Shown here piece by piece: positions 1 through 64,000 of a stretch of 64,000 nucleotides of DNA. The position numbers and the translations under genes are program-made. Location: the NCBI GenBank assembly GCA_025517425.1, contig JAOPJY010000001.1:1-64000 (forward strand), in the 5' to 3' direction. Positions within the stretch are counted from its first letter, which is position 1; each line of letters starts with the position of its first letter. The stretch comes from Halobacteria archaeon AArc-dxtr1 (GTDB lineage Archaea > Halobacteriota > Halobacteria > Halobacteriales > Natrialbaceae). Below the pieces are notes generated by a model. That model did no database searches, was not told the DNA's origin, and worked only from the letters and a program-made list of their open reading frames with translations.

Positions 1-44
1 TGATTAGCAGTCAGAACGCACGGCGTTCTGACGACATGAACGGG

Positions 45-84
45 TTTTCGCCGAGCGGTGCGCGAAGCGCACCCGAGGCGAAAA
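45..84. repeat. Nested perfect inverted repeat
   Basis: An outer 8-bp stem (TTTTCGCC at 45-52, GGCGAAAA at 77-84) encloses an inner 7-bp stem (GGTGCGC at 57-63, GCGCACC at 67-73) with a GAA loop. A second short hairpin, CAGAACGC/GCGTTCTG, lies just before it at 12-30. The region 1-182 has no convincing gene. The structure could be a terminator for a gene to the left, or part of a dispersed intergenic repeat; the sequence alone does not decide. Confidence 0.6.
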
Positions 85-182
85 GAGGTTCGCCTGTACT
101 GAACGCGAGTTGCACAGAGAACGCCAAATAACGAAACTGTATTGCCAACTACTGGTACTCAGCCCGATTGCGGAGCAGAACG

Positions 183-920
183 CTACTCGTCGGAGAGCTG
201 ATCTCGGGGATAGACGTCGATCTCGTGGACGGTCGCCGCCGAACTCTGTGAGCAGGCGAAGACGATACTCTCGGCGATCTCAGCCGGTTCGGGCGCCTCT
301 CCCTCGTCGTAGCGTTCGGTCTGGGTCACGCTCCCGGCGAACTCGAAGGCGGTGCGGACGCCGCCCGGGTTGACCACGGTGACTGCGACGCCCTCCGAGC
401 CGTAGCGCGCCTCGACGCTGTGGGCGAACTGGCGGACCCAGGCTTTCGTCCCCGCGTAGACCGGGTTCGCGGGAAAGGGAAACTGTGCGGCCATACTTCC
501 CACGAAGACCAGGTTCCCGCCACTCTCGAGAAGCGTCGGAAGTACCTCGCGGGCGACGTAGAAGGTGCCGCCGACGTTCGTCTCGACCGCGCGGCGAAAC
601 TCCTCGTCTTCGATCTCGGTGACCTCGCCGTGGATGCCCGTCCCGGCGTTGTCCACGACGAGGTCGAGCCCGCCGTGGCGCTCGACTGCCGCCTCGACGA
701 GTTCACGCACGGCCGTCGAGTCACGCACGTCCGTCGGAACCGGTTGGACGTCGACGTCGTGGTCGGCCCGAAGCTCCTCGGCGAGCGCCGCGAGTCGGTC
801 GTCGCTTCGCGCGGCGATCGTCAGCGAGACGCCCTTGGCAGCGAGCGCGGCCGCGGTCGCCCGTCCGATCCCCGAACTCGCCCCGGTCACGATCCCGCAC
901 TGGCCTGCGAGCGTACTCAT
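183..920 (-). CDS. SDR-family NAD(P)-dependent oxidoreductase
   Basis: A classical short-chain dehydrogenase/reductase of 245 residues, the normal length. It has the N-terminal dinucleotide motif TGASSGIG, the NAG motif (VDNAGTG), a catalytic Ser in the VGSMAAQF strand and the YAGTK form of the YxxxK catalytic pair. A PGGVRT segment follows, as in 3-oxoacyl reductase-like members. The substrate cannot be told from sequence. Two ATGs are adjacent (918-920 and 921-923); the second Met of the pair is taken. The reading frame runs further upstream, but that part is low-complexity and lies outside the SDR fold. It is divergent from the zinc-ribbon gene at 1050. Confidence 0.9.
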   Translation of the reverse strand: MSTLAGQCGIVTGASSGIGRATAAALAAKGVSLTIAARSDDRLAALAEELRADHDVDVQPVPTDVRDSTAVRELVEAAVERHGGLDLVVDNAGTGIHGEVTEIEDEEFRRAVETNVGGTFYVAREVLPTLLESGGNLVFVGSMAAQFPFPANPVYAGTKAWVRQFAHSVEARYGSEGVAVTVVNPGGVRTAFEFAGSVTQTERYDEGEAPEPAEIAESIVFACSQSSAATVHEIDVYPRDQLSDE

Positions 921-1049
921 CATCGTCTCTCGTGGTTGTTCGTACGTCCCTATGGGTGCTTCGGACGGCTGGCTCCCAGCTCGTCTGCGTGGCCCGAGGG
1001 CCGCGCTCACCGAACGATTATCACACTCGAGTGCCTCCGCTACGGAACG

Positions 1050-1346
1050 ATGGGACTCTTCGAATCGCTCGGGCGACGGGTCGAGCAGTTCAAACAAACG
1101 GCCAAAGAGGCCGCCGAGGAGAACGCGACCTACCGGTGTGCAGCGTGTGGCTCGCAGTTCAACGCTCACGACGGGACGTGCCCGAAATGTGGTGCAGATG
1201 CGGTCGTGACGGTCGAGACGGAGGCGGTTGAAACGGAGGAAGCTGAGCCAGAGAACGTTGGGACAGAGGAGGTTGAGACGGAGGAGACCGAAACGGAGGA
1301 CGTAGGGATAGAGGAAGCCGAGCCAGAGGAGGGAGAACAAACGTAG
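1050..1346 (+). CDS. Small zinc-ribbon protein with acidic repeat tail
   Basis: A 98-residue protein. The N-terminus is an amphipathic helix (MGLFESLGRRVEQFKQ), followed by a rubredoxin-like ribbon with two CxxC pairs, CAAC and CPKC, about residues 31-50. The last 45 residues are a degenerate run of Glu/Thr/Val units (VETE, VGTEE, AEPE) built from an imperfect DNA tandem repeat. It probably binds one zinc ion; the function is unknown. The ATG at 1050 begins the conserved-looking portion. A VOC gene starts 36 bp downstream on the same strand. Confidence 0.75.
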   Translation: MGLFESLGRRVEQFKQTAKEAAEENATYRCAACGSQFNAHDGTCPKCGADAVVTVETEAVETEEAEPENVGTEEVETEETETEDVGIEEAEPEEGEQT

Positions 1347-1382
1347 CACAACTCCCTTGCCGACGCCGCCACAAGCGACCGT

Positions 1383-2324
1383 ATGACTGATCGATCCGGC
1401 CACGGGCCTCCCGCCCGCTCCGACAGCGGAACCACCCCCCGCACCGACGGCGTTTCGATCGACCACGTCACGATCGCTGGCTCCTCACTCGCCGAACTCG
1501 AAACTGCCTTTTCCGACGCCGGAATCGACCCCGAGTACGGCGGCGAGCACGACGGGCTCCCGACGCATATGTCGATCGTCGGTTTCGAGGACGGCACCTA
1601 CCTCGAACTGATCGCGAAGGCGGCCCCCGAGACCGCCCCGTTCTGGGACGACGCGATGGAGAACGACGCCGGTCCCTGTGCCTGGGCGGCTCGGTCAGCT
1701 GATCTCGACGCGGACATCGCCAGGCTCCGCGAGAACGGGATCGCGGTCGACGGCCCTCACCCATACACCAGGGATCGACCTGACGGCGAACCGGCCGAGT
1801 GGCGTCTCGCGTTCCTCGGCGACGGCGAACCCGGGAAGCTACTGCCGTTTCTGATCGAGGACGTGACGCCCCGCGAACGCCGTGTTTCGTCGACGCCGTC
1901 GGCTGCCGAGGCCGGACTCACCGGCATCGAAACCGTCGTCCTCGCGGTTGAGGACGTAGACGCCGCCGTCGACGCGGTCCGGCGCGCGTTCGACGCGCCA
2001 GACCCCGACAGACTGGTCGTCGACGCCGGTCCATTCGCCGGAACCGTCGTCGCGTTCGGGGACCTGCCGGCCGTCTTCGTCGAACCAAATCCCGACGATC
2101 CACTGGCCGAGCGTCTGGCTGCCCACGGCCCGGGTCCGTGCGGGTTCGTGGTGGAAACGGATGACCCCGAGACCGCCCGAGAACGGTTCGGTGCAGCCGA
2201 CCGCTCCCAGCTCGGTGCCCGTGAGGTCGATGTAATCGAACCCGACTGTATCGGCGGGATCGAGTACCTCTGTCTGGGCGTGGATGGAGCTCCATCTGAC
2301 CCGTCGCCAGCTCCCTCGAACTGA
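1383..2324 (+). CDS. VOC (glyoxalase-fold) family protein
   Basis: A 313-residue protein beginning with about 25 polar residues and then IDHVTIAG, the usual first strand of a vicinal-oxygen-chelate module. A second module begins near residue 180 (LTGIETVVLAVEDV), so the protein has two VOC halves, as in glyoxalase_3-like proteins. Acidic ligand-like residues occur in YLELIA and VFVEP. Members include dioxygenases, lyases and resistance proteins, so no substrate is assigned. The short C-terminal tail is rich in Pro and Ser. Confidence 0.75.
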   Translation: MTDRSGHGPPARSDSGTTPRTDGVSIDHVTIAGSSLAELETAFSDAGIDPEYGGEHDGLPTHMSIVGFEDGTYLELIAKAAPETAPFWDDAMENDAGPCAWAARSADLDADIARLRENGIAVDGPHPYTRDRPDGEPAEWRLAFLGDGEPGKLLPFLIEDVTPRERRVSSTPSAAEAGLTGIETVVLAVEDVDAAVDAVRRAFDAPDPDRLVVDAGPFAGTVVAFGDLPAVFVEPNPDDPLAERLAAHGPGPCGFVVETDDPETARERFGAADRSQLGAREVDVIEPDCIGGIEYLCLGVDGAPSDPSPAPSN

Positions 2325-2451
2325 GGAAGCGACCGCCGACTTTCGTCTTCGAAGCTGTGATAGCAGATCATGGAGTCGATCGGCGTCAGCGATCCCCTAC
2401 CTACGTTGCACACAACCCCGTCCTCATGTGGCTCCAGTGCCACGCGGGGGT

Positions 2452-3807
2452 ATGGGATCCGAATCGACGACGTCGTGGAATCCACCGGATTCGCTGCTCC
2501 CGAAGATCAAGTACGTTCTGTTGGCTGTCGGGCCGATGGCGATCCTGATGAGCGCGTCGATGGGTCCGGGGTCCATCTCGTCGCTCGTGGTCGCCGGCTC
2601 TGAACTCGGCTACACCGCCGTCTGGCTCGCGCTTATCAGCGGCTGGCTGGCGGCGTCGGTCTACTACGTCAGCGGCAAGGTCTGTACCCTGACCGGGGAG
2701 ACGCCGGTCGAGGTCGTGACTCGATACACCCACCTGATCGTCTCGATCTTGCTGTTCGCCGGGCTGCTGTACGCCTGGTACTTCGTCATCTCGGTGCAGG
2801 GGTACCTCCTGTACAGCACCACGGACGTGCTGCTCCCCGGACTCGGATCGCTCTTGCTCCCGCTCGTCCTGTTTCAGATTCTCGTTATTGCGGCAATATT
2901 CACCGGGGGCTTCGACATCGTCAAGGCCGTCCTCGGCACGCTCGTCGTCTCGCTCGCGATCATCTTCTTGGTCAACACCTTCTACATCGGCCCCGACCCC
3001 GCCTCCGTCGGTGAGGGACTGATGCCGACGCTGCTCGAGCCAGGAATCGGTCAGATTGGCTTCGCCGGCATTGTCGGCGGCTCGATCGGCGTGGGTCCGG
3101 TCTGGTACGCCTACATCGTCAAGGACAACGGGTGGGGTCGCGACGACCTCCCGTTCATGGCGTGGGACCAGGTGATCTTCTACGGGATCCTGTTCAGCGT
3201 GTTCAGCGTCGGAATCTACCTCTCGGCGGCCGCGACCCTTCAGGGCGTGGAGGTCGGCGGCGAGTTAGATGCTGCGACCTCGCTCGAACCGATCGCCGGC
3301 CAACTCGCCGCCACGCTGTTCACGCTCGGCCTGTGGGCGGCGGTCTTTACCACCATCGGCGGCATGTCCGCCATCGGCGCCTACCTGATCGGAGACGTGA
3401 TCAACAACCTGCCAGGCGAGGTCGACATCGAACTGAGCCTCGACAACCGGGCCACGAAGGCGCTCACGCTCTTCGGCATCTTCCTCAGCACCGCCGGCAT
3501 CTCCTTCGAGGGCCAGCCCCCGCTCGAGATCATGGCGGCCGGAATCGGGCTGCTCACCCTCGTCGCGCCCGTCACGATCTTCATCTTCACGGTCGCGACG
3601 CTTCGCTCCCAGGACGTCGGCGAACTCACCGGACCCTGGTACCTGATAGCTGCGCTGACTGCCGCCTTCCTCGTCTCGCTGTACTCGGCGTACCTGACGA
3701 ACCAGTGGTTCGCGGTGATCGGGATCGTCCTCGTCGTCGCCGTCGCCGCGAACACGCTCTACCACGAGTGGCAGAACACCGATCACCTGGCGCCGACGGC
3801 CGACTGA
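2452..3807 (+). CDS. Nramp-like divalent metal transporter lacking the canonical metal-binding motifs
   Basis: A 451-residue integral membrane protein with about 11 hydrophobic helices, fitting the LeuT-fold Nramp family. The ATG at 2452 opens a typical cytoplasmic N-terminus (MGSESTTSWNPPDSLLPKIK); the frame is open further upstream but reads as low-quality sequence. In helix 1 the canonical DPGN is replaced by MGPGS. In helix 6 the MPH motif is absent, the matching stretch being SIGVGPVWYAY. Classic Mn/Fe ligands are therefore missing. It may carry another ion or couple differently; the family call rests on overall pattern. Confidence 0.7.
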   Translation: MGSESTTSWNPPDSLLPKIKYVLLAVGPMAILMSASMGPGSISSLVVAGSELGYTAVWLALISGWLAASVYYVSGKVCTLTGETPVEVVTRYTHLIVSILLFAGLLYAWYFVISVQGYLLYSTTDVLLPGLGSLLLPLVLFQILVIAAIFTGGFDIVKAVLGTLVVSLAIIFLVNTFYIGPDPASVGEGLMPTLLEPGIGQIGFAGIVGGSIGVGPVWYAYIVKDNGWGRDDLPFMAWDQVIFYGILFSVFSVGIYLSAAATLQGVEVGGELDAATSLEPIAGQLAATLFTLGLWAAVFTTIGGMSAIGAYLIGDVINNLPGEVDIELSLDNRATKALTLFGIFLSTAGISFEGQPPLEIMAAGIGLLTLVAPVTIFIFTVATLRSQDVGELTGPWYLIAALTAAFLVSLYSAYLTNQWFAVIGIVLVVAVAANTLYHEWQNTDHLAPTAD

Positions 3808-3885
3808 ACTCTCGGCTGTCTCCAACGCCGTCTCACCGCCCTTTCCGCCGGCTATATACTCCCGGAATCCGAACCCACACGGACG

Positions 3886-4935
3886 ATGACCGAACACATG
3901 CAGGCCGTCGGATTTCACGAACACGGCCCCGTCGACAACTACGAACTGCTGACCGTCGACCGCCCGGAACCAGCCGCGGACGAGGTCGTCCTCGACGTGC
4001 GAGCGTCTGCACTCAACTACATGGATCTCTTCGCGGTCCGCGAACTCGACCACTACGTCCCCGACTACCCCTTCTGGACCGGCGGCGACGTCGCCGGCAC
4101 CGTCGCCGAACTCGGCGACGATGTCTCCGGCTGGACGGCGGGCGACCGCGTGCTGGTCGACCCCTTCCTCTCCTGTGGCGAGTGTTCGGCCTGTCGCCGA
4201 GGCGAACGGCTCTACTGTGACGACTTCCGGATGCTCGGCGAGATGCGCCACGGCGGCCACGCCGAGTACCTCGCGATTCCCGCCGACGCGCTGTTGTCGA
4301 TCCCCGAGGACGTCTCCTTCGAGACTGCGGCTTCGATTCCGACCGCCGGCGGAACCGCCTGGCGGGCGCTCACCACCCGCGGTGACCTCCGGTCGACCGA
4401 GGAGATGCTGATCGTCGGCGCGACCGGGGGCGTCGGCACCTTCGCCACCCAGATCGCGACCGAGGTGTTCAACGTCCGCAAGCTCTACGCGACGACGAGT
4501 ACCGACCAAAAGGCCGACTTCCTCTCCGATCTGGGCGTCGACCACGTCATCAACTACACCGAGGAAGACTTCGACCGGCGCGTCTGGGAGCTAACGGACA
4601 AGACCGGCGTCGACGTCGTCTACAACTGCGTCGGCGGCCCCACCTGGACCCAATCGATGCGCGCGCTGCGAAACGGGGGCCGGCTGATCACCTCCGGCGC
4701 CACTGCCGGCCCGAACCCCGAGACAGAACTTCGATTGCTGTTCATCCGCCAGCTCGAACACATCGGCAGCTCGGGGGCGACCGCGACCGAGCTCGAGTCC
4801 CTCTGTGAGTACGTCTGGGACGGCACGATCGAGCCGGTGATCCAAGAGACGTTCTCGCTCTCAGAGTACGAGGAAGCCTTCCGGAAGATGGACGACCGCG
4901 AACTGTACGGCAAGGTGCTGTTCGTTCAGGACTGA
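3886..4935 (+). CDS. Zinc-binding MDR-family oxidoreductase (quinone-oxidoreductase-like)
   Basis: A 349-residue medium-chain dehydrogenase/reductase. The structural-zinc motif CGECSACRRGERLYC (C-x2-C-x2-C-x7-C) is intact near residues 105-120. The Rossmann motif GATGGVGTFA is also clear. The usual catalytic-zinc segment is not seen: the GHE box reads WTGGDVAG and the first ligand position reads ALNYMDLF. This suggests a quinone-oxidoreductase or enoyl-reductase type rather than a true zinc alcohol dehydrogenase. Start is the ATG at 3886; a second ATG at 3898 is possible. It stands alone, 78 bp after the Nramp-like gene. Confidence 0.85.
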   Translation: MTEHMQAVGFHEHGPVDNYELLTVDRPEPAADEVVLDVRASALNYMDLFAVRELDHYVPDYPFWTGGDVAGTVAELGDDVSGWTAGDRVLVDPFLSCGECSACRRGERLYCDDFRMLGEMRHGGHAEYLAIPADALLSIPEDVSFETAASIPTAGGTAWRALTTRGDLRSTEEMLIVGATGGVGTFATQIATEVFNVRKLYATTSTDQKADFLSDLGVDHVINYTEEDFDRRVWELTDKTGVDVVYNCVGGPTWTQSMRALRNGGRLITSGATAGPNPETELRLLFIRQLEHIGSSGATATELESLCEYVWDGTIEPVIQETFSLSEYEEAFRKMDDRELYGKVLFVQD

Positions 4936-5109
4936 TCCGTCTCGGACCGGTCGTGGTCCGTCTCGACGCCGTAGATCCCGAACGTCGTGCTCTCCGTCTT
5001 CCTCCTCGGGAACCTCCGTTCTACGTGACAGGTACCGCTGTGACGGTTCGACCCGTCTCAGGCGGTACCGATAACTACCTGCACCGCAACACCACGTGGT
5101 ACCTATCCG

Positions 5110-5601
5110 ATGTCCCAGGACTGTCTTGAACTCGACGAGATCGATAGCGGTGTACTCCAACTGCTCCAGCAGGACGCGCGCAACTACACGACGCGGGAGA
5201 TCGGCGAGCACATCGGTGTCTCCGGCTCGACCGTCAGCAACCGAATCTCGAAACTCGAAGACGACGGCGTTATTCTGGGGTATACGATCGATGTCGACTT
5301 CGAGCAGATCGGTGTCAACCCGAAGATGCTCCTCGTCTGTACTGCACCAGCTGCCGAGCGCGAGGCCGTGGCGAGTGAGGCGATCGATATCGACGGCGTC
5401 GTCGACGTCAGAACCGTTCTGACGGGGGCGCGAAACGTTCACGTTACCGCTATCGGCCGCGACATCGCGGCCCTCTCGACGGTGACGCAGGCGCTCGAAT
5501 CGATCGGTCTCGAGATCGTCGATTCCGGAATCGTCAACGAACAGCATCGGTCCCCGTTCGACCACTTCGGCGAGGATGCAGTCGATGCGGGCTCGCTGTG
5601 A
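5110..5601 (+). CDS. Lrp/AsnC-family transcriptional regulator
   Basis: A 163-residue protein with an N-terminal winged helix (about residues 8-60; TTREIGEHIGVSGSTVSNRI is the recognition helix region) and a C-terminal ligand-binding RAM/AsnC_trans_reg-like domain (about 65-150). The arrangement is normal for haloarchaeal Lrp proteins, which sense amino acids or redox state and form dimers to octamers. The ligand is unknown. It could control the upstream MDR dehydrogenase or itself; no operator was identified. Confidence 0.85.
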   Translation: MSQDCLELDEIDSGVLQLLQQDARNYTTREIGEHIGVSGSTVSNRISKLEDDGVILGYTIDVDFEQIGVNPKMLLVCTAPAAEREAVASEAIDIDGVVDVRTVLTGARNVHVTAIGRDIAALSTVTQALESIGLEIVDSGIVNEQHRSPFDHFGEDAVDAGSL

Positions 5602-5720
5602 CTGACGGCGGGATTGCGGGGCTTTCTTTCGTTGACGAGTGCTTGAAACGTAGATGTTTTCTTGCAACCCGTGATGGACCGCTCCAGAGCCTTCAACTGC
5701 GTTGGAGCACTACACACTCT

Positions 5721-5972
5721 ATGACATCTCGCACAAGTCCTCCACCAAGCGTCGCGGTTGTACAGGAGGTCGCACGTCGGGAGGGCGTGTCCCCAACGGA
5801 GCTCCACCCCCCGCTGTGGAACGCGGTCGACTCCGATGCGCTCGACCGACTCGTTACCGGGACGGACGCACCGTGCGTCGTCGAGTTCTCCTACCGGGGC
5901 TACACCGTTCGCGTCGATTACACTGACGACGACCGCGTCCAAATTTCGACCCGCGCCGAATCGGCCGGCTGA
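5721..5972 (+). CDS. HalOD1 output-domain protein
   Basis: An 83-residue acidic protein whose whole length matches the haloarchaeal output-domain pattern. A helix reads VVQEVARREGVSPTELHPPL, followed by the strand signature VVEFSYRGYTVRVD. HalOD1 domains occur alone or behind receiver domains in Halobacteria; their partner is not known. Start is the ATG at 5721, just after a short AT-containing stretch. No sensor gene is adjacent. Confidence 0.7.
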   Translation: MTSRTSPPPSVAVVQEVARREGVSPTELHPPLWNAVDSDALDRLVTGTDAPCVVEFSYRGYTVRVDYTDDDRVQISTRAESAG

Positions 5973-6815
5973 CGCGTCCCCACCCGAATGCGATAATCCC
6001 CCTCCCAAATGCGATAGCAGCCATCGACCGCGTGATAGCGTTATTCCCCACGACGGTTGCTGCTCACCGCTCACGAAAGACGTTTGTTCACGACAGTTTA
6101 CGCGGCTGTACTGTCCGATAATTCTGGTAAAGTACGAATAATTCGGTCTCAGAATCACCCCCTTCAATATGGTGGCCTCCCCTCGGCGAATCTGCCCGCA
6201 AGGGCGCAGAGGAACTGGACCACAACCCACACCAGGGACCTTCCCCCACCATCACCATCAACACCTTCCCTGGATCACTCACTTCCCTCTCGGTACCCTC
6301 GTACGTACCAGCGTCGGCGATGTCGTCACTTGTTCGGATAGCAGAACGCGTATCATGGTGGGCACATCGACCCGACGGGCCACCTATCGATTCGTGCGTG
6401 AACCCGGGCGGGGGGACCGCCCTGGGCTGAGAGACATGAGCACACTCGAAGCGGGGCGAGTCCACTACCGAGCGATCCGGGCACGGCCGCGATCGGTTGT
6501 ACGTCGCGGTCGGCGAGTGCGTACCCAGCGGGGCCTTTGGTCCCCGCATTCGAGACATTTCTGACGATGTGCTTTGTTATGGGGATGTTTGCTCGCTGTA
6601 GCCCCTCCAAACTGCCGTCGTGAGGAGCTGGACCAGACCGTCGCACGATTCCACTGTCTTGCGTAGTCGGCCCTTACTTCCCCTGAAGTGCCCGTCGAGG
6701 ACACGTACGCCGGTGACTCGACAGGACCGGTGGCCGCCGGTAGGACGTCCATAGCGGACACTGCTTTCGGTTACAAGCCGGATAACTACAACTGGTCCCG
6801 GCGGACTCTCTCGCC
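5973..6815. other. 843-bp region without a convincing gene
   Basis: Open frames exist on both strands, but none shows the GC3-biased, acidic composition of the neighbouring genes or a recognisable domain. Composition is uneven, with an AT-richer part near 6050-6170. The stretch 6400-6435 is GC-rich and carries a CTGAGA element. No transposase, tRNA or terminal inverted repeat was recognised. It may be decayed sequence or hold an unrecognised RNA. Confidence 0.6.
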
Positions 6816-7031
6816 ATGATCACCTGCACTAACTGTGAGACGCCACAGTTCCTCCAGATCACGCAGAGCCGGGTGTACTTCGAGGACGGCGAGATGATAA
6901 ACGAGATTTCAGAGCACTACGAGTGTACGCTCTGTGGCGGGACCGGCCAGTACGACTACGACGACGAGCGCAATGCGGGGAACGTAACTGGCGAGGTCGA
7001 ACTGACCAAAGAACGGCCGAAACACGCCTGA
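6816..7031 (+). CDS. Small zinc-ribbon protein
   Basis: A 71-residue protein with two CxxC knuckles (CTNC at residues 4-7, CTLC near 37-40), a spacing suited to a single zinc site, and a Lys/Glu-rich tail. A GGTG-rich turn (CGGTGQYDYDDE) follows the second knuckle, recalling DnaJ-type zinc ribbons. Its 3' end converges on gvpM 46 bp away. Function is unknown; a link to gas vesicles is only positional. Confidence 0.75.
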   Translation: MITCTNCETPQFLQITQSRVYFEDGEMINEISEHYECTLCGGTGQYDYDDERNAGNVTGEVELTKERPKHA

Positions 7032-7077
7032 GGGGTGGGGGCGGGGCTCGACTGTCGAACGCCGACTGCGCCGCCCC

Positions 7078-7368
7078 CTACTGACCCTCCCCTGGCGCCG
7101 GTCGCCGTGGACGAGGCCGACTCCGCGGTTCGTCCGGAAGCGCTCGCCGAACCCGCGACTCGGCTCGCGTCCGGTACTCGACGTCCCACTTTTCGAACAG
7201 TCCGTACTCGGTCATCGTTTCCATACCGGCGATGGCCGCCGACAGCCTGAGCCCGACCAGCGGGATCTCGGCGACCGTGACGATCACGTCGGCGCGAACG
7301 ATGGCGCCGTCTCGCAAGATCACGTCGACGAGGTCGACGAGCGCCTCGTCGTCCCGCCGCGGCCTCAT
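7078..7368 (-). CDS. gvpM: Gas vesicle protein GvpM
   Basis: A 96-residue member of the GvpA/GvpJ/GvpM family. The core reads LVDVILRDGAIVRADVIVTV then GLRLSAAIAGMETM, matching the helix-strand-strand-helix of GvpA. The C-terminus is Arg/Pro-rich, as in other GvpM. It is the last gene of the leftward operon and overlaps gvpL by 4 bp (ATGA). In Halobacterium, GvpM is an essential minor component active early in vesicle nucleation. Confidence 0.92.
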   Translation of the reverse strand: MRPRRDDEALVDLVDVILRDGAIVRADVIVTVAEIPLVGLRLSAAIAGMETMTEYGLFEKWDVEYRTRAESRVRRALPDEPRSRPRPRRPAPGEGQ

Positions 7369-8330
7369 GCCTCACCCCCTTCGGTCGGCGCCTCGTCACT
7401 TCCCTCCTCCGCGTTGCCCAACTCGGGTGCGAAGGTGTACGGCGGCCAGGGCCCGGTAAACCGAACAGCGAGGGTCGGATTGGCGGCGACGTCGTCGAGT
7501 ACGGACCCGATCGCTCCTTCGGACGCTTCGGGTGCTAGCAGCGTCAGCCGACAGCACGTCTCGCCGTCGAGCGCAGAGCCGTCGCCGCCCGACTCGCCCG
7601 CATCTCCCTGATCGAGCGAGACGCTCGGGCTCCGGTCGAGAGCGTGTACCTCGCGAGTGTGCGGTTCGAGTCGCTCGACGAGATCAGCCTCGACCGCGTC
7701 GCGGCGGGCCGCCCGCCGATCCGCCAGTCGCTGTTCATATCGTCGCTCTAGGAGGTACGCCGTCCCCTCGTCTGCGTCCTCGATGCGCGCGTTGAGGTCG
7801 GCTAACGTCTCGTCGCGCTCGAGAACCGTCTCCTCGTCTTCGGGTTCGGTCTCGACCACCGTGATGCGGTACTCGGCGTGGCCGGAAAGCGACTCGAGAG
7901 CCGGTCGTAGTCGGTCGCGTGCGTCTTCGAGCCAGTTTCGTAGTCCCGAATCGCCGCCGTCGACGATCGTGTCGAACTGGAACGGAATCGGCGTGCCAAA
8001 GGCCTCTGCGGCCGCATCGACGACCGACTGGTGGCGCACGAGCCACCGCGTCACCTGCGTCGGGTCGGCCGAGTCGTACAGTCCGTCGCAGGCGTGACAG
8101 ACGATCCCGACGTCGCCGACCGCGACGACGGAGACGGGGCAGTCGTCGACGCCGGTCGCCTCGAACTCCGGATCCGCCTCGTCGACGCGAACCGCACAGT
8201 AGAGGTACCGTCCGTCGTCGATTTCGACCGAGGCGCCCGCCTCGCCATCGCGTTCGCGGTCGACGTCCGCGGCGGTGGCCGCGGTCCCAATGCCACGCCC
8301 GCCGCCCGAGCCCGGCTCGCCACCGCTCAC
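7365..8330 (-). CDS. gvpL: Gas vesicle protein GvpL
   Basis: A 321-residue GvpF/GvpL-family protein. The first 38 residues are Gly/Asp-rich, then RYLYCAVRVDE begins the folded part, and the C-terminus ends in FTGPWPPYTFAPE, the FTGPWPPY signature shared with GvpF. An acidic insert lies at about residues 245-265. Start is GTG at 8328-8330, supported by a strong Shine-Dalgarno sequence (GGAGGTGA, complement of 8337-8344). GvpL is an accessory protein that bridges other Gvp proteins during assembly. Confidence 0.93.
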   Translation of the reverse strand: MSGGEPGSGGGRGIGTAATAADVDRERDGEAGASVEIDDGRYLYCAVRVDEADPEFEATGVDDCPVSVVAVGDVGIVCHACDGLYDSADPTQVTRWLVRHQSVVDAAAEAFGTPIPFQFDTIVDGGDSGLRNWLEDARDRLRPALESLSGHAEYRITVVETEPEDEETVLERDETLADLNARIEDADEGTAYLLERRYEQRLADRRAARRDAVEADLVERLEPHTREVHALDRSPSVSLDQGDAGESGGDGSALDGETCCRLTLLAPEASEGAIGSVLDDVAANPTLAVRFTGPWPPYTFAPELGNAEEGSDEAPTEGGEA

Positions 8331-8370
8331 GGACCGTCACCTCCGTGAACGACACGTCTCGTGTCTTCGA

Positions 8371-8730
8371 TCACGCGTCCTCACCTCCAGCATTCGCTCC
8401 CTCAAACACGGAGTAGCCGGGCCCGCGGTGGTCCGAGACGTCGCCCTCGACTTGCTCGATCGCGTCCGAAACCAGCCCGTCTAGGTCGCCACGGAGCTCG
8501 TCAACGCCGTCTTCGATCCCCTCGTCGGCTTTTAGCTGCTCGACCTCGTCGACGATGGTCGCGATCTGTCGGCCGAGGCGTTCGATCTCCTCCTCGTCTA
8601 ACGAGCCGGACTCCATCCGCCGGACGGCCTCGCGCTCTAGGGCCTCGACAAGGAGTTCGACGACCGTGATGACGAGCGTCATCAGCCCGTCGCGGGCGTC
8701 GTCGCCGTCGCCGACGTCGATCGTCGTCAC
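8371..8730 (-). CDS. gvpK: Gas vesicle protein GvpK
   Basis: A 119-residue GvpK-family protein. The helix [28 protein letters not shown] and the following [12 protein letters not shown] segment are the family hallmark. The length is in the usual range. It overlaps gvpJ by 4 bp upstream and is separated from gvpL by 40 bp, the largest gap in this operon; gvpL therefore has its own ribosome-binding site. GvpK is one of the genes needed for vesicle formation. Confidence 0.92.
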
Positions 8731-9236
8731 GAGTCGCTCCCCTCCGTTTCGTCGTCTGCCGTCTCTGGCTCCTCGTCGCCCGTCCCGCCGCCTCCGGAGC
8801 CGTCGGCTCTGGCTTCCTCGGCCTCGTCAGACTCCGCGTCTTCGTCTTCGCCGTCAGCCTCGCCGTCTGCTTCGTCCTCGTCGTCCGGCTGACTCTCGTC
8901 GTCCTCATCCGTGTCGTCGGTCGCCGCTTCCTCGGCGGTTACGTTGACCCCCCGCGTCGGATCGATCGCCGGGTTCGGTCGTTCCATCTCGGCGAGCTCC
9001 GGGTCGCCAACCGCCTCCGCAAGGCGATGCATGTCGGTTCCCTCGGGGAACTCGAGGCCGTACTTCGCGGCGGTCTCGAAAGAGGCGATGGCGGCTCGGA
9101 GCTGAATGCCAAGCAGCTGTGTGTCCCCGATCGAGACCGCAATGTCGGCGTTGATGACGATCCCCTTGTCGAGGAGCATCTCGACGACCTCGGCGAGGTC
9201 GGTCTGCTGTCGACTCGGCTGGAAGTCGTCGACCAT
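8727..9236 (-). CDS. gvpJ: Gas vesicle protein GvpJ
   Basis: A 169-residue GvpA-like minor structural protein. The core (residues 12-70) shows [23 protein letters not shown] and [14 protein letters not shown], very close to GvpA. From about residue 100 the protein is a long Asp/Glu/Gly-rich tail, longer than in GvpJ of Halobacterium (about 114 residues). Its stop overlaps gvpK and its start abuts gvpI, so the genes are translationally coupled. Confidence 0.92.
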
Positions 9237-10183
9237 CAGTCGTACCCCCGTCGCTTTCGCTCGATTTCGAACCGCCGTCCGTAGATGCGCTTACGAGTGG
9301 GCGCGGTCGAGTACCGAACCTGGCGGGGAACCGTCGAGTGTCGCGCCCCACCACCCAAGTCACGCCTGTCGACCGGCATCGTCGACGTCGCGGTGGGATT
9401 GCGAGAGTTGGTACTCCGATCTTGCATGCGCATCTTCTCGCGGTTTACCTCGTAGAGGCGCTCGAACTTGCCGTGGGTCTTCAGGAGGGCGTCCCGGAAG
9501 GCGTCGATTCCCTCCATCGCCCCCTGCTGGATGAGTACCTGGTACACCTCGGGATCGCTCGCGACGTCGACGTCCCCGAGTGCCTCCATCGGGTCGACGT
9601 CGTCGACTAGATCACCCGCATCGTCGAGCAGACCGTCGTCGCCCATTACACCGCCGTCGTCAGTGAGTCCCCCCTCGCCGGTCAACCCGTCATCCCCGGT
9701 CAAGCCGTCTCCCCCCTCATCCGTCACGCTGGCGGCGACTTCGCCGATCACGCCGCCGTCTTCGTCGTCTGCGAGGTCCGAGACTGCAGCCTCGAGTTCG
9801 CGCGTGTCCTCCCAGAGGTCGCCGATGTCGGCCGCGTCCCAGACCTCGAGCAGATCGAGCGCGCTGACGACGTGTGAGAGGTCGACGGCGTCGAAGACAT
9901 CGCCTTCGCCAGACAACGCGTCGGGGACTTCCTCCGTATTGACTGCCTCTCGGAGTTCGTCGGCGTCGATCGCCTCCGGTAGCGAGGCGGGATCGATCGT
10001 TTCGAACAGGTCGGCCAGTTCCTCGACGGCCGTCGCGAGCGTCTCGACGTCGCCGAGGAGCGTTTCGACTCCCTTGTCGTCGAGTTTGGAGAGCGCTTCC
10101 ACGTCGCCGCCGTGTTCCTCGAGCGACGCGATCGCATCCTCGGCGTCCCCAAGCAGTGATTCGAGCTCCGGGTCGTCACTCAC
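9236..10183 (-). CDS. gvpI: GvpI-position protein with large acidic N-terminal domain
   Basis: It occupies the gvpI slot between gvpJ and gvpH. The last 60 residues are basic and Ser/Thr/Arg-rich (RHSTVPRQVRYSTAPTR, then IYGRRFEIERKRRGYD), in keeping with the small basic GvpI. The first 240 or so residues are very acidic, mainly helical, with a Gly/Asp repeat (units like GLTGDD, GLTDDGG) at about 157-190. Known GvpI proteins are about 130-150 residues; this one is about 315. Start taken at GTG 10183, preceded by GGTGAGGAG; GTG 10192 is an alternative. The symbol rests on position and tail. Confidence 0.7.
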   Translation of the reverse strand: MSDDPELESLLGDAEDAIASLEEHGGDVEALSKLDDKGVETLLGDVETLATAVEELADLFETIDPASLPEAIDADELREAVNTEEVPDALSGEGDVFDAVDLSHVVSALDLLEVWDAADIGDLWEDTRELEAAVSDLADDEDGGVIGEVAASVTDEGGDGLTGDDGLTGEGGLTDDGGVMGDDGLLDDAGDLVDDVDPMEALGDVDVASDPEVYQVLIQQGAMEGIDAFRDALLKTHGKFERLYEVNREKMRMQDRSTNSRNPTATSTMPVDRRDLGGGARHSTVPRQVRYSTAPTRKRIYGRRFEIERKRRGYD

Positions 10184-10886
10184 TCTCCTCACCCCCTGGC
10201 GTGATTCTCACCGAGAGCACACCGTTGTTGAGCTGTGCGTCCGTCGTCGGCTCCGGCCAGGGGACCGCTACACGCTCGATTTCCCCCCCTTCGACGCCGA
10301 TGATCAGCCGATCCTCGTCGAATCCAACCGTCACCGAGTCGGGGTCGACACCGGCGAGGTCGGCGGTGACGAGCACCCCGTCGTCTCGGCGCTGGACGGT
10401 CGTGGGGATCGACGAGGCGGGACGGCGCCGGCGTGTCCGTCGGCTACGAGAATGATCGTCACCCCGACCGCCGGTTTCGCGTTCGGGGAGCCCTCCTCGT
10501 CCGCGGCCCGATTCGAGGTCGCCGATCCCGGTGTCGATCGAGATGTCGTACTCGAGTCGCCGATTCTGACCTCGATGGCTGCTTCCCGAGATTCTGTCTA
10601 ACGAATCAAGCGCCCGTAGCAGGCTCGAGAGCAGGCTTCGGCCGTCGCCGCCGTCGTCGGCCCAACCGCCCGCCGGTCGCCCAGAGTCGACGGGTGAGAC
10701 CGTTTTGTCTGGCTGCTCTCCATCCACGTCGCGGCGCCCGTCGGCGTCGTCGGATTCGGCTGGTGGGCTCTCCGCGTCGTCGTCGGATCGATCGGTCGGT
10801 GGGTTGTCCGCATCGTCGGTGGATCGATCGGTTGGCGGTTCGTCCGGATCGTCGTCGGGCGGGTGCCCGGGTTCTGGTGGCGTCAT
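10176..10886 (-). CDS. gvpH: Gas vesicle protein GvpH (Hsp20-like)
   Basis: A 236-residue protein. The first 85 residues are disordered, Asp/Pro-rich, with a repeat of the type PPTDRSxDDA. An alpha-crystallin-like domain occupies about residues 155-232, with VLVTADLAGVDPDSVTV and the closing NNGVLSVRI motif typical of Hsp20. Start ATG is at 10884-10886 and overlaps gvpG by 4 bp. GvpH is thought to chaperone other Gvp proteins. The reading frame extends upstream, but that part is antisense to gvpG and gvpF. Confidence 0.92.
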   Translation of the reverse strand: MTPPEPGHPPDDDPDEPPTDRSTDDADNPPTDRSDDDAESPPAESDDADGRRDVDGEQPDKTVSPVDSGRPAGGWADDGGDGRSLLSSLLRALDSLDRISGSSHRGQNRRLEYDISIDTGIGDLESGRGRGGLPERETGGRGDDHSRSRRTRRRRPASSIPTTVQRRDDGVLVTADLAGVDPDSVTVGFDEDRLIIGVEGGEIERVAVPWPEPTTDAQLNNGVLSVRITPGGEESE

Positions 10887-11137
10887 CGTTTCACCTCGAT
10901 TCGACCGCTGGTCAGCTCCTCGTGGACCTCGCGGGCGATTTCGAGTTCGGCCTCGATCGCTTCTTTTCGGCTCTGGTACTCCTCCTCCGAGCGCTCGCCG
11001 AGTTCGTACAACAGCTGGTTCTCCTTTCGCTCCTCCTCTAGGGCCTCGACGTCGTACAGCTCCTCCAGCGCGAGGTCGTGGAGGGCGCTGACGATGCCCA
11101 CGAACGGCCGGAACAGGAGATCGTCGAGGACGAACAT
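10883..11137 (-). CDS. gvpG: Gas vesicle protein GvpG
   Basis: An 84-residue protein typical of GvpG: a hydrophobic start (MFVLDDLLFRPFVGIV) then a charged coiled coil (EELYDVEALEEERKENQLLYEL) and SEEEYQSRKEAIEAEL. It lies 2 bp after gvpF and overlaps gvpH by 4 bp. GvpG is an essential accessory protein that associates with GvpF and other minor proteins early in vesicle assembly. Confidence 0.93.
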   Translation of the reverse strand: MFVLDDLLFRPFVGIVSALHDLALEELYDVEALEEERKENQLLYELGERSEEEYQSRKEAIEAELEIAREVHEELTSGRIEVKR

Positions 11138-11139
11138 CG

Positions 11140-11766
11140 TTACTGGGCTCCGATCGCGACGTCGACGAAGCTGTACGGTGCAAACGGGCCGGTGTACTGC
11201 ACCAGCACGTCGTCTCGTTCCGCCTCGAAGCGCCCGACCGCCTCGTCGAACGCCTCTCGGTCCTCGCGCTCGACCAGGTACGACCGGTTGAGGACGAGGC
11301 GATCGCTGAACAGGTCGTTATCTATCGACTGGGCCGCGAGGGGGTCGAGATCCGCCGCCACGTGCTCTGTCACGGCCTCGGGGTCGACGTCAGCGTCCGT
11401 CTCGCTGACGAGCTTGAGTCCGAGTTCGACCCGGCCCTCGACGTCTCGCATCGCCCGGCGGAACGCGGACTGAGCGCCCCGGAGGACGTTCTTCAGCGCC
11501 CGCTCGCTCTCGAAGGCCATCCCGAACTGCATCGGGACGATCGCCGTAACTCCCTCACGATCCATAATCTCTCGGAGCAGGTCGTCGTGTCGCGTGGCCG
11601 CCTCGTCGGTCTCCTCCGGTTCTGTCGTCTCGATATCAGAGACGACGGCGCCGAGGCGACGGTGGGAGACGGTATAGATTCGGTCGCCGTCTCCAACGGG
11701 CTTGGTTTCCGGCTCGAACTCGACGCCGTCGCCCTCGAGGACGCCGTACACGTAGCGATTACTCAC
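11140..11766 (-). CDS. gvpF: Gas vesicle protein GvpF
   Basis: A 208-residue GvpF/L-family protein with the N-terminal [10 protein letters not shown] strand and the C-terminal [13 protein letters not shown] signature. A conserved [10 protein letters not shown] segment lies mid-protein. Start is GTG at 11764-11766 (VSNRYVYGV). The open frame continues upstream without family character. It is the first gene of the leftward operon. GvpF has been reported as the accessory protein able to bind GvpA and may prevent its premature aggregation. Confidence 0.93.
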
Positions 11767-12079
11767 CGCGTACCACCTCCGGCTCGCCCTCGTTCCGGAC
11801 TTGGAATCGGGTGTTGGATCATGGTTCGGATGGGTGCACGACGGGATCCCCCGCCGGCAGGGCTCACCGGGATCGCCGGCCCGCGCATCGATAGTGCGGG
11901 TCGACTCGACGCTCTTCGACCCGCGCCCCGGTGAGTCGGTTGCACGTGCAGTTCTCGCCCGGCCTGCCTCACCGTGGTGCTTGCAGGCGCAACCGAACGA
12001 TGGCCGCGAAAACCGGCTCGAGGGGGCTTGCAAGCGCAGCGAAAGCCGTCAACCGAACGCGAGGCGGACGGTACGTCGC
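11767..12079. promoter_or_regulatory. Divergent gvpF-gvpA control region with direct repeats
   Basis: This 313-bp stretch separates the two divergent gas-vesicle operons and holds no gene. A sequence reading GCTTGCAGGCGC then AACCGAACG (11979-11999) recurs as GCTTGCAAGC (perfect palindrome, 12026-12035) followed by CAACCGAACG (12050-12059), about 30 bp before the gvpA start. No good TATA box is visible on either strand. In Halobacterium the equivalent region is bound by the activator GvpE, but no gvpE is in this window. Confidence 0.55.
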
Positions 12080-12367
12080 ATGGCATCACCACAACGCAGA
12101 CCCGACTCGTCGAGTCTCGCAGAGGTGCTCGACCGCGTCCTTGACAAGGGCGTCGTCATCGACATCTGGGCGCGCATCTCGGTCGTCGGGATCGAGCTGC
12201 TGACGATCGAAGCGCGGGTCGTCGTCGCCTCGGTGGACACCTTCCTGCACTACGCGGAGGAGATCGCCAAAATTGAGCAGGCGACGGCCGAGGGCGATCT
12301 GGAAGATCTCGAGGAGCTCGAGATCGAAGAGCGACCAGAATCGTCGCCACAGTCGGCCGCCCAGTAA
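12080..12367 (+). CDS. gvpA: Gas vesicle structural protein GvpA
   Basis: The main shell protein. Residues 8-75 match GvpA almost throughout: [33 protein letters not shown], then [18 protein letters not shown]. The protein is 95 residues, against about 76 in Halobacterium, because of an extra Glu-rich tail ([19 protein letters not shown]). It starts the rightward operon; gvpN follows after 5 bp, with no gvpC between. Confidence 0.97.
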
Positions 12368-12372
12368 TCTCG

Positions 12373-13404
12373 ATGGCCGACGACTCCTCGCGAAAGCGGA
12401 AGGTAAGAGGGACAAAGATCCGAAGCGACCGCAATCAGAAGCGCGGTCGCCGGGCAGAAAAGGAGCTGCGGCGGAAGGCAGCCGCTGCGGGCGAACGAGG
12501 CGGCGACGCGCCGCTGTCGGCGCCCGAAGAGGTTGCCCCCGAGCCGTTCGTCCGAACCGACGAGATCGAATCACTCGTCGGACGCGTGGGCGGCTGGCTC
12601 GACGCCGAGCTCCCGGTCCACCTGATCGGCCCCACCGGCTCCGGGAAGACGTCGCTCGCGCTGGCGGCGGCAGCCGATCGAGGCCGACCGGTCGTCTGGA
12701 TCAACGGCGACGAGGCCGTCGACACCGAGGCGTTAGTCGGCGCCCACGCCGGCGGCGAGCGCTACCAAGAGCACGACCAGTTCGTCAGCGGGGTCAGCAA
12801 GAAGACCCAGATTGTCCGCGAGCGCTGGGTCGACAACCCGCTGTCGGTGGCCGCCCGCGAGGGCGCGACGCTCGTCTACAACGAGTTCTCCCGGAGCGAC
12901 CCCGTCGCCCACAACGTCCTGCTGTCGGTGTTCGAGGAGGGCGTCCTCGAACGGCCGGGCAAGCGCGGTGAGGATCGGACGATCGACGTCCACCCCGAGT
13001 TCCGGGCGATCCTCACGTCGAACGACGTCGAGTACGCGGGGGTCCACCAGCCCCAGGACGCGCTGCTCGATCGGGTCGTCGGAGTCCACATCGAACCCTA
13101 CGGCGCCGAGACCGAACGGGAGATCGTCGCCGCCCACGTCGACCTGCCATCCGGCGAGGTCGAGCGCATCGTCGCGGCGACCCAGGAGTTGCGCGACCAA
13201 CTCGACGACTTAGACGTCGTGATCGGCACTCGCGCTGCCATTACGGCGGCGAAGGGCGTGGCGGCCTTCCGAAACGGCGACGACGAGGTGGCAGACGACG
13301 TCCTCGCGGACGTCTTCACCGACGTCCTCGCACCGAAAGCCGTCGGCGTCGAAGAGGGAGCCGGCGTCGGCGAACTCCGCAGTCGAATCGAGAGCACGCT
13401 CTGA
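12373..13404 (+). CDS. gvpN: Gas vesicle AAA-type ATPase GvpN
   Basis: A 343-residue MoxR-like AAA ATPase. A basic leader (KRKVRGTKIRSDRNQKRGRR) precedes the ATPase core. Walker A is GPTGSGKT (residues 86-93), a Walker B-like strand reads GATLVYNEFSR, and sensor-1 is AILTSND. GvpN raises vesicle yield and size in other haloarchaea. It sits directly after gvpA in the same operon. Confidence 0.95.
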   Translation: MADDSSRKRKVRGTKIRSDRNQKRGRRAEKELRRKAAAAGERGGDAPLSAPEEVAPEPFVRTDEIESLVGRVGGWLDAELPVHLIGPTGSGKTSLALAAAADRGRPVVWINGDEAVDTEALVGAHAGGERYQEHDQFVSGVSKKTQIVRERWVDNPLSVAAREGATLVYNEFSRSDPVAHNVLLSVFEEGVLERPGKRGEDRTIDVHPEFRAILTSNDVEYAGVHQPQDALLDRVVGVHIEPYGAETEREIVAAHVDLPSGEVERIVAATQELRDQLDDLDVVIGTRAAITAAKGVAAFRNGDDEVADDVLADVFTDVLAPKAVGVEEGAGVGELRSRIESTL

Positions 13405-13483
13405 CGGTCCACCCTGGGCCGGCGTGTGAGAAGACGACAGATTGCGTTCGACGACGAACGCACCCGCCAAATCCACCCTGCAC

Positions 13484-14023
13484 ATGGCCGACGCCAAGAC
13501 GGAATCGACCGACCGCTGCCTGGCGCTCACTGCGGACGACGAGCGCTGTGCTCGGCCCGCCCAGGAGGACGGATTTTGCTATCAACACGACCAGAGTGAT
13601 CCAACCGTGAGCGACAGTCAAACCGCACAACAGGAGGAGCAAGAACAGGACAACCAGCAAAGCGAAGCCATCGCCCCCGAGGGAACGACCGATCCCGAGG
13701 ACGTCGATGCGGACGAGCTTGCCGACGACGAGCTCGATCTCGACGACGCCGACGAGTCGAAGATCGAAGGTGTCCTCGCCATCCGTCGAACGGTCAAATC
13801 GACTGCAGGCGCCCTCGTCGGCCACCCCTTCGACGGTGTTAGCGAGATCACCCCGATCGACGACGGCTGGCGGGCGACCGTCGAGGCCGTCGAGCGCAGA
13901 GCCGTCCCCGACACCCAGGACATCATCGGTCGGTACGAGATCGAACTCGACGAAGATGGCGTCGTCCAGGGCTACCGCCGGCTCGACCGCTACCGCCGGG
14001 GCGACACCGCTTCCTTCGAGTGA
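13484..14023 (+). CDS. gvpO: Gas vesicle protein GvpO with N-terminal zinc-finger module
   Basis: A 179-residue protein. The C-terminal half (about 95-175) is GvpO: GVSEITPIDDGWRATVEAVERR then VPDTQDIIGRYEIELD. The first 35 residues carry an added cysteine module, RCLALTADDERCARP then DGFCYQHD (C-x8-C-x8-C-x2-H), which looks like a small zinc finger, followed by a Gln/Glu linker. Start is the ATG at 13484; the frame is open slightly upstream. It closes the gvpANO operon. Confidence 0.93.
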   Translation: MADAKTESTDRCLALTADDERCARPAQEDGFCYQHDQSDPTVSDSQTAQQEEQEQDNQQSEAIAPEGTTDPEDVDADELADDELDLDDADESKIEGVLAIRRTVKSTAGALVGHPFDGVSEITPIDDGWRATVEAVERRAVPDTQDIIGRYEIELDEDGVVQGYRRLDRYRRGDTASFE

Positions 14024-14042
14024 GCGCCGCCGGCGACCTCGC

Positions 14043-15434
14043 TCAGTCGTCGGCGGGTAGCGACCGCTGTGTGCGCTCCGGTTGTTCCTCCTCGCGATCC
14101 TCTGTGTCGGCTCCGCAGGGCGGTTTCCTCTCTTCGCTGCCCTCGTCCTTCGAAGCATCCTCCTCGCGCGCTTCTGGAGTCGTCGGCTCGACGAACTCTC
14201 GTGCGATCGGCGTCAGCTCGTTGACCGTCGCACGCCCGTCGCGCTCGCGGGAAACCAGTCCGTCCTCGGATAGCGACGAAAGGTGGTGTGAGACCGTACT
14301 CGGGTCACGATCCAGTTCCTCCGCGAGGCGACCGTTCGGTACCGGCCCCAACTCCGCGAGTGCCGTCAACACGTCGCGTTTGGCCGGCTCCGCCATCACC
14401 GCTCGCACCTCGGCGTCGACGTCTTCGCCGATCGGGTAGTACCGCCGCTTTCCGTTTGCCTTCACCGAGGTGACGAGGCGCTCTTCTTCCAGAATTCGGA
14501 CGTGGTGGCGGACCGTCGAGAGCGGAACGTCGCTCGCCTCGCTGACCGCAGAGAGGTACCGGCCGGGCTCGGCCGTAATCGTCTCGTAGACGGCGGCTCG
14601 GCGCTCGTTCTCGAGTGGGTCCGAGTCGTCGTACCGGCTGTACTTGAGGACCGCGAGCAGCTCCCAGGGAAGCCGTCGCAGCCGGGAGAGCGCCTCGCCA
14701 ACCAGCGGCGATCGAATCCGCGAGCGCCACCCCGCCGTCGACCCACTGGCGGCGCTGGACGCTCCGCTCGCCCCACCGGCGGCCGCCCCCGAACCGCCAG
14801 CAGCCGCCCCCGTACCACCTGCGGTGGCGCCACCGGCGGCGGCTCCGCCCGCCGCCGCGCCGACAGTCGCAGAACCGCCGGCGAGACCGCCCGCGGCGCC
14901 GAGTGCCGTCGTCGCGCCGAGCATCCCGACGAGGACCGCGTCCGCCGTGGCGCTGGTGGCGACGCCGTCAGGTCCGGCGATCGCCTCGCCGACGTCGCCG
15001 AGATCGACGACGCCCGCGCCGGCGCCCGCAGCGTCGACACCGACCGGGAGGCGCTCTCCGAGGTCGGCTGCAAGGCCGCCGAGTTCGTCGCTCGTCTCGT
15101 CTGTGGCCCCTTCGATGTGGTCGCTTGCCGATCCCACAAGACCGTCAACCGCGCCACCGAGGCCACGCTCGTCGTCTCCATCATCGTCGGACCCGGCTCC
15201 ACCGACCGTCTCATTGGTCGCGTTCTCGAGATCGTCAGTAGTCCCGTCGATGGTGTCTCCGAGACCAGCGTCCGACCCCGTCTCGTTGAGGGGACCGACA
15301 TCCAGTTCCACCTCGTCCAGTGTGTCGACGTCATCCGACGGCGTGCCGACTGCCGCGACGGACCCGGCTGTGGCTCCGAGAACCACCACAACCAGCAGCG
15401 CCACAGCCACTCGCCGGAGGGATGACGAACGCAT
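14043..15434 (-). CDS. Membrane-anchored protein with two C-terminal winged-helix domains
   Basis: A 463-residue protein. Residues 5-28 form a signal or anchor helix (VAVALLVVVVLGATAGSVAA). An Asp/Gly-rich region (30-160) is probably outside the cell. A second hydrophobic stretch (165-200) runs into a Gly/Ala tract (to 233). Two winged helices follow: about 275-335 (LSTVRHHVRILEEE) and 348-410 (STVSHHLSSLSEDG). The tail is charged. This design suggests a membrane-bound transcription regulator with cytoplasmic DNA-binding domains. It converges on gvpO, 19 bp away. Its target is unknown. Confidence 0.75.
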   Translation of the reverse strand: MRSSSLRRVAVALLVVVVLGATAGSVAAVGTPSDDVDTLDEVELDVGPLNETGSDAGLGDTIDGTTDDLENATNETVGGAGSDDDGDDERGLGGAVDGLVGSASDHIEGATDETSDELGGLAADLGERLPVGVDAAGAGAGVVDLGDVGEAIAGPDGVATSATADAVLVGMLGATTALGAAGGLAGGSATVGAAAGGAAAGGATAGGTGAAAGGSGAAAGGASGASSAASGSTAGWRSRIRSPLVGEALSRLRRLPWELLAVLKYSRYDDSDPLENERRAAVYETITAEPGRYLSAVSEASDVPLSTVRHHVRILEEERLVTSVKANGKRRYYPIGEDVDAEVRAVMAEPAKRDVLTALAELGPVPNGRLAEELDRDPSTVSHHLSSLSEDGLVSRERDGRATVNELTPIAREFVEPTTPEAREEDASKDEGSEERKPPCGADTEDREEEQPERTQRSLPADD

Positions 15435-15554
15435 GGTTCGGAGAAAGACATGCGCGCCTGATTCTAATATCTTGTTACTCGTCAGGTGAGCAGAGGATGG
15501 CATCCCAGCACCGATCCAGCAAGCTATTTCCGCACTCGGCGGCCCCTGTGAGAC

Positions 15555-18305
15555 ATGGATCAGGCGTGTGGCCCGCCACCCGAGATGGCCGCAAAGCGCG
15601 ACGAGCTCACGCCCATGATGGCCCAGTACCACGACCTCTGTGCGCGCTACGACGACGCGCTCGTGCTCTTTCAGGTCGGGGACTTCTACGAGACCTTCTG
15701 CGGGGCCGCCGAGCGCACCGCCCGCCTGCTGGAGATCGCGCTCACGAGTCGGGAGGATTCGACCGGCGAGTACCCGATGTCCGGCATTCCGATCGACAAC
15801 GCGGAGTCGTACATCGAGGAGCTGTTAGACGCCGGCTACCGGGTCGCCATCGCCGACCAGGTCGAAGAGCCCGGCGAGACCGCGGGCGTCGTCGACCGCG
15901 CGGTAACCCGGGTCATCACGCCGGGAACGCTCACCGAGGACGAACTGCTCGCCGGCGACGACAACAACTTCGTCGCGGCGCTCTCCCGGGTCGGCGAGAC
16001 GACCGGCCTTGCCCTGCTCGACGTCTCGACCGGCGACTTCCTCGCGACGAGCGCGACCACGGCGGACGCGATCGCCGACGAGATGAGCCGGTTCGACCCG
16101 GCCGAGGTCATCCTCGGTCCCAACGCCGACGCGGGGCTCGTTCCCGACACCTGTATGGTGACGCCTTTCGACTCCGCCGCCTTCGACACGGAGCGGGCGC
16201 GAGAGCACCTCTCGGTGTACTACGGCCGGCCGGAGTCGCCACTGGCCCACGACGCCGAGGTGCGGGCCTGTGGCGCCCTGCTCGCGTACGCCGAGTACGC
16301 CCGCGGCGGGGTCGGCGAGGCAGCTGACGGCGAATCGACGGGAGCGGAGGCCACAGATACGGAGACCTCCAATCCAGCCGCCGTCCTCGCGGAACCGAAA
16401 CTCGAGTACCTCACCCACCTCACGCGGTACGATCCGCGGGAGTACCTGCTGTTAGACGCCGTCGCCTTGCGCAGCTTAGAGCTGTTCGAGCCCCGATCGG
16501 TCCACGGCCGCGAGGACGCAACCCTGATCGGCGTCCTAGACGAAACCGCGAGCGCGCTCGGCGGTCGAATGCTCCGCGACTGGCTGCGCCGGCCGCTGCT
16601 CGACCCCGACCGGATCGAGGCCCGCCACGACGCCGTCGACGAGCTCGTCGGCGCCGTCAGAACGCGCGAGCACTGTCACGACCGTCTGCGCGAGGTCTAC
16701 GACCTCGAACGGCTCATCGGTCGGATCTCCCGCGAGCGCGCCAACGCACGCGACCTGCGCTCCCTCCGGGACACGCTCGCGGTCGTCCCCGAGGTCCGCG
16801 AGGCGCTGGCCGACGCCGAGTCGCCGCTGCTCCGGGACGTCCGCGAGCGGATCGAGCCCCTGTCGGACCTCCGAGAGCTGATTGAGGACGCAATCGTCAC
16901 CGAGCCGCCAATCGAGATCACCGAGGGCGAAATCATCGCCGACGGCTACGACGCCGATCTCGACGAGCTGCGGTCGACGGCCCGCGAAGGAAAACGCTGG
17001 ATCGACGAACTGGAGGCTGCCGAGCGCGAGCGAACCGGCATCGACTCACTGAAGGTCGGAGACAACGCCGTCCACGGCTACTACATCGAGGTGACCAACC
17101 CGAATCTCGATTCGGTGCCCGAAGACTACCAGCGACGCCAGACCCTCAAAAATTCGGAGCGGTTCGTCACACCCGAGCTGAAGGAGCGAGAGGAGGAGAT
17201 CGTCGGCGCCGAGCAACGATCCGACGACCTCGAGTACGAACTCTTCTGTGCGGTCCGCCGCCAGATCGCCGACGAGGTCGAGCGCGTTCAGGCGCTTGCC
17301 GACGGACTGGCGACCCTCGACGCGCTCGTCTCGCTCGCGAGCGTCGCGGCCCAGTACGACTACTGCCGCCCGGAGCTGGTCGACCCTGACGCGGTCGACG
17401 GTGGCCAGCGGATCCGCATCGAGGGCGGGCGCCACCCCGTTGTCGAGCGCACCCAGGAGTCGTTCGTCCCTAACAGGGCCGACCTTGACGCCGGGAACCG
17501 GCTCGCAATCATCACCGGGCCGAACATGTCGGGGAAGTCGACGTACATGCGCCAGATCGCCCAGATCGTCCTCCTTGCCCAGGTCGGCAGCTTCGTTCCG
17601 GCTCGGACCGCCGAGATCGCGCCCGTCGAGCGGATATTCACCCGTGTGGGCGCCTCGGACGACATCGCCGGCGGCCGGTCGACATTTATGGTCGAGATGG
17701 ACGAGCTCGCGACGATCTTAGAGCAGGCCGACGAGCGCTCGCTGGTCCTCCTGGATGAGGTCGGTCGGGGAACCTCGACGGCCGACGGGCTCGCGATCGC
17801 GCAGGCGATGGTCGAGCACATCCACGACGCGGTCGGCGCGATGACGCTGTTCGCGACCCACCACCACCCCCTGACTGAGCTCGCAGACGAGCTTCCAGGC
17901 GCCTTCGCCCTCCACTTCGAGACCACCCAGCAAGAGGGAGAGGTGGTTTTCGACCACGAGATCGCCCCCGGCGCGGCCGCGGGCTCCTACGGCGTCGCGG
18001 TCGCGACCGCGGCCGGCGTACCAGACGACGTCGTCGAGCGCGCCCGCGAGTTGGTCGATGCTGACGCAGCTACTCGCAATCCCGCCGCCGACGCGCCGTC
18101 CGCAGCCGCAGAGTCGTCAGCCAACCCCGCCGCGGACGGTGCGCAAGCCGCCGACGGCGGCGAGCCGGTATCCGATCTGAACCAGTCGGCTGAGGCCGAA
18201 CTGGCGACCCTCGCGGCCGAACTCCGCGCCCTCGATCTGGCTCACCTTACGCCCGTCGAGGCGCTGACCGAACTCGATCGCCTCCAGCGGTTGGCAGAGG
18301 AGTGA
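15555..18305 (+). CDS. mutS: DNA mismatch repair protein MutS
   Basis: A 916-residue MutS1-type protein. The mismatch-reading Phe-X-Glu motif is GDFYETF (F44, E46). The clamp/core follows, then the ATPase with Walker [10 protein letters not shown] (about 655-663), Walker [12 protein letters not shown] and the FATHHHPL region. An acidic insertion (about 255-275) and a 60-residue Ala/Asp-rich linker before the C-terminal helices are haloarchaeal features. It recognises mispairs and recruits MutL; mutL is not in the window, although mutS-mutL pairs are common in haloarchaea. Confidence 0.97.
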
Positions 18306-18367
18306 CGCCGACTGAGGGGCTTCGTTCGACCCCCACCGTTTTGCGACTGGGCGACACACAGTCAGGT

Positions 18368-18733
18368 ATGAGCGACGTCGAACTCGCAGACCAGGAGTGT
18401 GAAGCCTGTACCAGCGACGACGAACCCCTCGAAGGCGAGGCGATTGAGGAACTGTACGAGCAGGTCGACACCGACGTCTGGGCGGTCGTCGACGAACACC
18501 ATCTCGAAGGCACCTACGCGTTCGAGGACTTCCGAGACGCTCTGGAGTTCACCTACGAGATCGGCGAACTCGCCGAGGAGGAGTGGCACCACCCCGACAT
18601 CCACCTCTCGTGGGGCGAGGTCGTCGTCGAGATGTGGACCCACAAGATCGACGGGCTCCACAAGACCGACTTCGTGATGGCCGCCCGGATGGACCGAATC
18701 CACGAGGAGTACGCGCCTGAAGGAGACGACTGA
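18368..18733 (+). CDS. 4a-hydroxytetrahydrobiopterin dehydratase (PCD) family protein
   Basis: A 121-residue protein. After a 45-residue acidic leader, the PCD fold shows the hallmark [24 protein letters not shown], containing the paired His and Trp of the active site, and [14 protein letters not shown] at the end. It dehydrates 4a-carbinolamine pterins and in some organisms acts as a Moco-related or regulatory dimerisation factor. Haloarchaeal substrate is uncertain. It follows mutS by 62 bp and may share its transcript. Confidence 0.88.
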
Positions 18734-18776
18734 TCGGTAGCTGGTTGTGAGCGCCGTTCTGTCCTTGCTGACGCAC

Positions 18777-19073
18777 TCAGCCCAAGAGCCGTCTGAAATG
18801 CCAACCTGCAGCCGCGACTAATCCTGCACCGAGGGCAAAGAGCATCCCTCTGGCCTGTTCGAGACCACCGTCACCGGTCCAGTGACTCCCCGCTCCCTGA
18901 ACGCGATAGTTGAAATAATACGTTCCCTCGTGTTCGATCACCTCGCTTTGCTCGAACGCTGCGACGTCTTCGCCGTAGACGGTAACTGATCCGGTTTCGA
19001 TCGCTTCCTGAACGGCTGCCGATTGTTCGGCCGCGGGGACGGCGAGTTCTGAAACTCCCTCGAGCGGGCCCAC
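18777..19073 (-). CDS. Hypothetical protein with C-terminal membrane helix
   Basis: A 98-residue protein from a GTG start. A soluble N-terminal part includes TVYGEDVAAFEQSEVIEHEGTYYFNY. Near the C-terminus is one hydrophobic helix (MLFALGAGLVAAAGWHF) and a basic RRLLG end, so it may be a tail-anchored membrane protein with the N-terminus outside. No family recognised. It is probably cotranscribed with the Tat-exported protein upstream (73-bp gap). Confidence 0.55.
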   Translation of the reverse strand: MGPLEGVSELAVPAAEQSAAVQEAIETGSVTVYGEDVAAFEQSEVIEHEGTYYFNYRVQGAGSHWTGDGGLEQARGMLFALGAGLVAAAGWHFRRLLG

Positions 19074-19146
19074 TCACGTCTCTCGGCTCTCGAACGGAGT
19101 ACTCACTCTTTCGTTGGTGCGAGTGAGACGAACTCAAGGCTGTTCG

Positions 19147-19845
19147 TCAGGAGTCGCGGTCGTTCCAGAAGCAAGGGGCGAAATCAGCCACGGTCTGTCC
19201 TACCGAGACGCCGTCGGCTGATACGGTGAGGTGTCCGCCGAGGAACGACTCGCTGACACGAAACGAGTCGGTGTGCGGCTCTCTGCTATCGGTCCGAACC
19301 GTAACGGTCAGTTCGTAGTTGCCGAACCGATCGGTTGCGTCGAGTTTCTTCCGGTCACCCGGTTCAACCGTTACGGTTTCGTCAACGAGCGTCTTCTCGC
19401 CCGTTAGCTCGATGTGAAGTTCGTGCGTCCGTTCGTCGATGTTTCTAATACTGAGTTGCCTGGGTTCCGGCGTTCTCATCGCCTCGACCGCCTGGAGGGC
19501 AAGCGTTTGCGTTTCACCGCTGCGCTCTACCGTCGGGGTGTACGGCGTCTCGTCGACGACGACGTAGGAGCGCCCCGGGTCGATGACCTCTGCCAGCAGC
19601 ACCCGTTCTGCCTCGTACGCTCCCTCCGAGAGCGCGTCGTCGACTTCGTCTCGAATTGGCACGGGAAACCGTTCGTACGCAATCGCGACTCGCGAACACT
19701 GCTCGTACGTTCGCTCTGTGGCGGGTTCGGTCTCAGTCGCAGGCCGGTCTTTCGCTCGGTCGGGATCGTCTTCACTCCTGAGGTACCCTGCGAGGGGAAC
19801 TGCGGCGGCGAATCCGCCCGTAGCCAGCAGCGTCCGGCGTTTCAT
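19147..19845 (-). CDS. Tat-exported hypothetical protein
   Basis: A 232-residue protein with a twin-arginine start (MKRRTLLATGGFAAAVPLAGYL). The lipobox Cys common in haloarchaeal Tat lipoproteins is missing, so it may be released or held by the uncleaved helix. The mature part has Ig-like strand patterns (HELHIELTGEKTLVDETVTVEPGD, NYELTVTVRTD) in the second half. The function is unknown. It lies upstream of the small membrane protein at 18777 and may form a pair with it. Confidence 0.65.
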   Translation of the reverse strand: MKRRTLLATGGFAAAVPLAGYLRSEDDPDRAKDRPATETEPATERTYEQCSRVAIAYERFPVPIRDEVDDALSEGAYEAERVLLAEVIDPGRSYVVVDETPYTPTVERSGETQTLALQAVEAMRTPEPRQLSIRNIDERTHELHIELTGEKTLVDETVTVEPGDRKKLDATDRFGNYELTVTVRTDSREPHTDSFRVSESFLGGHLTVSADGVSVGQTVADFAPCFWNDRDS

Positions 19846-19928
19846 ACCGATTCCTTTCGGACAACGTCGAATAACCGTTCTCCAAGCTCAAATGGTTCTT
19901 TCACCGTCTCCGATCGACGCTCCCGCAC

Positions 19929-20666
19929 TCACCCCTCCGTCGGCGCGAGTGAGACGAACTCGAGGCCGTGCTCTGCGAGCAGGCGCTCGGCCCGATCGGT
20001 GACCGAGGGCGCGACCAGAATCCCCCTGACTGCGGCGTCGGCGTGGAGGTCTCGAGAGAGCGCATCCACGTACCGCCGGAGCTGGCTCACCGCGTCGGGG
20101 CCGACCCGACGGCGCTTGAGCTCGACGACGACCGGTCGCCCCTCATCGTCCTCGCCGTAGATGTCGACCGCGCCGGCAGGGGTAGCGCGCTCGGTCGCCA
20201 GCGGACGAAAGCCTGCTTCGAGCAGGGAGGGGTCGTCGAGGATGCGCCCGCGGAGGTCGGCTTCGGTGCCGACGACAGACAGCTCGGCAGCCTCGCCGAT
20301 CGGAAAGACGCCGACGTGTGCGACGTCCTCGAAACGGACGACCAGCCGCTCGTCGGGCGCTTGTCGCACGCTCTGGAGGGTGAGTGTGCCATCCTCGCGG
20401 AGGACGTCGTGCTCGCAGCCGGGGGGCTGCCAGTTGACGGGTTGCTGTCCCTCGCCGGTGTGGACCAGCGCGGCGCCGTCGGGTTTGCACATCACGTGGC
20501 GGTCGCCGGCGTCGAGTTCGCTCGCCGCCCGCCCCTCGTACTCGACCGTACACCGCCCGAAGACGGTGACGAGGGCGTTCCGGCTGAGTCCGTCCCCGAT
20601 CGCTTCGGCGGCGGCGGCGAGCGACGGCTGATCTACCGTGACTGGCTCGGCGTGGTCGATCGTCAC
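19929..20666 (-). CDS. nucS: Endonuclease NucS (EndoMS)
   Basis: A 245-residue NucS protein. The N-terminal domain carries FGRCTVEYEGRA and VMCKPDGAALVHTGEG then QPVNWQPPG, the strand pattern that binds branched or mismatched DNA. The C-terminal nuclease shows the PD-(D/E)XK site as GAVDIYGEDDEG then VVVELKRRR and AVSQLRRYVD. In archaea and actinobacteria NucS cuts both strands at mismatches. It lies about 1.6 kb from mutS but on the other strand. Confidence 0.95.
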   Translation of the reverse strand: MTIDHAEPVTVDQPSLAAAAEAIGDGLSRNALVTVFGRCTVEYEGRAASELDAGDRHVMCKPDGAALVHTGEGQQPVNWQPPGCEHDVLREDGTLTLQSVRQAPDERLVVRFEDVAHVGVFPIGEAAELSVVGTEADLRGRILDDPSLLEAGFRPLATERATPAGAVDIYGEDDEGRPVVVELKRRRVGPDAVSQLRRYVDALSRDLHADAAVRGILVAPSVTDRAERLLAEHGLEFVSLAPTEG

Positions 20667-21080
20667 TGGCGGGAGTAGCGGCCGTCCGAGTAAAAAGGAC
20701 GCGAGTGCCGACGCCGAAACGAACCGGTTACGGCAGGCTCGACCTCGATTCAGCGTGTTAGCTGACCGTCACCCTTTGCGAAGGCTTTTATACGACGCAC
20801 GGGATAGGCTCAGGTAAGCGGGTTCTCCCTGGAATCTTCCCGCACGGACCAGGACAACCGACCTGGGAGCGTGCTCGTCACAGCATGGAGACGATTACGG
20901 AGCGATGATTCGAGACGATACCACTCAGACAGACCGCCGACGGCCGGCGGTTTCGTCTCGGGGGCGATCGTCCCGGCGCCGCGATTGTGGCGCGAGGCGA
21001 GTCGTCCTTCGATCCCGTCTGTCACTGTACGAGTGTCGCCCTCCGTCGGCGAGTTCACGCAAAGCCACATTCGGCGACCT
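20667..21080 (+). promoter_or_regulatory. Promoter and long leader of aCPSF1
   Basis: The 414-bp gap has no gene. A good TATA box, TTTTATAC (20786-20793), preceded by a GCGAAGG BRE-like element, predicts a start near 20815. That leaves a leader of about 265 nt before the ATG at 21081, long for a haloarchaeon. The frame is open back to 20871, but the extension lacks family character. aCPSF1 acts on U-rich RNA 3' ends, so the leader might be used for autoregulation; this is inference. Confidence 0.55.
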
Positions 21081-23021
21081 ATGAGCACTGTAGAGCAGCA
21101 ACTCGACGATTTGGAAGCACAGATCACGAGCGAGCTACCGAGCGATATCTCGGTCTCCTCGGTGAAGTACGAAGGGCCGGAACTGGTCGTCTACACGCGC
21201 GACCCGAAGAAGTTCGCCCAGCAGGGCGACCTCATCCGTACGCTCGCGAGCAAGCTTCGCAAGCGAATCACCGTCCGCCCCGACCCGAGCGTCCTCTCAC
21301 ACCCCGACGAGGCACGCGAGCAAGTGATGAACGTCGTTCCCGAGGAGGCCGGCGTAACGGACTTAGACTTCCACGCCGACACCGGCGAGGTCGTCATCGA
21401 GGCCCAGAAGCCGGGCATGGTGATCGGACGCCACGGCTCGACGCTCCGAGAGATTACCAAGTCCGTCGGCTGGACGCCGGAGGTCGTTCGCACGCCCCCG
21501 ATCGAGTCCTCGACGGTCTCCAACGTTCGAAACTTCCTCAAACAGGAGCGCGACGACCGGCGAGATATTTTAGAACGGGTCGGTCGGCAGATCCACCGCG
21601 AGGAGATGTCCGACGACGAGTACGTCCGCATCACGACGCTTGGGTGCTGTCGCGAGGTCGGTCGCGCTTCCTTTATCCTCTCGACGCCCGAGACGCGCAT
21701 CCTCATCGACTGTGGCGACAAACCCGGCGCCGAGGGCGAAGTCCCGTACCTCCACGCCCCCGAAGCGCTCGGTGCGGGTCCACAGAACATCGACGCCGTC
21801 GTCCTCACCCACGCCCACCTCGACCACTCCGCGCTCATTCCGCTGCTGTTCAAGTACGGCTACGACGGACCGATCTACTGCACGGAGCCCACTCGGGATC
21901 TGATGGGACTGCTCACCCTCGACTACCTGGACGTCGCCGCCAAGGAGGGGCGAGCCCCACCCTACGAGTCCGAGATGGTCCGTGAGGCGATCAAACACTG
22001 CATCCCTCTAGAGTACGGCGACGTCACGGACATCGCGCCGGACGTCAAGCTCACCTTCCACAACGCGGGGCACATTCTCGGCTCGGCCGTCTCGCACTTC
22101 CACATCGGCGACGGCCTCTACAACGTCGCCTTCTCGGGTGACATCCACTACAAGGATACGCGGCTGTTCAACGGCGCGGTCAACGACTTCCCGCGTGTCG
22201 AGACGCTCGTTCTGGAGTCGACCTACGGCGGTCGAAACGACTACCAGACCGATCAGGAAGACTCAGAGGAGAAGTTAAAGAAGGTCATCAATGAGGCCTA
22301 CGACAAGGGCGGCAAGGTCCTCATTCCGGCGTTCGCCGTGGGTCGCTCCCAGGAGATCATGCTGGTCTTAGAGGAGGCGATGCGGTCCGGAGATATTCCC
22401 TCGATGCCCGTTCACCTGGACGGAATGATCTGGGAGGCGACGGCGATCCACACCACCTACCCTGAGTACCTCCGGGACGATCTTCGAGACCGAATCTTCC
22501 ACGAGGACGAGAACCCCTTCCTCGCCGAGGAGTTCAACCACATCGACGGCGGCGAGGAGGAACGCCAGGAGGTCGCCGACGGCGAGCCCTGCATCATCCT
22601 GTCTACCTCCGGGATGGTTACCGGCGGCCCGATCATGTCCTGGCTCGGCCACATCGGCCCCGACCCGGACTCGACGCTCGTCTTCGTTGGCTACCAGGCC
22701 CAGGGAACGCTCGGCCGACGCATCCAGAACGGTTGGGACGAGATCCCGACCAGCGAGGTCGGCCACAGCGGCGGTCGAAACAGCAACGGTCGCGGCACCC
22801 TCTCGTTGAACATGGACGTCGAGACCGTCGACGGCTTCTCCGGCCACGCCGACCGCGCCGGTCTGGAGAACTTCGTCAAGACGATGAATCCCCGTCCGGA
22901 GAAGGTGCTCTGTGTCCACGGCGACGAACGCTCCACGCAGGACCTCTCGAGCGCGCTGTACCACGAGTACAACATGCGGACGTTCGCGCCGAAGAATCTC
23001 GAAACGTTCCGGTTCCTCTGA
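21081..23021 (+). CDS. Beta-CASP ribonuclease aCPSF1 (transcription termination factor FttA)
   Basis: A 646-residue protein. Two KH domains occupy about residues 1-150 (VIGRHGSTLREIT marks the second). The metallo-beta-lactamase core shows HAHLDHS (about 244-250), SGDIH and AGHILGSA, and the beta-CASP insert carries SGMVTGGP and HSGGRN. The closing FSGHADR and CVHGD motifs complete the zinc site. The enzyme cleaves nascent RNA behind polymerase and terminates transcription in archaea. The length is normal. Confidence 0.96.
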   Translation: MSTVEQQLDDLEAQITSELPSDISVSSVKYEGPELVVYTRDPKKFAQQGDLIRTLASKLRKRITVRPDPSVLSHPDEAREQVMNVVPEEAGVTDLDFHADTGEVVIEAQKPGMVIGRHGSTLREITKSVGWTPEVVRTPPIESSTVSNVRNFLKQERDDRRDILERVGRQIHREEMSDDEYVRITTLGCCREVGRASFILSTPETRILIDCGDKPGAEGEVPYLHAPEALGAGPQNIDAVVLTHAHLDHSALIPLLFKYGYDGPIYCTEPTRDLMGLLTLDYLDVAAKEGRAPPYESEMVREAIKHCIPLEYGDVTDIAPDVKLTFHNAGHILGSAVSHFHIGDGLYNVAFSGDIHYKDTRLFNGAVNDFPRVETLVLESTYGGRNDYQTDQEDSEEKLKKVINEAYDKGGKVLIPAFAVGRSQEIMLVLEEAMRSGDIPSMPVHLDGMIWEATAIHTTYPEYLRDDLRDRIFHEDENPFLAEEFNHIDGGEEERQEVADGEPCIILSTSGMVTGGPIMSWLGHIGPDPDSTLVFVGYQAQGTLGRRIQNGWDEIPTSEVGHSGGRNSNGRGTLSLNMDVETVDGFSGHADRAGLENFVKTMNPRPEKVLCVHGDERSTQDLSSALYHEYNMRTFAPKNLETFRFL

Positions 23022-23372
23022 GATAATCGTCGACACGAGTTCGGACTGTTCCCGACGACTCGACGTCGACGCACGGTATCGAGTCCAAACCGGTTTGAGA
23101 CCGCGATCCGTTCTGTCAGTCTCGAAGTCCGAGCGCATCTCGAACCTCCGCGTGCGTCTCTGACGCCATCCGTCCGTTCGACGAGTTCTCGAGTGCGCTC
23201 GGCCCATCGTTCACACATGGCGTCCGTTAGACGAGGGCCGACACCGCACTCACGCAGCGTCCGTCGACGTTCAGTCCGACGAACTCGCACGGCGAGTTAG
23301 GCACCGACACGTTCCAGAGACAGTCTCTGCGCTGGCCAGTGCACCCCCCAAATCCTTATCGCATGGCAAGTG
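23022..23372. other. Intergenic region upstream of dhaK
   Basis: About 350 bp without a convincing gene. The open frame on the complement is antisense to dhaK. A weak TATA-like element (CCTTATCG, around 23354-23361) precedes the dhaK start by about 28 bp. No terminator-like hairpin for aCPSF1 was recognised. Confidence 0.5.
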
Positions 23373-23384
23373 CAACAATTGTTG
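23373..23384. promoter_or_regulatory. 12-bp palindrome at the dhaK start (operator candidate)
   Basis: CAACAATTGTTG is a perfect palindrome that ends at the base before the dhaK ATG (23385). It lies about 20 bp after the TATA-like element, where the transcript of a leaderless operon would begin. A dimeric repressor bound here would block initiation. Its AT content contrasts with the GC-rich flanks. Candidate regulators would be glycerol or sugar repressors such as GlpR; none is adjacent. Confidence 0.5.
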
Positions 23385-24386
23385 ATGAAGAAACTGATCA
23401 ACGATCCCGAGAACGTCGTCGACGAGATGCTCGACGGGATGGTCGCGGCCCACCCCGACCGGTTCCGGCGGCTCGAGGGGCTCGAAGTGATCGTCCGTGC
23501 GGATGGCCCGGTCGACGGAAAGGTCGGGCTGATCTCCGGCGGCGGCAGCGGGCACGAGCCGACCCACGCCGGGTTCGTCGGCGACGGGATGCTCGACGGG
23601 GCGGCGGCTGGCGACGTTTTCACCTCCCCGACGGCAGATCAGATCGCAGAGTTGATTGAGGCCTGCGACGGCGGCGAGGGGGTCCTCTGCGTGGTGAAAA
23701 ACTACGAGGGCGACGTGATGAACTTCGACACCGCCGCCGAGATGGCGGAGATGGAGGGCGTCGACGTCCGGCAGGTGCTCGTCAACGACGACGTTGCGGT
23801 CGAGGACTCGCTGTACACGAGCGGTCGACGCGGCGTCTGTGGGACGATCCTCGTCCACAAAGCCGCGGGGGCGGCCGCAGCTGACGGCGCTGAGTTAGAC
23901 GAGGTCGTCCGAATCGCCGAGAAGGTCGTCGACAACGTTGGCACCATGGGGACGGCGCTTACCTCCTGTATCACCCCCGAGAAGGGCGAGCCGACGTTCG
24001 ACCTCGGCGAGGACGAGATCGAACTCGGAATCGGGATCCACGGTGAACCTGGGACTGAGCGCGTCGAACACATGTCTGCCGACGAGATCACCGATCACCT
24101 CACGGAGGCCGTTCTCGCCGATCTCGACCTCGAGGCCGGCACCGAAGTGTTGACGATCGTCAACGGGATGGGCGGAACGCCGCTCTCAGAGCTGTACGTC
24201 GTCAACCACCGGCTCCAGGAGCTCATGGGCGAGCACGAGCTCACGGTCTGGGACGCCTGGGTCGGCGATTACATGACGTCGCTGGATATGGACGGCTGTT
24301 CGATCACCGTCGCCGCTGTCGACGACGAACTCACGGAGCTGCTGGCGGCTCCCGCGGACACGCCAGCGTTGACGGTCCGAGAATGA
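23385..24386 (+). CDS. dhaK: PTS-dependent dihydroxyacetone kinase subunit DhaK
   Basis: A 333-residue DhaK. It begins with the family N-terminus MKKLINDPENVVDEML, which fixes the ATG at 23385 over an upstream GTG. SGGGSGHEPTHAGFVGDGML forms part of the substrate pocket, and H219 in GIHGEPGTER is the His that binds dihydroxyacetone as a hemiaminal. It phosphorylates dihydroxyacetone to DHAP with DhaL and DhaM. dhaL follows after 147 bp. Confidence 0.96.
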   Translation: MKKLINDPENVVDEMLDGMVAAHPDRFRRLEGLEVIVRADGPVDGKVGLISGGGSGHEPTHAGFVGDGMLDGAAAGDVFTSPTADQIAELIEACDGGEGVLCVVKNYEGDVMNFDTAAEMAEMEGVDVRQVLVNDDVAVEDSLYTSGRRGVCGTILVHKAAGAAAADGAELDEVVRIAEKVVDNVGTMGTALTSCITPEKGEPTFDLGEDEIELGIGIHGEPGTERVEHMSADEITDHLTEAVLADLDLEAGTEVLTIVNGMGGTPLSELYVVNHRLQELMGEHELTVWDAWVGDYMTSLDMDGCSITVAAVDDELTELLAAPADTPALTVRE

Positions 24387-24423
24387 GCCAATCGGCCGTA
24401 ATCTCGCCGCTGTGCCATTGCGA

Positions 24424-24494
24424 GAACGCGACTGCGAGAGTTCCGCCACGTAGCTCCGTGAACACGACCGCGAGAGCGCCGACGCGAAGCTCCG
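24424..24494. repeat. Imperfect 35-bp tandem repeat between dhaK and dhaL
   Basis: Two copies (24424-24458 and 24460-24494) are about three quarters identical; each starts GAAC-CGAC-GCGAGAG and ends AGCTCCG. They lie in the 147-bp gap between dhaK and dhaL, upstream of a clear Shine-Dalgarno (GGAGGTG) for dhaL. The gap is unusual in an otherwise tight operon; the repeat may come from local duplication or affect mRNA processing. Confidence 0.55.
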
Positions 24495-24533
24495 GAAGTG
24501 CGCCTATACAGTTGCTCAAGCGGAGGTGTGCCC

Positions 24534-25238
24534 ATGGTTGACGAGGCCACCCAGCGCGAGGCGATCCGGGACGCCGTCGAGGCGATCGCCGAACGAATCG
24601 AGGCCGAACGGGAGCACCTCACCGATCTGGACTCCGCAATCGGCGACGCCGACCACGGGGCGAACATGGACCGCGGGATGCGTGCCGTCGTCGAACAGAT
24701 CGACGACCTGGACGACGCCGATCCGGCGACGATGGTCAAGACCGTCGGAACGACGCTGATCAGGGAGGTCGGCGGCGCTGCGGGACCGCTGTACGGCGGT
24801 TCGGCGATGAGTGCCAGCACCGCGCTGTCAGACGGTGTGACGGCTGACTCGACCGTCGCGTTTGCCGAGGCGTACCTCGAGAAGGTCCAGGATCGCGGCA
24901 ATGCCCGCGTCGGTGACAAGACGATGGTAGACGCGCTGACGCCGGCGGTCCATACCTACAAGAAGTCGATCGAGCAAGACGACCTCGACCCCCTGGACGC
25001 GCTCGCCAAGAGCGTCGACGCGGCCGAGCGCGGCGTCCGGTTCACCACACCGATCCGCGCCTCGAAAGGGCGGGCGTCCTATCTGGGCTGGCGATCGGTC
25101 GGCCACCAGGATCCAGGGGCGACGTCGACGCTGTTGATCCTGGAGGAACTGCTCGCCGTCGCCGAGGAGTACCTCGACGGGGCGGGCGAGCGTGACGCGG
25201 CCTCTCCAACCGTTCCCGAGGAGGAACCGACCCAATGA
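24534..25238 (+). CDS. dhaL: Dihydroxyacetone kinase ADP-binding subunit DhaL
   Basis: A 234-residue DhaL. The metal/ADP site reads LDSAIGDADHGANMDRGM, with the three Asp that hold two Mg ions around ADP. GGAAGPLYGGSAMSAS and VGDKTMVDALTPA are further hallmarks, and RASYLGWRSVGHQDPGA closes the fold. ADP in DhaL is rephosphorylated by phospho-DhaM. Start ATG 24534 follows GGAGGTG. The end overlaps a possible start in another frame. Confidence 0.95.
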   Translation: MVDEATQREAIRDAVEAIAERIEAEREHLTDLDSAIGDADHGANMDRGMRAVVEQIDDLDDADPATMVKTVGTTLIREVGGAAGPLYGGSAMSASTALSDGVTADSTVAFAEAYLEKVQDRGNARVGDKTMVDALTPAVHTYKKSIEQDDLDPLDALAKSVDAAERGVRFTTPIRASKGRASYLGWRSVGHQDPGATSTLLILEELLAVAEEYLDGAGERDAASPTVPEEEPTQ

Positions 25239-25275
25239 GCATGACACGACCCGAGGACAGCCAAGGGTGGCGACC

Positions 25276-25665
25276 GTGATCGGACTCGTCGTCGTCTCTC
25301 ACAGCGCGAGAGCCGCCGAGGGAATCGTCGAGGTCGCGACGGAGATGGGCGGTGACGCGCGACTCGTCGCGGCCGGAGGCGATCCTGGCGGCGGAATCGG
25401 GACAAGTGCTCCGGACATCGAAGCCGCCATTCTCGAGGCCGACGACGGGGACGGCGTCGTCGTGCTCGTCGATCTGGGGAGCGCGGTAATGAACGCCGAA
25501 CTCGCGATCGAGACTCTCGAGGAACCCGTCGAGGTCCGGGTGGCCGACGCGCCGATCCTCGAGGGAGCGCTCAACGCCGCCGTCGCGGCGACGTCGCCGA
25601 AGGCGACGCTCGCGGAGGTCGTCGGACGAGCCGAGGAGGCACGGCAGTACCGAAAGCTCGATTGA
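25276..25665 (+). CDS. dhaM: DhaM phosphotransfer subunit (PTS EIIA-Man type)
   Basis: About 129 residues forming one EIIA-mannose-like domain. The phosphorylated His lies in LVVVSHSARAAEG near the N-terminus; VVVLVDLGSAVMNAELAIE and VRVADAPILEGALNAAVAA follow the DhaM pattern. Unlike E. coli DhaM there is no fused HPr or EI domain. GTG 25276 is chosen because the first strand begins there; GTG 25267 is also possible. It needs HPr and EI, which must be encoded elsewhere. Confidence 0.92.
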   Translation: MIGLVVVSHSARAAEGIVEVATEMGGDARLVAAGGDPGGGIGTSAPDIEAAILEADDGDGVVVLVDLGSAVMNAELAIETLEEPVEVRVADAPILEGALNAAVAATSPKATLAEVVGRAEEARQYRKLD

Positions 25666-25768
25666 GAGTCGTCGCCCTGCTGGACGACCCGTTCACGACG
25701 ACACTCGTCGCCCGTCTCGGGATCGCTGCTTACCTCGCTCGGGTTTCTGTGCCCAGAACGCGGACGGT

Positions 25769-26065
25769 TCAGCGATTCTCGTCGAGTAGCTCCTCGACGT
25801 GACCTCGACAGAGGATCGGCTCTTGGTCAGTCACAATATCGATACCGCCGGAATCATTCGTCTCCGTCCGCTGGACGAGTGCGACGTACTCCGGTGAATC
25901 GGTACACGCCTCGTGGAATCCACACTCGGCCCCCTCGCTGCCGTTTTGTCCGAACAGTTCCTTGCAATCGTAACAGACGATGCCGACGGACTCTCCAGAC
26001 TGCGGCTGAGCTGCAACCTCGTACATGTGTTTGGCGATGACGCCACAGTTCAGACACCGGGACAT
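25769..26065 (-). CDS. Cysteine-rich small hypothetical protein
   Basis: A 98-residue protein with Cys pairs CLNC (4-7) and CYDC (about 31-34), then ECGFHEAC and a late Cys-Arg-Gly-His, suggesting one or two zinc sites. It is acidic overall, with a GHVEELLDENR tail. No family recognised. It lies between dhaM and nth without an operon partner; a TATA-like element may be at about 26090 on the complement. Confidence 0.65.
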   Translation of the reverse strand: MSRCLNCGVIAKHMYEVAAQPQSGESVGIVCYDCKELFGQNGSEGAECGFHEACTDSPEYVALVQRTETNDSGGIDIVTDQEPILCRGHVEELLDENR

Positions 26066-26199
26066 GCGTTCCCGTACGACCTGTTCGTCCTATATGATAC
26101 CGATCTATGGCCGAGGGCTCACCACGGGACAGTCGTTTGGCTCATCTCTATCTGGGCGCCGTCTCCGCCTCCCTCACTGACGTTGCCTGCCTCGCCCGG

Positions 26200-27060
26200 T
26201 TACCTCTCACGTTCGGCGGTCACGGCCGGATCGACGACCGCACCAGTCGCCAGATCAACGCCGACCTGTTCGCACCGACCGGCCAGGGGACAGGCGTCTG
26301 CTCCCTCCAGGCAAGCCGGGGCTTGCGCCGTGCAGTACTCGCGACCGAACTGGATCGTCGCAGTGTGGCCGAAGCCGCACTTCTCCGGCGGGACGTCCCG
26401 TTCGAGAACTTCACGGACCGTCTCGTGATCGGCCTGAGCCGGCGCGATTCCCATGCGGCGATACAGCCGATGGACGTGCGTGTCGACGGGGAAGACGCCG
26501 TTTCGACCGCCAGCAAAGAGGAGGACACAGTCCGCCGTCTTCGGCCCGACACCGCGCACGCCGAGAAGAGTGTCGCGGACCGCCGCCGGATCCGCTTCCC
26601 GCACGAACGCGTCGAACGCCGCCGCCGAGCCGAACGCCTCGCAGACCCACTGAGCCGCCTCGACGATCATCCGGGACTTCTGGTTGTACAGCCCCGCGGA
26701 TTCGATCGTCTCAGCGACCGTCTCTTGGTTTGCGGCGGCGAGTGCCGCGGCGAGATCTGCCGCCGGTTCGGCGCTCGCGTTGTCTTCGGTGGTGTGTTCC
26801 CCACCGCCCCCGTACCGCTCCATCAGCGCGTCGTGGGCAGGCTGGCTGGCGACGTCGCTCGTGTTCTGGCTCAGGATCGTCCGGACGAGGCAGGTGAAGG
26901 CGTCCTGTCCCCCGTAGCTCTTCTCCCAGTATAGCTCTCCGAGGCGATCGACGACGGCCTCCGCGCGCGTCTCGGCGGTCGCCGGGTCGAACGCCGCGGT
27001 CTCGCCGCCGCCGTCGAGCCCGCCGCTGATGTTTTCGGCCGGTTCGGGATCGTCGCTCAT
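26200..27060 (-). CDS. nth: Endonuclease III-type DNA glycosylase/AP lyase
   Basis: A 286-residue HhH-GPD protein. The hairpin is LLGVRGVGPKTADCVL, with the catalytic Lys in GPKTAD, and the catalytic Asp lies in FPVDTHVHR. At the C-terminus four Cys form a probable 4Fe-4S site, but the spacing is C-x6-C-x6-C-x5-C instead of the standard C-x6-C-x2-C-x5-C. A 30-residue acidic insert (GGGGEHTTEDNASAEPAAD) follows the SQNTSD segment. It removes oxidised pyrimidines. Confidence 0.92.
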   Translation of the reverse strand: MSDDPEPAENISGGLDGGGETAAFDPATAETRAEAVVDRLGELYWEKSYGGQDAFTCLVRTILSQNTSDVASQPAHDALMERYGGGGEHTTEDNASAEPAADLAAALAAANQETVAETIESAGLYNQKSRMIVEAAQWVCEAFGSAAAFDAFVREADPAAVRDTLLGVRGVGPKTADCVLLFAGGRNGVFPVDTHVHRLYRRMGIAPAQADHETVREVLERDVPPEKCGFGHTATIQFGREYCTAQAPACLEGADACPLAGRCEQVGVDLATGAVVDPAVTAERER

Positions 27061-27114
27061 GCTCTGGAACGAGTACCGGACGGCCAAAGGTCCAGCGTCC
27101 ACCGCACGGCTGCC

Positions 27115-27528
27115 CTACGAAACGGTGATCGTCACCGTCACGTCGGCGCCGTCGGCGAGCGTCTCGACGAGGTCGCGGTCGAAGCCTTCGGCGGCGAACT
27201 CGGCGCCCAGCAGGATCGTCCGGTCGTCGACGTAGTCGCTGGTTCGCCCGACGGCGCTTCGCTCGTTAGTGAACTCGAGATCCGGGTCACCGCGACCGGT
27301 CACCGAGTCGGTGTGGTTGCCGGCTTCGATCGTGACCTCGATTGTCGCCGCCTCGTCTCGACAGGCCTCTACGAATTCGGGGTCGAAGTCGGCAGGTGCG
27401 CGGTCGGCGTCGGTGGCGAGGATGCAGTCCCCGGCGGGGGTGAGGTAGTCGTCGGTTGTCACCTCGAACGTGCTCGCGTGCTCGGCGCTGACGTTCTCGT
27501 GACCGCGGGCGTGAATGACTTCTTCCAT
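27115..27528 (-). CDS. DUF371-family protein
   Basis: A 137-residue protein matching the archaeal DUF371 pattern: an N-terminal HARGHENVSAEHASTFEVTT, then LTPAGDCILATDAD and a late RTILLGAEFAAEGFDRDLV. It appears single-domain and cytosolic, with no signal or membrane helix. The biochemical role of the family is unknown. It lies 54 bp upstream of nth on the same strand, so cotranscription is possible. Confidence 0.8.
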   Translation of the reverse strand: MEEVIHARGHENVSAEHASTFEVTTDDYLTPAGDCILATDADRAPADFDPEFVEACRDEAATIEVTIEAGNHTDSVTGRGDPDLEFTNERSAVGRTSDYVDDRTILLGAEFAAEGFDRDLVETLADGADVTVTITVS

Positions 27529-27650
27529 GACCGAGGGTACGCGGCCGGTCAGAAAACGGACTCGAATTCCGACACGGGTGGACGTCCTCGGTTCCTCGTG
27601 TCGCGCTCTTTCTCTGGTGTGGGATCGCAGAGCTGTCGTACGCCAGCCCG

Positions 27651-28019
27651 CTACGAGCGAGCCCGGTATCCGGCACGGAACTCCCGGACGATCGCACCTA
27701 ACACGCTGCCGAGGACGACGACGAACAGCAGGACGCGGCCGACTCCCGTTTCGGCGGTCGCCGACCCGAGCGCGAGACTTCCCAGTATCGCGAGGACGCC
27801 GCCGGCGATCGAGAGCGCCGCCAGCCCAAGTTGGGCAGGGGAGCCAGTCTCACGCGAGAGGACGTACTGTGGCAGGGCGACTCCGACGACGAGGTAGATG
27901 GCGATTCCGATCGGTGTCGCGCCGAAAACCGTCGCAGTGCTCCCGAGCAGGAGTCCCGTCGCCCCGGCCGTCACTATCGCCAGCCCCAGACTGCCCCCGA
28001 TGACGACGGCTTCTCTCAT
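27651..28019 (-). CDS. Small multi-helix membrane protein
   Basis: A 122-residue protein with about four hydrophobic helices (AVVIGGSLGLAIVTAGATGLL, IGIAIYLVVGVAL, LAALSIAGGVLAILGSLAL, VLLFVVVLGSVLGAIV) and a basic C-terminus. No charged residues suggest catalysis within the membrane. No family recognised. It follows the phosphodiesterase gene by 50 bp on the same strand, so they may form an operon. Confidence 0.65.
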   Translation of the reverse strand: MREAVVIGGSLGLAIVTAGATGLLLGSTATVFGATPIGIAIYLVVGVALPQYVLSRETGSPAQLGLAALSIAGGVLAILGSLALGSATAETGVGRVLLFVVVLGSVLGAIVREFRAGYRARS

Positions 28020-28069
28020 ACGCGATGCTACCAGTCAGATTGTGTAAGAGTTTCGGTGCGAACCCTAGG

Positions 28070-29413
28070 TTAGACCAGACTTGCGCCGTCGAACTCGCCG
28101 CGGTTGTACTCGATATCGAGCAGATCGAGGATCGTCGGCGCGATGTCGAGCAAGTCGGCGTTTCCGATCGAGGCGTCGGGTGTGTCGATGTATAGTGAGG
28201 TGTCGTCGAAGCTGTGCATCCCGTTTCGCGGTCCTGTGTCGAATACCTCGGAGTCGGCCTTGAAGCCCGCCTTGAAGTCAAAGCCCTTGGCAGGAATCGC
28301 GACGAGGTCGGGAGCGATCTCGTCGTGGTCGCCGCGGAACGCTTCTTCTTTCTCGACGACGCGGTCGACGACGGGCTCGCCATCGGGGCCCTCGATGGCT
28401 TCGAGTTCGGCTTTGAGTTCGTCGCGGACGTCGTCGTACTCGTCTTCGGAAACCGAACCGCGGGGCTCGCGGCCCTCGAGATTCAGGTAGAACCGGCCAG
28501 GGATGAACGAGTACGCACGGGTATCGTCGCTGATATCGTCTAGCTCCTGGGGCTCGTCGGTTTGGAAGGAGAGCCAGCCGTTCTCGCGGAGCCACTCGTT
28601 GCAGTGGAACTCGTAGTCTAAGCTCGTAAAGCCGTGGTCGGAGGCGACGACGAGAGTGACATCCTCGGGGAGGGCCTCGCGGAGGCGGCCGACGTAGTCG
28701 TCGACCTTCTCGTAGAACTTGAGGAACTCCTCGCGGTACTCGCCGTCGCGCTCGTAGTCGCGAAAGAGGAAGTGGTTGACCCGGTCGGTCGTCATGAAGA
28801 CGCCGAAAAAGAGGTCCCAGTCGTCTTCCTCGATGTAGTGGGAAAACGCCTCGAAGCGGGCGTCGAGCGTCGCGTGGGCGTCCTCGATGAACTCGGCTTT
28901 CTCCTGTTGGTGGCCGAGTTTCGGGTTGACGTCGATTCGGTAGTCGATTTCTTCGAGCGTCTCGCGGACGTCGTCGGGGTAGGCTGCCTTCTCGAGATCT
29001 GGCGAGAGAAAGCCCGAAACCATCCGCTGGACGTTTCGTTGTGGCGGAAAGGTAACCGGAACGTTGAACACCGACGCCTTGCGACCCGCCTCCTGGACGC
29101 GGTCCCAGACACGGTCGGCCTGGACCTCGTTGCCCATTGGAACGTACGTGTCGTACGTGCCGACTTCGCGGTCCTGGAAGCCGTAAACGCCGGTCTCACC
29201 GGGGTTCATACCGGTCGTCAGTGCCGGCCAGCAGGCGCTCGACTCCGGCGGGACGATGCTCGAAATCTCGCTTGCGGTTCCTTCCTCCGCGAGCTCGGCG
29301 AAGTTCGGGAACCGCTCTTCGTGTTGGCTCAACAGACTGTACGGCACACCGTCGACGCCGATAAACGCGACCCGAGGGCTCCCATCGCCCCGTAATCGGT
29401 CGAACAGACCCAT
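28070..29413 (-). CDS. Alkaline phosphatase superfamily phosphodiesterase/nucleotide pyrophosphatase
   Basis: A 447-residue protein of the type I phosphodiesterase group. Metal-binding residues occur in VAFIGVDGVPY, the nucleophile in SSACWPALTTG, and later metals in VVASDHGF and DTGPRNGMHSFDD. There is no signal peptide, so it works in the cytoplasm. Start is ATG 29411-29413. Such enzymes in archaea are often next to sugar-nucleotide genes, but here there is no context and the substrate is unknown. Confidence 0.85.
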   Translation of the reverse strand: MGLFDRLRGDGSPRVAFIGVDGVPYSLLSQHEERFPNFAELAEEGTASEISSIVPPESSACWPALTTGMNPGETGVYGFQDREVGTYDTYVPMGNEVQADRVWDRVQEAGRKASVFNVPVTFPPQRNVQRMVSGFLSPDLEKAAYPDDVRETLEEIDYRIDVNPKLGHQQEKAEFIEDAHATLDARFEAFSHYIEEDDWDLFFGVFMTTDRVNHFLFRDYERDGEYREEFLKFYEKVDDYVGRLREALPEDVTLVVASDHGFTSLDYEFHCNEWLRENGWLSFQTDEPQELDDISDDTRAYSFIPGRFYLNLEGREPRGSVSEDEYDDVRDELKAELEAIEGPDGEPVVDRVVEKEEAFRGDHDEIAPDLVAIPAKGFDFKAGFKADSEVFDTGPRNGMHSFDDTSLYIDTPDASIGNADLLDIAPTILDLLDIEYNRGEFDGASLV

Positions 29414-29508
29414 GGCGGGTCGTAGTCCGAGGGGATACAAGAAGCTTCGTTTCGAGACACTGTTTCCGACACTAGCCGACGGGGTCAAGGGAGGGGCTAC
29501 AGCGCCCG

Positions 29509-29649
29509 TCAGGGGGGTGACTCTTCCGACTCCGAGCGGGCGGTCTCAGGATCGAAGTTCGTGGGGACGACGGTCAGGTGTGCGATGCCGATCGCCGCGT
29601 CGGAATCGGTGTGGTGGGCCGTCGTGCGTCGGGGCGTGTTCGATGCCAT
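29509..29649 (-). CDS. Small conserved-looking protein (46 aa)
   Basis: A 46-residue frame with very strong GC3 bias: nearly every codon from 29649 to 29511 ends in G or C, as in real genes here. The protein reads from MASNTPRRTTAHHTD to a charged Ser/Glu end. Start is taken at ATG 29647-29649, because a TATA-like TTTTAT lies about 30 bp upstream on the complement, suiting a leaderless message. The frame is open to 29697, but that extension overlaps the promoter. Function unknown. Confidence 0.5.
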   Translation of the reverse strand: MASNTPRRTTAHHTDSDAAIGIAHLTVVPTNFDPETARSESEESPP

Positions 29650-29758
29650 TGCGGTAGAATAGACGCTACCGACGTGGATAAAATTACCCATGCTCATAAT
29701 GCATCTCCGCCGCGGGGTCGGATAACCCGTACGAATCGAGAGAGTTGCCGGAACCGGA

Positions 29759-30292
29759 TTAGCCGAAGTGCTCCTCGTAGAGCTCCTGTGCGTGTTCGAT
29801 CGCGTCGTATGCAGCCTGCCGGTCTTCCCAGCCGAGCGTTTCGACTTCTTTGCCTTCCTCTAAGTTCTTGTAGGTCGCGAAGAACTCGTCAATCTCGTCG
29901 CGCTGTTGTTGTGGGATGTCTTCGAGATCCTCGATATGGTCGTAGCGGGGATCCTCGCTTGGGACGGCGATGACCTTGTCGTCCTGCTCGCCGTCGTCGT
30001 CCATCTTCATCAGCGCGACAGGCCGGGCCTCGATGACACAGCCGGGGAACGTCTGATCCTCGACGAGCACGAGCACGTCGAAGGGGTCCTCGTCGTCGTA
30101 GTACGATTGCGGAATAAATCCGTAGTCGGAGGGATAGTGAACGTTGCTGTGGAGCACGCGGTCAAGGACGACACCCGGTACGTCCTTATCGTACTCGTAC
30201 TTGTTGCGCTCGCCTTTCAGACACTCGACGACGGCGTAGATCTCTTCCGGTGCGTTCGGTCCCGTCTCGAGGTCTTCCCAGAGATTTACCAT
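29759..30292 (-). CDS. ppa: Inorganic pyrophosphatase (family I)
   Basis: A 177-residue soluble pyrophosphatase. The metal-binding signature is DDEDPFDVLVLVED, in place of the usual DGDPLDVLV form. Upstream are ECLKGERNKYEYDKD and SNVHYPSDYGFIPQSYYDD, which supply substrate-binding Lys, Arg and Tyr. The late DIPQQQRDEIDEFFATYKNLE and GWEDRQAAYDAI are typical. It drives biosynthesis by hydrolysing PPi. A TATA-like element lies around 30312-30322 on the complement. Confidence 0.95.
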   Translation of the reverse strand: MVNLWEDLETGPNAPEEIYAVVECLKGERNKYEYDKDVPGVVLDRVLHSNVHYPSDYGFIPQSYYDDEDPFDVLVLVEDQTFPGCVIEARPVALMKMDDDGEQDDKVIAVPSEDPRYDHIEDLEDIPQQQRDEIDEFFATYKNLEEGKEVETLGWEDRQAAYDAIEHAQELYEEHFG

Positions 30293-30462
30293 ACCGGAGC
30301 ATCCACTGTCGATCAAAAAGTACTTTCCTAATCCCACTGAACCGAGTAAGCGGTGGCTACCGGCCGTCGACAGCGCGAGTGTCGTCACGAATCGACAGCT
30401 TGCCACACACCCAAAACAGAGGGAAGGCGGCCTGGCTGACCGAAATTGCGGATAGTTGGCAA

Positions 30463-30475
30463 GTCTTAAATAGCT
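30463..30475 (+). promoter_or_regulatory. TATA box of the PadR gene
   Basis: CTTAAATAG lies about 26 bp before the ATG at 30495, the spacing expected for a leaderless haloarchaeal message. Confidence 0.6.
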
Positions 30476-30494
30476 TGGTGACATTTACAAACCT

Positions 30495-30854
30495 ATGTCA
30501 GAGGCACGAACGATCAGCGGTGAACAGCGTATTGCGCGCGAGCTAACGGCCTTCCAGAACAACATTCTCGTTATCCTCGCCAGAGAACCGATGTACGGCC
30601 TGGCGATCAAGCGAGATCTGGAGGACTACTACGGAACGGAGGTCAACCACGGCCGACTCTACCCCAACCTCGACGAGCTCGTCGAGCTCGGCCTGGTCGA
30701 GAAGAGCGAACTCGACAAGCGAACCAACCAGTACTCGCTGACCGACGACGGCTACGCGGCCGTCTTAGACGGCGTCGAGTGGGCGCTCTCGAACATCGTC
30801 ACGAACGAGGCGCGCGCCGACGAGATCCGCGAACTCGTCGACAGCAGCTACTGA
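30495..30854 (+). CDS. PadR-family transcriptional regulator
   Basis: A 119-residue winged-helix protein: FQNNILVILAREPMYGLAIKRDLEDYYG, then GRLYPNLDELVELGLVEKSELDKRTNQYSLTDDG, the PadR helix-turn-helix and wing, and a C-terminal dimerisation helix. It is similar to the short haloarchaeal PadR proteins. Its 3' end overlaps the convergent rnhA-linked gene by 7 bp. The effector and targets are unknown. Confidence 0.9.
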   Translation: MSEARTISGEQRIARELTAFQNNILVILAREPMYGLAIKRDLEDYYGTEVNHGRLYPNLDELVELGLVEKSELDKRTNQYSLTDDGYAAVLDGVEWALSNIVTNEARADEIRELVDSSY

Positions 30855-31477
30855 TACTCCGGTACCCGTTTTCCGGCCGTCTCGTAGACGAGTGCGATCG
30901 ACCGGTCGATCGTCTCTCGCTGACGAGCTGACGGCCACGCGTTTCGAACGAAGTACTCGGTCCGAAACTCGGCGAGCTCCGCCGCCGTCGCCGACTCGAT
31001 CGGCTTCGCGTAGTGGTTGCCGAAGAAGTCTGCAAGCGCCGCCGCGTTGTCGCCGTGGATCTCGCCGTGCTCGTCGCGAACTGCCTCGACCAGCGTCCGA
31101 TTCTCGCGGTCGACGGCCGTCCAGTCGTCGGGATTTTCGGTTCCCTCGAGGGGAATCTCGATCGCCCGCGAGAGGTCCTCGATCCGGTCGGTCCGAATCA
31201 CGTCCCCGTCTCGCCACTCCGCGGGATGACAGACGAGCACGTCCCCGCCATCGTCCTCGCGAATCCGCGCCGCAAACTCGTGGCGGTCGAGCAGGTCGTC
31301 CCGGTGGTCGCGATACTGTTCCGATTCCGCTGGATCTGCAACGGCTCGGGCCAGTCTAGTCAGTCGCTCTACTTCCTCGACTGCGTCGTCAGGGAGCGTC
31401 GATCCGTCCGTGGAGGTCGTCGACTCGTCGGCGTCGACTCCGTCTTCGGGTTCTCCGCCCTCGGTTGCGTCGCGCAT
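30848..31477 (-). CDS. Conserved haloarchaeal protein encoded with rnhA
   Basis: An acidic protein of about 209 residues following rnhA by 82 bp on the same strand. The start is variable and acidic, then LPDDAVEEVERLTRLARAVAD begins the conserved part. EYRD-like charged helices and DFFGNHYAKPIESATAAELAEFRTEYFVRNAWP follow. There are no metal or nucleotide motifs. ATG 31475-31477 is preferred; ATG 31492 adds five residues. It resembles the protein found in haloarchaeal rnhA operons; no function is known. Confidence 0.75.
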   Translation of the reverse strand: MRDATEGGEPEDGVDADESTTSTDGSTLPDDAVEEVERLTRLARAVADPAESEQYRDHRDDLLDRHEFAARIREDDGGDVLVCHPAEWRDGDVIRTDRIEDLSRAIEIPLEGTENPDDWTAVDRENRTLVEAVRDEHGEIHGDNAAALADFFGNHYAKPIESATAAELAEFRTEYFVRNAWPSARQRETIDRSIALVYETAGKRVPEYQ

Positions 31478-31559
31478 ACGCGTGGTTCTCATCTCGGCGC
31501 TCGAACGGTTTTCGCCTGTCGGTTGGCGGTCTCGTGTGGACGGGCGCTGCAGGATTGGC

Positions 31560-32153
31560 TCAGGCCTGATCCATCGCCTCGTTGGCCAGCTCGTCCGCGC
31601 GCTCGTTGACCGACCGAGGGACGTGTTCGAGTGTCCACTCGTCGAACGCAGAGAGCAACTCCAGGGCCGTCACGCGACGCTCGCGAAGCTCCGGGTTGTT
31701 GGTGTCGTACTCCCCGCGGACCTGCTTGACGATCAGTTCAGAGTCTCCTCGAACGTGGACTTCCTCGTAGCCGTAGTCCCGAGCCGCCTCGAGCGCCGCG
31801 ATAAGCGCCTCGTACTCCGCCTGGTTGTTCGTCGCGCGCCCGATTGTCTCACAGCCCTCGCCGACGATTCCCTCGCTCGTCACGATCACCCAGCCGATTC
31901 CTGCAGGGCCGGGATTCCCGCGCGCGCCGCCGTCGAAGTAGACGTGTGCGCGTCCGCCGCCCTCCCGGAGCAACGCCTCGAGTGCACGCGGTTCGGCTCC
32001 CTGAATCACGACCTTGTTCTCGTAGGCAACCGCCGTCGCACCGTCGCGGCGCGCGCGCCACTGTTCGTGGTCGGTGTTTCCCGGCTCGACGGAGACGTCG
32101 GCGTCCTCGAGCCGGCGACGGGCCTCTTCAACGTCACACTGGATGACCGGCAT
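31560..32153 (-). CDS. rnhA: Ribonuclease HI
   Basis: A 197-residue protein with an N-terminal extension of about 65 residues and a C-terminal RNase H fold. The catalytic acids are D in VYFDGGARGNPGPAG, E in NNQAEYEALI, D in VRGDSELIVKQ and D in VNERADELAN. The basic protrusion of E. coli RNase HI is absent, as in other archaeal type 1 enzymes. The extension is not a hybrid-binding domain of the eukaryotic type. It removes RNA from RNA-DNA hybrids. Confidence 0.93.
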   Translation of the reverse strand: MPVIQCDVEEARRRLEDADVSVEPGNTDHEQWRARRDGATAVAYENKVVIQGAEPRALEALLREGGGRAHVYFDGGARGNPGPAGIGWVIVTSEGIVGEGCETIGRATNNQAEYEALIAALEAARDYGYEEVHVRGDSELIVKQVRGEYDTNNPELRERRVTALELLSAFDEWTLEHVPRSVNERADELANEAMDQA

Positions 32154-32279
32154 TCGTCGGTTTCTCGGCCAGAACTGGATAAAATTGTTCTGGTTTCGTA
32201 TCACAATTCTCGAGTGTGGTGTCCGCTATCGTCCGTTTTCAGCGGATTCGACGTGTACGGTTGTGTTTCGCCCCAAGGG

Positions 32280-32288
32280 TTTATATAC
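32280..32288 (+). promoter_or_regulatory. TATA box of the tfb gene
   Basis: TTTATATAC lies about 30 bp before the ATG at 32315, in an AT-rich stretch. The spacing implies a leaderless or nearly leaderless transcript. Confidence 0.7.
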
Positions 32289-32314
32289 TGTGGTGATACT
32301 ACTATAAAAGTGCG

Positions 32315-33277
32315 ATGACACGGTCCACCCGCCAGCGGGAGCGAACGCGTGAGATGGACGAGACCGAGGATCAAGAGGGGGTACGCGCCTGTCCTGAGTG
32401 TGAATCGGACAATCTCGTAAAGGACTCCGACCGGGGTGAGCTCATCTGTGAGGACTGTGGGCTCGTCGTCGAGGAGGAGAAAATCGATCCGGGTCCCGAG
32501 TGGCGAGCATTCAACCACCAGGAGCGCCAGCAGAAGTCCCGTGTCGGCGCGCCGACGACGCAGACGATGCACGACAAGGGGCTGACGACGACGATCGACT
32601 GGAAAGACAAAGACGCCTACGGCCGCTCTATTTCGTCGAAAAAGCGCAGTCAGATGCACCGGCTGCGAAAGTGGCAAGAACGGATTCGGACGAAAGACGC
32701 GGGCGAACGCAACCTGCAGTTCGCCCTCTCCGAGATCGATCGGATGGCGAGCGCGCTCGGCGTGCCGCGCTCGGTTCGCGAGGTCGCGTCGGTGATCTAC
32801 CGGCGCGCGCTGAAAGAGGACCTCATTCGAGGGCGCTCGATCGAGGGAGTCGCCACGAGCGCACTCTATGCAGCCTGCCGAAAGGAGGGGATTCCACGCA
32901 GTCTCGAGGAGATTTCGGAGGTCTCGCGGGTCGAGCGCAAGGAGATCGGCCGAACGTATCGATATATTTCTCAGGAACTCGGCCTCGAAATGCGTCCCGT
33001 CGACCCCAAGAAGTACGTCCCGCGGTTCTGTTCTGAACTGGAGCTCTCCGAAGAGGTCCAGACGAAAGCCAACGAGATTATCGAGAAGACCGCCGAGGAG
33101 GGACTGCTCTCGGGGAAGTCCCCGACGGGCTACGCCGCGGCTGCGATCTACGCCGCCTCCCTGCTCTGTAACGAGAAGAAGACCCAACGCGAGGTCGCAG
33201 ACGTCGCGCAGGTGACCGAAGTCACCATCCGGAATCGCTACCAAGAACAGATCGAAGCGATGGGTATTCACGGCTAA
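32315..33277 (+). CDS. tfb: Transcription initiation factor TFB
   Basis: A 320-residue TFIIB homologue. The N-terminal zinc ribbon is [10 protein letters not shown] then ELICEDC. The B-reader region is [17 protein letters not shown]. Two cyclin repeats follow: about 125-215 (with [14 protein letters not shown]) and 220-310 (with [36 protein letters not shown]). It recruits RNA polymerase to TBP-bound promoters. Haloarchaea carry several TFB genes; which paralogue this is cannot be told. Confidence 0.96.
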
Positions 33278-33377
33278 CTCGGTCGCCCCACTCTGAGATC
33301 TTCGGTGTGATCGCCGCTGTCGCCAATCAGTGGCATCTCTCTGCGCGAGTGTGGGCCGGCAAACGGCGTCAGTGCCA

Positions 33378-33420
33378 CTCGAATCCCGTCGTTACTCGTC
33401 TTCGACCGACGGGATTCGAG
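33378..33420. terminator. Perfect 14-bp inverted repeat between convergent genes
   Basis: CTCGAATCCCGTCG (33378-33391) pairs perfectly with CGACGGGATTCGAG (33407-33420) around a 15-nt loop. The hairpin lies between the ends of tfb and the DUF4399-like lipoprotein gene. The loop is a copy of the last coding bases of the lipoprotein gene: GTTACTCGTCTTCGACC occurs at 33391-33407 and 33422-33438. It may act as a two-way terminator or mark a small duplication. Confidence 0.55.
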
Positions 33421-33422
33421 TG

Positions 33423-34037
33423 TTACTCGTCTTCGACCTCGATCGAGATCTCGTCGGTCATGTCGTAGGCGATGTGGTCGCCGTCGCTGGCCTGTGCACA
33501 CAGGTCGTACTCGCCCGGTTCGAGGTCGAGCGTGATATCGGTCCCACCCTCTCCCAGATGGTGGTATCCCTCCTCGAACGGGATCGGTTCGATGGGCTCG
33601 ACGCAGCCGACGTCGACCAGTACGTGGAGGTGGCCCTGCCCGTCTTGAACGGACTGCTCCTGGCCCTCCTCGTCTCCATTGGTCTCTCCGTTTCCATTGG
33701 CCTCTTCGTCCTCTCCAGTGGCCTCTCCGTCGTCGTCTCCTTCATCACCCGTCCCAGCTACCGGCTCTAGCTCGAACTCCTCGACGGCCATCGAGATCTC
33801 GACGGGACTGGACACGGTCTCACCGTCCTCTGGCTGTTCGAACCACACCTCGCCCTCCGGGTTCTCGTGGTCTACCTCTTCGTCATCCTCGCCGGAATCG
33901 TCGGCTCCGGGCTCCGTATCCGACTCATCCGGCGGTTCGTCCGAACCGGGGCCGCCGTCGAGACAGCCACCGAGTGCTGTCGCTCCGATTCCGGCCATCC
34001 CGGCGACGTACTGTCGTCGATCGAGGTGGCGTGTCAT
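33423..34037 (-). CDS. Tat lipoprotein with DUF4399-like domain
   Basis: A 204-residue protein. RRQYVAGMAGIGATALGGC is a twin-arginine lipoprotein signal; the Cys near residue 25 would be lipidated. A disordered acidic linker of Asp/Glu/Gly/Asn repeats interrupts the domain around residues 95-125. The folded part, VWFEQPEDGETVSSPVEISM then GHLHVLVD and GYHHLGEGGTDITLDLEPGEYDLCAQ, matches DUF4399, which has a Cu/His-rich look. Function unknown. Confidence 0.75.
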   Translation of the reverse strand: MTRHLDRRQYVAGMAGIGATALGGCLDGGPGSDEPPDESDTEPGADDSGEDDEEVDHENPEGEVWFEQPEDGETVSSPVEISMAVEEFELEPVAGTGDEGDDDGEATGEDEEANGNGETNGDEEGQEQSVQDGQGHLHVLVDVGCVEPIEPIPFEEGYHHLGEGGTDITLDLEPGEYDLCAQASDGDHIAYDMTDEISIEVEDE

Positions 34038-34144
34038 GGGTGAGTCGTTGGACAAGGAGGTGACCATCGCTCGCGATTCGATTGCAGTGACATTGCTGTC
34101 TTTCCGTGACCTGGTCAAAAAAGGCCAGAGCCTGCCTGTGACGG

Positions 34145-34795
34145 TCAGTCGCTCTTGCCGACGCTGATGACCTGTAACAACGAGTAGACCGGGACGCCGT
34201 CGATCTCGTCGATTCCCTGTTTGTCTGCGAGCACGACACAGGCCAGTGGCTCGCCGCCCTTCTCGCGGATTGCGTTGATCGTTTCCCGCATCGTCGTTCC
34301 GCTCGTGATCGTGTCGTCGACGACGTAACACTCTCGGTCGCGAATCGACGCGAAGTTCCGGCTGAAGGTTCCACCTAGGTCCTCGATATCGCCTTCTTCC
34401 CACTGGTGTTTTGCCGGCGTGTACGTCCCGAGGTCGCTCCCGAGTTCACGCGCGATCAGGGTCGCGATCGGACCACCTGCCTTCTCGATCCCGATCGTGA
34501 GATCGACTTCCTCACCGTGTTTCGCGAGCAGGTCGGCCATCGCCGCTGAGATAGCCTCCATGCGCTTGCTGTCCCGGCCGACTGCAGACCAGTCGACGTG
34601 GATGTCCTGTGGACTGCCACCGGCCGCCTCGTCGCCACGGCGGCGCCCCGTCGGCTCTGGCGCTGCGTCGCTGCGCTCGACCAGCCAACTGGCAGTCTCG
34701 CGCGAGACGTTCAGTTCGTCCGCAATCTCTCCCTTCGAGAGCCCCCGATTTGCGAGCTCCGATGCGCTCTCGATCAGATCGTCGACGTTCTTCAT
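34145..34795 (-). CDS. gfcR: GfcR-type transcriptional regulator (PRTase-like)
   Basis: A 216-residue protein with an N-terminal helix-turn-helix (LSKGEIADELNVSRETASWL) fused to a type I phosphoribosyltransferase fold. The PRPP loop reads CYVVDDTITSGTTMRETI, and the protein resembles orotate PRTase (PyrE-like). In Haloferax volcanii GfcR activates semi-phosphorylative Entner-Doudoroff genes. Start ATG is 34793-34795, with a TATA box CTATAAAAAC (complement of 34816-34825) giving a leaderless message. Identity is likely but not certain. Confidence 0.85.
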   Translation of the reverse strand: MKNVDDLIESASELANRGLSKGEIADELNVSRETASWLVERSDAAPEPTGRRRGDEAAGGSPQDIHVDWSAVGRDSKRMEAISAAMADLLAKHGEEVDLTIGIEKAGGPIATLIARELGSDLGTYTPAKHQWEEGDIEDLGGTFSRNFASIRDRECYVVDDTITSGTTMRETINAIREKGGEPLACVVLADKQGIDEIDGVPVYSLLQVISVGKSD

Positions 34796-35118
34796 GGGCG
34801 TGAATTCGGTCGCCGTTTTTATAGGCGTATCGTCGTAGTAGCATTCCTGCAACCGTGACCCCGAACACCGAGTGTCCCATCGGCGCCGTCGTCTGTTCCT
34901 CGCGTCTGTGAGGTCCGACCCGGTTCTTAAACCACTGGAACAGACAAGCCTGCTTATCAAGCGTCTCGGAAGTGTCCGTTGGGACCAGTTCGATCCGCAC
35001 TCGGCACGACCGGGCCACCCCCCAGCGGATCGAGTACGCCCACAATGATCTCACTCGAGCATCACACCCCTTGTACCCGAATCGCGTTCCGACCAGGGTC
35101 GCCTGGAGGTGAGTTGCG
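34796..35118. promoter_or_regulatory. Intergenic region between gfcR and a bat-type regulator
   Basis: 323 bp with no gene. It holds the gfcR TATA box near 34820 and, at the other end, the Shine-Dalgarno GGAGGTGA (35105-35112) of the gene at 35119. No tRNA-like or repeat structure was found. Confidence 0.5.
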
Positions 35119-35790
35119 GTGACGACGATTACCGAAGTATCGATCTCGGCCGACGAGTTCGCTCTCGCCGAGACGTTGCGATCGGTTTCGGACCTCGAAC
35201 TCCGCGTGGAGAGCGTCGTTGCCGAGGGACCGTCCCGGACGATGCCTCTCGTGTGGTTTTCGAACACCGACCGAGCGACACTCGAGGAGACGTTAGCAGC
35301 CGATCCGTCCGTCGAGACCCACCGGCGACTGCTCGAGGCGTCGGATGGCGAGGAGTGGTTGTATCGACTCGGATATACGGACCAGGTCGACGATATCTGC
35401 CACTGTATCTTCGACTACGACGGGGCGATCCTCGACGCGCGCGTCTCCGAAGAGCGATGGACGCTTCGACTCCTGTTTCCCCAGCGCGAAGACCTCTCAG
35501 ACGCCATGGGAGCCGTCGAGGAACGAGGCGTCGTCACCGACATCAGACGGATGGTCGAAGCCGACCAAAACGCCGATCTCGAGGCGACCGCCGCGCTGAC
35601 CGATGCCCAACAGGAGGCGATCAGCGAGGCCTACCGACAGGGCTACTACGACGTTCCTCGCGAGATATCGCTCGAGGATCTGGCAACGAAACTCGACATC
35701 TCTCACCAGGCGCTCTCCGAGCGGTTGCGACGGGCGAATCGTGTCCTGGCCGGCGAACAGATCGACGAACCGCCGAAAGCGTCTGATTGA
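35119..35790 (+). CDS. Bat-type helix-turn-helix regulator
   Basis: A 223-residue protein with an N-terminal alpha/beta sensor part (ELRVESVVAEGPSRTMPLVWFS) and a C-terminal HTH_10 domain: LTDAQQEAISEAYRQGYYDVPREISLEDLATKLDISHQALSERLRRANRVL. The family controls opsin, DMSO respiration and other genes in Halobacteria. Start is a GTG behind a strong GGAGGTGA, so it is not leaderless. Target and signal are unknown. Confidence 0.87.
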   Translation: MTTITEVSISADEFALAETLRSVSDLELRVESVVAEGPSRTMPLVWFSNTDRATLEETLAADPSVETHRRLLEASDGEEWLYRLGYTDQVDDICHCIFDYDGAILDARVSEERWTLRLLFPQREDLSDAMGAVEERGVVTDIRRMVEADQNADLEATAALTDAQQEAISEAYRQGYYDVPREISLEDLATKLDISHQALSERLRRANRVLAGEQIDEPPKASD

Positions 35791-35832
35791 GCGTCGCTCG
35801 AGAGGTGGGCTGTGGTATCCTCGAGACGACAG

Positions 35833-36066
35833 CTACCGGCCGGTTCGCTTAGCGTAGGCAAACACGGAAAGGGCGACGATTACCCAGACTACGGCCCCGA
35901 CGCGAATCGCGAACTCTGCACGCGAACCCCAGGTCGGGAGGTCGGCGGGCAACGATAGGAGGGCGACGGCGGGTGCCCCGACGAGGATCGTGAGCACGAA
36001 CGTCATCTGCATGACCCAGCCGTAGTCGAGGCCCTCGGGCGAACTCGTTTCGACGGGCTCTGGCAC
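35833..36066 (-). CDS. Small two-helix membrane protein (DUF5822-like)
   Basis: A 77-residue protein from the GTG at 36064-36066, with two membrane helices (MQMTFVLTILVGAPAVALLSL and VGAVVWVIVALSVFAYA) and a basic end. The GTG start is supported by a TATA-like CTTAATACG about 30 bp upstream on the complement. The frame is open to 36162, but that segment contains the promoter. It resembles the haloarchaeal DUF5822 family and is divergent from panB, 113 bp away. Confidence 0.6.
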   Translation of the reverse strand: MPEPVETSSPEGLDYGWVMQMTFVLTILVGAPAVALLSLPADLPTWGSRAEFAIRVGAVVWVIVALSVFAYAKRTGR

Positions 36067-36179
36067 GGTCGATTTTCGGCCCGGAATCGTATTAAGTGCC
36101 TCGGGACCGCCTGCAGGCACCCCCAGTAGCGGCCACTCGAGAGCGGTGACGTTTACTTCCACGCGCCGAAGGGAGACGT

Positions 36180-36980
36180 ATGGTAACCGTACGCAGCCTG
36201 CAAGAACGGGCGGGCTCGGAGCAGATCACCATGCTGACCGCCTACGACGCCCCGTCGGCCGAGATCGTCGACGCAGCCGGCGTCGACGTCGTTCTGGTCG
36301 GCGACAGCGTCGGAAACACGGCGATGGGCTACGAGACGACCCTTCCTGTGACCGTCGACGAGATGGCGAGCGCGGTCGGCTCGGTAGCGCGCGCGACCGA
36401 GGACGCGCTCGTCGTCGCAGACATGCCGTTTCTCTCGATCGGCGTCGACCGGGCGACGAGCGTCGAGAACGCGGGTCGGATGATCAAGGAGGCGGGTGCA
36501 GAGGCGGTCAAACTCGAAAGCGGGCCACACACCGTCGAGCTCACCGAACACCTCTCTCAGCTTGGTATTCCGGTCATGGCTCATCTCGGTCTGACCCCTC
36601 AGCACGTCAACCGATACGGTGGCTACCCCCGACAGGGAACCGACCGCGATGCTGCCGATAGAATTCTCGACCTCGCACGGGCCCACGACGAGGCGGGCGC
36701 GTTCTCACTCATTTTAGAGCACGTCCCCTCGAACGTGGCTCGCGAGGTCACCGACGCGATCGACTGTCCGACGATCGGAATCGGTGCCGGACCCCACTGT
36801 GACGGGCAGGTTTTGGTCTTCCACGACGCCGTCGGCCTGAGCGAGTGGACACCCTCGTTCTCGAAACAGTTCGGCGATGTCCGATCAGAGATGGAAGACG
36901 CGGTCGACGCCTACGTCGAGGCCGTCGAGAGCGGCGAGTTCCCCGCCGAGGAACATAGCCACGAGGTCGACGATCTATAG
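36180..36980 (+). CDS. panB: 3-methyl-2-oxobutanoate hydroxymethyltransferase PanB
   Basis: A 266-residue TIM-barrel enzyme of normal length. Metal and substrate residues occur in MLTAYDAPSAEIVDAAGVDVVLVGDSVGN and VVADMPF; the catalytic Glu lies in LILEHVPSNV. It makes ketopantoate, the first committed step of pantothenate and CoA synthesis. No other pan gene is adjacent; archaeal pantoate kinase and phosphopantothenate synthetase must lie elsewhere. Confidence 0.96.
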   Translation: MVTVRSLQERAGSEQITMLTAYDAPSAEIVDAAGVDVVLVGDSVGNTAMGYETTLPVTVDEMASAVGSVARATEDALVVADMPFLSIGVDRATSVENAGRMIKEAGAEAVKLESGPHTVELTEHLSQLGIPVMAHLGLTPQHVNRYGGYPRQGTDRDAADRILDLARAHDEAGAFSLILEHVPSNVAREVTDAIDCPTIGIGAGPHCDGQVLVFHDAVGLSEWTPSFSKQFGDVRSEMEDAVDAYVEAVESGEFPAEEHSHEVDDL

Positions 36981-37049
36981 CAGCTCGGTCGCTGCGAGGC
37001 CAAAACTGATCCGCCACACCAGTCAGCAGTACGGCGCCAGGAAGCGCCG

Positions 37050-37226
37050 TCAGCAGTAGTAGATCCAGACGGTGTGCCCATTCGCGCATTCGACCGTGCT
37101 GTACTCCCCGAAGGCGGCCACGTACGGCCTGACCACCAGCTCCACGTCCTCGTCGGGAACCGGGACGGCTCGCTCCCGTCCACACGTTGGGCAGGTGATC
37201 TCCTGTGTTTGTACTGTTTGTGCCAT
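37050..37226 (-). CDS. Small zinc-ribbon protein (58 aa)
   Basis: A 58-residue gene with strong GC3 bias, read from ATG 37224-37226 to TGA 37050-37052. The protein begins MAQTVQTQEITCPTCGRER, with a CPTC pair, and ends in VECANGHTVWIYYC, giving the second pair of ligands (C-x-N-G-H and a terminal Cys). It looks like a one-zinc ribbon. It lies between the convergent panB and hydrolase genes. Function unknown. Confidence 0.65.
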   Translation of the reverse strand: MAQTVQTQEITCPTCGRERAVPVPDEDVELVVRPYVAAFGEYSTVECANGHTVWIYYC

Positions 37227-37301
37227 CAGCTAGCGGACCACACGAGAAGAGATAAACCACACTCGTGATCTCCTGACAGGTGGTCGCCGCCGGCCCCGTG
37301 A

Positions 37302-38066
37302 TTAGGATAGAAATGACCGTACGGCGTCGTTGAACGCCCCTGGACGCTCACACATCGGAAGGTGGGCAGCCTCCCGGACCTCGACAAGTGAGGCGCGCTC
37401 AAGCGCCGCTGCGAGGCGCTCGTGCTCGTGTGGGGGCGATAGCTGATCGTACGTCCCGTAGACGGCGAGCACGGGTACCGACACGGCGCCGAGTTCGCCC
37501 CGAGCGTCGAAGGCGTGGTAGGTCAGGAAGTCACGCTCCGTGACGGCTCGGCCGGTTTCGAACAGCTGCTCGATCGAGCGCTCTCGGAGCGCCGACTCGG
37601 GATCGTGAAAGAACCGATCCGGTTCGTGAAGGAACTCCACCGCGCGCTCGAAGTCGCGCGCGAGCCACTCGATGAGATCTTCGAGCACGCCGGGTCGGGG
37701 GCCGACCCCGGTGACGATCACGGCCTCGGGATCGAACTCGCGCTCGAGCAGGACGTGCAAGACGACGGCACCGCCCAGCGAGGCGCCGACCAGCACGTCG
37801 GCATCTGTCGCCCGCGCGACCGCGATCACGTCGTCGGCGTACGCCGACAGCGTCGTATAGCCCGGCGCTGCGTCGATATCTGCGGATGCGCCGTGGCCGC
37901 TCAGGTCGACCCCGACGACCGTGTGCGCGTCGGCGAGCGCGTCCTGCCCGGACCAGGTCGCACTCGACCCCCCACTTCCATGCACCAGACAGACCGTCGA
38001 GCCGTCGTCCGGGCCAGAAACGACCCGGTACGCCGTCTCACGCCCGTGGTGGTCGACGGTTTCCAT
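37302..38066 (-). CDS. Alpha/beta-hydrolase fold protein
   Basis: A 254-residue hydrolase. The oxyanion region is VCLVHGSGGSSATW, the nucleophile elbow is LVGASLGGAV (Ser), the acid is probably Asp in YGTYDQLSP and the catalytic His is in REAAHLPMCERP. The proportions fit esterases, haloperoxidase-like and bromo/C-C hydrolases, and the substrate is not evident. Start ATG is at 38064-38066. There is no signal peptide. Confidence 0.88.
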   Translation of the reverse strand: METVDHHGRETAYRVVSGPDDGSTVCLVHGSGGSSATWSGQDALADAHTVVGVDLSGHGASADIDAAPGYTTLSAYADDVIAVARATDADVLVGASLGGAVVLHVLLEREFDPEAVIVTGVGPRPGVLEDLIEWLARDFERAVEFLHEPDRFFHDPESALRERSIEQLFETGRAVTERDFLTYHAFDARGELGAVSVPVLAVYGTYDQLSPPHEHERLAAALERASLVEVREAAHLPMCERPGAFNDAVRSFLS

Positions 38067-38323
38067 ACGTTTCCCAGGCGGACGACGAGTATAAACCCAC
38101 GAGTCGGTTCCGGACCGCGGAGTCAAGTAGCCGACGCCGACGGCTCGATTCGACGGTCGCGTCCGGCCGACCCGATCGCGGGCGGTACCGTAGCCGAGAG
38201 AGGCCGATGGCGACCATCCTCCTCTCATGACCACATCGCGGTACAAACGGCTTCTATTCTCTCTGAACTGCGATCAATCCTTTATCGCTAGACCAGCCGC
38301 TGTACGGCGATTCTTCGGGGAAA

Positions 38324-38358
38324 GATATTTATACTAGTAGGACTAACATTGGGTTAGT
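38324..38358 (+). promoter_or_regulatory. Promoter and inverted repeat upstream of the hsp20-like/cdc48 operon
   Basis: A TATA box (GATATTTATACT, 38324-38335) lies about 30 bp before the ATG at 38362. Between them, ACTAAC (38342-38347) and GTTAGT (38353-38358) form a perfect 6-bp inverted repeat spaced by 5 bp, overlapping the likely start site. It could be a regulator site. Confidence 0.55.
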
Positions 38359-38361
38359 TAG

Positions 38362-38613
38362 ATGACTCAGAAGACCCCACTCAGTCGCGACGAACGGTTC
38401 GTCCGCCGATACGAGTACGGCGACGACTCGGTTCTCGCTGTCGACCTCGGTGCCGAGCGCGAAGACGTCTCGGCCGAGGTCCTCGGAACGACCGTCATCG
38501 TCGCCGACGACGACGAACAGTACGAGTTCGAACTCCCCGAGGCGGCCGACGCCGACGCGCACACGTTTATCAAAAACGGCGTGCTCACTATCGAACTGGA
38601 GGACACTGCATGA
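38362..38613 (+). CDS. Small Hsp20-like/DUF7127-like protein
   Basis: An 83-residue acidic protein that looks like a minimal Hsp20 strand domain: [24 protein letters not shown], then [28 protein letters not shown], with the NGVLTI closing strand. It overlaps cdc48 by 4 bp (ATGA), so the two are translationally coupled. It may feed substrates or act as a Cdc48 adaptor; that is inference from the overlap. Confidence 0.75.
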
Positions 38614-40874
38614 AACTCACGGTCAAACCCCTAAAACAGAAAGACGCCGGTCGCGGACTCGCCGCGATCGATCGCGTCGCGATGCGCGAACTGGATCTGG
38701 AGAACGGCGACTACATCGTGATCGACGGCGCTGGCGACGGGCAAGCGGTCGCCCGTGTCTGGCCCGGCTACCCTGAGGACGAGGGACGGGGCGTGATCCG
38801 GATCGACGGCCGCCTCCGACAGGCGGCAAACGTCGGGATCGACGACCGGATCTCCGTCGAGCCTGCGGACGTCCAGGCCGCCTCGACGGTCACCGTCGCG
38901 CTCCCACAGAACCTCCGTATCCGCGGCGACATCGGCCCGCTGGTCCGGGACAAGCTCTCCGGGCAGGCTGTTTCGGAGGGACAGACGGTACCGTTCTCGC
39001 TGTCGTTCGGTCCGATGGCGGGCTCCGGGCAAGAAGTACCGCTGATGATCGCAGACACCTCGCCGTCTGGCACCGTCGTCATCACCGACTCGACCGAGAT
39101 CGAGATCTCCGAGACGCCCGCCGAACAGATCGCGGCGAGCGCTGGCGCCCCATCGGCCGACGGCGTTCCCAACGTCACCTACGAAGACATCGGCGGCCTG
39201 GACAACGAGTTAGATCAGGTCCGCGAGATGATCGAGCTGCCGATGCGCCATCCCGAGCTGTTCCAGCAACTCGGCATCGAGCCGCCAAAGGGCGTCTTAC
39301 TCCACGGCCCGCCGGGGACCGGGAAGACGCTGATGGCAAAAGCGGTCGCCAACGAGATCGACGCGGACTTCCAGACGATCTCCGGACCGGAGATCATGTC
39401 GAAGTACTACGGCGAGTCCGAAGAGCAACTGCGCGAAGTCTTCGAGGAAGCCGAGGAGAACGCCCCGGCGATCGTCTTCATCGACGAACTCGACTCGATC
39501 GCGGCAAAGCGTGAGGAAGCCGGCGGCGACGTCGAGCGCCGGGTCGTCGCTCAGCTGCTCAGCCTGATGGACGGCTTGGAAGAGCGCGGTCGCGTCACCG
39601 TGATCGCCGCCACCAACCGCGTCGACGACATCGATCCCGCCTTGCGCCGCGGTGGCCGATTCGACCGCGAGATCGAGATCGGCGTCCCCGACAAGGATGG
39701 CCGCAAGGAGATCCTGCAGGTCCACACCCGCGGGATGCCCCTCTCCGAGTCCGTCGACCTCGATCGGTACGCCGAGAACACCCACGGCTTCGTCGGCGCC
39801 GACCTAGAGAGCCTCGCCCGCGAGGGAGCGATGAATGCCCTGCGCCGGATTCGCCCCGAACTCGACCTGGAGTCCGAGGAGATCGACGCGGACGTCCTCG
39901 AATCACTCGAGGTCACCGAATCCGATCTCAAAGAGGCCCTGAAGGGGATCCAGCCCTCCGCAATGCGCGAGGTATTCGTCGAGGTGCCCGACGTCACCTG
40001 GAACGACGTCGGTGGCCTGGGCGACACCAAAGAGCGCCTGCGCGAGACCATCCAGTGGCCGCTTGACTACCCGCAGGTCTTCGAGCAGATGGACATGCAG
40101 GCCGCAAAGGGCGTCCTCATGTACGGCCCGCCAGGGACCGGGAAGACGCTGCTCGCCAAAGCGGTGGCGAACGAGGCCCAGTCGAACTTCATCTCGATCA
40201 AGGGTCCCGAACTGCTGAACAAGTACGTCGGTGAGTCCGAGAAGGGAGTCCGTGAAATCTTCGAGAAGGCGCGGTCGAACGCCCCGACCGTGATCTTCTT
40301 CGACGAGATCGACTCGATCGCGGGCGAGCGCGGCCGGACGACCACCGACTCCGGCGTCGGCGAGCGCGTCGTCAGCCAGCTACTGACCGAACTCGACGGG
40401 CTCGAAGAACTCGAGGATGTCGTCGTCATCGCCACCACGAACCGACCCGACCTGATCGACGCGGCGCTGCTCCGACCCGGACGCCTCGACCGCCACGTCC
40501 ACGTCCCGGTTCCCGACGAGGAGGGACGCCGGAAGATCTTCGACGTCCACACCCGCAACAAGCCCCTCGCCGACGCGGTCGACCTCGAGTGGCTCGCTGC
40601 CCAGACGGAGGGGTACGTCGGCGCCGACATCGAGGCGGTCTGTCGCGAGGCCTCGATGGCCGCCAGCCGCGAGTTCATCAACTCGGTCGACCCCGAGGAG
40701 ATGGGTGACACGATCGAGAACGTCCGTATCAGCCGCGAGCACTTCGAGCACGCTCTCGATGAGGTCCAGCCGAGCGTGACTCCCGAGACCCGCGAGCGCT
40801 ACGAGGAGATCGAAGCCGAGTTCCAGTCCGCCGAACCGGAGGGACAGGAACAGCTCGGTCGAACGTTCCAGTAG
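38610..40874 (+). CDS. cdc48: Cdc48/VAT-type AAA ATPase
   Basis: A 754-residue double AAA unfoldase. The N-domain (about 1-185) has the double-psi barrel signature [16 protein letters not shown]1 carries Walker [10 protein letters not shown] (about 232-240) and Walker [12 protein letters not shown]2 carries Walker [10 protein letters not shown] (about 505-513) and Walker [15 protein letters not shown]. Both SRH motifs ([18 protein letters not shown] and [18 protein letters not shown]) are intact. It unfolds proteins for the proteasome. The C-terminus lacks an HbYX motif and ends in LGRTFQ. Confidence 0.97.
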
Positions 40875-41126
40875 GCGACGCTCGTCGCAGACGGTGTGAC
40901 AGCTCTTTTTGTTCTGTAATGGCGGCTCTGTTGAACATCTCTCTACCTGATAAGAGAGACGTGCCGAAGAGAGAGGATGTGTTCATCACGGACGACTTCG
41001 GTTGTTTCATCTCTGAACCCACGGATCACCCACGCGCGACACATCCACGAAACCAGACGTGCCTCGTCGTCCGCCAGCCTCCAACGGCGGAGCGCTTATC
41101 CGTTCGTGTTGCCACCACCTGAAGTA

Positions 41127-43142
41127 GTGACTGAGCCACAGTTGACCGACGTACTCCGAGAGACGCTTGCCCTCTTCGAAGCGGGAGGGGCACCAATGAC
41201 GACAACCGAGGTAGCCAGCCAACTCGACCTCGGCCGCCGGAGTACCTACGAGCGACTCAAACGACTCGTCGATCACGACCGGCTCGAAACCAAGAAAGTC
41301 GGGGGGAACGGACGGGTCTGGTGGCAGCCAGTTACGGACGGACAAGCAATCACCACAGGACAAGAGATGGAGGCGCTAGACAGCGACCTCGGCGCAGTAT
41401 ACGATCGAATCTCGGACAGTTTCTACGCCCTCGACGAAGAACTCCGTTTTCGCTATCTGAACGATCACGCAGTGGACTTTCTGGGACTTGGTGCGGACGC
41501 AATTGGGTCTGACATTCGTGACCAGAAGCTCACAGAGACGTTCGAAAGCGCGCTGTATGAGGCGCTTGAGACACAAGAGGCCGTGGTCTTCGAAGACTAC
41601 TATCCACCGTGGGACAAGTGGTTCCAGAACGCGATCTATCCCTCGGAATCTGGCCTGTCAGTCTACTCCCGTGATATCACCGAACGGAAACGACGTGAAC
41701 GAGAGCTGTCTCGCTACGAAACGATCGTCGAAACGAGTCCGATCGGGATCACCATCGTCGGCAGCGACGGCAAGATGCAGTTCGCCAACGACCGCGCTGA
41801 GGAGATCTACGGGCGGAGCAAAGACCAGATCAACGAGCTCACCTTCGACGACTCCGACTGGAACGAAGTCAGCGTTGACGGTGAACCGATCCCTGATGAC
41901 GAGAAACCCTTCCCGAAAATTATCGAGTCCGGTGAACCGGTGTTCGATTATGTTAGTGGCGTGTCCTGCCCGGATGGAGAGCGCGTCTGGATCTCCGTCA
42001 ACGGAGCGCCGGTCTCCGACGACAGCGGAAAGATCGAGAGCGTCGTATTCGCCATCGAAGACATCACTGAACGACGGGACCAACAGCGCGCGCTCGAGGA
42101 GAGCGAACGTCGCTACCGGACACTCGTCAAAAACTTCCCGAACGGCGCAGTTGGGCTCTTCGACCACGACATGCAGTTTACGGCCGTCGGCGGGGAGTTG
42201 CTGGATGCAGTCGGTGTCTCTCCGGGAGATCGAATTGGAAACAGCATCTACGACAGTTACCCAGATGATCTGGTTGAGGAGATCGAACCATACTTCGAGG
42301 CCGCCCTGGAGGGTGAACCGAACTCGTTCGAACTCGAGTATTACGATCGAAACCTATCCGTCTACACCCTCCCCGTCAGAAGCGCCGACGACGAGGTCTA
42401 CGCAGGGATGGTCGTCACACAAGACGTTACCGAACGACGGGAGTACCAGCGCGCTCTCGAGGAGTCGAACGAACGCTTAGAGCAGTTCGCCTACGCCGCG
42501 TCCCACGACCTTCAGGAGCCACTACGGATGGTTACGAGCTACCTCCAGCTGCTCGAGCGCCGACACGGAGATACGCTCGACGAAGATGGTGAAGAGTTCC
42601 TCGCGTTCGCCGTTGACGGCGCCACGCGGATGCGCCAGATGATCAACGGGCTACTCGAGTACTCGCGCATCGAAACGCGTGGCGATCCGTTTGAACCGGT
42701 CGATCTCAACGATGTCCTTGATGACGTTCGCAAAGATTTGCAGATGCAAATCGAGGAGCGTAACGCCGAGATCACAGCCGACGATCTCCCCGAGGTAGCT
42801 GGCGACGACAGCCAGTTACGCCAGGTCTTCCAGAATCTGTTGGGGAATGCGATCGAGTACAGCGGGGACGAGCTACCGCAGATCGACATTTCCAGCAGGC
42901 GTGATGACGACCAATGGATCATTTCAGTGGCGGACAACGGTATTGGAATTGATCAAGACGATCAGGAGCGTATCTTCGAGGTGTTCCAGCGACTCCACAC
43001 ACACGAAGAACATTCGGGGACGGGCATCGGCCTCGCGCTCTCCCGGCGGGTCGTCGAGCGCCACGGCGGCAAGATCTGGGTCGACTCTGAGCCCGGCGAG
43101 GGAGCAACGTTCTCGTTTACCCTGTCGGCTATCGATACCTAG
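41127..43142 (+). CDS. PAS-domain histidine kinase with N-terminal winged helix
   Basis: A protein of about 671 residues. Residues 1-65 form a winged helix (TTTEVASQLDLGRRSTYERLKRLVDHDRLETKKVGG). Three PAS domains follow (about 85-190, 200-310, 330-430). The HisKA box is YAASHDLQEPLRMV with the phosphorylated His near residue 460, and the ATPase shows NLLGNAIEYS, DNGIGID and GTGIGLALSRRV. There are no membrane helices, so it is cytosolic. GTG 41127 is taken; the frame is open upstream but low quality. No response regulator is adjacent. Confidence 0.87.
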   Translation: MTEPQLTDVLRETLALFEAGGAPMTTTEVASQLDLGRRSTYERLKRLVDHDRLETKKVGGNGRVWWQPVTDGQAITTGQEMEALDSDLGAVYDRISDSFYALDEELRFRYLNDHAVDFLGLGADAIGSDIRDQKLTETFESALYEALETQEAVVFEDYYPPWDKWFQNAIYPSESGLSVYSRDITERKRRERELSRYETIVETSPIGITIVGSDGKMQFANDRAEEIYGRSKDQINELTFDDSDWNEVSVDGEPIPDDEKPFPKIIESGEPVFDYVSGVSCPDGERVWISVNGAPVSDDSGKIESVVFAIEDITERRDQQRALEESERRYRTLVKNFPNGAVGLFDHDMQFTAVGGELLDAVGVSPGDRIGNSIYDSYPDDLVEEIEPYFEAALEGEPNSFELEYYDRNLSVYTLPVRSADDEVYAGMVVTQDVTERREYQRALEESNERLEQFAYAASHDLQEPLRMVTSYLQLLERRHGDTLDEDGEEFLAFAVDGATRMRQMINGLLEYSRIETRGDPFEPVDLNDVLDDVRKDLQMQIEERNAEITADDLPEVAGDDSQLRQVFQNLLGNAIEYSGDELPQIDISSRRDDDQWIISVADNGIGIDQDDQERIFEVFQRLHTHEEHSGTGIGLALSRRVVERHGGKIWVDSEPGEGATFSFTLSAIDT

Positions 43143-43268
43143 ACGGCCTGTGCTGACATTTCCATCTCGGTAATGTATATTCAGAGAGTGCTGTATTCGC
43201 GCTCTCTATGCAGCACGGTTGCTCAACCCTCTCTCCGATTGAGGGGTTCAACAAGGCCGTAAAATCGA

Positions 43269-44222
43269 CTACTCGAGGGCCTCGGCCGCGTCGCGTTCGA
43301 CCAGCGGTGTGGCGTTTCGCTCGGGGAGGGTGACGACGTCGTCGTTCGAGAGGGTGTACTCGCGCTCGTCGACGCCGAGGATGGAGCCGACGTCTCGCGT
43401 GATTCGGACGGTGACGCGCTCGATATCTGCGCCCGTCTCGGACGAGACGGTGTTTGCCGAGCGCTCCTGGGATTCGCCGGCCGACGTGTTTTGTGAGTCG
43501 TCCGACGATGCGTCCGAACCCGAGACGGATTCCGGTGTCGGGTCGGCCGGCGCTTCAGACCGCTCGGCCGGCGCCGGCCCCTCGCCGCCCATTACGTCGG
43601 CGGCAGTCACGCCCGTCTCCGATCCCGGAACGGCCGACTCTCCGTCAGGGCCGGTCGGCTCAGCGTCCGGAGCGTCGGACTCGCCCGCTTCCGCCGGCGG
43701 CGCAGGCGGCTCTTCCGGCGGAACCGGCGGTGCGTCGGCGTTGGCGCCCGGTTCCACAGTCCCCGCGTCCGGTGTGCTCCCGGCCGTCGCCGATTCGGCG
43801 TCCGGTTCGGGCCCGGCTTCCCTATCGTCCACCGTCGCGCCCTCTAAGACGTCGAGCACGCGGCCCTTGTTGTCTCGGATGTTTCCGACGAGCGTCTCGA
43901 AGAGTTCCTCCTCCTCGGCGGTAAGCCCCTCGGCGTCGGCAGACATGCCGGCCGCCGCGAGGCTCGCCTGCTTGACGAGCTTGCCCATCCGGCGCTCGTA
44001 GATTGCCTCGACGACGTCCTTGGCGGTCTCGATCTCGTCTGTGAGGCGGCTGACTTCCGGCGAGGCGAAGGGGTCGTCGGTGGCTGCGGCCGCGCGGTCG
44101 CGCTCGGCCTCTAAGTCGGCGATGTAGTCGCCGACTTCCTGGTAGAACGACGGGCGGAGCTGCTGGAGGCTATCCGTCCGGCGCTCTTTGCTCTGGACCG
44201 TGCGCAGCTCGTCTAAGTTCAT
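43269..44222 (-). CDS. DNA replication factor GINS (Gins51-type)
   Basis: A 317-residue protein. The helical A domain (about 1-140) is MNLDELRTVQSKERRTDSLQQL, then SFYQEVGDYIADLEAERDRA. A long disordered linker (about 140-260) rich in Pro, Ala, Asp and Gly precedes a small B domain (VTVRITRDVGSILGVDEREYTL). This A-linker-B order is the Gins15/Sld5-like form of archaeal GINS. It overlaps priS by 4 bp. GINS forms the CMG helicase with MCM and Cdc45/RecJ. Confidence 0.85.
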   Translation of the reverse strand: MNLDELRTVQSKERRTDSLQQLRPSFYQEVGDYIADLEAERDRAAAATDDPFASPEVSRLTDEIETAKDVVEAIYERRMGKLVKQASLAAAGMSADAEGLTAEEEELFETLVGNIRDNKGRVLDVLEGATVDDREAGPEPDAESATAGSTPDAGTVEPGANADAPPVPPEEPPAPPAEAGESDAPDAEPTGPDGESAVPGSETGVTAADVMGGEGPAPAERSEAPADPTPESVSGSDASSDDSQNTSAGESQERSANTVSSETGADIERVTVRITRDVGSILGVDEREYTLSNDDVVTLPERNATPLVERDAAEALE

Positions 44223-45394
44223 TCTTTCTCCTTCTCGGCGCGGCCGCGAGCCATGAGGAACATGGCGACGTACTCTGGGAGTGACTGGTCACCCTCTGAG
44301 ACTGTAAAGATATCGCCCCCGAGTTCGATCTCGCCGCCCTGATCGACGTCGACGGTAATCTCGTGGCCCGTGAACGTCTCGGGGACAGCGTCGACCAGCG
44401 GGTCGAACGCGTCGAGGTCTTCACGGGCGATACGCCGGGTTTCTAGGGCGCTGCCGCCGTGGAGACTCCCCGGCAGCCGGATGAGCCGGTTCGTGTCGGT
44501 CGTCACCGGCTCGTCGATCGGGGCGTTGTCGCGTTCGACCGCGAGCGCGGCGAAGCGCTCTGCGAGCTGGGCGACTGCGGTGTGGACCGTGACGTTGCCC
44601 GCCTCGAGCTCGCTGCGGTTGTTCCTGGCGGCGGCGAGCGTCGCCTGCGCTTTCCCCTCACCGATGCCGTCGAACTCGCGGAGCCGATCGATTGCCGCCT
44701 CCGCCTCGAGTTCGAGGAGGTCGTCGACGAACGCCATGAAGTGGTCGTGGGTCCGCGCGCCCCAGCCGCCGTCGATCCGGAGCGTTCGGCGCTCAGTCGG
44801 CGTCTTTCGGCCGAGTCCGGCGACCGTCTCGGTCTCGATCAGCTCCTCGAAGTCGAGGCCGATCCCGCGGACGTAGTCGACGATCTCGCGGCGGTGTTCT
44901 CGCTCTAAGTGCCGGACGCACTCGTCTCTGACGTGAACGTGGTAGCCTCTGCCCCCGGAGAAGACGACTTCGAGGTCGGTAAAGCCGAAGTCGTCTTCCA
45001 GAAAGTCGAGCAGCCGTCGCAGGGCGTCCTGGCACTTCGCGAGCATCTGGGCGTAGCTGTCCTCGCCGAGGGTGACCGAGGGGAGGTGGTCGGCGTCTAA
45101 GTCGAAGACGAGATCCGAGGAGCGCCAGTCTTTCTCGCTCATCGACCCAGCACCGGGGTCCCGATAGCGCCCCGCAGAGAAGTAGACGTGCTGGGGGCGC
45201 TTGCGGACGAGAAACTCGGAGAGGTCGCCGAGTTCGAGTAGCGAGCGGTGGCGAACCATCGTCGTCCCTGGCCCGTCCGTCCAGGGGATGAATCCCCACT
45301 CGCGCTCGTTTGCGTCCGGCGGCGGCGTGATCTCCGTGCGGCGGTAGTGATCCCGGAACCGCCCTCGGAGGTACGCTCTCGTCCGTTCTTCCAT
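44219..45394 (-). CDS. priS: DNA primase small (catalytic) subunit PriS
   Basis: A 391-residue archaeal-eukaryotic primase. The catalytic metal Asp pair lies in LVFDLDADHLPS, with SGGRGYHVHVRDE as the substrate site and TTDTNRLIRLPGSLHGGSAL as the C-terminal nucleotide-binding motif. The N-terminal MEERTRAYLRGRFRDHY is typical, and start is ATG 45392-45394. It synthesises RNA/DNA primers with PriL. The gene precedes the GINS gene in an operon, an order common in haloarchaea. Confidence 0.96.
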   Translation of the reverse strand: MEERTRAYLRGRFRDHYRRTEITPPPDANEREWGFIPWTDGPGTTMVRHRSLLELGDLSEFLVRKRPQHVYFSAGRYRDPGAGSMSEKDWRSSDLVFDLDADHLPSVTLGEDSYAQMLAKCQDALRRLLDFLEDDFGFTDLEVVFSGGRGYHVHVRDECVRHLEREHRREIVDYVRGIGLDFEELIETETVAGLGRKTPTERRTLRIDGGWGARTHDHFMAFVDDLLELEAEAAIDRLREFDGIGEGKAQATLAAARNNRSELEAGNVTVHTAVAQLAERFAALAVERDNAPIDEPVTTDTNRLIRLPGSLHGGSALETRRIAREDLDAFDPLVDAVPETFTGHEITVDVDQGGEIELGGDIFTVSEGDQSLPEYVAMFLMARGRAEKEKE

Positions 45395-45553
45395 ACGTCT
45401 CCGGTAGTCAGGGAGCGCGGACTATAGTCGTTTCCGAATGTACGCGATAGGAGAGACGGTGCCCCCGAGAGAGACCGGTCCTCCTGGCGACTGCCGAACC
45501 GACCGTTCGTACCCGGCGATCGCGAACACTGGTGGCTATCGACGCGGCGTGGG

Positions 45554-46453
45554 TTATGCCTCGCCAGGTGGTACGAGGTTCCGGCCAAATTCGTCGAACT
45601 CTTCGAAGGCGTCCGGGAATTCGCGATCGAGCGTCCGGCTCTCACGGTTGTCGGTCAGCGGGCCGAGATCGGCCGCGACCGCCTCCCAGCCCGGCTTCAC
45701 TTTGACGCTCTTGGCAGGCGAGCCAGCAGCGATGTGGTGGGCTGGGACGTCGCCCAGCGTCATCCCGGACGCACCCACCATGGCGTTTTCACCGATTCGA
45801 CAGCCGGCGCTGATCATCGCGCCGTAGCCCAGCCGAACGTCGTCTTCGAGGATCGTCTCGAAGGTCGTGACGTCGGTCTGGTCGACGGTGTCGTGGCCAT
45901 GCGTGTGGACGTGGGCACGATCGGCGATGGAGACTCGGTCACCGATTGTGAGCTGCCCGCGGTCGTCAAGCAGGACGTCGTTGTGGACGACGGTGTTGTC
46001 GCCCATCACGATGTTGTTGCCACACTGGATCTTGATGCCGCCGAACAGCCGGAGATTGTCTCCCGCCTCGGCGAAGAGGTGGTCAGCGAGGAGCTGCCTG
46101 AACGGCAGCGCGAACGCGAGGTTGGTGGCCAACGGTGATCGATCGAAGCCGGCCCACAGGTATCGTAAGTACTTCGCCTCGCGGAGTTCCTCGAGTGGCT
46201 GTTCGGCCCAGTGTTCGGTCTCGACCAAGGCGTTGCGTGGATCGTAACTCGCCACCCGGATACGGGTCGTTGGCGACAGCTTCTCACTGCGTTGATAGCG
46301 CTCGTACGCCTGGAGATCTCCGAATAGTTCAGCCAAGAGTTCGCCGACCACGGCTGCCGTCTCCCCACTGGAGAGGCGCTCGTCGATCGATTCGATCGCC
46401 GCGTCGACGGTCGCTTCGACCGCATGCGGTGGTGAAACCTGCCGTTTGGTCAT
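45554..46453 (-). CDS. Acyltransferase of the left-handed beta-helix (LbH) family
   Basis: A 299-residue protein. The helical N-terminus (1-110) is followed by hexapeptide repeats (about 135-240): IQCGNNIVMGDNTVVHNDVLL, LTIGDRVSIADRAHVHTHGHD, ILEDDVRLGYGAMISAGCRIG, NAMVGASGM. This shapes a trimeric LbH transferase. A candidate catalytic His lies in HVHTHGHD. The acceptor could be a sugar, an amino acid or a lipid; no context genes help. The cysteine and proline spacing is like haloarchaeal acetyltransferases. Confidence 0.85.
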   Translation of the reverse strand: MTKRQVSPPHAVEATVDAAIESIDERLSSGETAAVVGELLAELFGDLQAYERYQRSEKLSPTTRIRVASYDPRNALVETEHWAEQPLEELREAKYLRYLWAGFDRSPLATNLAFALPFRQLLADHLFAEAGDNLRLFGGIKIQCGNNIVMGDNTVVHNDVLLDDRGQLTIGDRVSIADRAHVHTHGHDTVDQTDVTTFETILEDDVRLGYGAMISAGCRIGENAMVGASGMTLGDVPAHHIAAGSPAKSVKVKPGWEAVAADLGPLTDNRESRTLDREFPDAFEEFDEFGRNLVPPGEA

Positions 46454-46805
46454 GGCACCTGCCTCCTTTCAGCCGAGTGACCTGGAGCTTCATACGTCCA
46501 TTCTAGACTACTATCTGTGTATGATTGTGTATTCATATATCGATTAAGTGGTTATTTGGCATAACACTACCCCTAATACTGTTATTACCTCCTACGAGAC
46601 CATTCATCGTGGGCAGTTGCGTGTTCCCGATCGATCACGGCAGACCACGGATCGGCCCTGGCGGAGCATCGATCTGGACCGCAGCGGAGCACCGATCTGA
46701 TGGGGTCAACCCGGCACTCTCACAATAGCGTCCGTTCACCCGGGTGGCCGTCGCGCCAGGAACTCGAACGATCGTCCAGTGTGTGGAAATCAGACTCCCC
46801 CCTAA
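46454..46805. other. AT-rich intergenic region with a short repeat
   Basis: About 350 bp without a gene. The part 46500-46610 is clearly AT-rich. It may hold the promoter of the acyltransferase gene on the complement. Two 16-bp near-identical copies (GCGGAGCA-CGATCTG) sit at 46661-46676 and 46684-46699. Nothing else recognised. Confidence 0.5.
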
Positions 46806-48245
46806 CTAGCCGATTGGATTCGGGTTCGGGAGCGAGCGGTGCTCGCGCGGCGGGAGCAGGTAGTGGCCCCACTGGGAGACCGTGATGTACTGGAGGATGC
46901 CGTTGTTCTGGCGCCGGCCGACGGACAGTCCAATGCGGTCGTCGCCGTCGAGTCCCTCCTGAACGAACTCCTCGCCGGCCATCGCCGTCCTGAGACGGCG
47001 ATACTCGCCGATATCGCGCTGGAGGGAGATGAAGTGCATGCCGGCCACGTCGTCGTCCGTCGAGTTGATGTCCCGACGTAGCAGTAACGGTTCACCGTCT
47101 TCGCGCTCTCGGGCGAGTTTCTGGGCGTGGCCAACGATTCCGTCCATCTCGGCGTGTTCGTCGATCAGATCGGCGACGTTGAGCGCACCGGTCTCGGTCT
47201 CGATGTGCTGGCCGTACGATCCGACGTCGCCCGTCGTGGCGTGGTCGGGGCTGAACATCCTCGCGATCCGACCGCTGTGCTCGTTGTCCTCGAACCAGAT
47301 GTGTAAGTCGAGTTCGAGTGATTCGACGTGCTGAGTCGTTCCGCCGGCGAAGGGGCCGTCCTCGATGGTCACGCGGTCTTCGGTCGCCTGACTGGCGCGA
47401 AACCCCGACCGGAAGCCCATGAAAAACGGGGCCTCCTCGGGAACGGGCGCTCCGTCCGGGATTCCCTCGAGACCGTCCTGGTGGTCCGCCGGCAGGCCAG
47501 GGCCGACGAATCCGGTTCGCCGTTTCGTCCGTTCGAAGACCTTCTCGAGGGTCGCGTCCATCTCCTCACCGTTGAGTTCGTCGAGGGCACCGAACAGCGC
47601 CTCTTCGACGGCTAGCACGACAGTAGGGTCGTCGCTCGCGAGGTGTAACGCCGCGTCGTGGGTATCGATTCCGACGTCGTCAGTCGGTTCGATCGACGAC
47701 AGCAGCGTCGGCTCGGGGAGATCGACGTGCTCGGTAAGGGGTTCGTCGAACCGGTCGAAATACGCCGGCGTGTATCCGATGGTGAACAGGATCCCGTCGG
47801 TGCTCCACGCCACAGCGCGTTCGACCGCACAGAAGGCACGCTCGAGGTCCTCGCGAGCGTCCGGGTCGTCTGGCTCGGCCACCAGCGAAAGGTCGAGCAG
47901 GACGTGATGTTCGGGTGGGAGCACGTTCCCGTCGTTGTCGGTTCCCAACACGTCGTTCCAGACGTGCTGACCGTCCGGCAACGACGTCGGATCGTCGACA
48001 CCTGTCGGTGCGTTCAGATCAGACTCGTCGTCTCCAGTCGAACCGGTATCATCGGGGGTCGAATCGTCGGCTCCGTCGGACCGGCGGTCCTCACCGGCCT
48101 CGAGACAGGCTGAAAGTGCCGAAACGCCTCCCACGGCAACGGCGGATCGAGCGAACGCCCGCCGTGAGAGGGTCGTTTTGCCGGCGCAGGACTGGCTGTC
48201 GTCGTTGCCGTGCACATGGGATCGGTCGTCGTCGGGAGCCGTCAT
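46806..48245 (-). CDS. Tat-exported DyP-peroxidase-like lipoprotein
   Basis: A 479-residue protein. SRRAFARSAVAVGGVSALSAC is a twin-arginine lipoprotein signal. The mature part is an alpha+beta barrel-like sequence with DyP-like segments: GPFAGGTTQHVESLELDLHI, a possible proximal heme His H373 in VGHAQKLARER followed by LLLRRDIN, and HFISLQRDIGEYRRL. The GxxDG motif of classical DyPs is not clear. It lies 10 bp after the amine-oxidase-like gene and is surely cotranscribed. The two may work as a pair at the cell surface. Confidence 0.65.
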   Translation of the reverse strand: MTAPDDDRSHVHGNDDSQSCAGKTTLSRRAFARSAVAVGGVSALSACLEAGEDRRSDGADDSTPDDTGSTGDDESDLNAPTGVDDPTSLPDGQHVWNDVLGTDNDGNVLPPEHHVLLDLSLVAEPDDPDAREDLERAFCAVERAVAWSTDGILFTIGYTPAYFDRFDEPLTEHVDLPEPTLLSSIEPTDDVGIDTHDAALHLASDDPTVVLAVEEALFGALDELNGEEMDATLEKVFERTKRRTGFVGPGLPADHQDGLEGIPDGAPVPEEAPFFMGFRSGFRASQATEDRVTIEDGPFAGGTTQHVESLELDLHIWFEDNEHSGRIARMFSPDHATTGDVGSYGQHIETETGALNVADLIDEHAEMDGIVGHAQKLAREREDGEPLLLRRDINSTDDDVAGMHFISLQRDIGEYRRLRTAMAGEEFVQEGLDGDDRIGLSVGRRQNNGILQYITVSQWGHYLLPPREHRSLPNPNPIG

Positions 48246-48255
48246 TTCAAGCGTC

Positions 48256-50268
48256 TCAGTACCCTAGGAGTCGAATCTGTTTGTTCGTCGCGAAGTTCGA
48301 CGTACCGGAGGGGTACGGCATCTGATCGGTGGCACCCTGGATGAGCAACCAGACGATGACGCGCTCGCCCTGAATCGGATCGCCGTCGACGTACTGGGCC
48401 GGGTGGTACAGCTCCGACTGCTCCGCCTCGTCGACGCGCCGGTGTGCCGACGCCTCGCCAGGCCCAATCTCGTCTTCGTCCCGGGTGACGACGACCAGTT
48501 CCATGTCGTCGTCGAGTGGAACCTCGATCGTCTCCGGTCCGTCCGGGTTGCTAAAGCGGGCGACCATTCCACCTGCACCCTCGACGTAGAACTCCTCGTC
48601 GGGGTGACCCCACTCCTCGCCGTCGAAGAGTTCGATCTCGACGCCGTCTTCGGTCCCAGGAGTTACGTCCATCGCCTGGCAGGAGGTGTAGTGTTGGAGG
48701 ACCGGTTGGACGTACTCGTCGCCGTCCATGTACGCCTCGCTGTCTTCGGTGACCATGTCGATGTACTCGGTGATGAATCCGGGTCCGGCACGCCTGAACA
48801 GCGGCATGAACACGCCGTCCTCGTAGAACTCGTAGGAAATGTCGTAGTTGTAGGGGCCGTACCGGAAACCCGCGTGGAAGTCGATGCTCTCGACTCCCTC
48901 CGCACCGGTGTGGTAGTGGCCCTTGAGCTGGAAGCCCGACGGCGTACCGTTGTCGGCGTCGAAGTCGAGTTTCCCCATGATTCCCGGCCCGCCAAAGTCA
49001 CGCATGTGGATGTCCCAGAACAGCAAATCCCCGTTGAACATCGTATCGTGGTCCGGGAAGTACCAGTCGAGCGTGTTCCGGCCTTCACGGGGCGGCAGGT
49101 AGTAGCCCGTGTACGTAATCGGGCTGTTCATCGCCTCGAACACCGGCGAACCGTTGAAATCGGCCGAGACGGTAAAGCCCTGGTACTCAGCAGGATCGTA
49201 CTCGATGCTCCAGCCGTCCTGTTCGAACTCCTCGTCGGGCCGTTCGATGCGATGCATCCCGTTGGGGGCGGTGTAGTAGGGGCGTTGTTCGAACTCGACA
49301 TCCGGTACCACACCGAGGACGGACTCGTCGTACGGATCGACCGTCTCGGCAAGTTTCTGTGGCGGGTGTTCGACCTGATTGTCGACGATTCGAACGGTCA
49401 GCAGTTCAGCATCGTCCGCATCCGAGCCATCGATGAAGGCACTGAGAACTCTGACCTCGCCGTCGTCTTTGATGTACTGCACGGAGGTGTTGCCCTCCCC
49501 GTGAGCCAGCCCGAAGTTCCCCATTCCGCCGAAACCGCCGCCGCCGACGCCCTTCCAGGAGGGGTACCAGGTGTACTCCTCTAAGTCGCCGAACTCGTCT
49601 TCGACGTCTGGGTGCTCGTGGATCATCTTCCCGATCGCTATCTGCTCTTCGTCCTGCTCTTTCGTCCACTCGACATCCATTGGATCGGTGATCTCGAGCG
49701 CGAGAATCTCGTCCGTGTATCGATCGATCAGGCCGTACACGACCTGTCGGTCCTCCGCGGTCACGTCGAAGACGGCTTCGTCGGCGTCGTCGTAGAACCC
49801 ACTCCGATCGACGCTAAAGTCGGGACATCCCTGAATGCTGATCGTCTCGATATGATTGTCCAACACTTCGTAGGCCTCGAACGAGACGATCCAGTCGCTG
49901 ACGACGTCGTGAACCTCCGGATCTCGAAGGAGCGCTGTGATCGCCTCTGACTTGCGGTGGGTGTGAATGCGTTCGTACGAATGGGTGTCGAACGATCGAG
50001 CAGGGGCGTAGCCGGCCGTTTCGAGCCGAGGGGACGGCTCCATCTGCTCTGGTTCGTCGTCGTCGCCGTTGTCGTCGCCGTTGCCGTTCCCATTGCCGCC
50101 ATCGTCGCCGTTTCCGCCGTCATCGCCGTTCTCGTCATCGTCACCGAGACAGCCAGCCAGCGCAGCGACACCACCCAAGGCACCCGCTAGCTGTAGATAG
50201 TCACGCCGTGGAACTCTTGACTCGTCGACAGTTGCTATTCTCTGCGAATTGTCATCTCTCTTTGACAT
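48256..50268 (-). CDS. Tat-exported copper-amine-oxidase-like protein with altered active site
   Basis: A 670-residue protein. PRRDYLQLAGALGGVAALAGC is a Tat lipoprotein signal followed by an Asp/Asn/Gly linker. The rest resembles copper amine oxidases: an N-terminal domain with EWTKEQDEEQIAIGKMIHEH, and the core strand YGPYNYDISYEFYEDG that aligns with the topaquinone loop, Y473 taking the modified Tyr position. The usual N-Y-D/E becomes P-Y-N. The Cu HxH site, 51-53 residues on, reads LQH (L524, H526), and the third His is missing. Catalysis by the normal route is doubtful. Family call is by eye. Confidence 0.6.
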   Translation of the reverse strand: MSKRDDNSQRIATVDESRVPRRDYLQLAGALGGVAALAGCLGDDDENGDDGGNGDDGGNGNGNGDDNGDDDEPEQMEPSPRLETAGYAPARSFDTHSYERIHTHRKSEAITALLRDPEVHDVVSDWIVSFEAYEVLDNHIETISIQGCPDFSVDRSGFYDDADEAVFDVTAEDRQVVYGLIDRYTDEILALEITDPMDVEWTKEQDEEQIAIGKMIHEHPDVEDEFGDLEEYTWYPSWKGVGGGGFGGMGNFGLAHGEGNTSVQYIKDDGEVRVLSAFIDGSDADDAELLTVRIVDNQVEHPPQKLAETVDPYDESVLGVVPDVEFEQRPYYTAPNGMHRIERPDEEFEQDGWSIEYDPAEYQGFTVSADFNGSPVFEAMNSPITYTGYYLPPREGRNTLDWYFPDHDTMFNGDLLFWDIHMRDFGGPGIMGKLDFDADNGTPSGFQLKGHYHTGAEGVESIDFHAGFRYGPYNYDISYEFYEDGVFMPLFRRAGPGFITEYIDMVTEDSEAYMDGDEYVQPVLQHYTSCQAMDVTPGTEDGVEIELFDGEEWGHPDEEFYVEGAGGMVARFSNPDGPETIEVPLDDDMELVVVTRDEDEIGPGEASAHRRVDEAEQSELYHPAQYVDGDPIQGERVIVWLLIQGATDQMPYPSGTSNFATNKQIRLLGY

Positions 50269-50495
50269 CGGATAGGATCGGGTTTTTCTACTGTAAAGCC
50301 CTTATGTATGTTCAGTTTTATCTAGATTAGATCCAAGAACGTCTCAATACACTCTCTAGCAAACCGTGTTCGGAAAGTCCATTCATACACTGACCACATG
50401 TTTACTTTTGAGAAGTACAGCGGTAGCGGACCTACTCACGAATTGCTCGAACTGTACTTTCGCGGAAGCGTCGCCGTCGACACTGACCCAGCGCC

Positions 50496-50972
50496 TTATC
50501 GACGGATGAGTTCCGAGAGCCGATCGGTCAGACTACCGCTCGCACCGAGTTTGAGGTAGTAGGCGTCGCCGCCGTCCTCGTAGTAGCTGTCGATCTGGCG
50601 AGTGATTTCGAAGCCGAGGTGTTGGTAGAACTCCAGGGCCCCCTCGTTCGTGGTTCGGGCGTGGCAGGTGATCGTCTCGTGATCTTCGGCCACGCGGGCG
50701 AGCAGTTCCCGTCCAATTCCTTCGCCCTGACAGGACGGTGCCACGGCCAGAAAGAGCACGTAGCCGTCGCGTCGGACCGCCGCGAAGCCGATCAGCTCGC
50801 CGTTTTGTAACGAGCAGTGAACAGTCGACCGCCGGTAGGCGTTCGTAAAGAAGTTGCGCTGCTGCTTCAAGACACCCTCGAGGCGGTTGATCTCCTCTTT
50901 GAGCTCCCAGGCGTCGTCGACGAACTCGTCGCTTCCCGGAGAGACGACGCGACGGTCGATGTTGACGCTCAC
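50496..50972 (-). CDS. GNAT-family N-acetyltransferase
   Basis: A protein of about 158 residues. The acetyl-CoA motif reads LFLAVAPSCQGEGIGRELLARV (Q-x-x-G-x-G), followed by TTNEGALEFYQHLGFE, typical of RimI-like enzymes. The N-terminal helices (DEFVDDAWELKEEINRLEGVLKQQ) are family-like. GTG 50970-50972 (VSVNIDRR) is chosen; GTG 50976-50978 is also in frame. The substrate is unknown. Confidence 0.85.
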   Translation of the reverse strand: MSVNIDRRVVSPGSDEFVDDAWELKEEINRLEGVLKQQRNFFTNAYRRSTVHCSLQNGELIGFAAVRRDGYVLFLAVAPSCQGEGIGRELLARVAEDHETITCHARTTNEGALEFYQHLGFEITRQIDSYYEDGGDAYYLKLGASGSLTDRLSELIRR

Positions 50973-51129
50973 TACCACGACGTAACAGCGACGTCAATAT
51001 AATTCCACCGGCAGCAGGGTGTCTACGGGTCGACGGTACGGATACCGATGGTCGACTCACCTTGCATACGACGGCACCGTCGGCGCCGAACCGACGACGC
51101 TACCACGGTGGTTCCCCAACTGGTGGTCG

Positions 51130-51597
51130 ATGGGATTCGAACTCCGCGATCACACCGCCGACGTCGGCGTCGCCGCGACCGGCGCGGACATTGAGTCGGT
51201 CTTCGCCGCCGTCGCCGACGGACTGGTTGCCGCCTCCTGTGAGGACGTTCCGGCCGACGTGGGAGACCGCTTTTCGGTCTCCGTCACGGCCGAAAACCGC
51301 GAAGCGCTGCTGTTTGACTACCTCGACGAACTCATCTACCAGCGCGACGTTCGGGAGGTGATGCCGGTCGACAACCGGGTCAAGACGATCGAACAGGACA
51401 GTGACGAGACCCCGCCACACCACACTGACGAGACGGCCGAGCGCGAGGTCGACGCATCCCTCTCGATCGAAGCCAGCGCCCGCGCGATACCACTCGATCG
51501 CATCGACGCCCGCGAGGTCAAGGCGGTGACGTACTCCGAGATGCGACTGGAGCCCGTTGCGGACGGCTGGGAGGCCTACGTCGTCTTCGACGTCTGA
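51130..51597 (+). CDS. Archease
   Basis: A 155-residue archease: MGFELRDHTADVGVAATG at the start, SVTAENREALLFDYLDELIYQRDV, then AREVKAVTYSEMRLE. The metal/Asp residues of the N-terminal DHTAD motif are present. An acidic insert (DSDETPPHHTDETAE) lengthens the family's usual 140 residues. Archease activates the RNA ligase RtcB, which lies 1.3 kb downstream on the same strand. Start ATG 51130; the open frame extends upstream without family sequence. Confidence 0.93.
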   Translation: MGFELRDHTADVGVAATGADIESVFAAVADGLVAASCEDVPADVGDRFSVSVTAENREALLFDYLDELIYQRDVREVMPVDNRVKTIEQDSDETPPHHTDETAEREVDASLSIEASARAIPLDRIDAREVKAVTYSEMRLEPVADGWEAYVVFDV

Positions 51598-51655
51598 CTC
51601 GATCGGTAGCCGAACCAGTTCGTTTTTTCGCGCGGGCAGCGTACCGAACGATGTC

Positions 51656-52756
51656 ATGTGCGTATTTCGCCCCGAATGGGGGTCGTCGCTCGGACGCAGA
51701 CTCGTCGGTATCGTCGTCGCATCGGTCGCCCTGTTCGCTCTGTCGGGGACGGCAAACGCACACGAGGAGTACGTCGTCGACGAGGAGCGCGACGTTTCCG
51801 TCGGGGAATTCTTCGGTGATGCCCTCGCTGACCCCATGGTCGTCGCGCCCCTGGCTGTCGGCGGGTTGGCGGTGCTCGTCGTCGGCTTGGTCTACCTGCG
51901 CTACCAGCCGTTCTCGCGGGATCTTGCTGCCTTCCGGGCCGCGATGGCCGAGTACCACAGCTATGTCCCCTGGCTCCTGCGCATCTCGCTTGGCATTCCG
52001 CTGATTGGCGCCGGCTTTGCGGGCTACTTCATCAGTCCCGCTCTGGAGGTAGAGCTGCGGATTCTGCAGGTCGCACTCGGCTTTCTCCTGCTGTTCGGGC
52101 TGGCTACTCGGGTCGTCGCACTCTGTGCGCTGGCGACCTACCTCGTCGGCGTCGCAATATGGCCGATCCTCTTTCTCCAGTTCGAGTTCGTCGGCGGCCT
52201 GCTCGCGCTCGCGCTCGTCGGCAGCGGCAAGCCAAGCGCAGATCACGTCCTCCAGCGCGTCTCCGGCAGCCCCGAGACCGTCTACGGCCGGTTCGACGTC
52301 GTCTATGGGCCAGCTCGCTCGTTCCAGTCCTGGATCGAACCCTACGCACGGTATATGCCGACGGTTACCAGAGTCGGGCTCGGTCTGACCTTCATCTACC
52401 TTGGCGCGACCCAGAAGCTGCTCCAGCCCGGCCTCGCTCTCGCGGTCGTCGACCGGTATGACCTGACGGCCGTCGTCCCCGTCGCGCCCGAGCTGTGGGT
52501 CCTCGGCGCCGGACTGTCGGAGGTCACCCTCGGGATCGTACTCATCGCCGGCCTGTTCACTCGCGCGAGCGCCGCGACGGCGATCGCGATCTTCACGCTT
52601 ACCCTCTTTGCCCTCCCCGACGATCCGGTTCTCGCCCACGTGGCGCTGTTCGGGATGGCGTCCGTGCTGCTGATCACCGGCGGTGGCCCTGCCGCCCTCG
52701 ACAACCGGATCCAGGCGGCCGATCGGGACACCGCGTTCCGGCTGCCGACCCTCTAA
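51656..52756 (+). CDS. DoxX-like multi-helix membrane protein
   Basis: A 366-residue membrane protein. A signal-like helix (LVGIVVASVALFALSGTANA) ends in an Ala-x-Ala cleavage site and AHEEY. About eight further helices follow, in two DoxX-like halves (VPWLLRISLGIPLIGAGFAGY; PTVTRVGLGLTFIYLGATQKLL). DoxX/DoxD proteins belong to thiosulfate:quinone oxidoreductase and other redox systems. A role here is not known; its place between archease and rtcB may be chance. ATG 51656 begins MCVFRPEWG. Confidence 0.8.
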   Translation: MCVFRPEWGSSLGRRLVGIVVASVALFALSGTANAHEEYVVDEERDVSVGEFFGDALADPMVVAPLAVGGLAVLVVGLVYLRYQPFSRDLAAFRAAMAEYHSYVPWLLRISLGIPLIGAGFAGYFISPALEVELRILQVALGFLLLFGLATRVVALCALATYLVGVAIWPILFLQFEFVGGLLALALVGSGKPSADHVLQRVSGSPETVYGRFDVVYGPARSFQSWIEPYARYMPTVTRVGLGLTFIYLGATQKLLQPGLALAVVDRYDLTAVVPVAPELWVLGAGLSEVTLGIVLIAGLFTRASAATAIAIFTLTLFALPDDPVLAHVALFGMASVLLITGGGPAALDNRIQAADRDTAFRLPTL

Positions 52757-52855
52757 TGTGGCGACTGGGGCGGCTTCGAGGACCGACGGTCGGACATCGA
52801 TCTCCGCCGCCTCTACGAAGGAACTTCTTTCAGCGTCGGCGTCGGATTGTTGGGT

Positions 52856-54319
52856 ATGACCGAAACGTTCGACGCCGGCGACGTCACGCTCGAGCGAGTA
52901 CGCGAGTTCGTCTGGGAGGTCCCCCAAGAAGGCGAAATGCGCGTCCCCGCCCGAGTGCTCGCGAGTCGCTCGCTCTTAGAAGAGATTGCCGAGGATAAGA
53001 CCCTAGAACAGATCACGAACACGACCCACCTTCCGGGGATCACGAACTACGCGATCTGTATGCCCGACGGCCACCAAGGGTACGGCTTTCCCGTCGGCGG
53101 CGTGGGCGCGATGGACGCCGAGAACGGCTGTATCTCGCCGGGAGCGGTTGGCTATGATATCAATTGCGGCGTCCGGATGATGCGGACGAACCTGACCTAC
53201 GACGACCTGAAAGGCCACGAGGAGGAACTCGTCGACTCCTTGTTTACCAACATTCCGTCAGGGCTCGGCGGCGGCGGGGTCGTCGAGGCGGGCGTCGATA
53301 CTGTCGAGGAGATCCTTGCTCGTGGTGTCGACTGGGCGCTCGAGCACGGTCACGCCGTCGAGGAGGACCTGCTCCACTGCGAGGACGAGGGAATGCGGGA
53401 GGGGGCCGACCCCGACAAGGTGAGCCAGAAGGCCAAGGATCGGGGCAAGAACCAGATCGGCTCGCTTGGCTCGGGCAATCATTTCCTCGAGGTCCAGCGC
53501 GTGACGGACGTCTTCGACGACGAGGTGGGCGACGCCTACGGCCTCTCCGAGGACCAGATTGTCGTCCTCATCCACTGTGGCTCTCGCGGGCTGGGCCACC
53601 AGACCTGCAACGACTACCTTCGCCAGATCGAACAGCAACATCAGGGCCTGTTGAACCAGCTTCCCGACAAGGAGCTCGCCGCGGCGCCCGCGGGTTCGCA
53701 GCTCGCGGAGGACTACTATGGCGCGATGAACGCCGCAATCAACTTCGCGTGGGTCAACCGCCAGCTCATCATGCACCGCACCCGGAAGGTCTTCGAGCGG
53801 GTCTTCGACCGTTCGTGGGAGGAAATGGAGATGCACCTGCTGTACGACGTGGCTCACAACATCGCAAAGAAGGAAGTACATACAGTAAACGGCGAGCAGC
53901 GCGAACTCTACGTCCACCGCAAGGGTGCGACCAGGGCGTTCCCGGCAGGACACCCCGAGGTTCCAAAAGCGTATCGCGATGTCGGACAGCCCATCATCAT
54001 TCCGGGAAGCATGGGTGCTGGCAGCTACGTCCTTCGCGGCGGCGAGCATTCGATGGATCTCACGTTCGGCTCGACCGCCCACGGTGCCGGCCGGCTGATG
54101 AGCCGTACACAGGCAAAAAACGAGTACTGGGGCGGTGACGTCCAACAGGAGCTCGAGGATCAACAGCAGATCTACGTCAAGGCTCAGTCGGGTGCGACCG
54201 TTGCGGAGGAGGCCCCGGGCGTCTACAAGGACGTCGACGAGGTCGTCCGCGTCTCTGACGCACTCGGCATCGGTGACAAGGTCGCGCGGACATTCCCCGT
54301 CTGCAATATCAAAGGGTGA
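52856..54319 (+). CDS. rtcB: RNA-splicing ligase RtcB
   Basis: A 487-residue RtcB with no intein. Metal and GMP residues lie in CMPDGHQGYGFPVGGVGA, GYDINCGVRMMR (Cys), GSGNHFLEVQ, LIHCGSRGLGHQ and SMGAGSYVLRGGEHSM; the guanylylated His lies in FGSTAHGAGRLMSR. The enzyme joins tRNA exon halves, sealing 2',3'-cyclic phosphate to 5'-OH ends with GTP. Start ATG is 52856. Archease upstream would aid guanylylation. Confidence 0.97.
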   Translation: MTETFDAGDVTLERVREFVWEVPQEGEMRVPARVLASRSLLEEIAEDKTLEQITNTTHLPGITNYAICMPDGHQGYGFPVGGVGAMDAENGCISPGAVGYDINCGVRMMRTNLTYDDLKGHEEELVDSLFTNIPSGLGGGGVVEAGVDTVEEILARGVDWALEHGHAVEEDLLHCEDEGMREGADPDKVSQKAKDRGKNQIGSLGSGNHFLEVQRVTDVFDDEVGDAYGLSEDQIVVLIHCGSRGLGHQTCNDYLRQIEQQHQGLLNQLPDKELAAAPAGSQLAEDYYGAMNAAINFAWVNRQLIMHRTRKVFERVFDRSWEEMEMHLLYDVAHNIAKKEVHTVNGEQRELYVHRKGATRAFPAGHPEVPKAYRDVGQPIIIPGSMGAGSYVLRGGEHSMDLTFGSTAHGAGRLMSRTQAKNEYWGGDVQQELEDQQQIYVKAQSGATVAEEAPGVYKDVDEVVRVSDALGIGDKVARTFPVCNIKG

Positions 54320-54333
54320 GTGACTCAGCGGAA

Positions 54334-54645
54334 CTACCGCCAGTCGTAGGGGAGCTCTTCGGCGTGTTCTTCGAACAGTTCGAGCATCGGTGTGATCTCT
54401 TCCCACTGCGGTCCGCGCTCGACTGTCCCCGCCTCACGGTTCCAGATCAGATATCCGCTGTCCTCGAGTTTCGGCAGGTGTGTGTGACGTAGCGCCACGG
54501 TTCGTCCATTCGCGTTCCCCAGCTTGGTTCTAAGCACTGTTACGTCGATCTCGTTGGTCTTCGAGGCGACTGTCCAGAGAATGCGCCGGCGGGATCGGTG
54601 GTCAAGTACCTTGAACGCTCGACTTGCGGCGGTCTGGTCCACCAT
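54334..54645 (-). CDS. Winged-helix (DUF7344-like) protein
   Basis: A 103-residue protein: FKVLDHRSRRRILWTVASKTNEIDVT, then RTVALRHTHLPKLEDSGYLIWNREAGTVERGPQW, the haloarchaeal single-domain winged helix also met as HTH of the bat group. It converges on rtcB with 14 bp between stops. It lies 77 bp from the next regulator on the same strand. Role unknown. Confidence 0.8.
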   Translation of the reverse strand: MVDQTAASRAFKVLDHRSRRRILWTVASKTNEIDVTVLRTKLGNANGRTVALRHTHLPKLEDSGYLIWNREAGTVERGPQWEEITPMLELFEEHAEELPYDWR

Positions 54646-54722
54646 TGTCTGGCTCTTGAAAAGACGCCCGGCCCAGGCATTTCAGTTACGGTGCATATGC
54701 ACCTTCTTCTATACCTTTCTGT

Positions 54723-55409
54723 CTATGTTCGGTTTCCGGCTGACCGACCGAATTCACGTTCGAGAACCGCTGACAGCCCCCGATTCAGTCGCCGCGAGAA
54801 CGCCTGTCGCGAAATCCCGACGAGCTCTGCGAGTTCGGTCAGATTCGTCTGACTCGGGACGTCGAAGTATCCGTCTGCCAGAGCCAACTCCAGCGCTTCG
54901 AGCTGTTTTTTCGTCGGATCGAACTGCAGGTTCGGTTCTTCCCGCGTTTCTGTGTAGAGGCGCTCAACGCTGATCTCTTTCGCGTTCGATCCGTCGACAG
55001 TATCGACAAAGCGATTGAGCGTTTCGCGCGACGGAAACCGCGCTTGAAGATGTAACCCTTCTGCAGTCCGCCTGGAATCAACGATAGTGACGTCTAGACG
55101 CCGACAGAGAGGGAAGACTAGCGGTTGATCGGGCGAAAACCGTTGTGTGTCGATCCGGTACAGCTGCCGGCCGTCGATCTCCGTGACCTTCCGAAACTCG
55201 TTGACGGTTTCGTCTACATCTAGCCCTTCTTCCCACTCTCTCACCGGACATCCGGACATCCAGATGAAGAATACGTACGCAGTTGCGCCGTTCTCATCGG
55301 AGAGATAATGGACGTCTTCAAAGGCGAACTCTGCTCTCGGAACCGTCTCGAACGTCGATTCGAAAAGAAGCAGTTCGCCAGAGAGCGTTATATCTGCAAT
55401 GAGACTCAC
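54723..55409 (-). CDS. Bat-type helix-turn-helix regulator
   Basis: A 228-residue protein with an alpha/beta sensor part (MSLIADITLSGELLLFESTFETVP then AYVFFIWMSGC) and a C-terminal HTH_10 domain (QLEALELALADGYFDVPSQTNLTELAELVGISRQAFSRRLNRGL). This architecture matches the bat/DmsR regulators of Halobacteria. The signal is unknown. The gene lies upstream of the winged-helix gene and may share its transcript. Confidence 0.87.
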   Translation of the reverse strand: MSLIADITLSGELLLFESTFETVPRAEFAFEDVHYLSDENGATAYVFFIWMSGCPVREWEEGLDVDETVNEFRKVTEIDGRQLYRIDTQRFSPDQPLVFPLCRRLDVTIVDSRRTAEGLHLQARFPSRETLNRFVDTVDGSNAKEISVERLYTETREEPNLQFDPTKKQLEALELALADGYFDVPSQTNLTELAELVGISRQAFSRRLNRGLSAVLEREFGRSAGNRT

Positions 55410-55576
55410 ATTGGATAATGGATCTAAAGTCGTTTAGTCTTCTAGGCACACCCCTGACGTCTGGTAATTCTCTAGTCAGTTATATTGGCCCGGATTCGGC
55501 TTCGAGAAGGAGAGGTCGAACTCGGCACTTATCGCGTGTTCGTGGCGTTCGACTGACGGGCGCGAGCACGACTCGC

Positions 55577-55765
55577 CTACAACAACAGCGCGATAATCGC
55601 GAGCACCACGAAGATCAGCACGAAGATCCGTGCGATCTCCATCGAGACGCCGGCGACGCCGCGGGCGCCGACGGCGGCCGCGATGATCGCGAGGACGAAG
55701 AAGACGATCGCCCAGTACAGGAATCCACCGTCACCAACTTGAAACGGAACCGTCGACTCAATCAT
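55577..55765 (-). CDS. DUF1328 small membrane protein
   Basis: A 62-residue protein with two membrane helices: [25 protein letters not shown] and [19 protein letters not shown]. The GxxxxAGxS loop and the ending match DUF1328, a widespread stress-linked membrane protein of unknown function. Start is ATG 55763-55765. The frame is open upstream, but the extension lacks family sequence. Confidence 0.85.
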
Positions 55766-55870
55766 GATGGGACCCCACCACGACCCTGCTGATAAACGAC
55801 GCCGACCGTCCGCGACCGTTCTCGCGACTAACCGCGGACTACAGATCAGTAAGACACCGTTCACCGCTCG

Positions 55871-57727
55871 CTACAGCCCGTAGTCGTCGCCAAAGAACGC
55901 CTGACACAGCTTTCGTTCCGCATTTCGCAGATGTTCGTGGAACGTCGGACGCGAGACGTCCATCGACTGGGCAACGTCCTCACCCGTCGCCGGCCGCGGC
56001 CACTCGAAGTAGCCTGCGAGATACGCTCGCTGTAGGGCGGTGAACTGCCGATCCGTCAGCTCGTCTTCGAGCTGGGCGATAAACTCCTGGCGAGTGTCCG
56101 GCTCGACCTCGCGGTGAGTGATCGAGACGACGTCACTTCCCTCGTAACGGTCCGAGATCGATTCGATGACCGAGCGAACGTTGGCCGATCGCGGCAGTTC
56201 GAGCGTCACCCGCGCCTGTCCGTCGGTCGCATCGATCGCCTTCGTTCGCACGCCTCGCTCTGCGAGCCAGGCGACGAGTCCATCCGCTTCGCTCACCTCG
56301 ATCAAGCAGGCATCCTCTCGATCGACGAGTACGGATACGTCCAGTTCGTCCCGTTCGGCGCCCACCTCAACCAGCGTCGCCGCCGTGGCGCCCGTCGCAG
56401 TAAATAGCGATGCCGTCTGGGCACCGGTTCGGTGAACCGAGCGACGGTACTCGAGTCGGCAGTTGGCGGCCTCAGAGAGTGCGACCGGTGTGAGCGTCGG
56501 ATCCGTCATATCGATGTCGACGGCGACAACCGCGTCGGTCGCGAGCGTCCGACTGGTCTCGCGGGCGTTGATCCCGCTGGCGACCGTCCGTGCAAGCGCC
56601 TGTAAGAGAGCGGTCTCTCGCTCATCGATCTCGCGGTCACCGCCTGTCAAGACGACTAACACGCCGTACTCGATCTCGTTGTACCGAAGCGGTACCGCGA
56701 TGGTGGTCGTCTCGTCTTCGCTGCCGACAGCGACGTCGCCGGCCGCGAGCGCCTCGTCTGCGACGGGTTCGCTCGCCGGTAACGCAGGCGCCACGCCTGT
56801 GCTGGCCCGGATATCCATTGACGTCGTCCCCGGCTCACGCTCACCGATCCAGACGCCGTCGTAGGCCGGTTCGTCGGCGATTCGCTCACAAACTGCGGTC
56901 TCGAGGGTTGACCGGGAGGTCGAACCCGCAACGGCACTCGTTACGTCCTGAACGAGTCCGCCGACGCGTTCCAAGATGTACTCGAGTTGCTCGCGGCGCT
57001 GTTGGACCTCGAGTTCGGCCTCCTTGCGCGCCGTCACGTCGTTCTGGAACCCGACGTAGTTGGTGAGCGTGCCGTCGTCGTAGACGGGCGCGATCGTCAC
57101 CTCGTTCCAGAACTCGGTGCCGTCTTTCCGGTAGTTTTTGATCTCAACGGTGATTGGTTCCTCCGCTTCAATCGCCTCTCGCATCTGCGTTACCGTCTCC
57201 GGATCCGTGTCTTCCCCTTGGAGGTATCGGCAGTTGCGTCCGATCGCCTCCTCGAAGCTGTAGCCGGTCACCGCTTGGTAGGCCTGGTTGACGTAGACGA
57301 GCGGATTGTCCTCCTTCGACGGATCCGAAATCACGACACCAACTGGCGTCTCGTCGACCACACGAGCCTTCGTTTTCACGTCTACTGCGTTCGAGGAGCG
57401 ATCAGATGCACGCTCGTAGACGATCGTCGTCTCGCCGACCCCGCGGTAGATGCGCGCGTCGTACTGCTCCGTGGCACGGTCGACGGTGCGGATGGTTTCG
57501 GCGTCCATCTCGTCGATCGCTGCCCCGATTTGCTCCCAGCTAGGTAACGATCGTGGATCGGTTCCCTCGGATGCGTTCAGTTTCTCTCGCGCTGCTCGGT
57601 TTCCATACGTGACCGTCTTCCCGTCTACCCGGACGACCGGGTCCGTAATCGCCTCGAGCGTCATCGCTGCCTGCTCCGGCGAGCCCCACTCACCGTGCTC
57701 GCCATCGGCCGTGTCCATACGATGCAT
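55871..57727 (-). CDS. LOV-GAF-HTH regulator (Bat-like, putative blue-light sensor)
   Basis: A 618-residue protein. A weak PAS (about 20-108) precedes a PAS with complete LOV signature (about 120-235): the photoactive Cys C166 in GRNCRYLQ, N147 in VYVNQAY, N198 in NYRKDG, N208 in FWNE and Q228 in GFQNDVT. A GAF domain (about 260-400), a bat sensor region, and an HTH_10 domain (LTDRQFTALQRAYLAGYFEWP then SMDVSRPTFHEHLRNAE) follow. It should bind flavin and respond to blue light. ATG 57718 is an alternative start. Confidence 0.85.
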   Translation of the reverse strand: MHRMDTADGEHGEWGSPEQAAMTLEAITDPVVRVDGKTVTYGNRAAREKLNASEGTDPRSLPSWEQIGAAIDEMDAETIRTVDRATEQYDARIYRGVGETTIVYERASDRSSNAVDVKTKARVVDETPVGVVISDPSKEDNPLVYVNQAYQAVTGYSFEEAIGRNCRYLQGEDTDPETVTQMREAIEAEEPITVEIKNYRKDGTEFWNEVTIAPVYDDGTLTNYVGFQNDVTARKEAELEVQQRREQLEYILERVGGLVQDVTSAVAGSTSRSTLETAVCERIADEPAYDGVWIGEREPGTTSMDIRASTGVAPALPASEPVADEALAAGDVAVGSEDETTTIAVPLRYNEIEYGVLVVLTGGDREIDERETALLQALARTVASGINARETSRTLATDAVVAVDIDMTDPTLTPVALSEAANCRLEYRRSVHRTGAQTASLFTATGATAATLVEVGAERDELDVSVLVDREDACLIEVSEADGLVAWLAERGVRTKAIDATDGQARVTLELPRSANVRSVIESISDRYEGSDVVSITHREVEPDTRQEFIAQLEDELTDRQFTALQRAYLAGYFEWPRPATGEDVAQSMDVSRPTFHEHLRNAERKLCQAFFGDDYGL

Positions 57728-57774
57728 ACGTGGACCAGCCTTTCAAACCGTCGCCTCCGCTACCCGTTCCCCCG

Positions 57775-57785
57775 ATACTTATACT
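57775..57785. promoter_or_regulatory. Shared TATA element between LOV regulator and zinc-finger gene
   Basis: ATACTTATACT reads as TATA-like on both strands (complement AGTATAAGTAT). It is about 31 bp from the + gene start (57808) and about 50 bp from the - gene start (57727). One element may serve both divergent promoters. Confidence 0.5.
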
Positions 57786-57807
57786 GACTCCGCGCCTATG
57801 ATTGAGT

Positions 57808-58005
57808 ATGTCTCACACGACTTACCGATCACCGTTCGACCGGCTTCGGCGAGCGCTTGACGACGCCGACTTTCGCTGTCTGGAGTGTGGTTTCGTCGAT
57901 CAGGACGGGGGGTGGCGTGCGGTCACGACCGGGTCGGCCGTCACCTACCGCCGGAGCTGCCCCGGTTGCGGTGCGGTCGCCACGCGAGAGCTTCGCCTGC
58001 GGTGA
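57808..58005 (+). CDS. Small zinc-finger protein (HVO_0649-like)
   Basis: A 65-residue protein: SPFDRLRRALDDADFRCLECGFVDQDGGW, then SCPGCGAVATRELRLR. The CLEC and CPGC pairs form a zinc ribbon. It resembles the HVO_0649 family of short zinc proteins of Haloferax. ATG 57808 is the first in frame after the shared promoter. Function unknown. Confidence 0.75.
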   Translation: MSHTTYRSPFDRLRRALDDADFRCLECGFVDQDGGWRAVTTGSAVTYRRSCPGCGAVATRELRLR

Positions 58006-58131
58006 TAGCCTCGCCCGCTTTTTAAGGTAGGGTGCTCTCGCTGCCTACAGATAGCGGACGCCCGAGTGACACACACACGTTCGACGCCGAGCAACGAAGA
58101 CGCTTTAGGCGCCGAGGCGCTTCTCTCGACA

Positions 58132-59232
58132 ATGAGTACCCCCACGCCCGACGTTTACGAGCAGGGCAAGGGCATGGACGCCCACAACAAGGTGATGCGC
58201 GAGATCCGCTCGCGCAAAGAGGCCAGTTACGATCCCCACGAGCCCACTCGCGTCTGGCTCGACGAGGACAACACCCCCAACGGAGTCAAACAGAGCCTGA
58301 CCATTATCCTCAATACGGGCGGCTGTCGCTGGGCCCGCGCCGGTGGCTGTACGATGTGTGGCTATGTCGCCGAGAGCGTCGACGGCGGCTCGGTCTCGCA
58401 CGAAGCCCTGATGGACCAGATTCAGGTCTGTCTCGATCACGAGGACGAAAACGCGGACGAGCCAGCCGACCTGATCAAAATCTACACCTCCGGCTCCTTC
58501 TTGGACGAGCGCGAGGTGGGCGCCGAGACGCGGCGCACGATCGCCGAGACGTTCGCCGACCGCGATCGGATGGTCGTCGAATCACTGCCTGATTTCGTCG
58601 ACCGGGAGAAGATCGCCGACTTCACCCAGTACGGCGTCGACACCGACGTCGCGATCGGTCTCGAGACGGCCACCGACCGCGTCCGCCACGACTGCGTGAA
58701 CAAGTACTTCGACTTCGCGGACTTCGAAGACGCCTGCGCCGAAGCCGCCACGGCGGATGCGGAGGCGGGCGACGAGGCAGACGCCGGCATCAAGGCCTAC
58801 CTGCTCATGAAGCCGCCCTTCCTCACGGAATCGGAGGCCGTCGACGACATGATCTCCTCGATCGAGCGCTGTGCCGACGTCGCCGGCTGTCACACCGTCT
58901 CGATGAACCCCTGTAACGTCCAGCGGTACACGATGGTCGACGATCTCTACTTCCGTAACGGCTACCGGCCGCCGTGGCTCTGGTCGGTCGCCCACGTCCT
59001 AGAAGAGACCGCAGACGTCGACGCAATCGTCGTCTCCGACCCTGTCGGTCACGGCTCCGATCGTGGTCCACACAACTGTACGGAGTGTGACGACCTCGTC
59101 CAGAAGGCGATCAAGGACTTCGGCCTCCGGCAGGACCCAACCGTCTTCGAGCAGGTCTCCTGTGAGTGCGAGTTGACCTGGGAGACGGTGTTAGAGCGAG
59201 AGACGAGCTTCAACCAGCCCCTGACCCGGTAA
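58132..59232 (+). CDS. Archaeosine biosynthesis radical SAM protein RaSEA
   Basis: A 366-residue radical SAM enzyme. The cluster Cys are C65, C73 and C76, spaced C-x7-C-x2-C (GCRWARAGGCTMCGY) and not C-x3-C-x2-C, as known for RaSEA. SGSFLDEREV, VESLPDFV and VAIGLETATDRVRHDCVNK are family segments. With ArcS it turns preQ0-modified G15 of tRNA into archaeosine. Start ATG 58132; a TATA-like CTTTTTAAGG lies about 115 bp upstream. An acidic insert interrupts at about residue 205. Confidence 0.92.
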   Translation: MSTPTPDVYEQGKGMDAHNKVMREIRSRKEASYDPHEPTRVWLDEDNTPNGVKQSLTIILNTGGCRWARAGGCTMCGYVAESVDGGSVSHEALMDQIQVCLDHEDENADEPADLIKIYTSGSFLDEREVGAETRRTIAETFADRDRMVVESLPDFVDREKIADFTQYGVDTDVAIGLETATDRVRHDCVNKYFDFADFEDACAEAATADAEAGDEADAGIKAYLLMKPPFLTESEAVDDMISSIERCADVAGCHTVSMNPCNVQRYTMVDDLYFRNGYRPPWLWSVAHVLEETADVDAIVVSDPVGHGSDRGPHNCTECDDLVQKAIKDFGLRQDPTVFEQVSCECELTWETVLERETSFNQPLTR

Positions 59233-59301
59233 CCCACTTCGAGAGCCCGCTTACACCGAGACTGGCGGAGAGCTATCGTCGAGGAGCGTTCGACGCACTC
59301 A

Positions 59302-59757
59302 CTACTCCGTACGATCGGTACTTCTGGGGAGTGTAACGGCTGACAACCAGAAGTCTTCTAACGCTCGGATGGTCGCTTTTAGTTCGTCAGGTCCCGCCGG
59401 TTTCGAAATACAGGCGTTTGCGTTCGATTCGTAGATGTCACAGATCTCGCGTTCGGATACTGACCCGGTCGTGACGATCACGGGAATGTGTTTGTGGGCC
59501 GGATCACTCTTCAGTTTCGCTAGCACTTCGTTTCCAGCCATCTCCCGGAGGTGCCAGTCGAGGATAATGAGATCCGGTCGAGGAGTGTCAGCGTAGTCGC
59601 CGCGTTGAGTCACGGCATCGAGCGCGTCCGATCCAGTCGAGACGACGTGGAGAACCTCTCCGAGCCCCATCTCGTGACACACCTCCTCTACGAGTCGGGC
59701 ATCACCCGAATTTGCCTCTACGAGCAGGACTTGCTCGACCTCGCTCGATCTGGTCAT
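59302..59757 (-). CDS. Single-domain response regulator (Rcp1-like)
   Basis: A 151-residue receiver. The phosphoacceptor Asp lies in PDLIILDWHLREM, the Thr/Ser switch in PVIVTTGSVSE, and the Lys in NACISKPAGPDEL. There is no output domain. This is the haloarchaeal Rcp1-like type, with VLLVEANSGDARLVEEVCHE. Start is the ATG at 59755-59757; the frame extends upstream by 13 residues. It may receive phosphate from a kinase elsewhere. Confidence 0.9.
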   Translation of the reverse strand: MTRSSEVEQVLLVEANSGDARLVEEVCHEMGLGEVLHVVSTGSDALDAVTQRGDYADTPRPDLIILDWHLREMAGNEVLAKLKSDPAHKHIPVIVTTGSVSEREICDIYESNANACISKPAGPDELKATIRALEDFWLSAVTLPRSTDRTE

Positions 59758-59909
59758 TAGTCCATAGTGACAGGCGCCACATATGGATGTTAGCATGCAT
59801 CAGAACTGTTGAGAGCAGTGGTGAGTTGAGCGCCTCGTCTCGCGACAACTACTGACAGAACAACCGACACGGTGTCGGCTGCCGGGAGAACAAAACCGAG
59901 ACGGTACGA

Positions 59910-60590
59910 CTACGCCGTCTCGAACCCACACAGCACGCCCTGGCCATCCGTCTGTCCGATGTCGGGCAGCGTCGCGCGCTCGGGGTGGGGCATCAGGACC
60001 GCGACGGTGTCGCGCTCGCCTGTGACTCCCGCGACGTTGTGCTTCGAGCCGTTCGGATTCACGTCCGGTCCCACCTGGCCATTCTCGTCGCAGTATCGGA
60101 AAAGGACGCGACCCTCGGCTTCGAGTTCCTCGAGCCGACCGTCGTCGATCTCGTACCGGCCCTCGCCGTGAGCGATCGGTACCTCGATCACCTCGCCCTC
60201 ATCGTAGGCCTCCGTCCAGGGAGTGTCTGTGCGCTCGACGCGCAGGTAGACGTGTTCACACTGGAAGCGGGCGCTCTCGTTGGTCGTGAACGCCCCCTCA
60301 GTGAGTCCGGACTCGCAGCCGACCTGGGCGCCGTTGCAGACGCCGAGGACGGGAACGCCGTCGGCGGCTGCCTCGCGGACCTCGTCCATGATCGGTGAGC
60401 GGGCTGCCATCGCGCCGGCGCGCAGGTAGTCGCCGTAGGAGAACCCACCGGGAAGCATAATCCCCGTCGTGTCTGCGGGAAGACCGTCCTCGTGCCAGAC
60501 GATCTCGGCGTCGATGTCGAGGTGGGCGAGCGCGCGCAAGGCGTCACGGTCGCAGTTCGAGCCACCGAATCTGATGATCGAAACGGTCAT
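59910..60590 (-). CDS. purQ: Phosphoribosylformylglycinamidine synthase subunit PurQ
   Basis: A 226-residue class I glutamine amidotransferase. The nucleophile Cys lies in GVCNGAQVG, and the His/Glu pair in LMPHPERAT. The N-terminal IIRFGGSNCDRD and GGFSYGDYLRAGAM are family features. It supplies ammonia to PurL in purine synthesis. Its ATG follows the purS stop directly. purL is not in the window. Confidence 0.97.
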   Translation of the reverse strand: MTVSIIRFGGSNCDRDALRALAHLDIDAEIVWHEDGLPADTTGIMLPGGFSYGDYLRAGAMAARSPIMDEVREAAADGVPVLGVCNGAQVGCESGLTEGAFTTNESARFQCEHVYLRVERTDTPWTEAYDEGEVIEVPIAHGEGRYEIDDGRLEELEAEGRVLFRYCDENGQVGPDVNPNGSKHNVAGVTGERDTVAVLMPHPERATLPDIGQTDGQGVLCGFETA

Positions 60591-60842
60591 CTACCGTTCT
60601 GCGACCTCCACGTCGTAGTCGTGGATGGTCGGGTTCGCGAGCAACCGTTCTGCCATCTCATCGGCCCGGTCGGCCGCAGCGTCTGCGTCCTCGGCGTCGA
60701 GGTCGACCTCGAACCGATCTGCAGAGCGCAGTCCCTCGAGCTCGAAGCCAAGCCGCTCTAGGGCCTGCTTCGTCGTCTCGGCCTCGGGGTCCAAGACGCC
60801 GTGTTTGAGTCGAACCGTCACCGTCGCGGTGTAGGCGGTCAT
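60591..60842 (-). CDS. purS: Phosphoribosylformylglycinamidine synthase subunit PurS
   Basis: An 83-residue PurS: YTATVTVRLKHGVLDPEAETTKQALERLGF, then an acidic region and PTIHDYDVEVAER. It bridges PurQ and PurL in the small-type FGAM synthase. The stop codon abuts the purQ ATG, so the pair is tightly coupled. Start is ATG 60840-60842; the open frame upstream does not match the family. Confidence 0.95.
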   Translation of the reverse strand: MTAYTATVTVRLKHGVLDPEAETTKQALERLGFELEGLRSADRFEVDLDAEDADAAADRADEMAERLLANPTIHDYDVEVAER

Positions 60843-60957
60843 CACTCGAAACCCCGTATCCGTGCTCAAAAACGCTTTCGGGTTTGATTTGTGATACACG
60901 TTCGTGGATATCGTCGGCAACCGGACGCTGGAAGCGGCTGTAAACGTAACCCAGCTC

Positions 60958-61329
60958 TTACGCCAGGGAAACGTTCAGGAGTACCAGCGCTACCTGGAGC
61001 GCCAGCAACACCACCAGGACGCTGGTTACGACCAGATCGTACACGAGGGCGGTTTCCGACGATCGGTCTCGGACCCGCGCGAAGGCGGCGGCGACCGCGA
61101 ACGTCAGCACGGCCAGCAACGCCGACGGGAGCAGCACGGCCGAGCGAGCCGCCGTTCGCTCCGAGACCGTTCCGTCGAGCCCGAGTCGCCAGTGGATTGT
61201 CATCTGTTCGGGAACGGTGCCGTACCCCAGTACGGTCACCCCGACGACCAGTGCTGCGAGAGCGGCCCACGCCGTCGGGCCCGGGAGCGGAAACGGTACG
61301 CGCTGGTCGATTGATTCGTCCGTCACCAT
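60958..61329 (-). CDS. DUF1648-type membrane protein
   Basis: A 123-residue protein with about three helices (AWAALAALVVGVTVLGYGTVP; AVLLPSALLAVLTFAVAAAF; YDLVVTSVLVVLLALQVALVLL). The loop VPEQMTIHWRLGLDGTVSER matches DUF1648, the N-terminal domain of SdpI-type immunity proteins. The SdpI C-terminal helices are absent. It lies divergent from the frameshifted winged-helix gene. Confidence 0.75.
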   Translation of the reverse strand: MVTDESIDQRVPFPLPGPTAWAALAALVVGVTVLGYGTVPEQMTIHWRLGLDGTVSERTAARSAVLLPSALLAVLTFAVAAAFARVRDRSSETALVYDLVVTSVLVVLLALQVALVLLNVSLA

Positions 61330-61407
61330 ATTCGTCTCGACGGGTCGAAATCCAATAGGACGGTCCCCAGGGCTTCACGTGCTGAAGTTCCCATCACTCA
61401 TTTATCA

Positions 61408-61775
61408 ATGGCCCGTGTTAACGCAGACACTGTGAGTGAGGAGTGTGGGCTCGACGATCTCGCTGCCCTACTCGAAGATCCGACGGCACGGGCGATCCTC
61501 ACCGAAACCGTCCGAGAACCCATGTCAGCACACGCACTTAGTGAGCGCTGTGACGCCTCGGAACCGACGATCTACCGCGACTCGAGGATCTGCGACAGTG
61601 CGATCTCCTCGTCGAGCAGACACGCGTCGACACCGAAGGTGGACACCATCACAGCGTCTACGCGACGAACTTAGCGCAAATCGTCGTCGATCTAGACGAG
61701 GACGGACTCACCGTTCGGATCGCACGACGCGAATCGATGACCGACCGGTTCACCCGGCTAATCGAGGGGATGTGA
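61408..61775 (+). pseudogene. Winged-helix regulator broken by a frameshift
   Basis: The first frame reads to EPTIYR near 61578 and then turns to nonsense. One frame over, LEDLRQCDLLVEQTRVDTEGGHHHSVY and a normal C-terminus (MTDRFTRLIEGM) continue to TGA 61773-61775. Adding one base near 61576-61582 would restore TIYRRLEDLRQCD, the winged helix of short haloarchaeal HTH proteins, giving about 122 residues. Total length is one base short of a multiple of three. It could be a true mutation or a sequencing error. The partner gene starts 2 bp after. Confidence 0.8.
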
Positions 61776-61776
61776 C

Positions 61777-62085
61777 GTGGTCGACGCGCTCCTCGCGGTT
61801 GCGTCCGAACCGATCGAGCAGTTCAGCCTCGTCTCGCAGGTTCTGAAGGCGGCCCTCGGACTGACGATCGCGTATATCGCCTACCGCGGCTACCGATCGA
61901 ATCGGAGTCGACCCATGCTCTTTCTCGCACTTGGGTTCGTGCTCGTCCTCGGTCTCCCGTTTGCGATCTTGCTCCTCTCGCTTTTCGTCCCCGGAATCTC
62001 GGAGTTGACGCTCGTCGCCGTGACTGAGGCGAGTCTGATTCTGGGTCTGCTCGTGATCCTCTCTGCCCTTCGAATGGACCCGTAA
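61777..62085 (+). CDS. Membrane protein (DUF7521-like), partner of the winged-helix gene
   Basis: A 102-residue protein from GTG 61777, with three helices (LVSQVLKAALGLTIAYIAYRG, MLFLALGFVLVLGLPFAILLLSLF, LTLVAVTEASLILGLLVILSAL). The RGYRSNRSRPMLFLALGF loop matches the DUF7521 type, which is often encoded just after a small HTH protein in haloarchaea. It starts 2 bp after the stop of the frameshifted gene, so its translation may depend on that gene. Confidence 0.75.
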   Translation: MVDALLAVASEPIEQFSLVSQVLKAALGLTIAYIAYRGYRSNRSRPMLFLALGFVLVLGLPFAILLLSLFVPGISELTLVAVTEASLILGLLVILSALRMDP

Positions 62086-62268
62086 TCGCTATCTGGTGGC
62101 CCCGTGATTGCTGTTTGGCTGACAGATGTGCGGGGGACACCCCTCGAACGAGGCTCTGTGGGACGACGCCTCCCCTCGCGAGACGCAACGAATGGCAGCG
62201 CTTTTCACGCTGCCCGCGCTCAGAAACGTACTAATGACTGCACACTCGCTCGAGTGGAGGTGGCTTCG

Positions 62269-63216
62269 GTGACGACCGACGTAACTGAGATCACGGTGAT
62301 CGGAAGTGACGACACCGGACTCATCGCTCGCGTCACCAGCCTCCTGTTCGAGCGCGGGGTCAACATCGAGGACCTCGACCAGGCGGTTCGTGACGGCGTC
62401 TTCCGGATGTATCTGGCCGTCGATACGAGCGAGATGGTCTGTACCGAGGACACGCTCAGAAACGACCTCCACCAGCTTGGTGAGGATCTCGGCCTCGACG
62501 TTCAGGTGCGGTTCCCCGCCGATCGCGACCACCAGCAGATCGCCGTTCTCGTCACCAAAGAGAGCCACTGCTTAGAGGCGCTGTTCGAGGCGTGGACCAA
62601 CGACGAGCTCGGTGCCGACATCGGTGTCGTCATCGGCAATCACGACGATCTGGAGCCGATGGCCGACCACTACGGCGTGCCGTTTCACGACATTGGCACC
62701 GAGTCGGGCGAGCAAAATGAGGACGAACTGCTCGAGGTGCTCGCCGAGTACGACGTCGATCTCATCGTCCTCGCGCGGTACATGCGCATCCTCGGACCGA
62801 ACGTCGTCTTCCGCTACGAGGATCGAATCATCAACATCCATCCCTCGCTGCTGCCTGCCTTCCCCGGCGCAGAGGCCTACCGACAGGCCGTCGAAGAAGG
62901 GGTTCGCGTCGCGGGCGTCACCGCCCACTACGTGACGACGGACTTAGATCAAGGGCCGGTCATCACCCAGCGTGCGTTCGACGTCCCCGACGACGCCGAC
63001 GTCGAGGAGGTAAAGCACCGCGGCCAGCCCCTAGAGGCCGATGCCCTGCTCGAGGCCGTCCAGTTGCACTTAAACGGCGACGTCTCCGTCCACCGCGGCC
63101 GGACGAAGGTTCGGGAGAACGGCGACCAGTATCAGCTGGGTCTCCCCGAGGAACTCGCGGAGTTTACGCCCGACCGCCCGATCGACGGAGTTGGCGACGT
63201 CCTCGAAGACCGATAG
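62269..63216 (+). CDS. purU: ACT-domain formyltransferase-fold protein (PurU/PurN-like)
   Basis: A 315-residue protein. An N-terminal ACT domain (about 1-85: ITVIGSDDTGLIARVTSLLFERGVNIEDLDQAV) is followed by a formyltransferase fold (about 90-290). The catalytic Asn/His lie in INIHPSLLPAFPG, and the Asp in TTDLDQGPVITQ. The ACT plus formyl-transferase order is PurU-like (formyl-THF deformylase), but HPSLLP resembles GAR transformylase PurN, where PurU has NIHHSFLP. GTG 62269 follows GGAGG. Exact activity is uncertain. Confidence 0.85.
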   Translation: MTTDVTEITVIGSDDTGLIARVTSLLFERGVNIEDLDQAVRDGVFRMYLAVDTSEMVCTEDTLRNDLHQLGEDLGLDVQVRFPADRDHQQIAVLVTKESHCLEALFEAWTNDELGADIGVVIGNHDDLEPMADHYGVPFHDIGTESGEQNEDELLEVLAEYDVDLIVLARYMRILGPNVVFRYEDRIINIHPSLLPAFPGAEAYRQAVEEGVRVAGVTAHYVTTDLDQGPVITQRAFDVPDDADVEEVKHRGQPLEADALLEAVQLHLNGDVSVHRGRTKVRENGDQYQLGLPEELAEFTPDRPIDGVGDVLEDR

Positions 63217-63296
63217 CACTAACGGTCGCGGCCTCTATAACACGCACTACGAAACGCTGCGAGGTAACTGAAAAATCGGCGGAGCGAAGCGGCCGA

Positions 63297-63509
63297 TCAG
63301 TCGCCGCCGCTCGCGTCGCCGGTGGTCTCTACCGACGATCGCTCAACCTGTTCGCTTACCGAGGGTGAATCGACTGGTGCGAACGTGAGGTACGTCATGA
63401 ACGCGACGATGAGCACGAGGGCGATACTCGCAACGACGGTGATGCCGACAGTTGGCTCGAACGGAAGGATGCTCGCCGTGAGCACGGTAGTGCTTTCAAG
63501 GGACGTCAT
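63297..63509 (-). CDS. Small single-helix membrane protein
   Basis: A 70-residue protein with one long hydrophobic helix (VGITVVASIALVLIVAFMTYLTF) near the middle and a Ser/Glu/Asp tail (DSPSVSEQVERSSVETTGDASGGD). No family recognised. It may be a membrane subunit of a complex or a stand-alone small protein. Start ATG is at 63507-63509. Confidence 0.6.
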   Translation of the reverse strand: MTSLESTTVLTASILPFEPTVGITVVASIALVLIVAFMTYLTFAPVDSPSVSEQVERSSVETTGDASGGD

Positions 63510-63637
63510 GGTAGCCTAGTACCAGCTATCGACTGATCGTATATGGGCCTTACTTTCTCGATCCAGTCGTTTGGCACCTGTGAGAATGGTAGTGGATGAT
63601 GAACCACTCTACCTGAACGCTGTCGGCGGCCAGAGAG

Positions 63638-64000
63638 TTACAGTCGACTCACGGCACCGACCGCTCTCGAGAGTGCGGGCGCATCGAAGAGCTCCCGTCC
63701 CGTGTAGGCGTTCGTTCCCGCGCAGTACATGTTGCGCGCCGTCTCGAGAATCTCGTCTGCGAGCGGTTCCGGGTCGCGGTCACAGAGGCGCTTCCAGTTG
63801 GCGACGTCCTCTCGTTTCGCCTGGACCTTCGCTGCTTCGAGCGCCTCGACCCACTCCGGTTGGGTCCGCTTGTGGTGCTGGCGCAACACCTCCTTGGACA
63901 GGGGCGTTCCCTCGTAGCTAAATCGGTTCTCGTCGAAGGTGCCGACGACGTCGGCCACCCGGATCTCTCCCTGGTAGTACAGACACTCGATCTTGCCGTC
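63638..64000 (-). CDS. Hypothetical protein, 5' end beyond the window
   Basis: The frame stays open to the last base: upstream of the first in-window ATG (63956-63958), another 14 codons read DGKIECLYYQGEIR, which looks like real protein. The visible part is about 120 residues, ending NMYCAGTNAYTGRELFDAPALSRAVGAVSRL, with many charged residues and no membrane helix. No family recognised. It is partial at its N-terminus because of the window edge. Confidence 0.55.
   Translation of the reverse strand, partial: DGKIECLYYQGEIRVADVVGTFDENRFSYEGTPLSKEVLRQHHKRTQPEWVEALEAAKVQAKREDVANWKRLCDRDPEPLADEILETARNMYCAGTNAYTGRELFDAPALSRAVGAVSRL

Follow-up and report, generated by a model that had tools for sequence, protein, structure and literature searches.

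A haloarchaeal family of predicted copper amine oxidase fold lacks the copper ligands and, in one clade, is paired with a DyP-related protein

The window analyzed here, a stretch of 64,000 nucleotides from the Halobacteria archaeon AArc-dxtr1 (contig JAOPJY010000001.1, positions 1 to 64,000), carries two adjacent genes on its minus strand, on which all features of the pair given below also lie. Gene A (48256..50268) encodes a 670-amino-acid Tat lipoprotein that, judging from the open reading frame, a structure model, and profile alignment, has a copper amine oxidase (CuAO) fold without the canonical copper ligands. Gene D (46806..48245), whose ATG follows the stop codon of A after 10 bp, encodes a 479-amino-acid Tat lipoprotein of the family DUF7405 (PF24152, E = 6e-141), which is related to DyP heme peroxidases. 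The stretch from the twin-arginine motif to the lipobox cysteine covers residues 21 to 40 in A (50149..50208; R21, R22, and C40) and residues 28 to 47 in D (48105..48164; R28, R29, and C47). The original prediction had described both the adjacency and the two Tat lipoprotein signals; since these arginines and cysteines are invariant in the paired homologues described below, lipoprotein export of both proteins is well supported at the level of sequence, and A and D would be anchored in the membrane at the cell surface. Elsewhere in the window, the genes for Gins51 and the DNA primase small subunit overlap by a few bases at 43269-45394, an ordinary archaeal replication pair, and archease, DoxX-like, and RtcB genes stand in a row at 51079-54319, with archease and the RNA ligase RtcB near each other.

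Direct sequence searches of Pfam, NCBIfam, and the PDB, as well as profile searches of the PDB, returned nothing for protein A, so its family assignment is based on fold and profile alignment. The CuAO model PF01179 matched neither A nor any of 35 relatives at the Pfam cut-off; a distant relative with 26% identity (locus L174) scored E = 0.044, short of the cut-off. Many weak matches of A (below about 50 bits) were confined to the signal peptide and the acidic linker and were discarded. A structure model of A built from 16 natural homologues (pLDDT 64, pTM 0.70) was then compared with the PDB using Foldseek, and all 50 matches listed were CuAOs (best E = 1.8e-13), with Z scores among the matches listed of up to 20.3 over residues 211 to 670. 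The global superposition on CuAOs is loose (TM 0.35 to 0.40, rmsd about 17 Å), so that no single-residue geometry can be read from it, and the active-site loops 390-429 and 454-472 are poorly modeled, the latter having a pLDDT under 50. Independently of the model, hhalign alignment of the 59-member A family with a CuAO profile placed residues 465 to 495 on the topaquinone loop of Escherichia coli TynA with a score of 34.5 (P = 0.004), which none of 200 column-shuffled CuAO profiles reached (maximum 25.5). Weaker alignments, mostly collinear, flank this loop on both sides; hhalign in global mode was uninformative. A CuAO-like core had originally been proposed on the basis of an ungapped block around Y473 that was lined up by eye, and both the predicted fold and the profile alignment bear out this proposal. 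Our search for a canonical CuAO elsewhere in the source genome found none, and among 295 genomes sampled from the phylum, no relatives of A turned up beyond the order.

From the ungapped profile alignment and the shuffle control it follows that Y473, in the motif Y473-N-Y475 (48844..48852), occupies the position of the topaquinone precursor, and a tyrosine is present there in 53 of the 59 family members. The T-x-x-N-Y-D/E context of CuAOs is absent, being replaced by P-Y-N in A and its clade and by an arginine after the tyrosine in distant members. We also considered Tyr475 as the topaquinone tyrosine, which would leave N-Y-D intact at the cost of a two-residue gap, and rejected it because distant members align without gaps with TynA through Y473 (GPYRYLIDWNFHDDG versus GNYDYIFDWIFHENG). 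At the position of the CuAO HxH motif, the family alignment places L524-Q-H526-Y527 (48688..48699), in which the first copper histidine is missing, and at about the position of the third stands D648 (48325..48327), placed by eye within a collinear C-terminal segment. The first reading of A had thus identified its residues correctly, namely, Y473 in a P-Y-N context, L524, H526, and the absence of a third histidine. Across the family, position 524 is a histidine in none of the 59 homologues and position 526 chiefly in members of the paired clade, plus a small number of relatives, while the third position is variable and holds a histidine in two proteins, both of which also lack the first two ligands. 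By comparison, TynA and seven full-length, correctly read haloarchaeal CuAOs keep all three copper histidines, a count that leaves out L122 (wrongly chosen open reading frame) and L134 (truncated). Since the ligands are missing throughout the 59 proteins, A does not represent one broken gene. Compared with CuAOs (PF01179) such as TynA and Arthrobacter AGAO, A thus shares the fold over residues 211 to 670, the tyrosine at the topaquinone position, and collinear segments, but differs in having neither the three copper histidines nor the N-Y-D/E context nor a Pfam match, and in having an insertion with conserved histidines before the tyrosine and a DyP relative as partner. By its defining residues, A is therefore not a CuAO; by fold and position of the site, it is homologous to these enzymes and may function as they do.

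A different set of residues is conserved in place of the copper site. Specifically, H453, Y473, Y475, and Y527, the last adjoining the former copper-ligand position, are all kept in 53 of the 59 homologues and all lost in the other six. Because these six (L063, L064, L066, L182, L186, and L193) belong to one clade, the joint loss possibly reflects a single event, and the clade is, by sequence, a candidate group of pseudoenzymes. Furthermore, D419, in the motif D419-I-H421 (49006..49014), is invariant in all 59 proteins and is an uncertain candidate for the counterpart of the CuAO catalytic aspartate, as its segment was left unaligned by hhalign and the model has low confidence there. The joint retention or loss of the four residues and the invariance of D419 argue for a site under selection. 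Calling A "degenerate," as was done at first, therefore put the emphasis in the wrong place: the whole family is devoid of copper ligands while holding on to a residue set of its own. Copper in A has probably been replaced by other chemistry. A cofactor-less or differently metallated oxidase, as first proposed, is a hypothesis at this stage. Given that the model is unreliable in both active-site loops, we infer, rather than read from the structure, that D419, H453, Y473, Y475, and Y527 form one active site.

Two further histidine positions lie close to this set. The motif H451-x-H453 (48910..48918), of which H453 is kept or lost together with Y473, and H465 (48874..48876), located in the insertion that precedes the topaquinone-position tyrosine, flank that insertion and are conserved in 46 of the 46 members of the main group. 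Neither these histidines nor the poor conservation of H526 outside the paired clade and a few relatives had been part of the first reading, which had held that homologues with all three copper histidines at other positions would speak against it; no clean case of this kind was found, and the part that stands is the conservation of H451, H453, and H465 upstream of Y473. It is conceivable, if unlikely, that A binds copper or another metal at this relocated site, perhaps with the help of H421, that Tyr473 gives rise to a quinone-type cofactor, and that D removes the resulting H2O2; A would then amount to a CuAO-like enzyme whose metal site has moved. The strict conservation in the main group is consistent with this idea, as is the finding that nickel or cobalt can serve in CuAO cofactor biogenesis in vitro (PMC3382800). 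However, the most distant subfamily retains only H453 of the three histidines, and the geometry of the putative site is unreliable, given the pLDDT under 50 at residues 454 to 472.

For protein D itself, DUF7405 is the only Pfam match. The DyP-like character that had been suggested for it holds at the level of the family: the DyP C-terminal model PF20628 matched 8 of 20 DUF7405 members, and 16 of the top 18 PDB hits of the DUF7405 profile are named DyP or deferrochelatase, each being individually weak (best E = 0.015). The alignment of D with EfeB is collinear and brings H373 (47127..47129) onto H329 and R391 (47073..47075) onto R347, with a spacing of 18 residues in both proteins, which makes them candidates for the proximal heme histidine and the distal arginine, respectively. 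Both are invariant in the 46 DUF7405 proteins examined, in agreement with the earlier suggestion of H373 as a possible heme ligand. D thus resembles DyPs in its C-terminal profile matches and in this histidine-arginine pair, but departs from them at the aspartate of the GXXDG motif, which is absent from all 46 proteins (serine in 26, alanine in 20); in D the motif reads GFRSG, with S280 (47406..47408) aligned to EfeB D235. The predicted model of D has a pLDDT of 35. In some DyPs, arginine and not aspartate promotes formation of compound I (PMC8463360), so peroxidase activity of D would be compatible with its sequence.

The two genes are strictly associated within the clade to which A belongs. 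In 17 of 17 close homologues of A, which span three haloarchaeal families, D follows directly behind A with a gap of 2 to 45 bp. The paired A proteins are monophyletic in a quick tree, and the paired D proteins group together as a single clade inside DUF7405 (100/99). An apparent exception, L035, turned out to be an over-long open reading frame, the real start of D lying 2 bp past the stop codon of A. Among the 11 loci compared, every other neighbor of the pair recurs in at most three, and none of the other 42 A homologues has a D gene directly adjacent. In a distant lineage (G508), however, a DUF7405, a halocyanin, and an A-like gene lie side by side; the deep-branching A-like gene at L174:3373-7629 adjoins DUF7405 and halocyanin genes in an arrangement distinct from that of the clade of A.

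The unpaired relatives of A are found in other contexts, which the paired clade does not share and which had not been noticed at first. A halocyanin-like gene lies within about 2.6 kb of 14 of them, divergently oriented and within 325 bp in 10 of the 14, and three A-family proteins carry a fused N-terminal plastocyanin/azurin-type domain (PF00127; L043:7447-9627, L179:5730-7880, and L185:6082-8271). Five unpaired relatives adjoin BADH-like aldehyde dehydrogenases, an arrangement also present in Haloarcula sinaiiensis, in the same way as tynA adjoins feaB in E. coli. A block of halocyanin, A-family, two aldehyde dehydrogenase, and helix-turn-helix genes is kept at L195 (Haloarcula sinaiiensis pHsi540), L049, L050, L052, and L054. 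Because blue-copper proteins and aldehyde dehydrogenases adjoin these relatives, we infer that A is an aldehyde-forming oxidoreductase. The same neighbors indicate redox chemistry and thereby weigh against the idea of A as a CuAO-fold protein that has lost all catalytic activity and serves in binding or as a scaffold, with D as the working enzyme. Such a role would agree with the disappearance of every canonical copper ligand, with the persistence of the six-member subclade despite its loss of Y473, and with the existence in plants of CuAO branches without the active-site motif (PMC12058724). It is nevertheless improbable in our view, since Y473, H453, Y475, and Y527 persist in 53 of 59 proteins over a large divergence and D419 in all of them.

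Taken together, we tentatively favor, with a probability of roughly 0.45, an exported redox pair in which an oxidoreductase of CuAO fold with a rebuilt site cooperates with a DyP-related heme protein. The active site of A would lie where that of CuAOs does, with the three copper histidines and the N-Y-D/E context replaced by Tyr473 together with His453, Tyr475, Tyr527, and Asp419 and, in most members, His451 and His465. A would most likely convert an amine or an alcohol to an aldehyde, and D probably uses Arg391 instead of the missing distal aspartate. D may then either consume the peroxide made by A or help to activate A by oxidation. Both roles have a precedent in Streptomyces lividans, where the Tat-exported DyP DtpA uses the H2O2 produced by the copper oxidase GlxA and is needed for maturation of GlxA when copper is limiting (PMC4736821). 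As in that system, an extracytoplasmic oxidase would be combined here with a putative Tat-exported DyP relative. GlxA, however, belongs to the copper radical oxidases and carries a Tyr-Cys cofactor, and we rejected a site of this type for A, which has no conserved cysteine besides that of the lipobox. GlxA also differs from A in fold.

A more specific version of cofactor activation, which we regard as quite improbable, is that A carries a tyrosine-derived cofactor that its fold can no longer produce with the canonical copper site, that D carries out this oxidation instead, and that halocyanins accept the electrons in the related subfamilies. Methylamine dehydrogenase, amicyanin, and MauG together provide an amine dehydrogenase, a blue-copper acceptor, and a heme enzyme responsible for making the quinone cofactor. 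The likeness is one of analogy only, as the folds are unrelated, the cofactor derives from tryptophan, and the heme enzyme is a diheme cytochrome and not DyP-like. In CuAOs, quinone formation is the work of copper itself and requires no helper enzyme (PMC3382800). If the version with D as the oxidant were true, a heme-matured dehydrogenase acting on amines or alcohols would have arisen from an amine oxidase in haloarchaea. Finally, that D is chiefly an EfeB-like handler of heme or iron, with A as its surface partner in metal uptake and any peroxidase coupling incidental, appears very improbable: the profile matches to deferrochelatase/EfeB-type DyPs and the near-universal occurrence of DUF7405 in haloarchaea without A (262 of 293 sampled genomes) fit such a role, but no conserved iron-transport gene lies by the pair, and the other contexts of the A family consist of blue-copper proteins and aldehyde dehydrogenases.

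Returning to the favored exported redox pair, the A family represents an archaeal lineage that keeps the predicted CuAO fold, the tyrosine, and strictly conserved alternative residues without the copper site. It makes testable whether the CuAO fold supports other chemistry and whether a heme protein acting as partner can take over from copper. In the literature searched, we found no description of the A family, its pairing with D, or its links to halocyanins, and no mention of DUF7405. The A proteins looked up in RefSeq are annotated as "hypothetical protein," and many DUF7405 proteins are already named "Dyp-type peroxidase" there. The source genome also encodes a second DUF7405 copy (G000:C1:1726921-1727970, locus L001), which likewise reads GFRSG and falls outside the paired clade.
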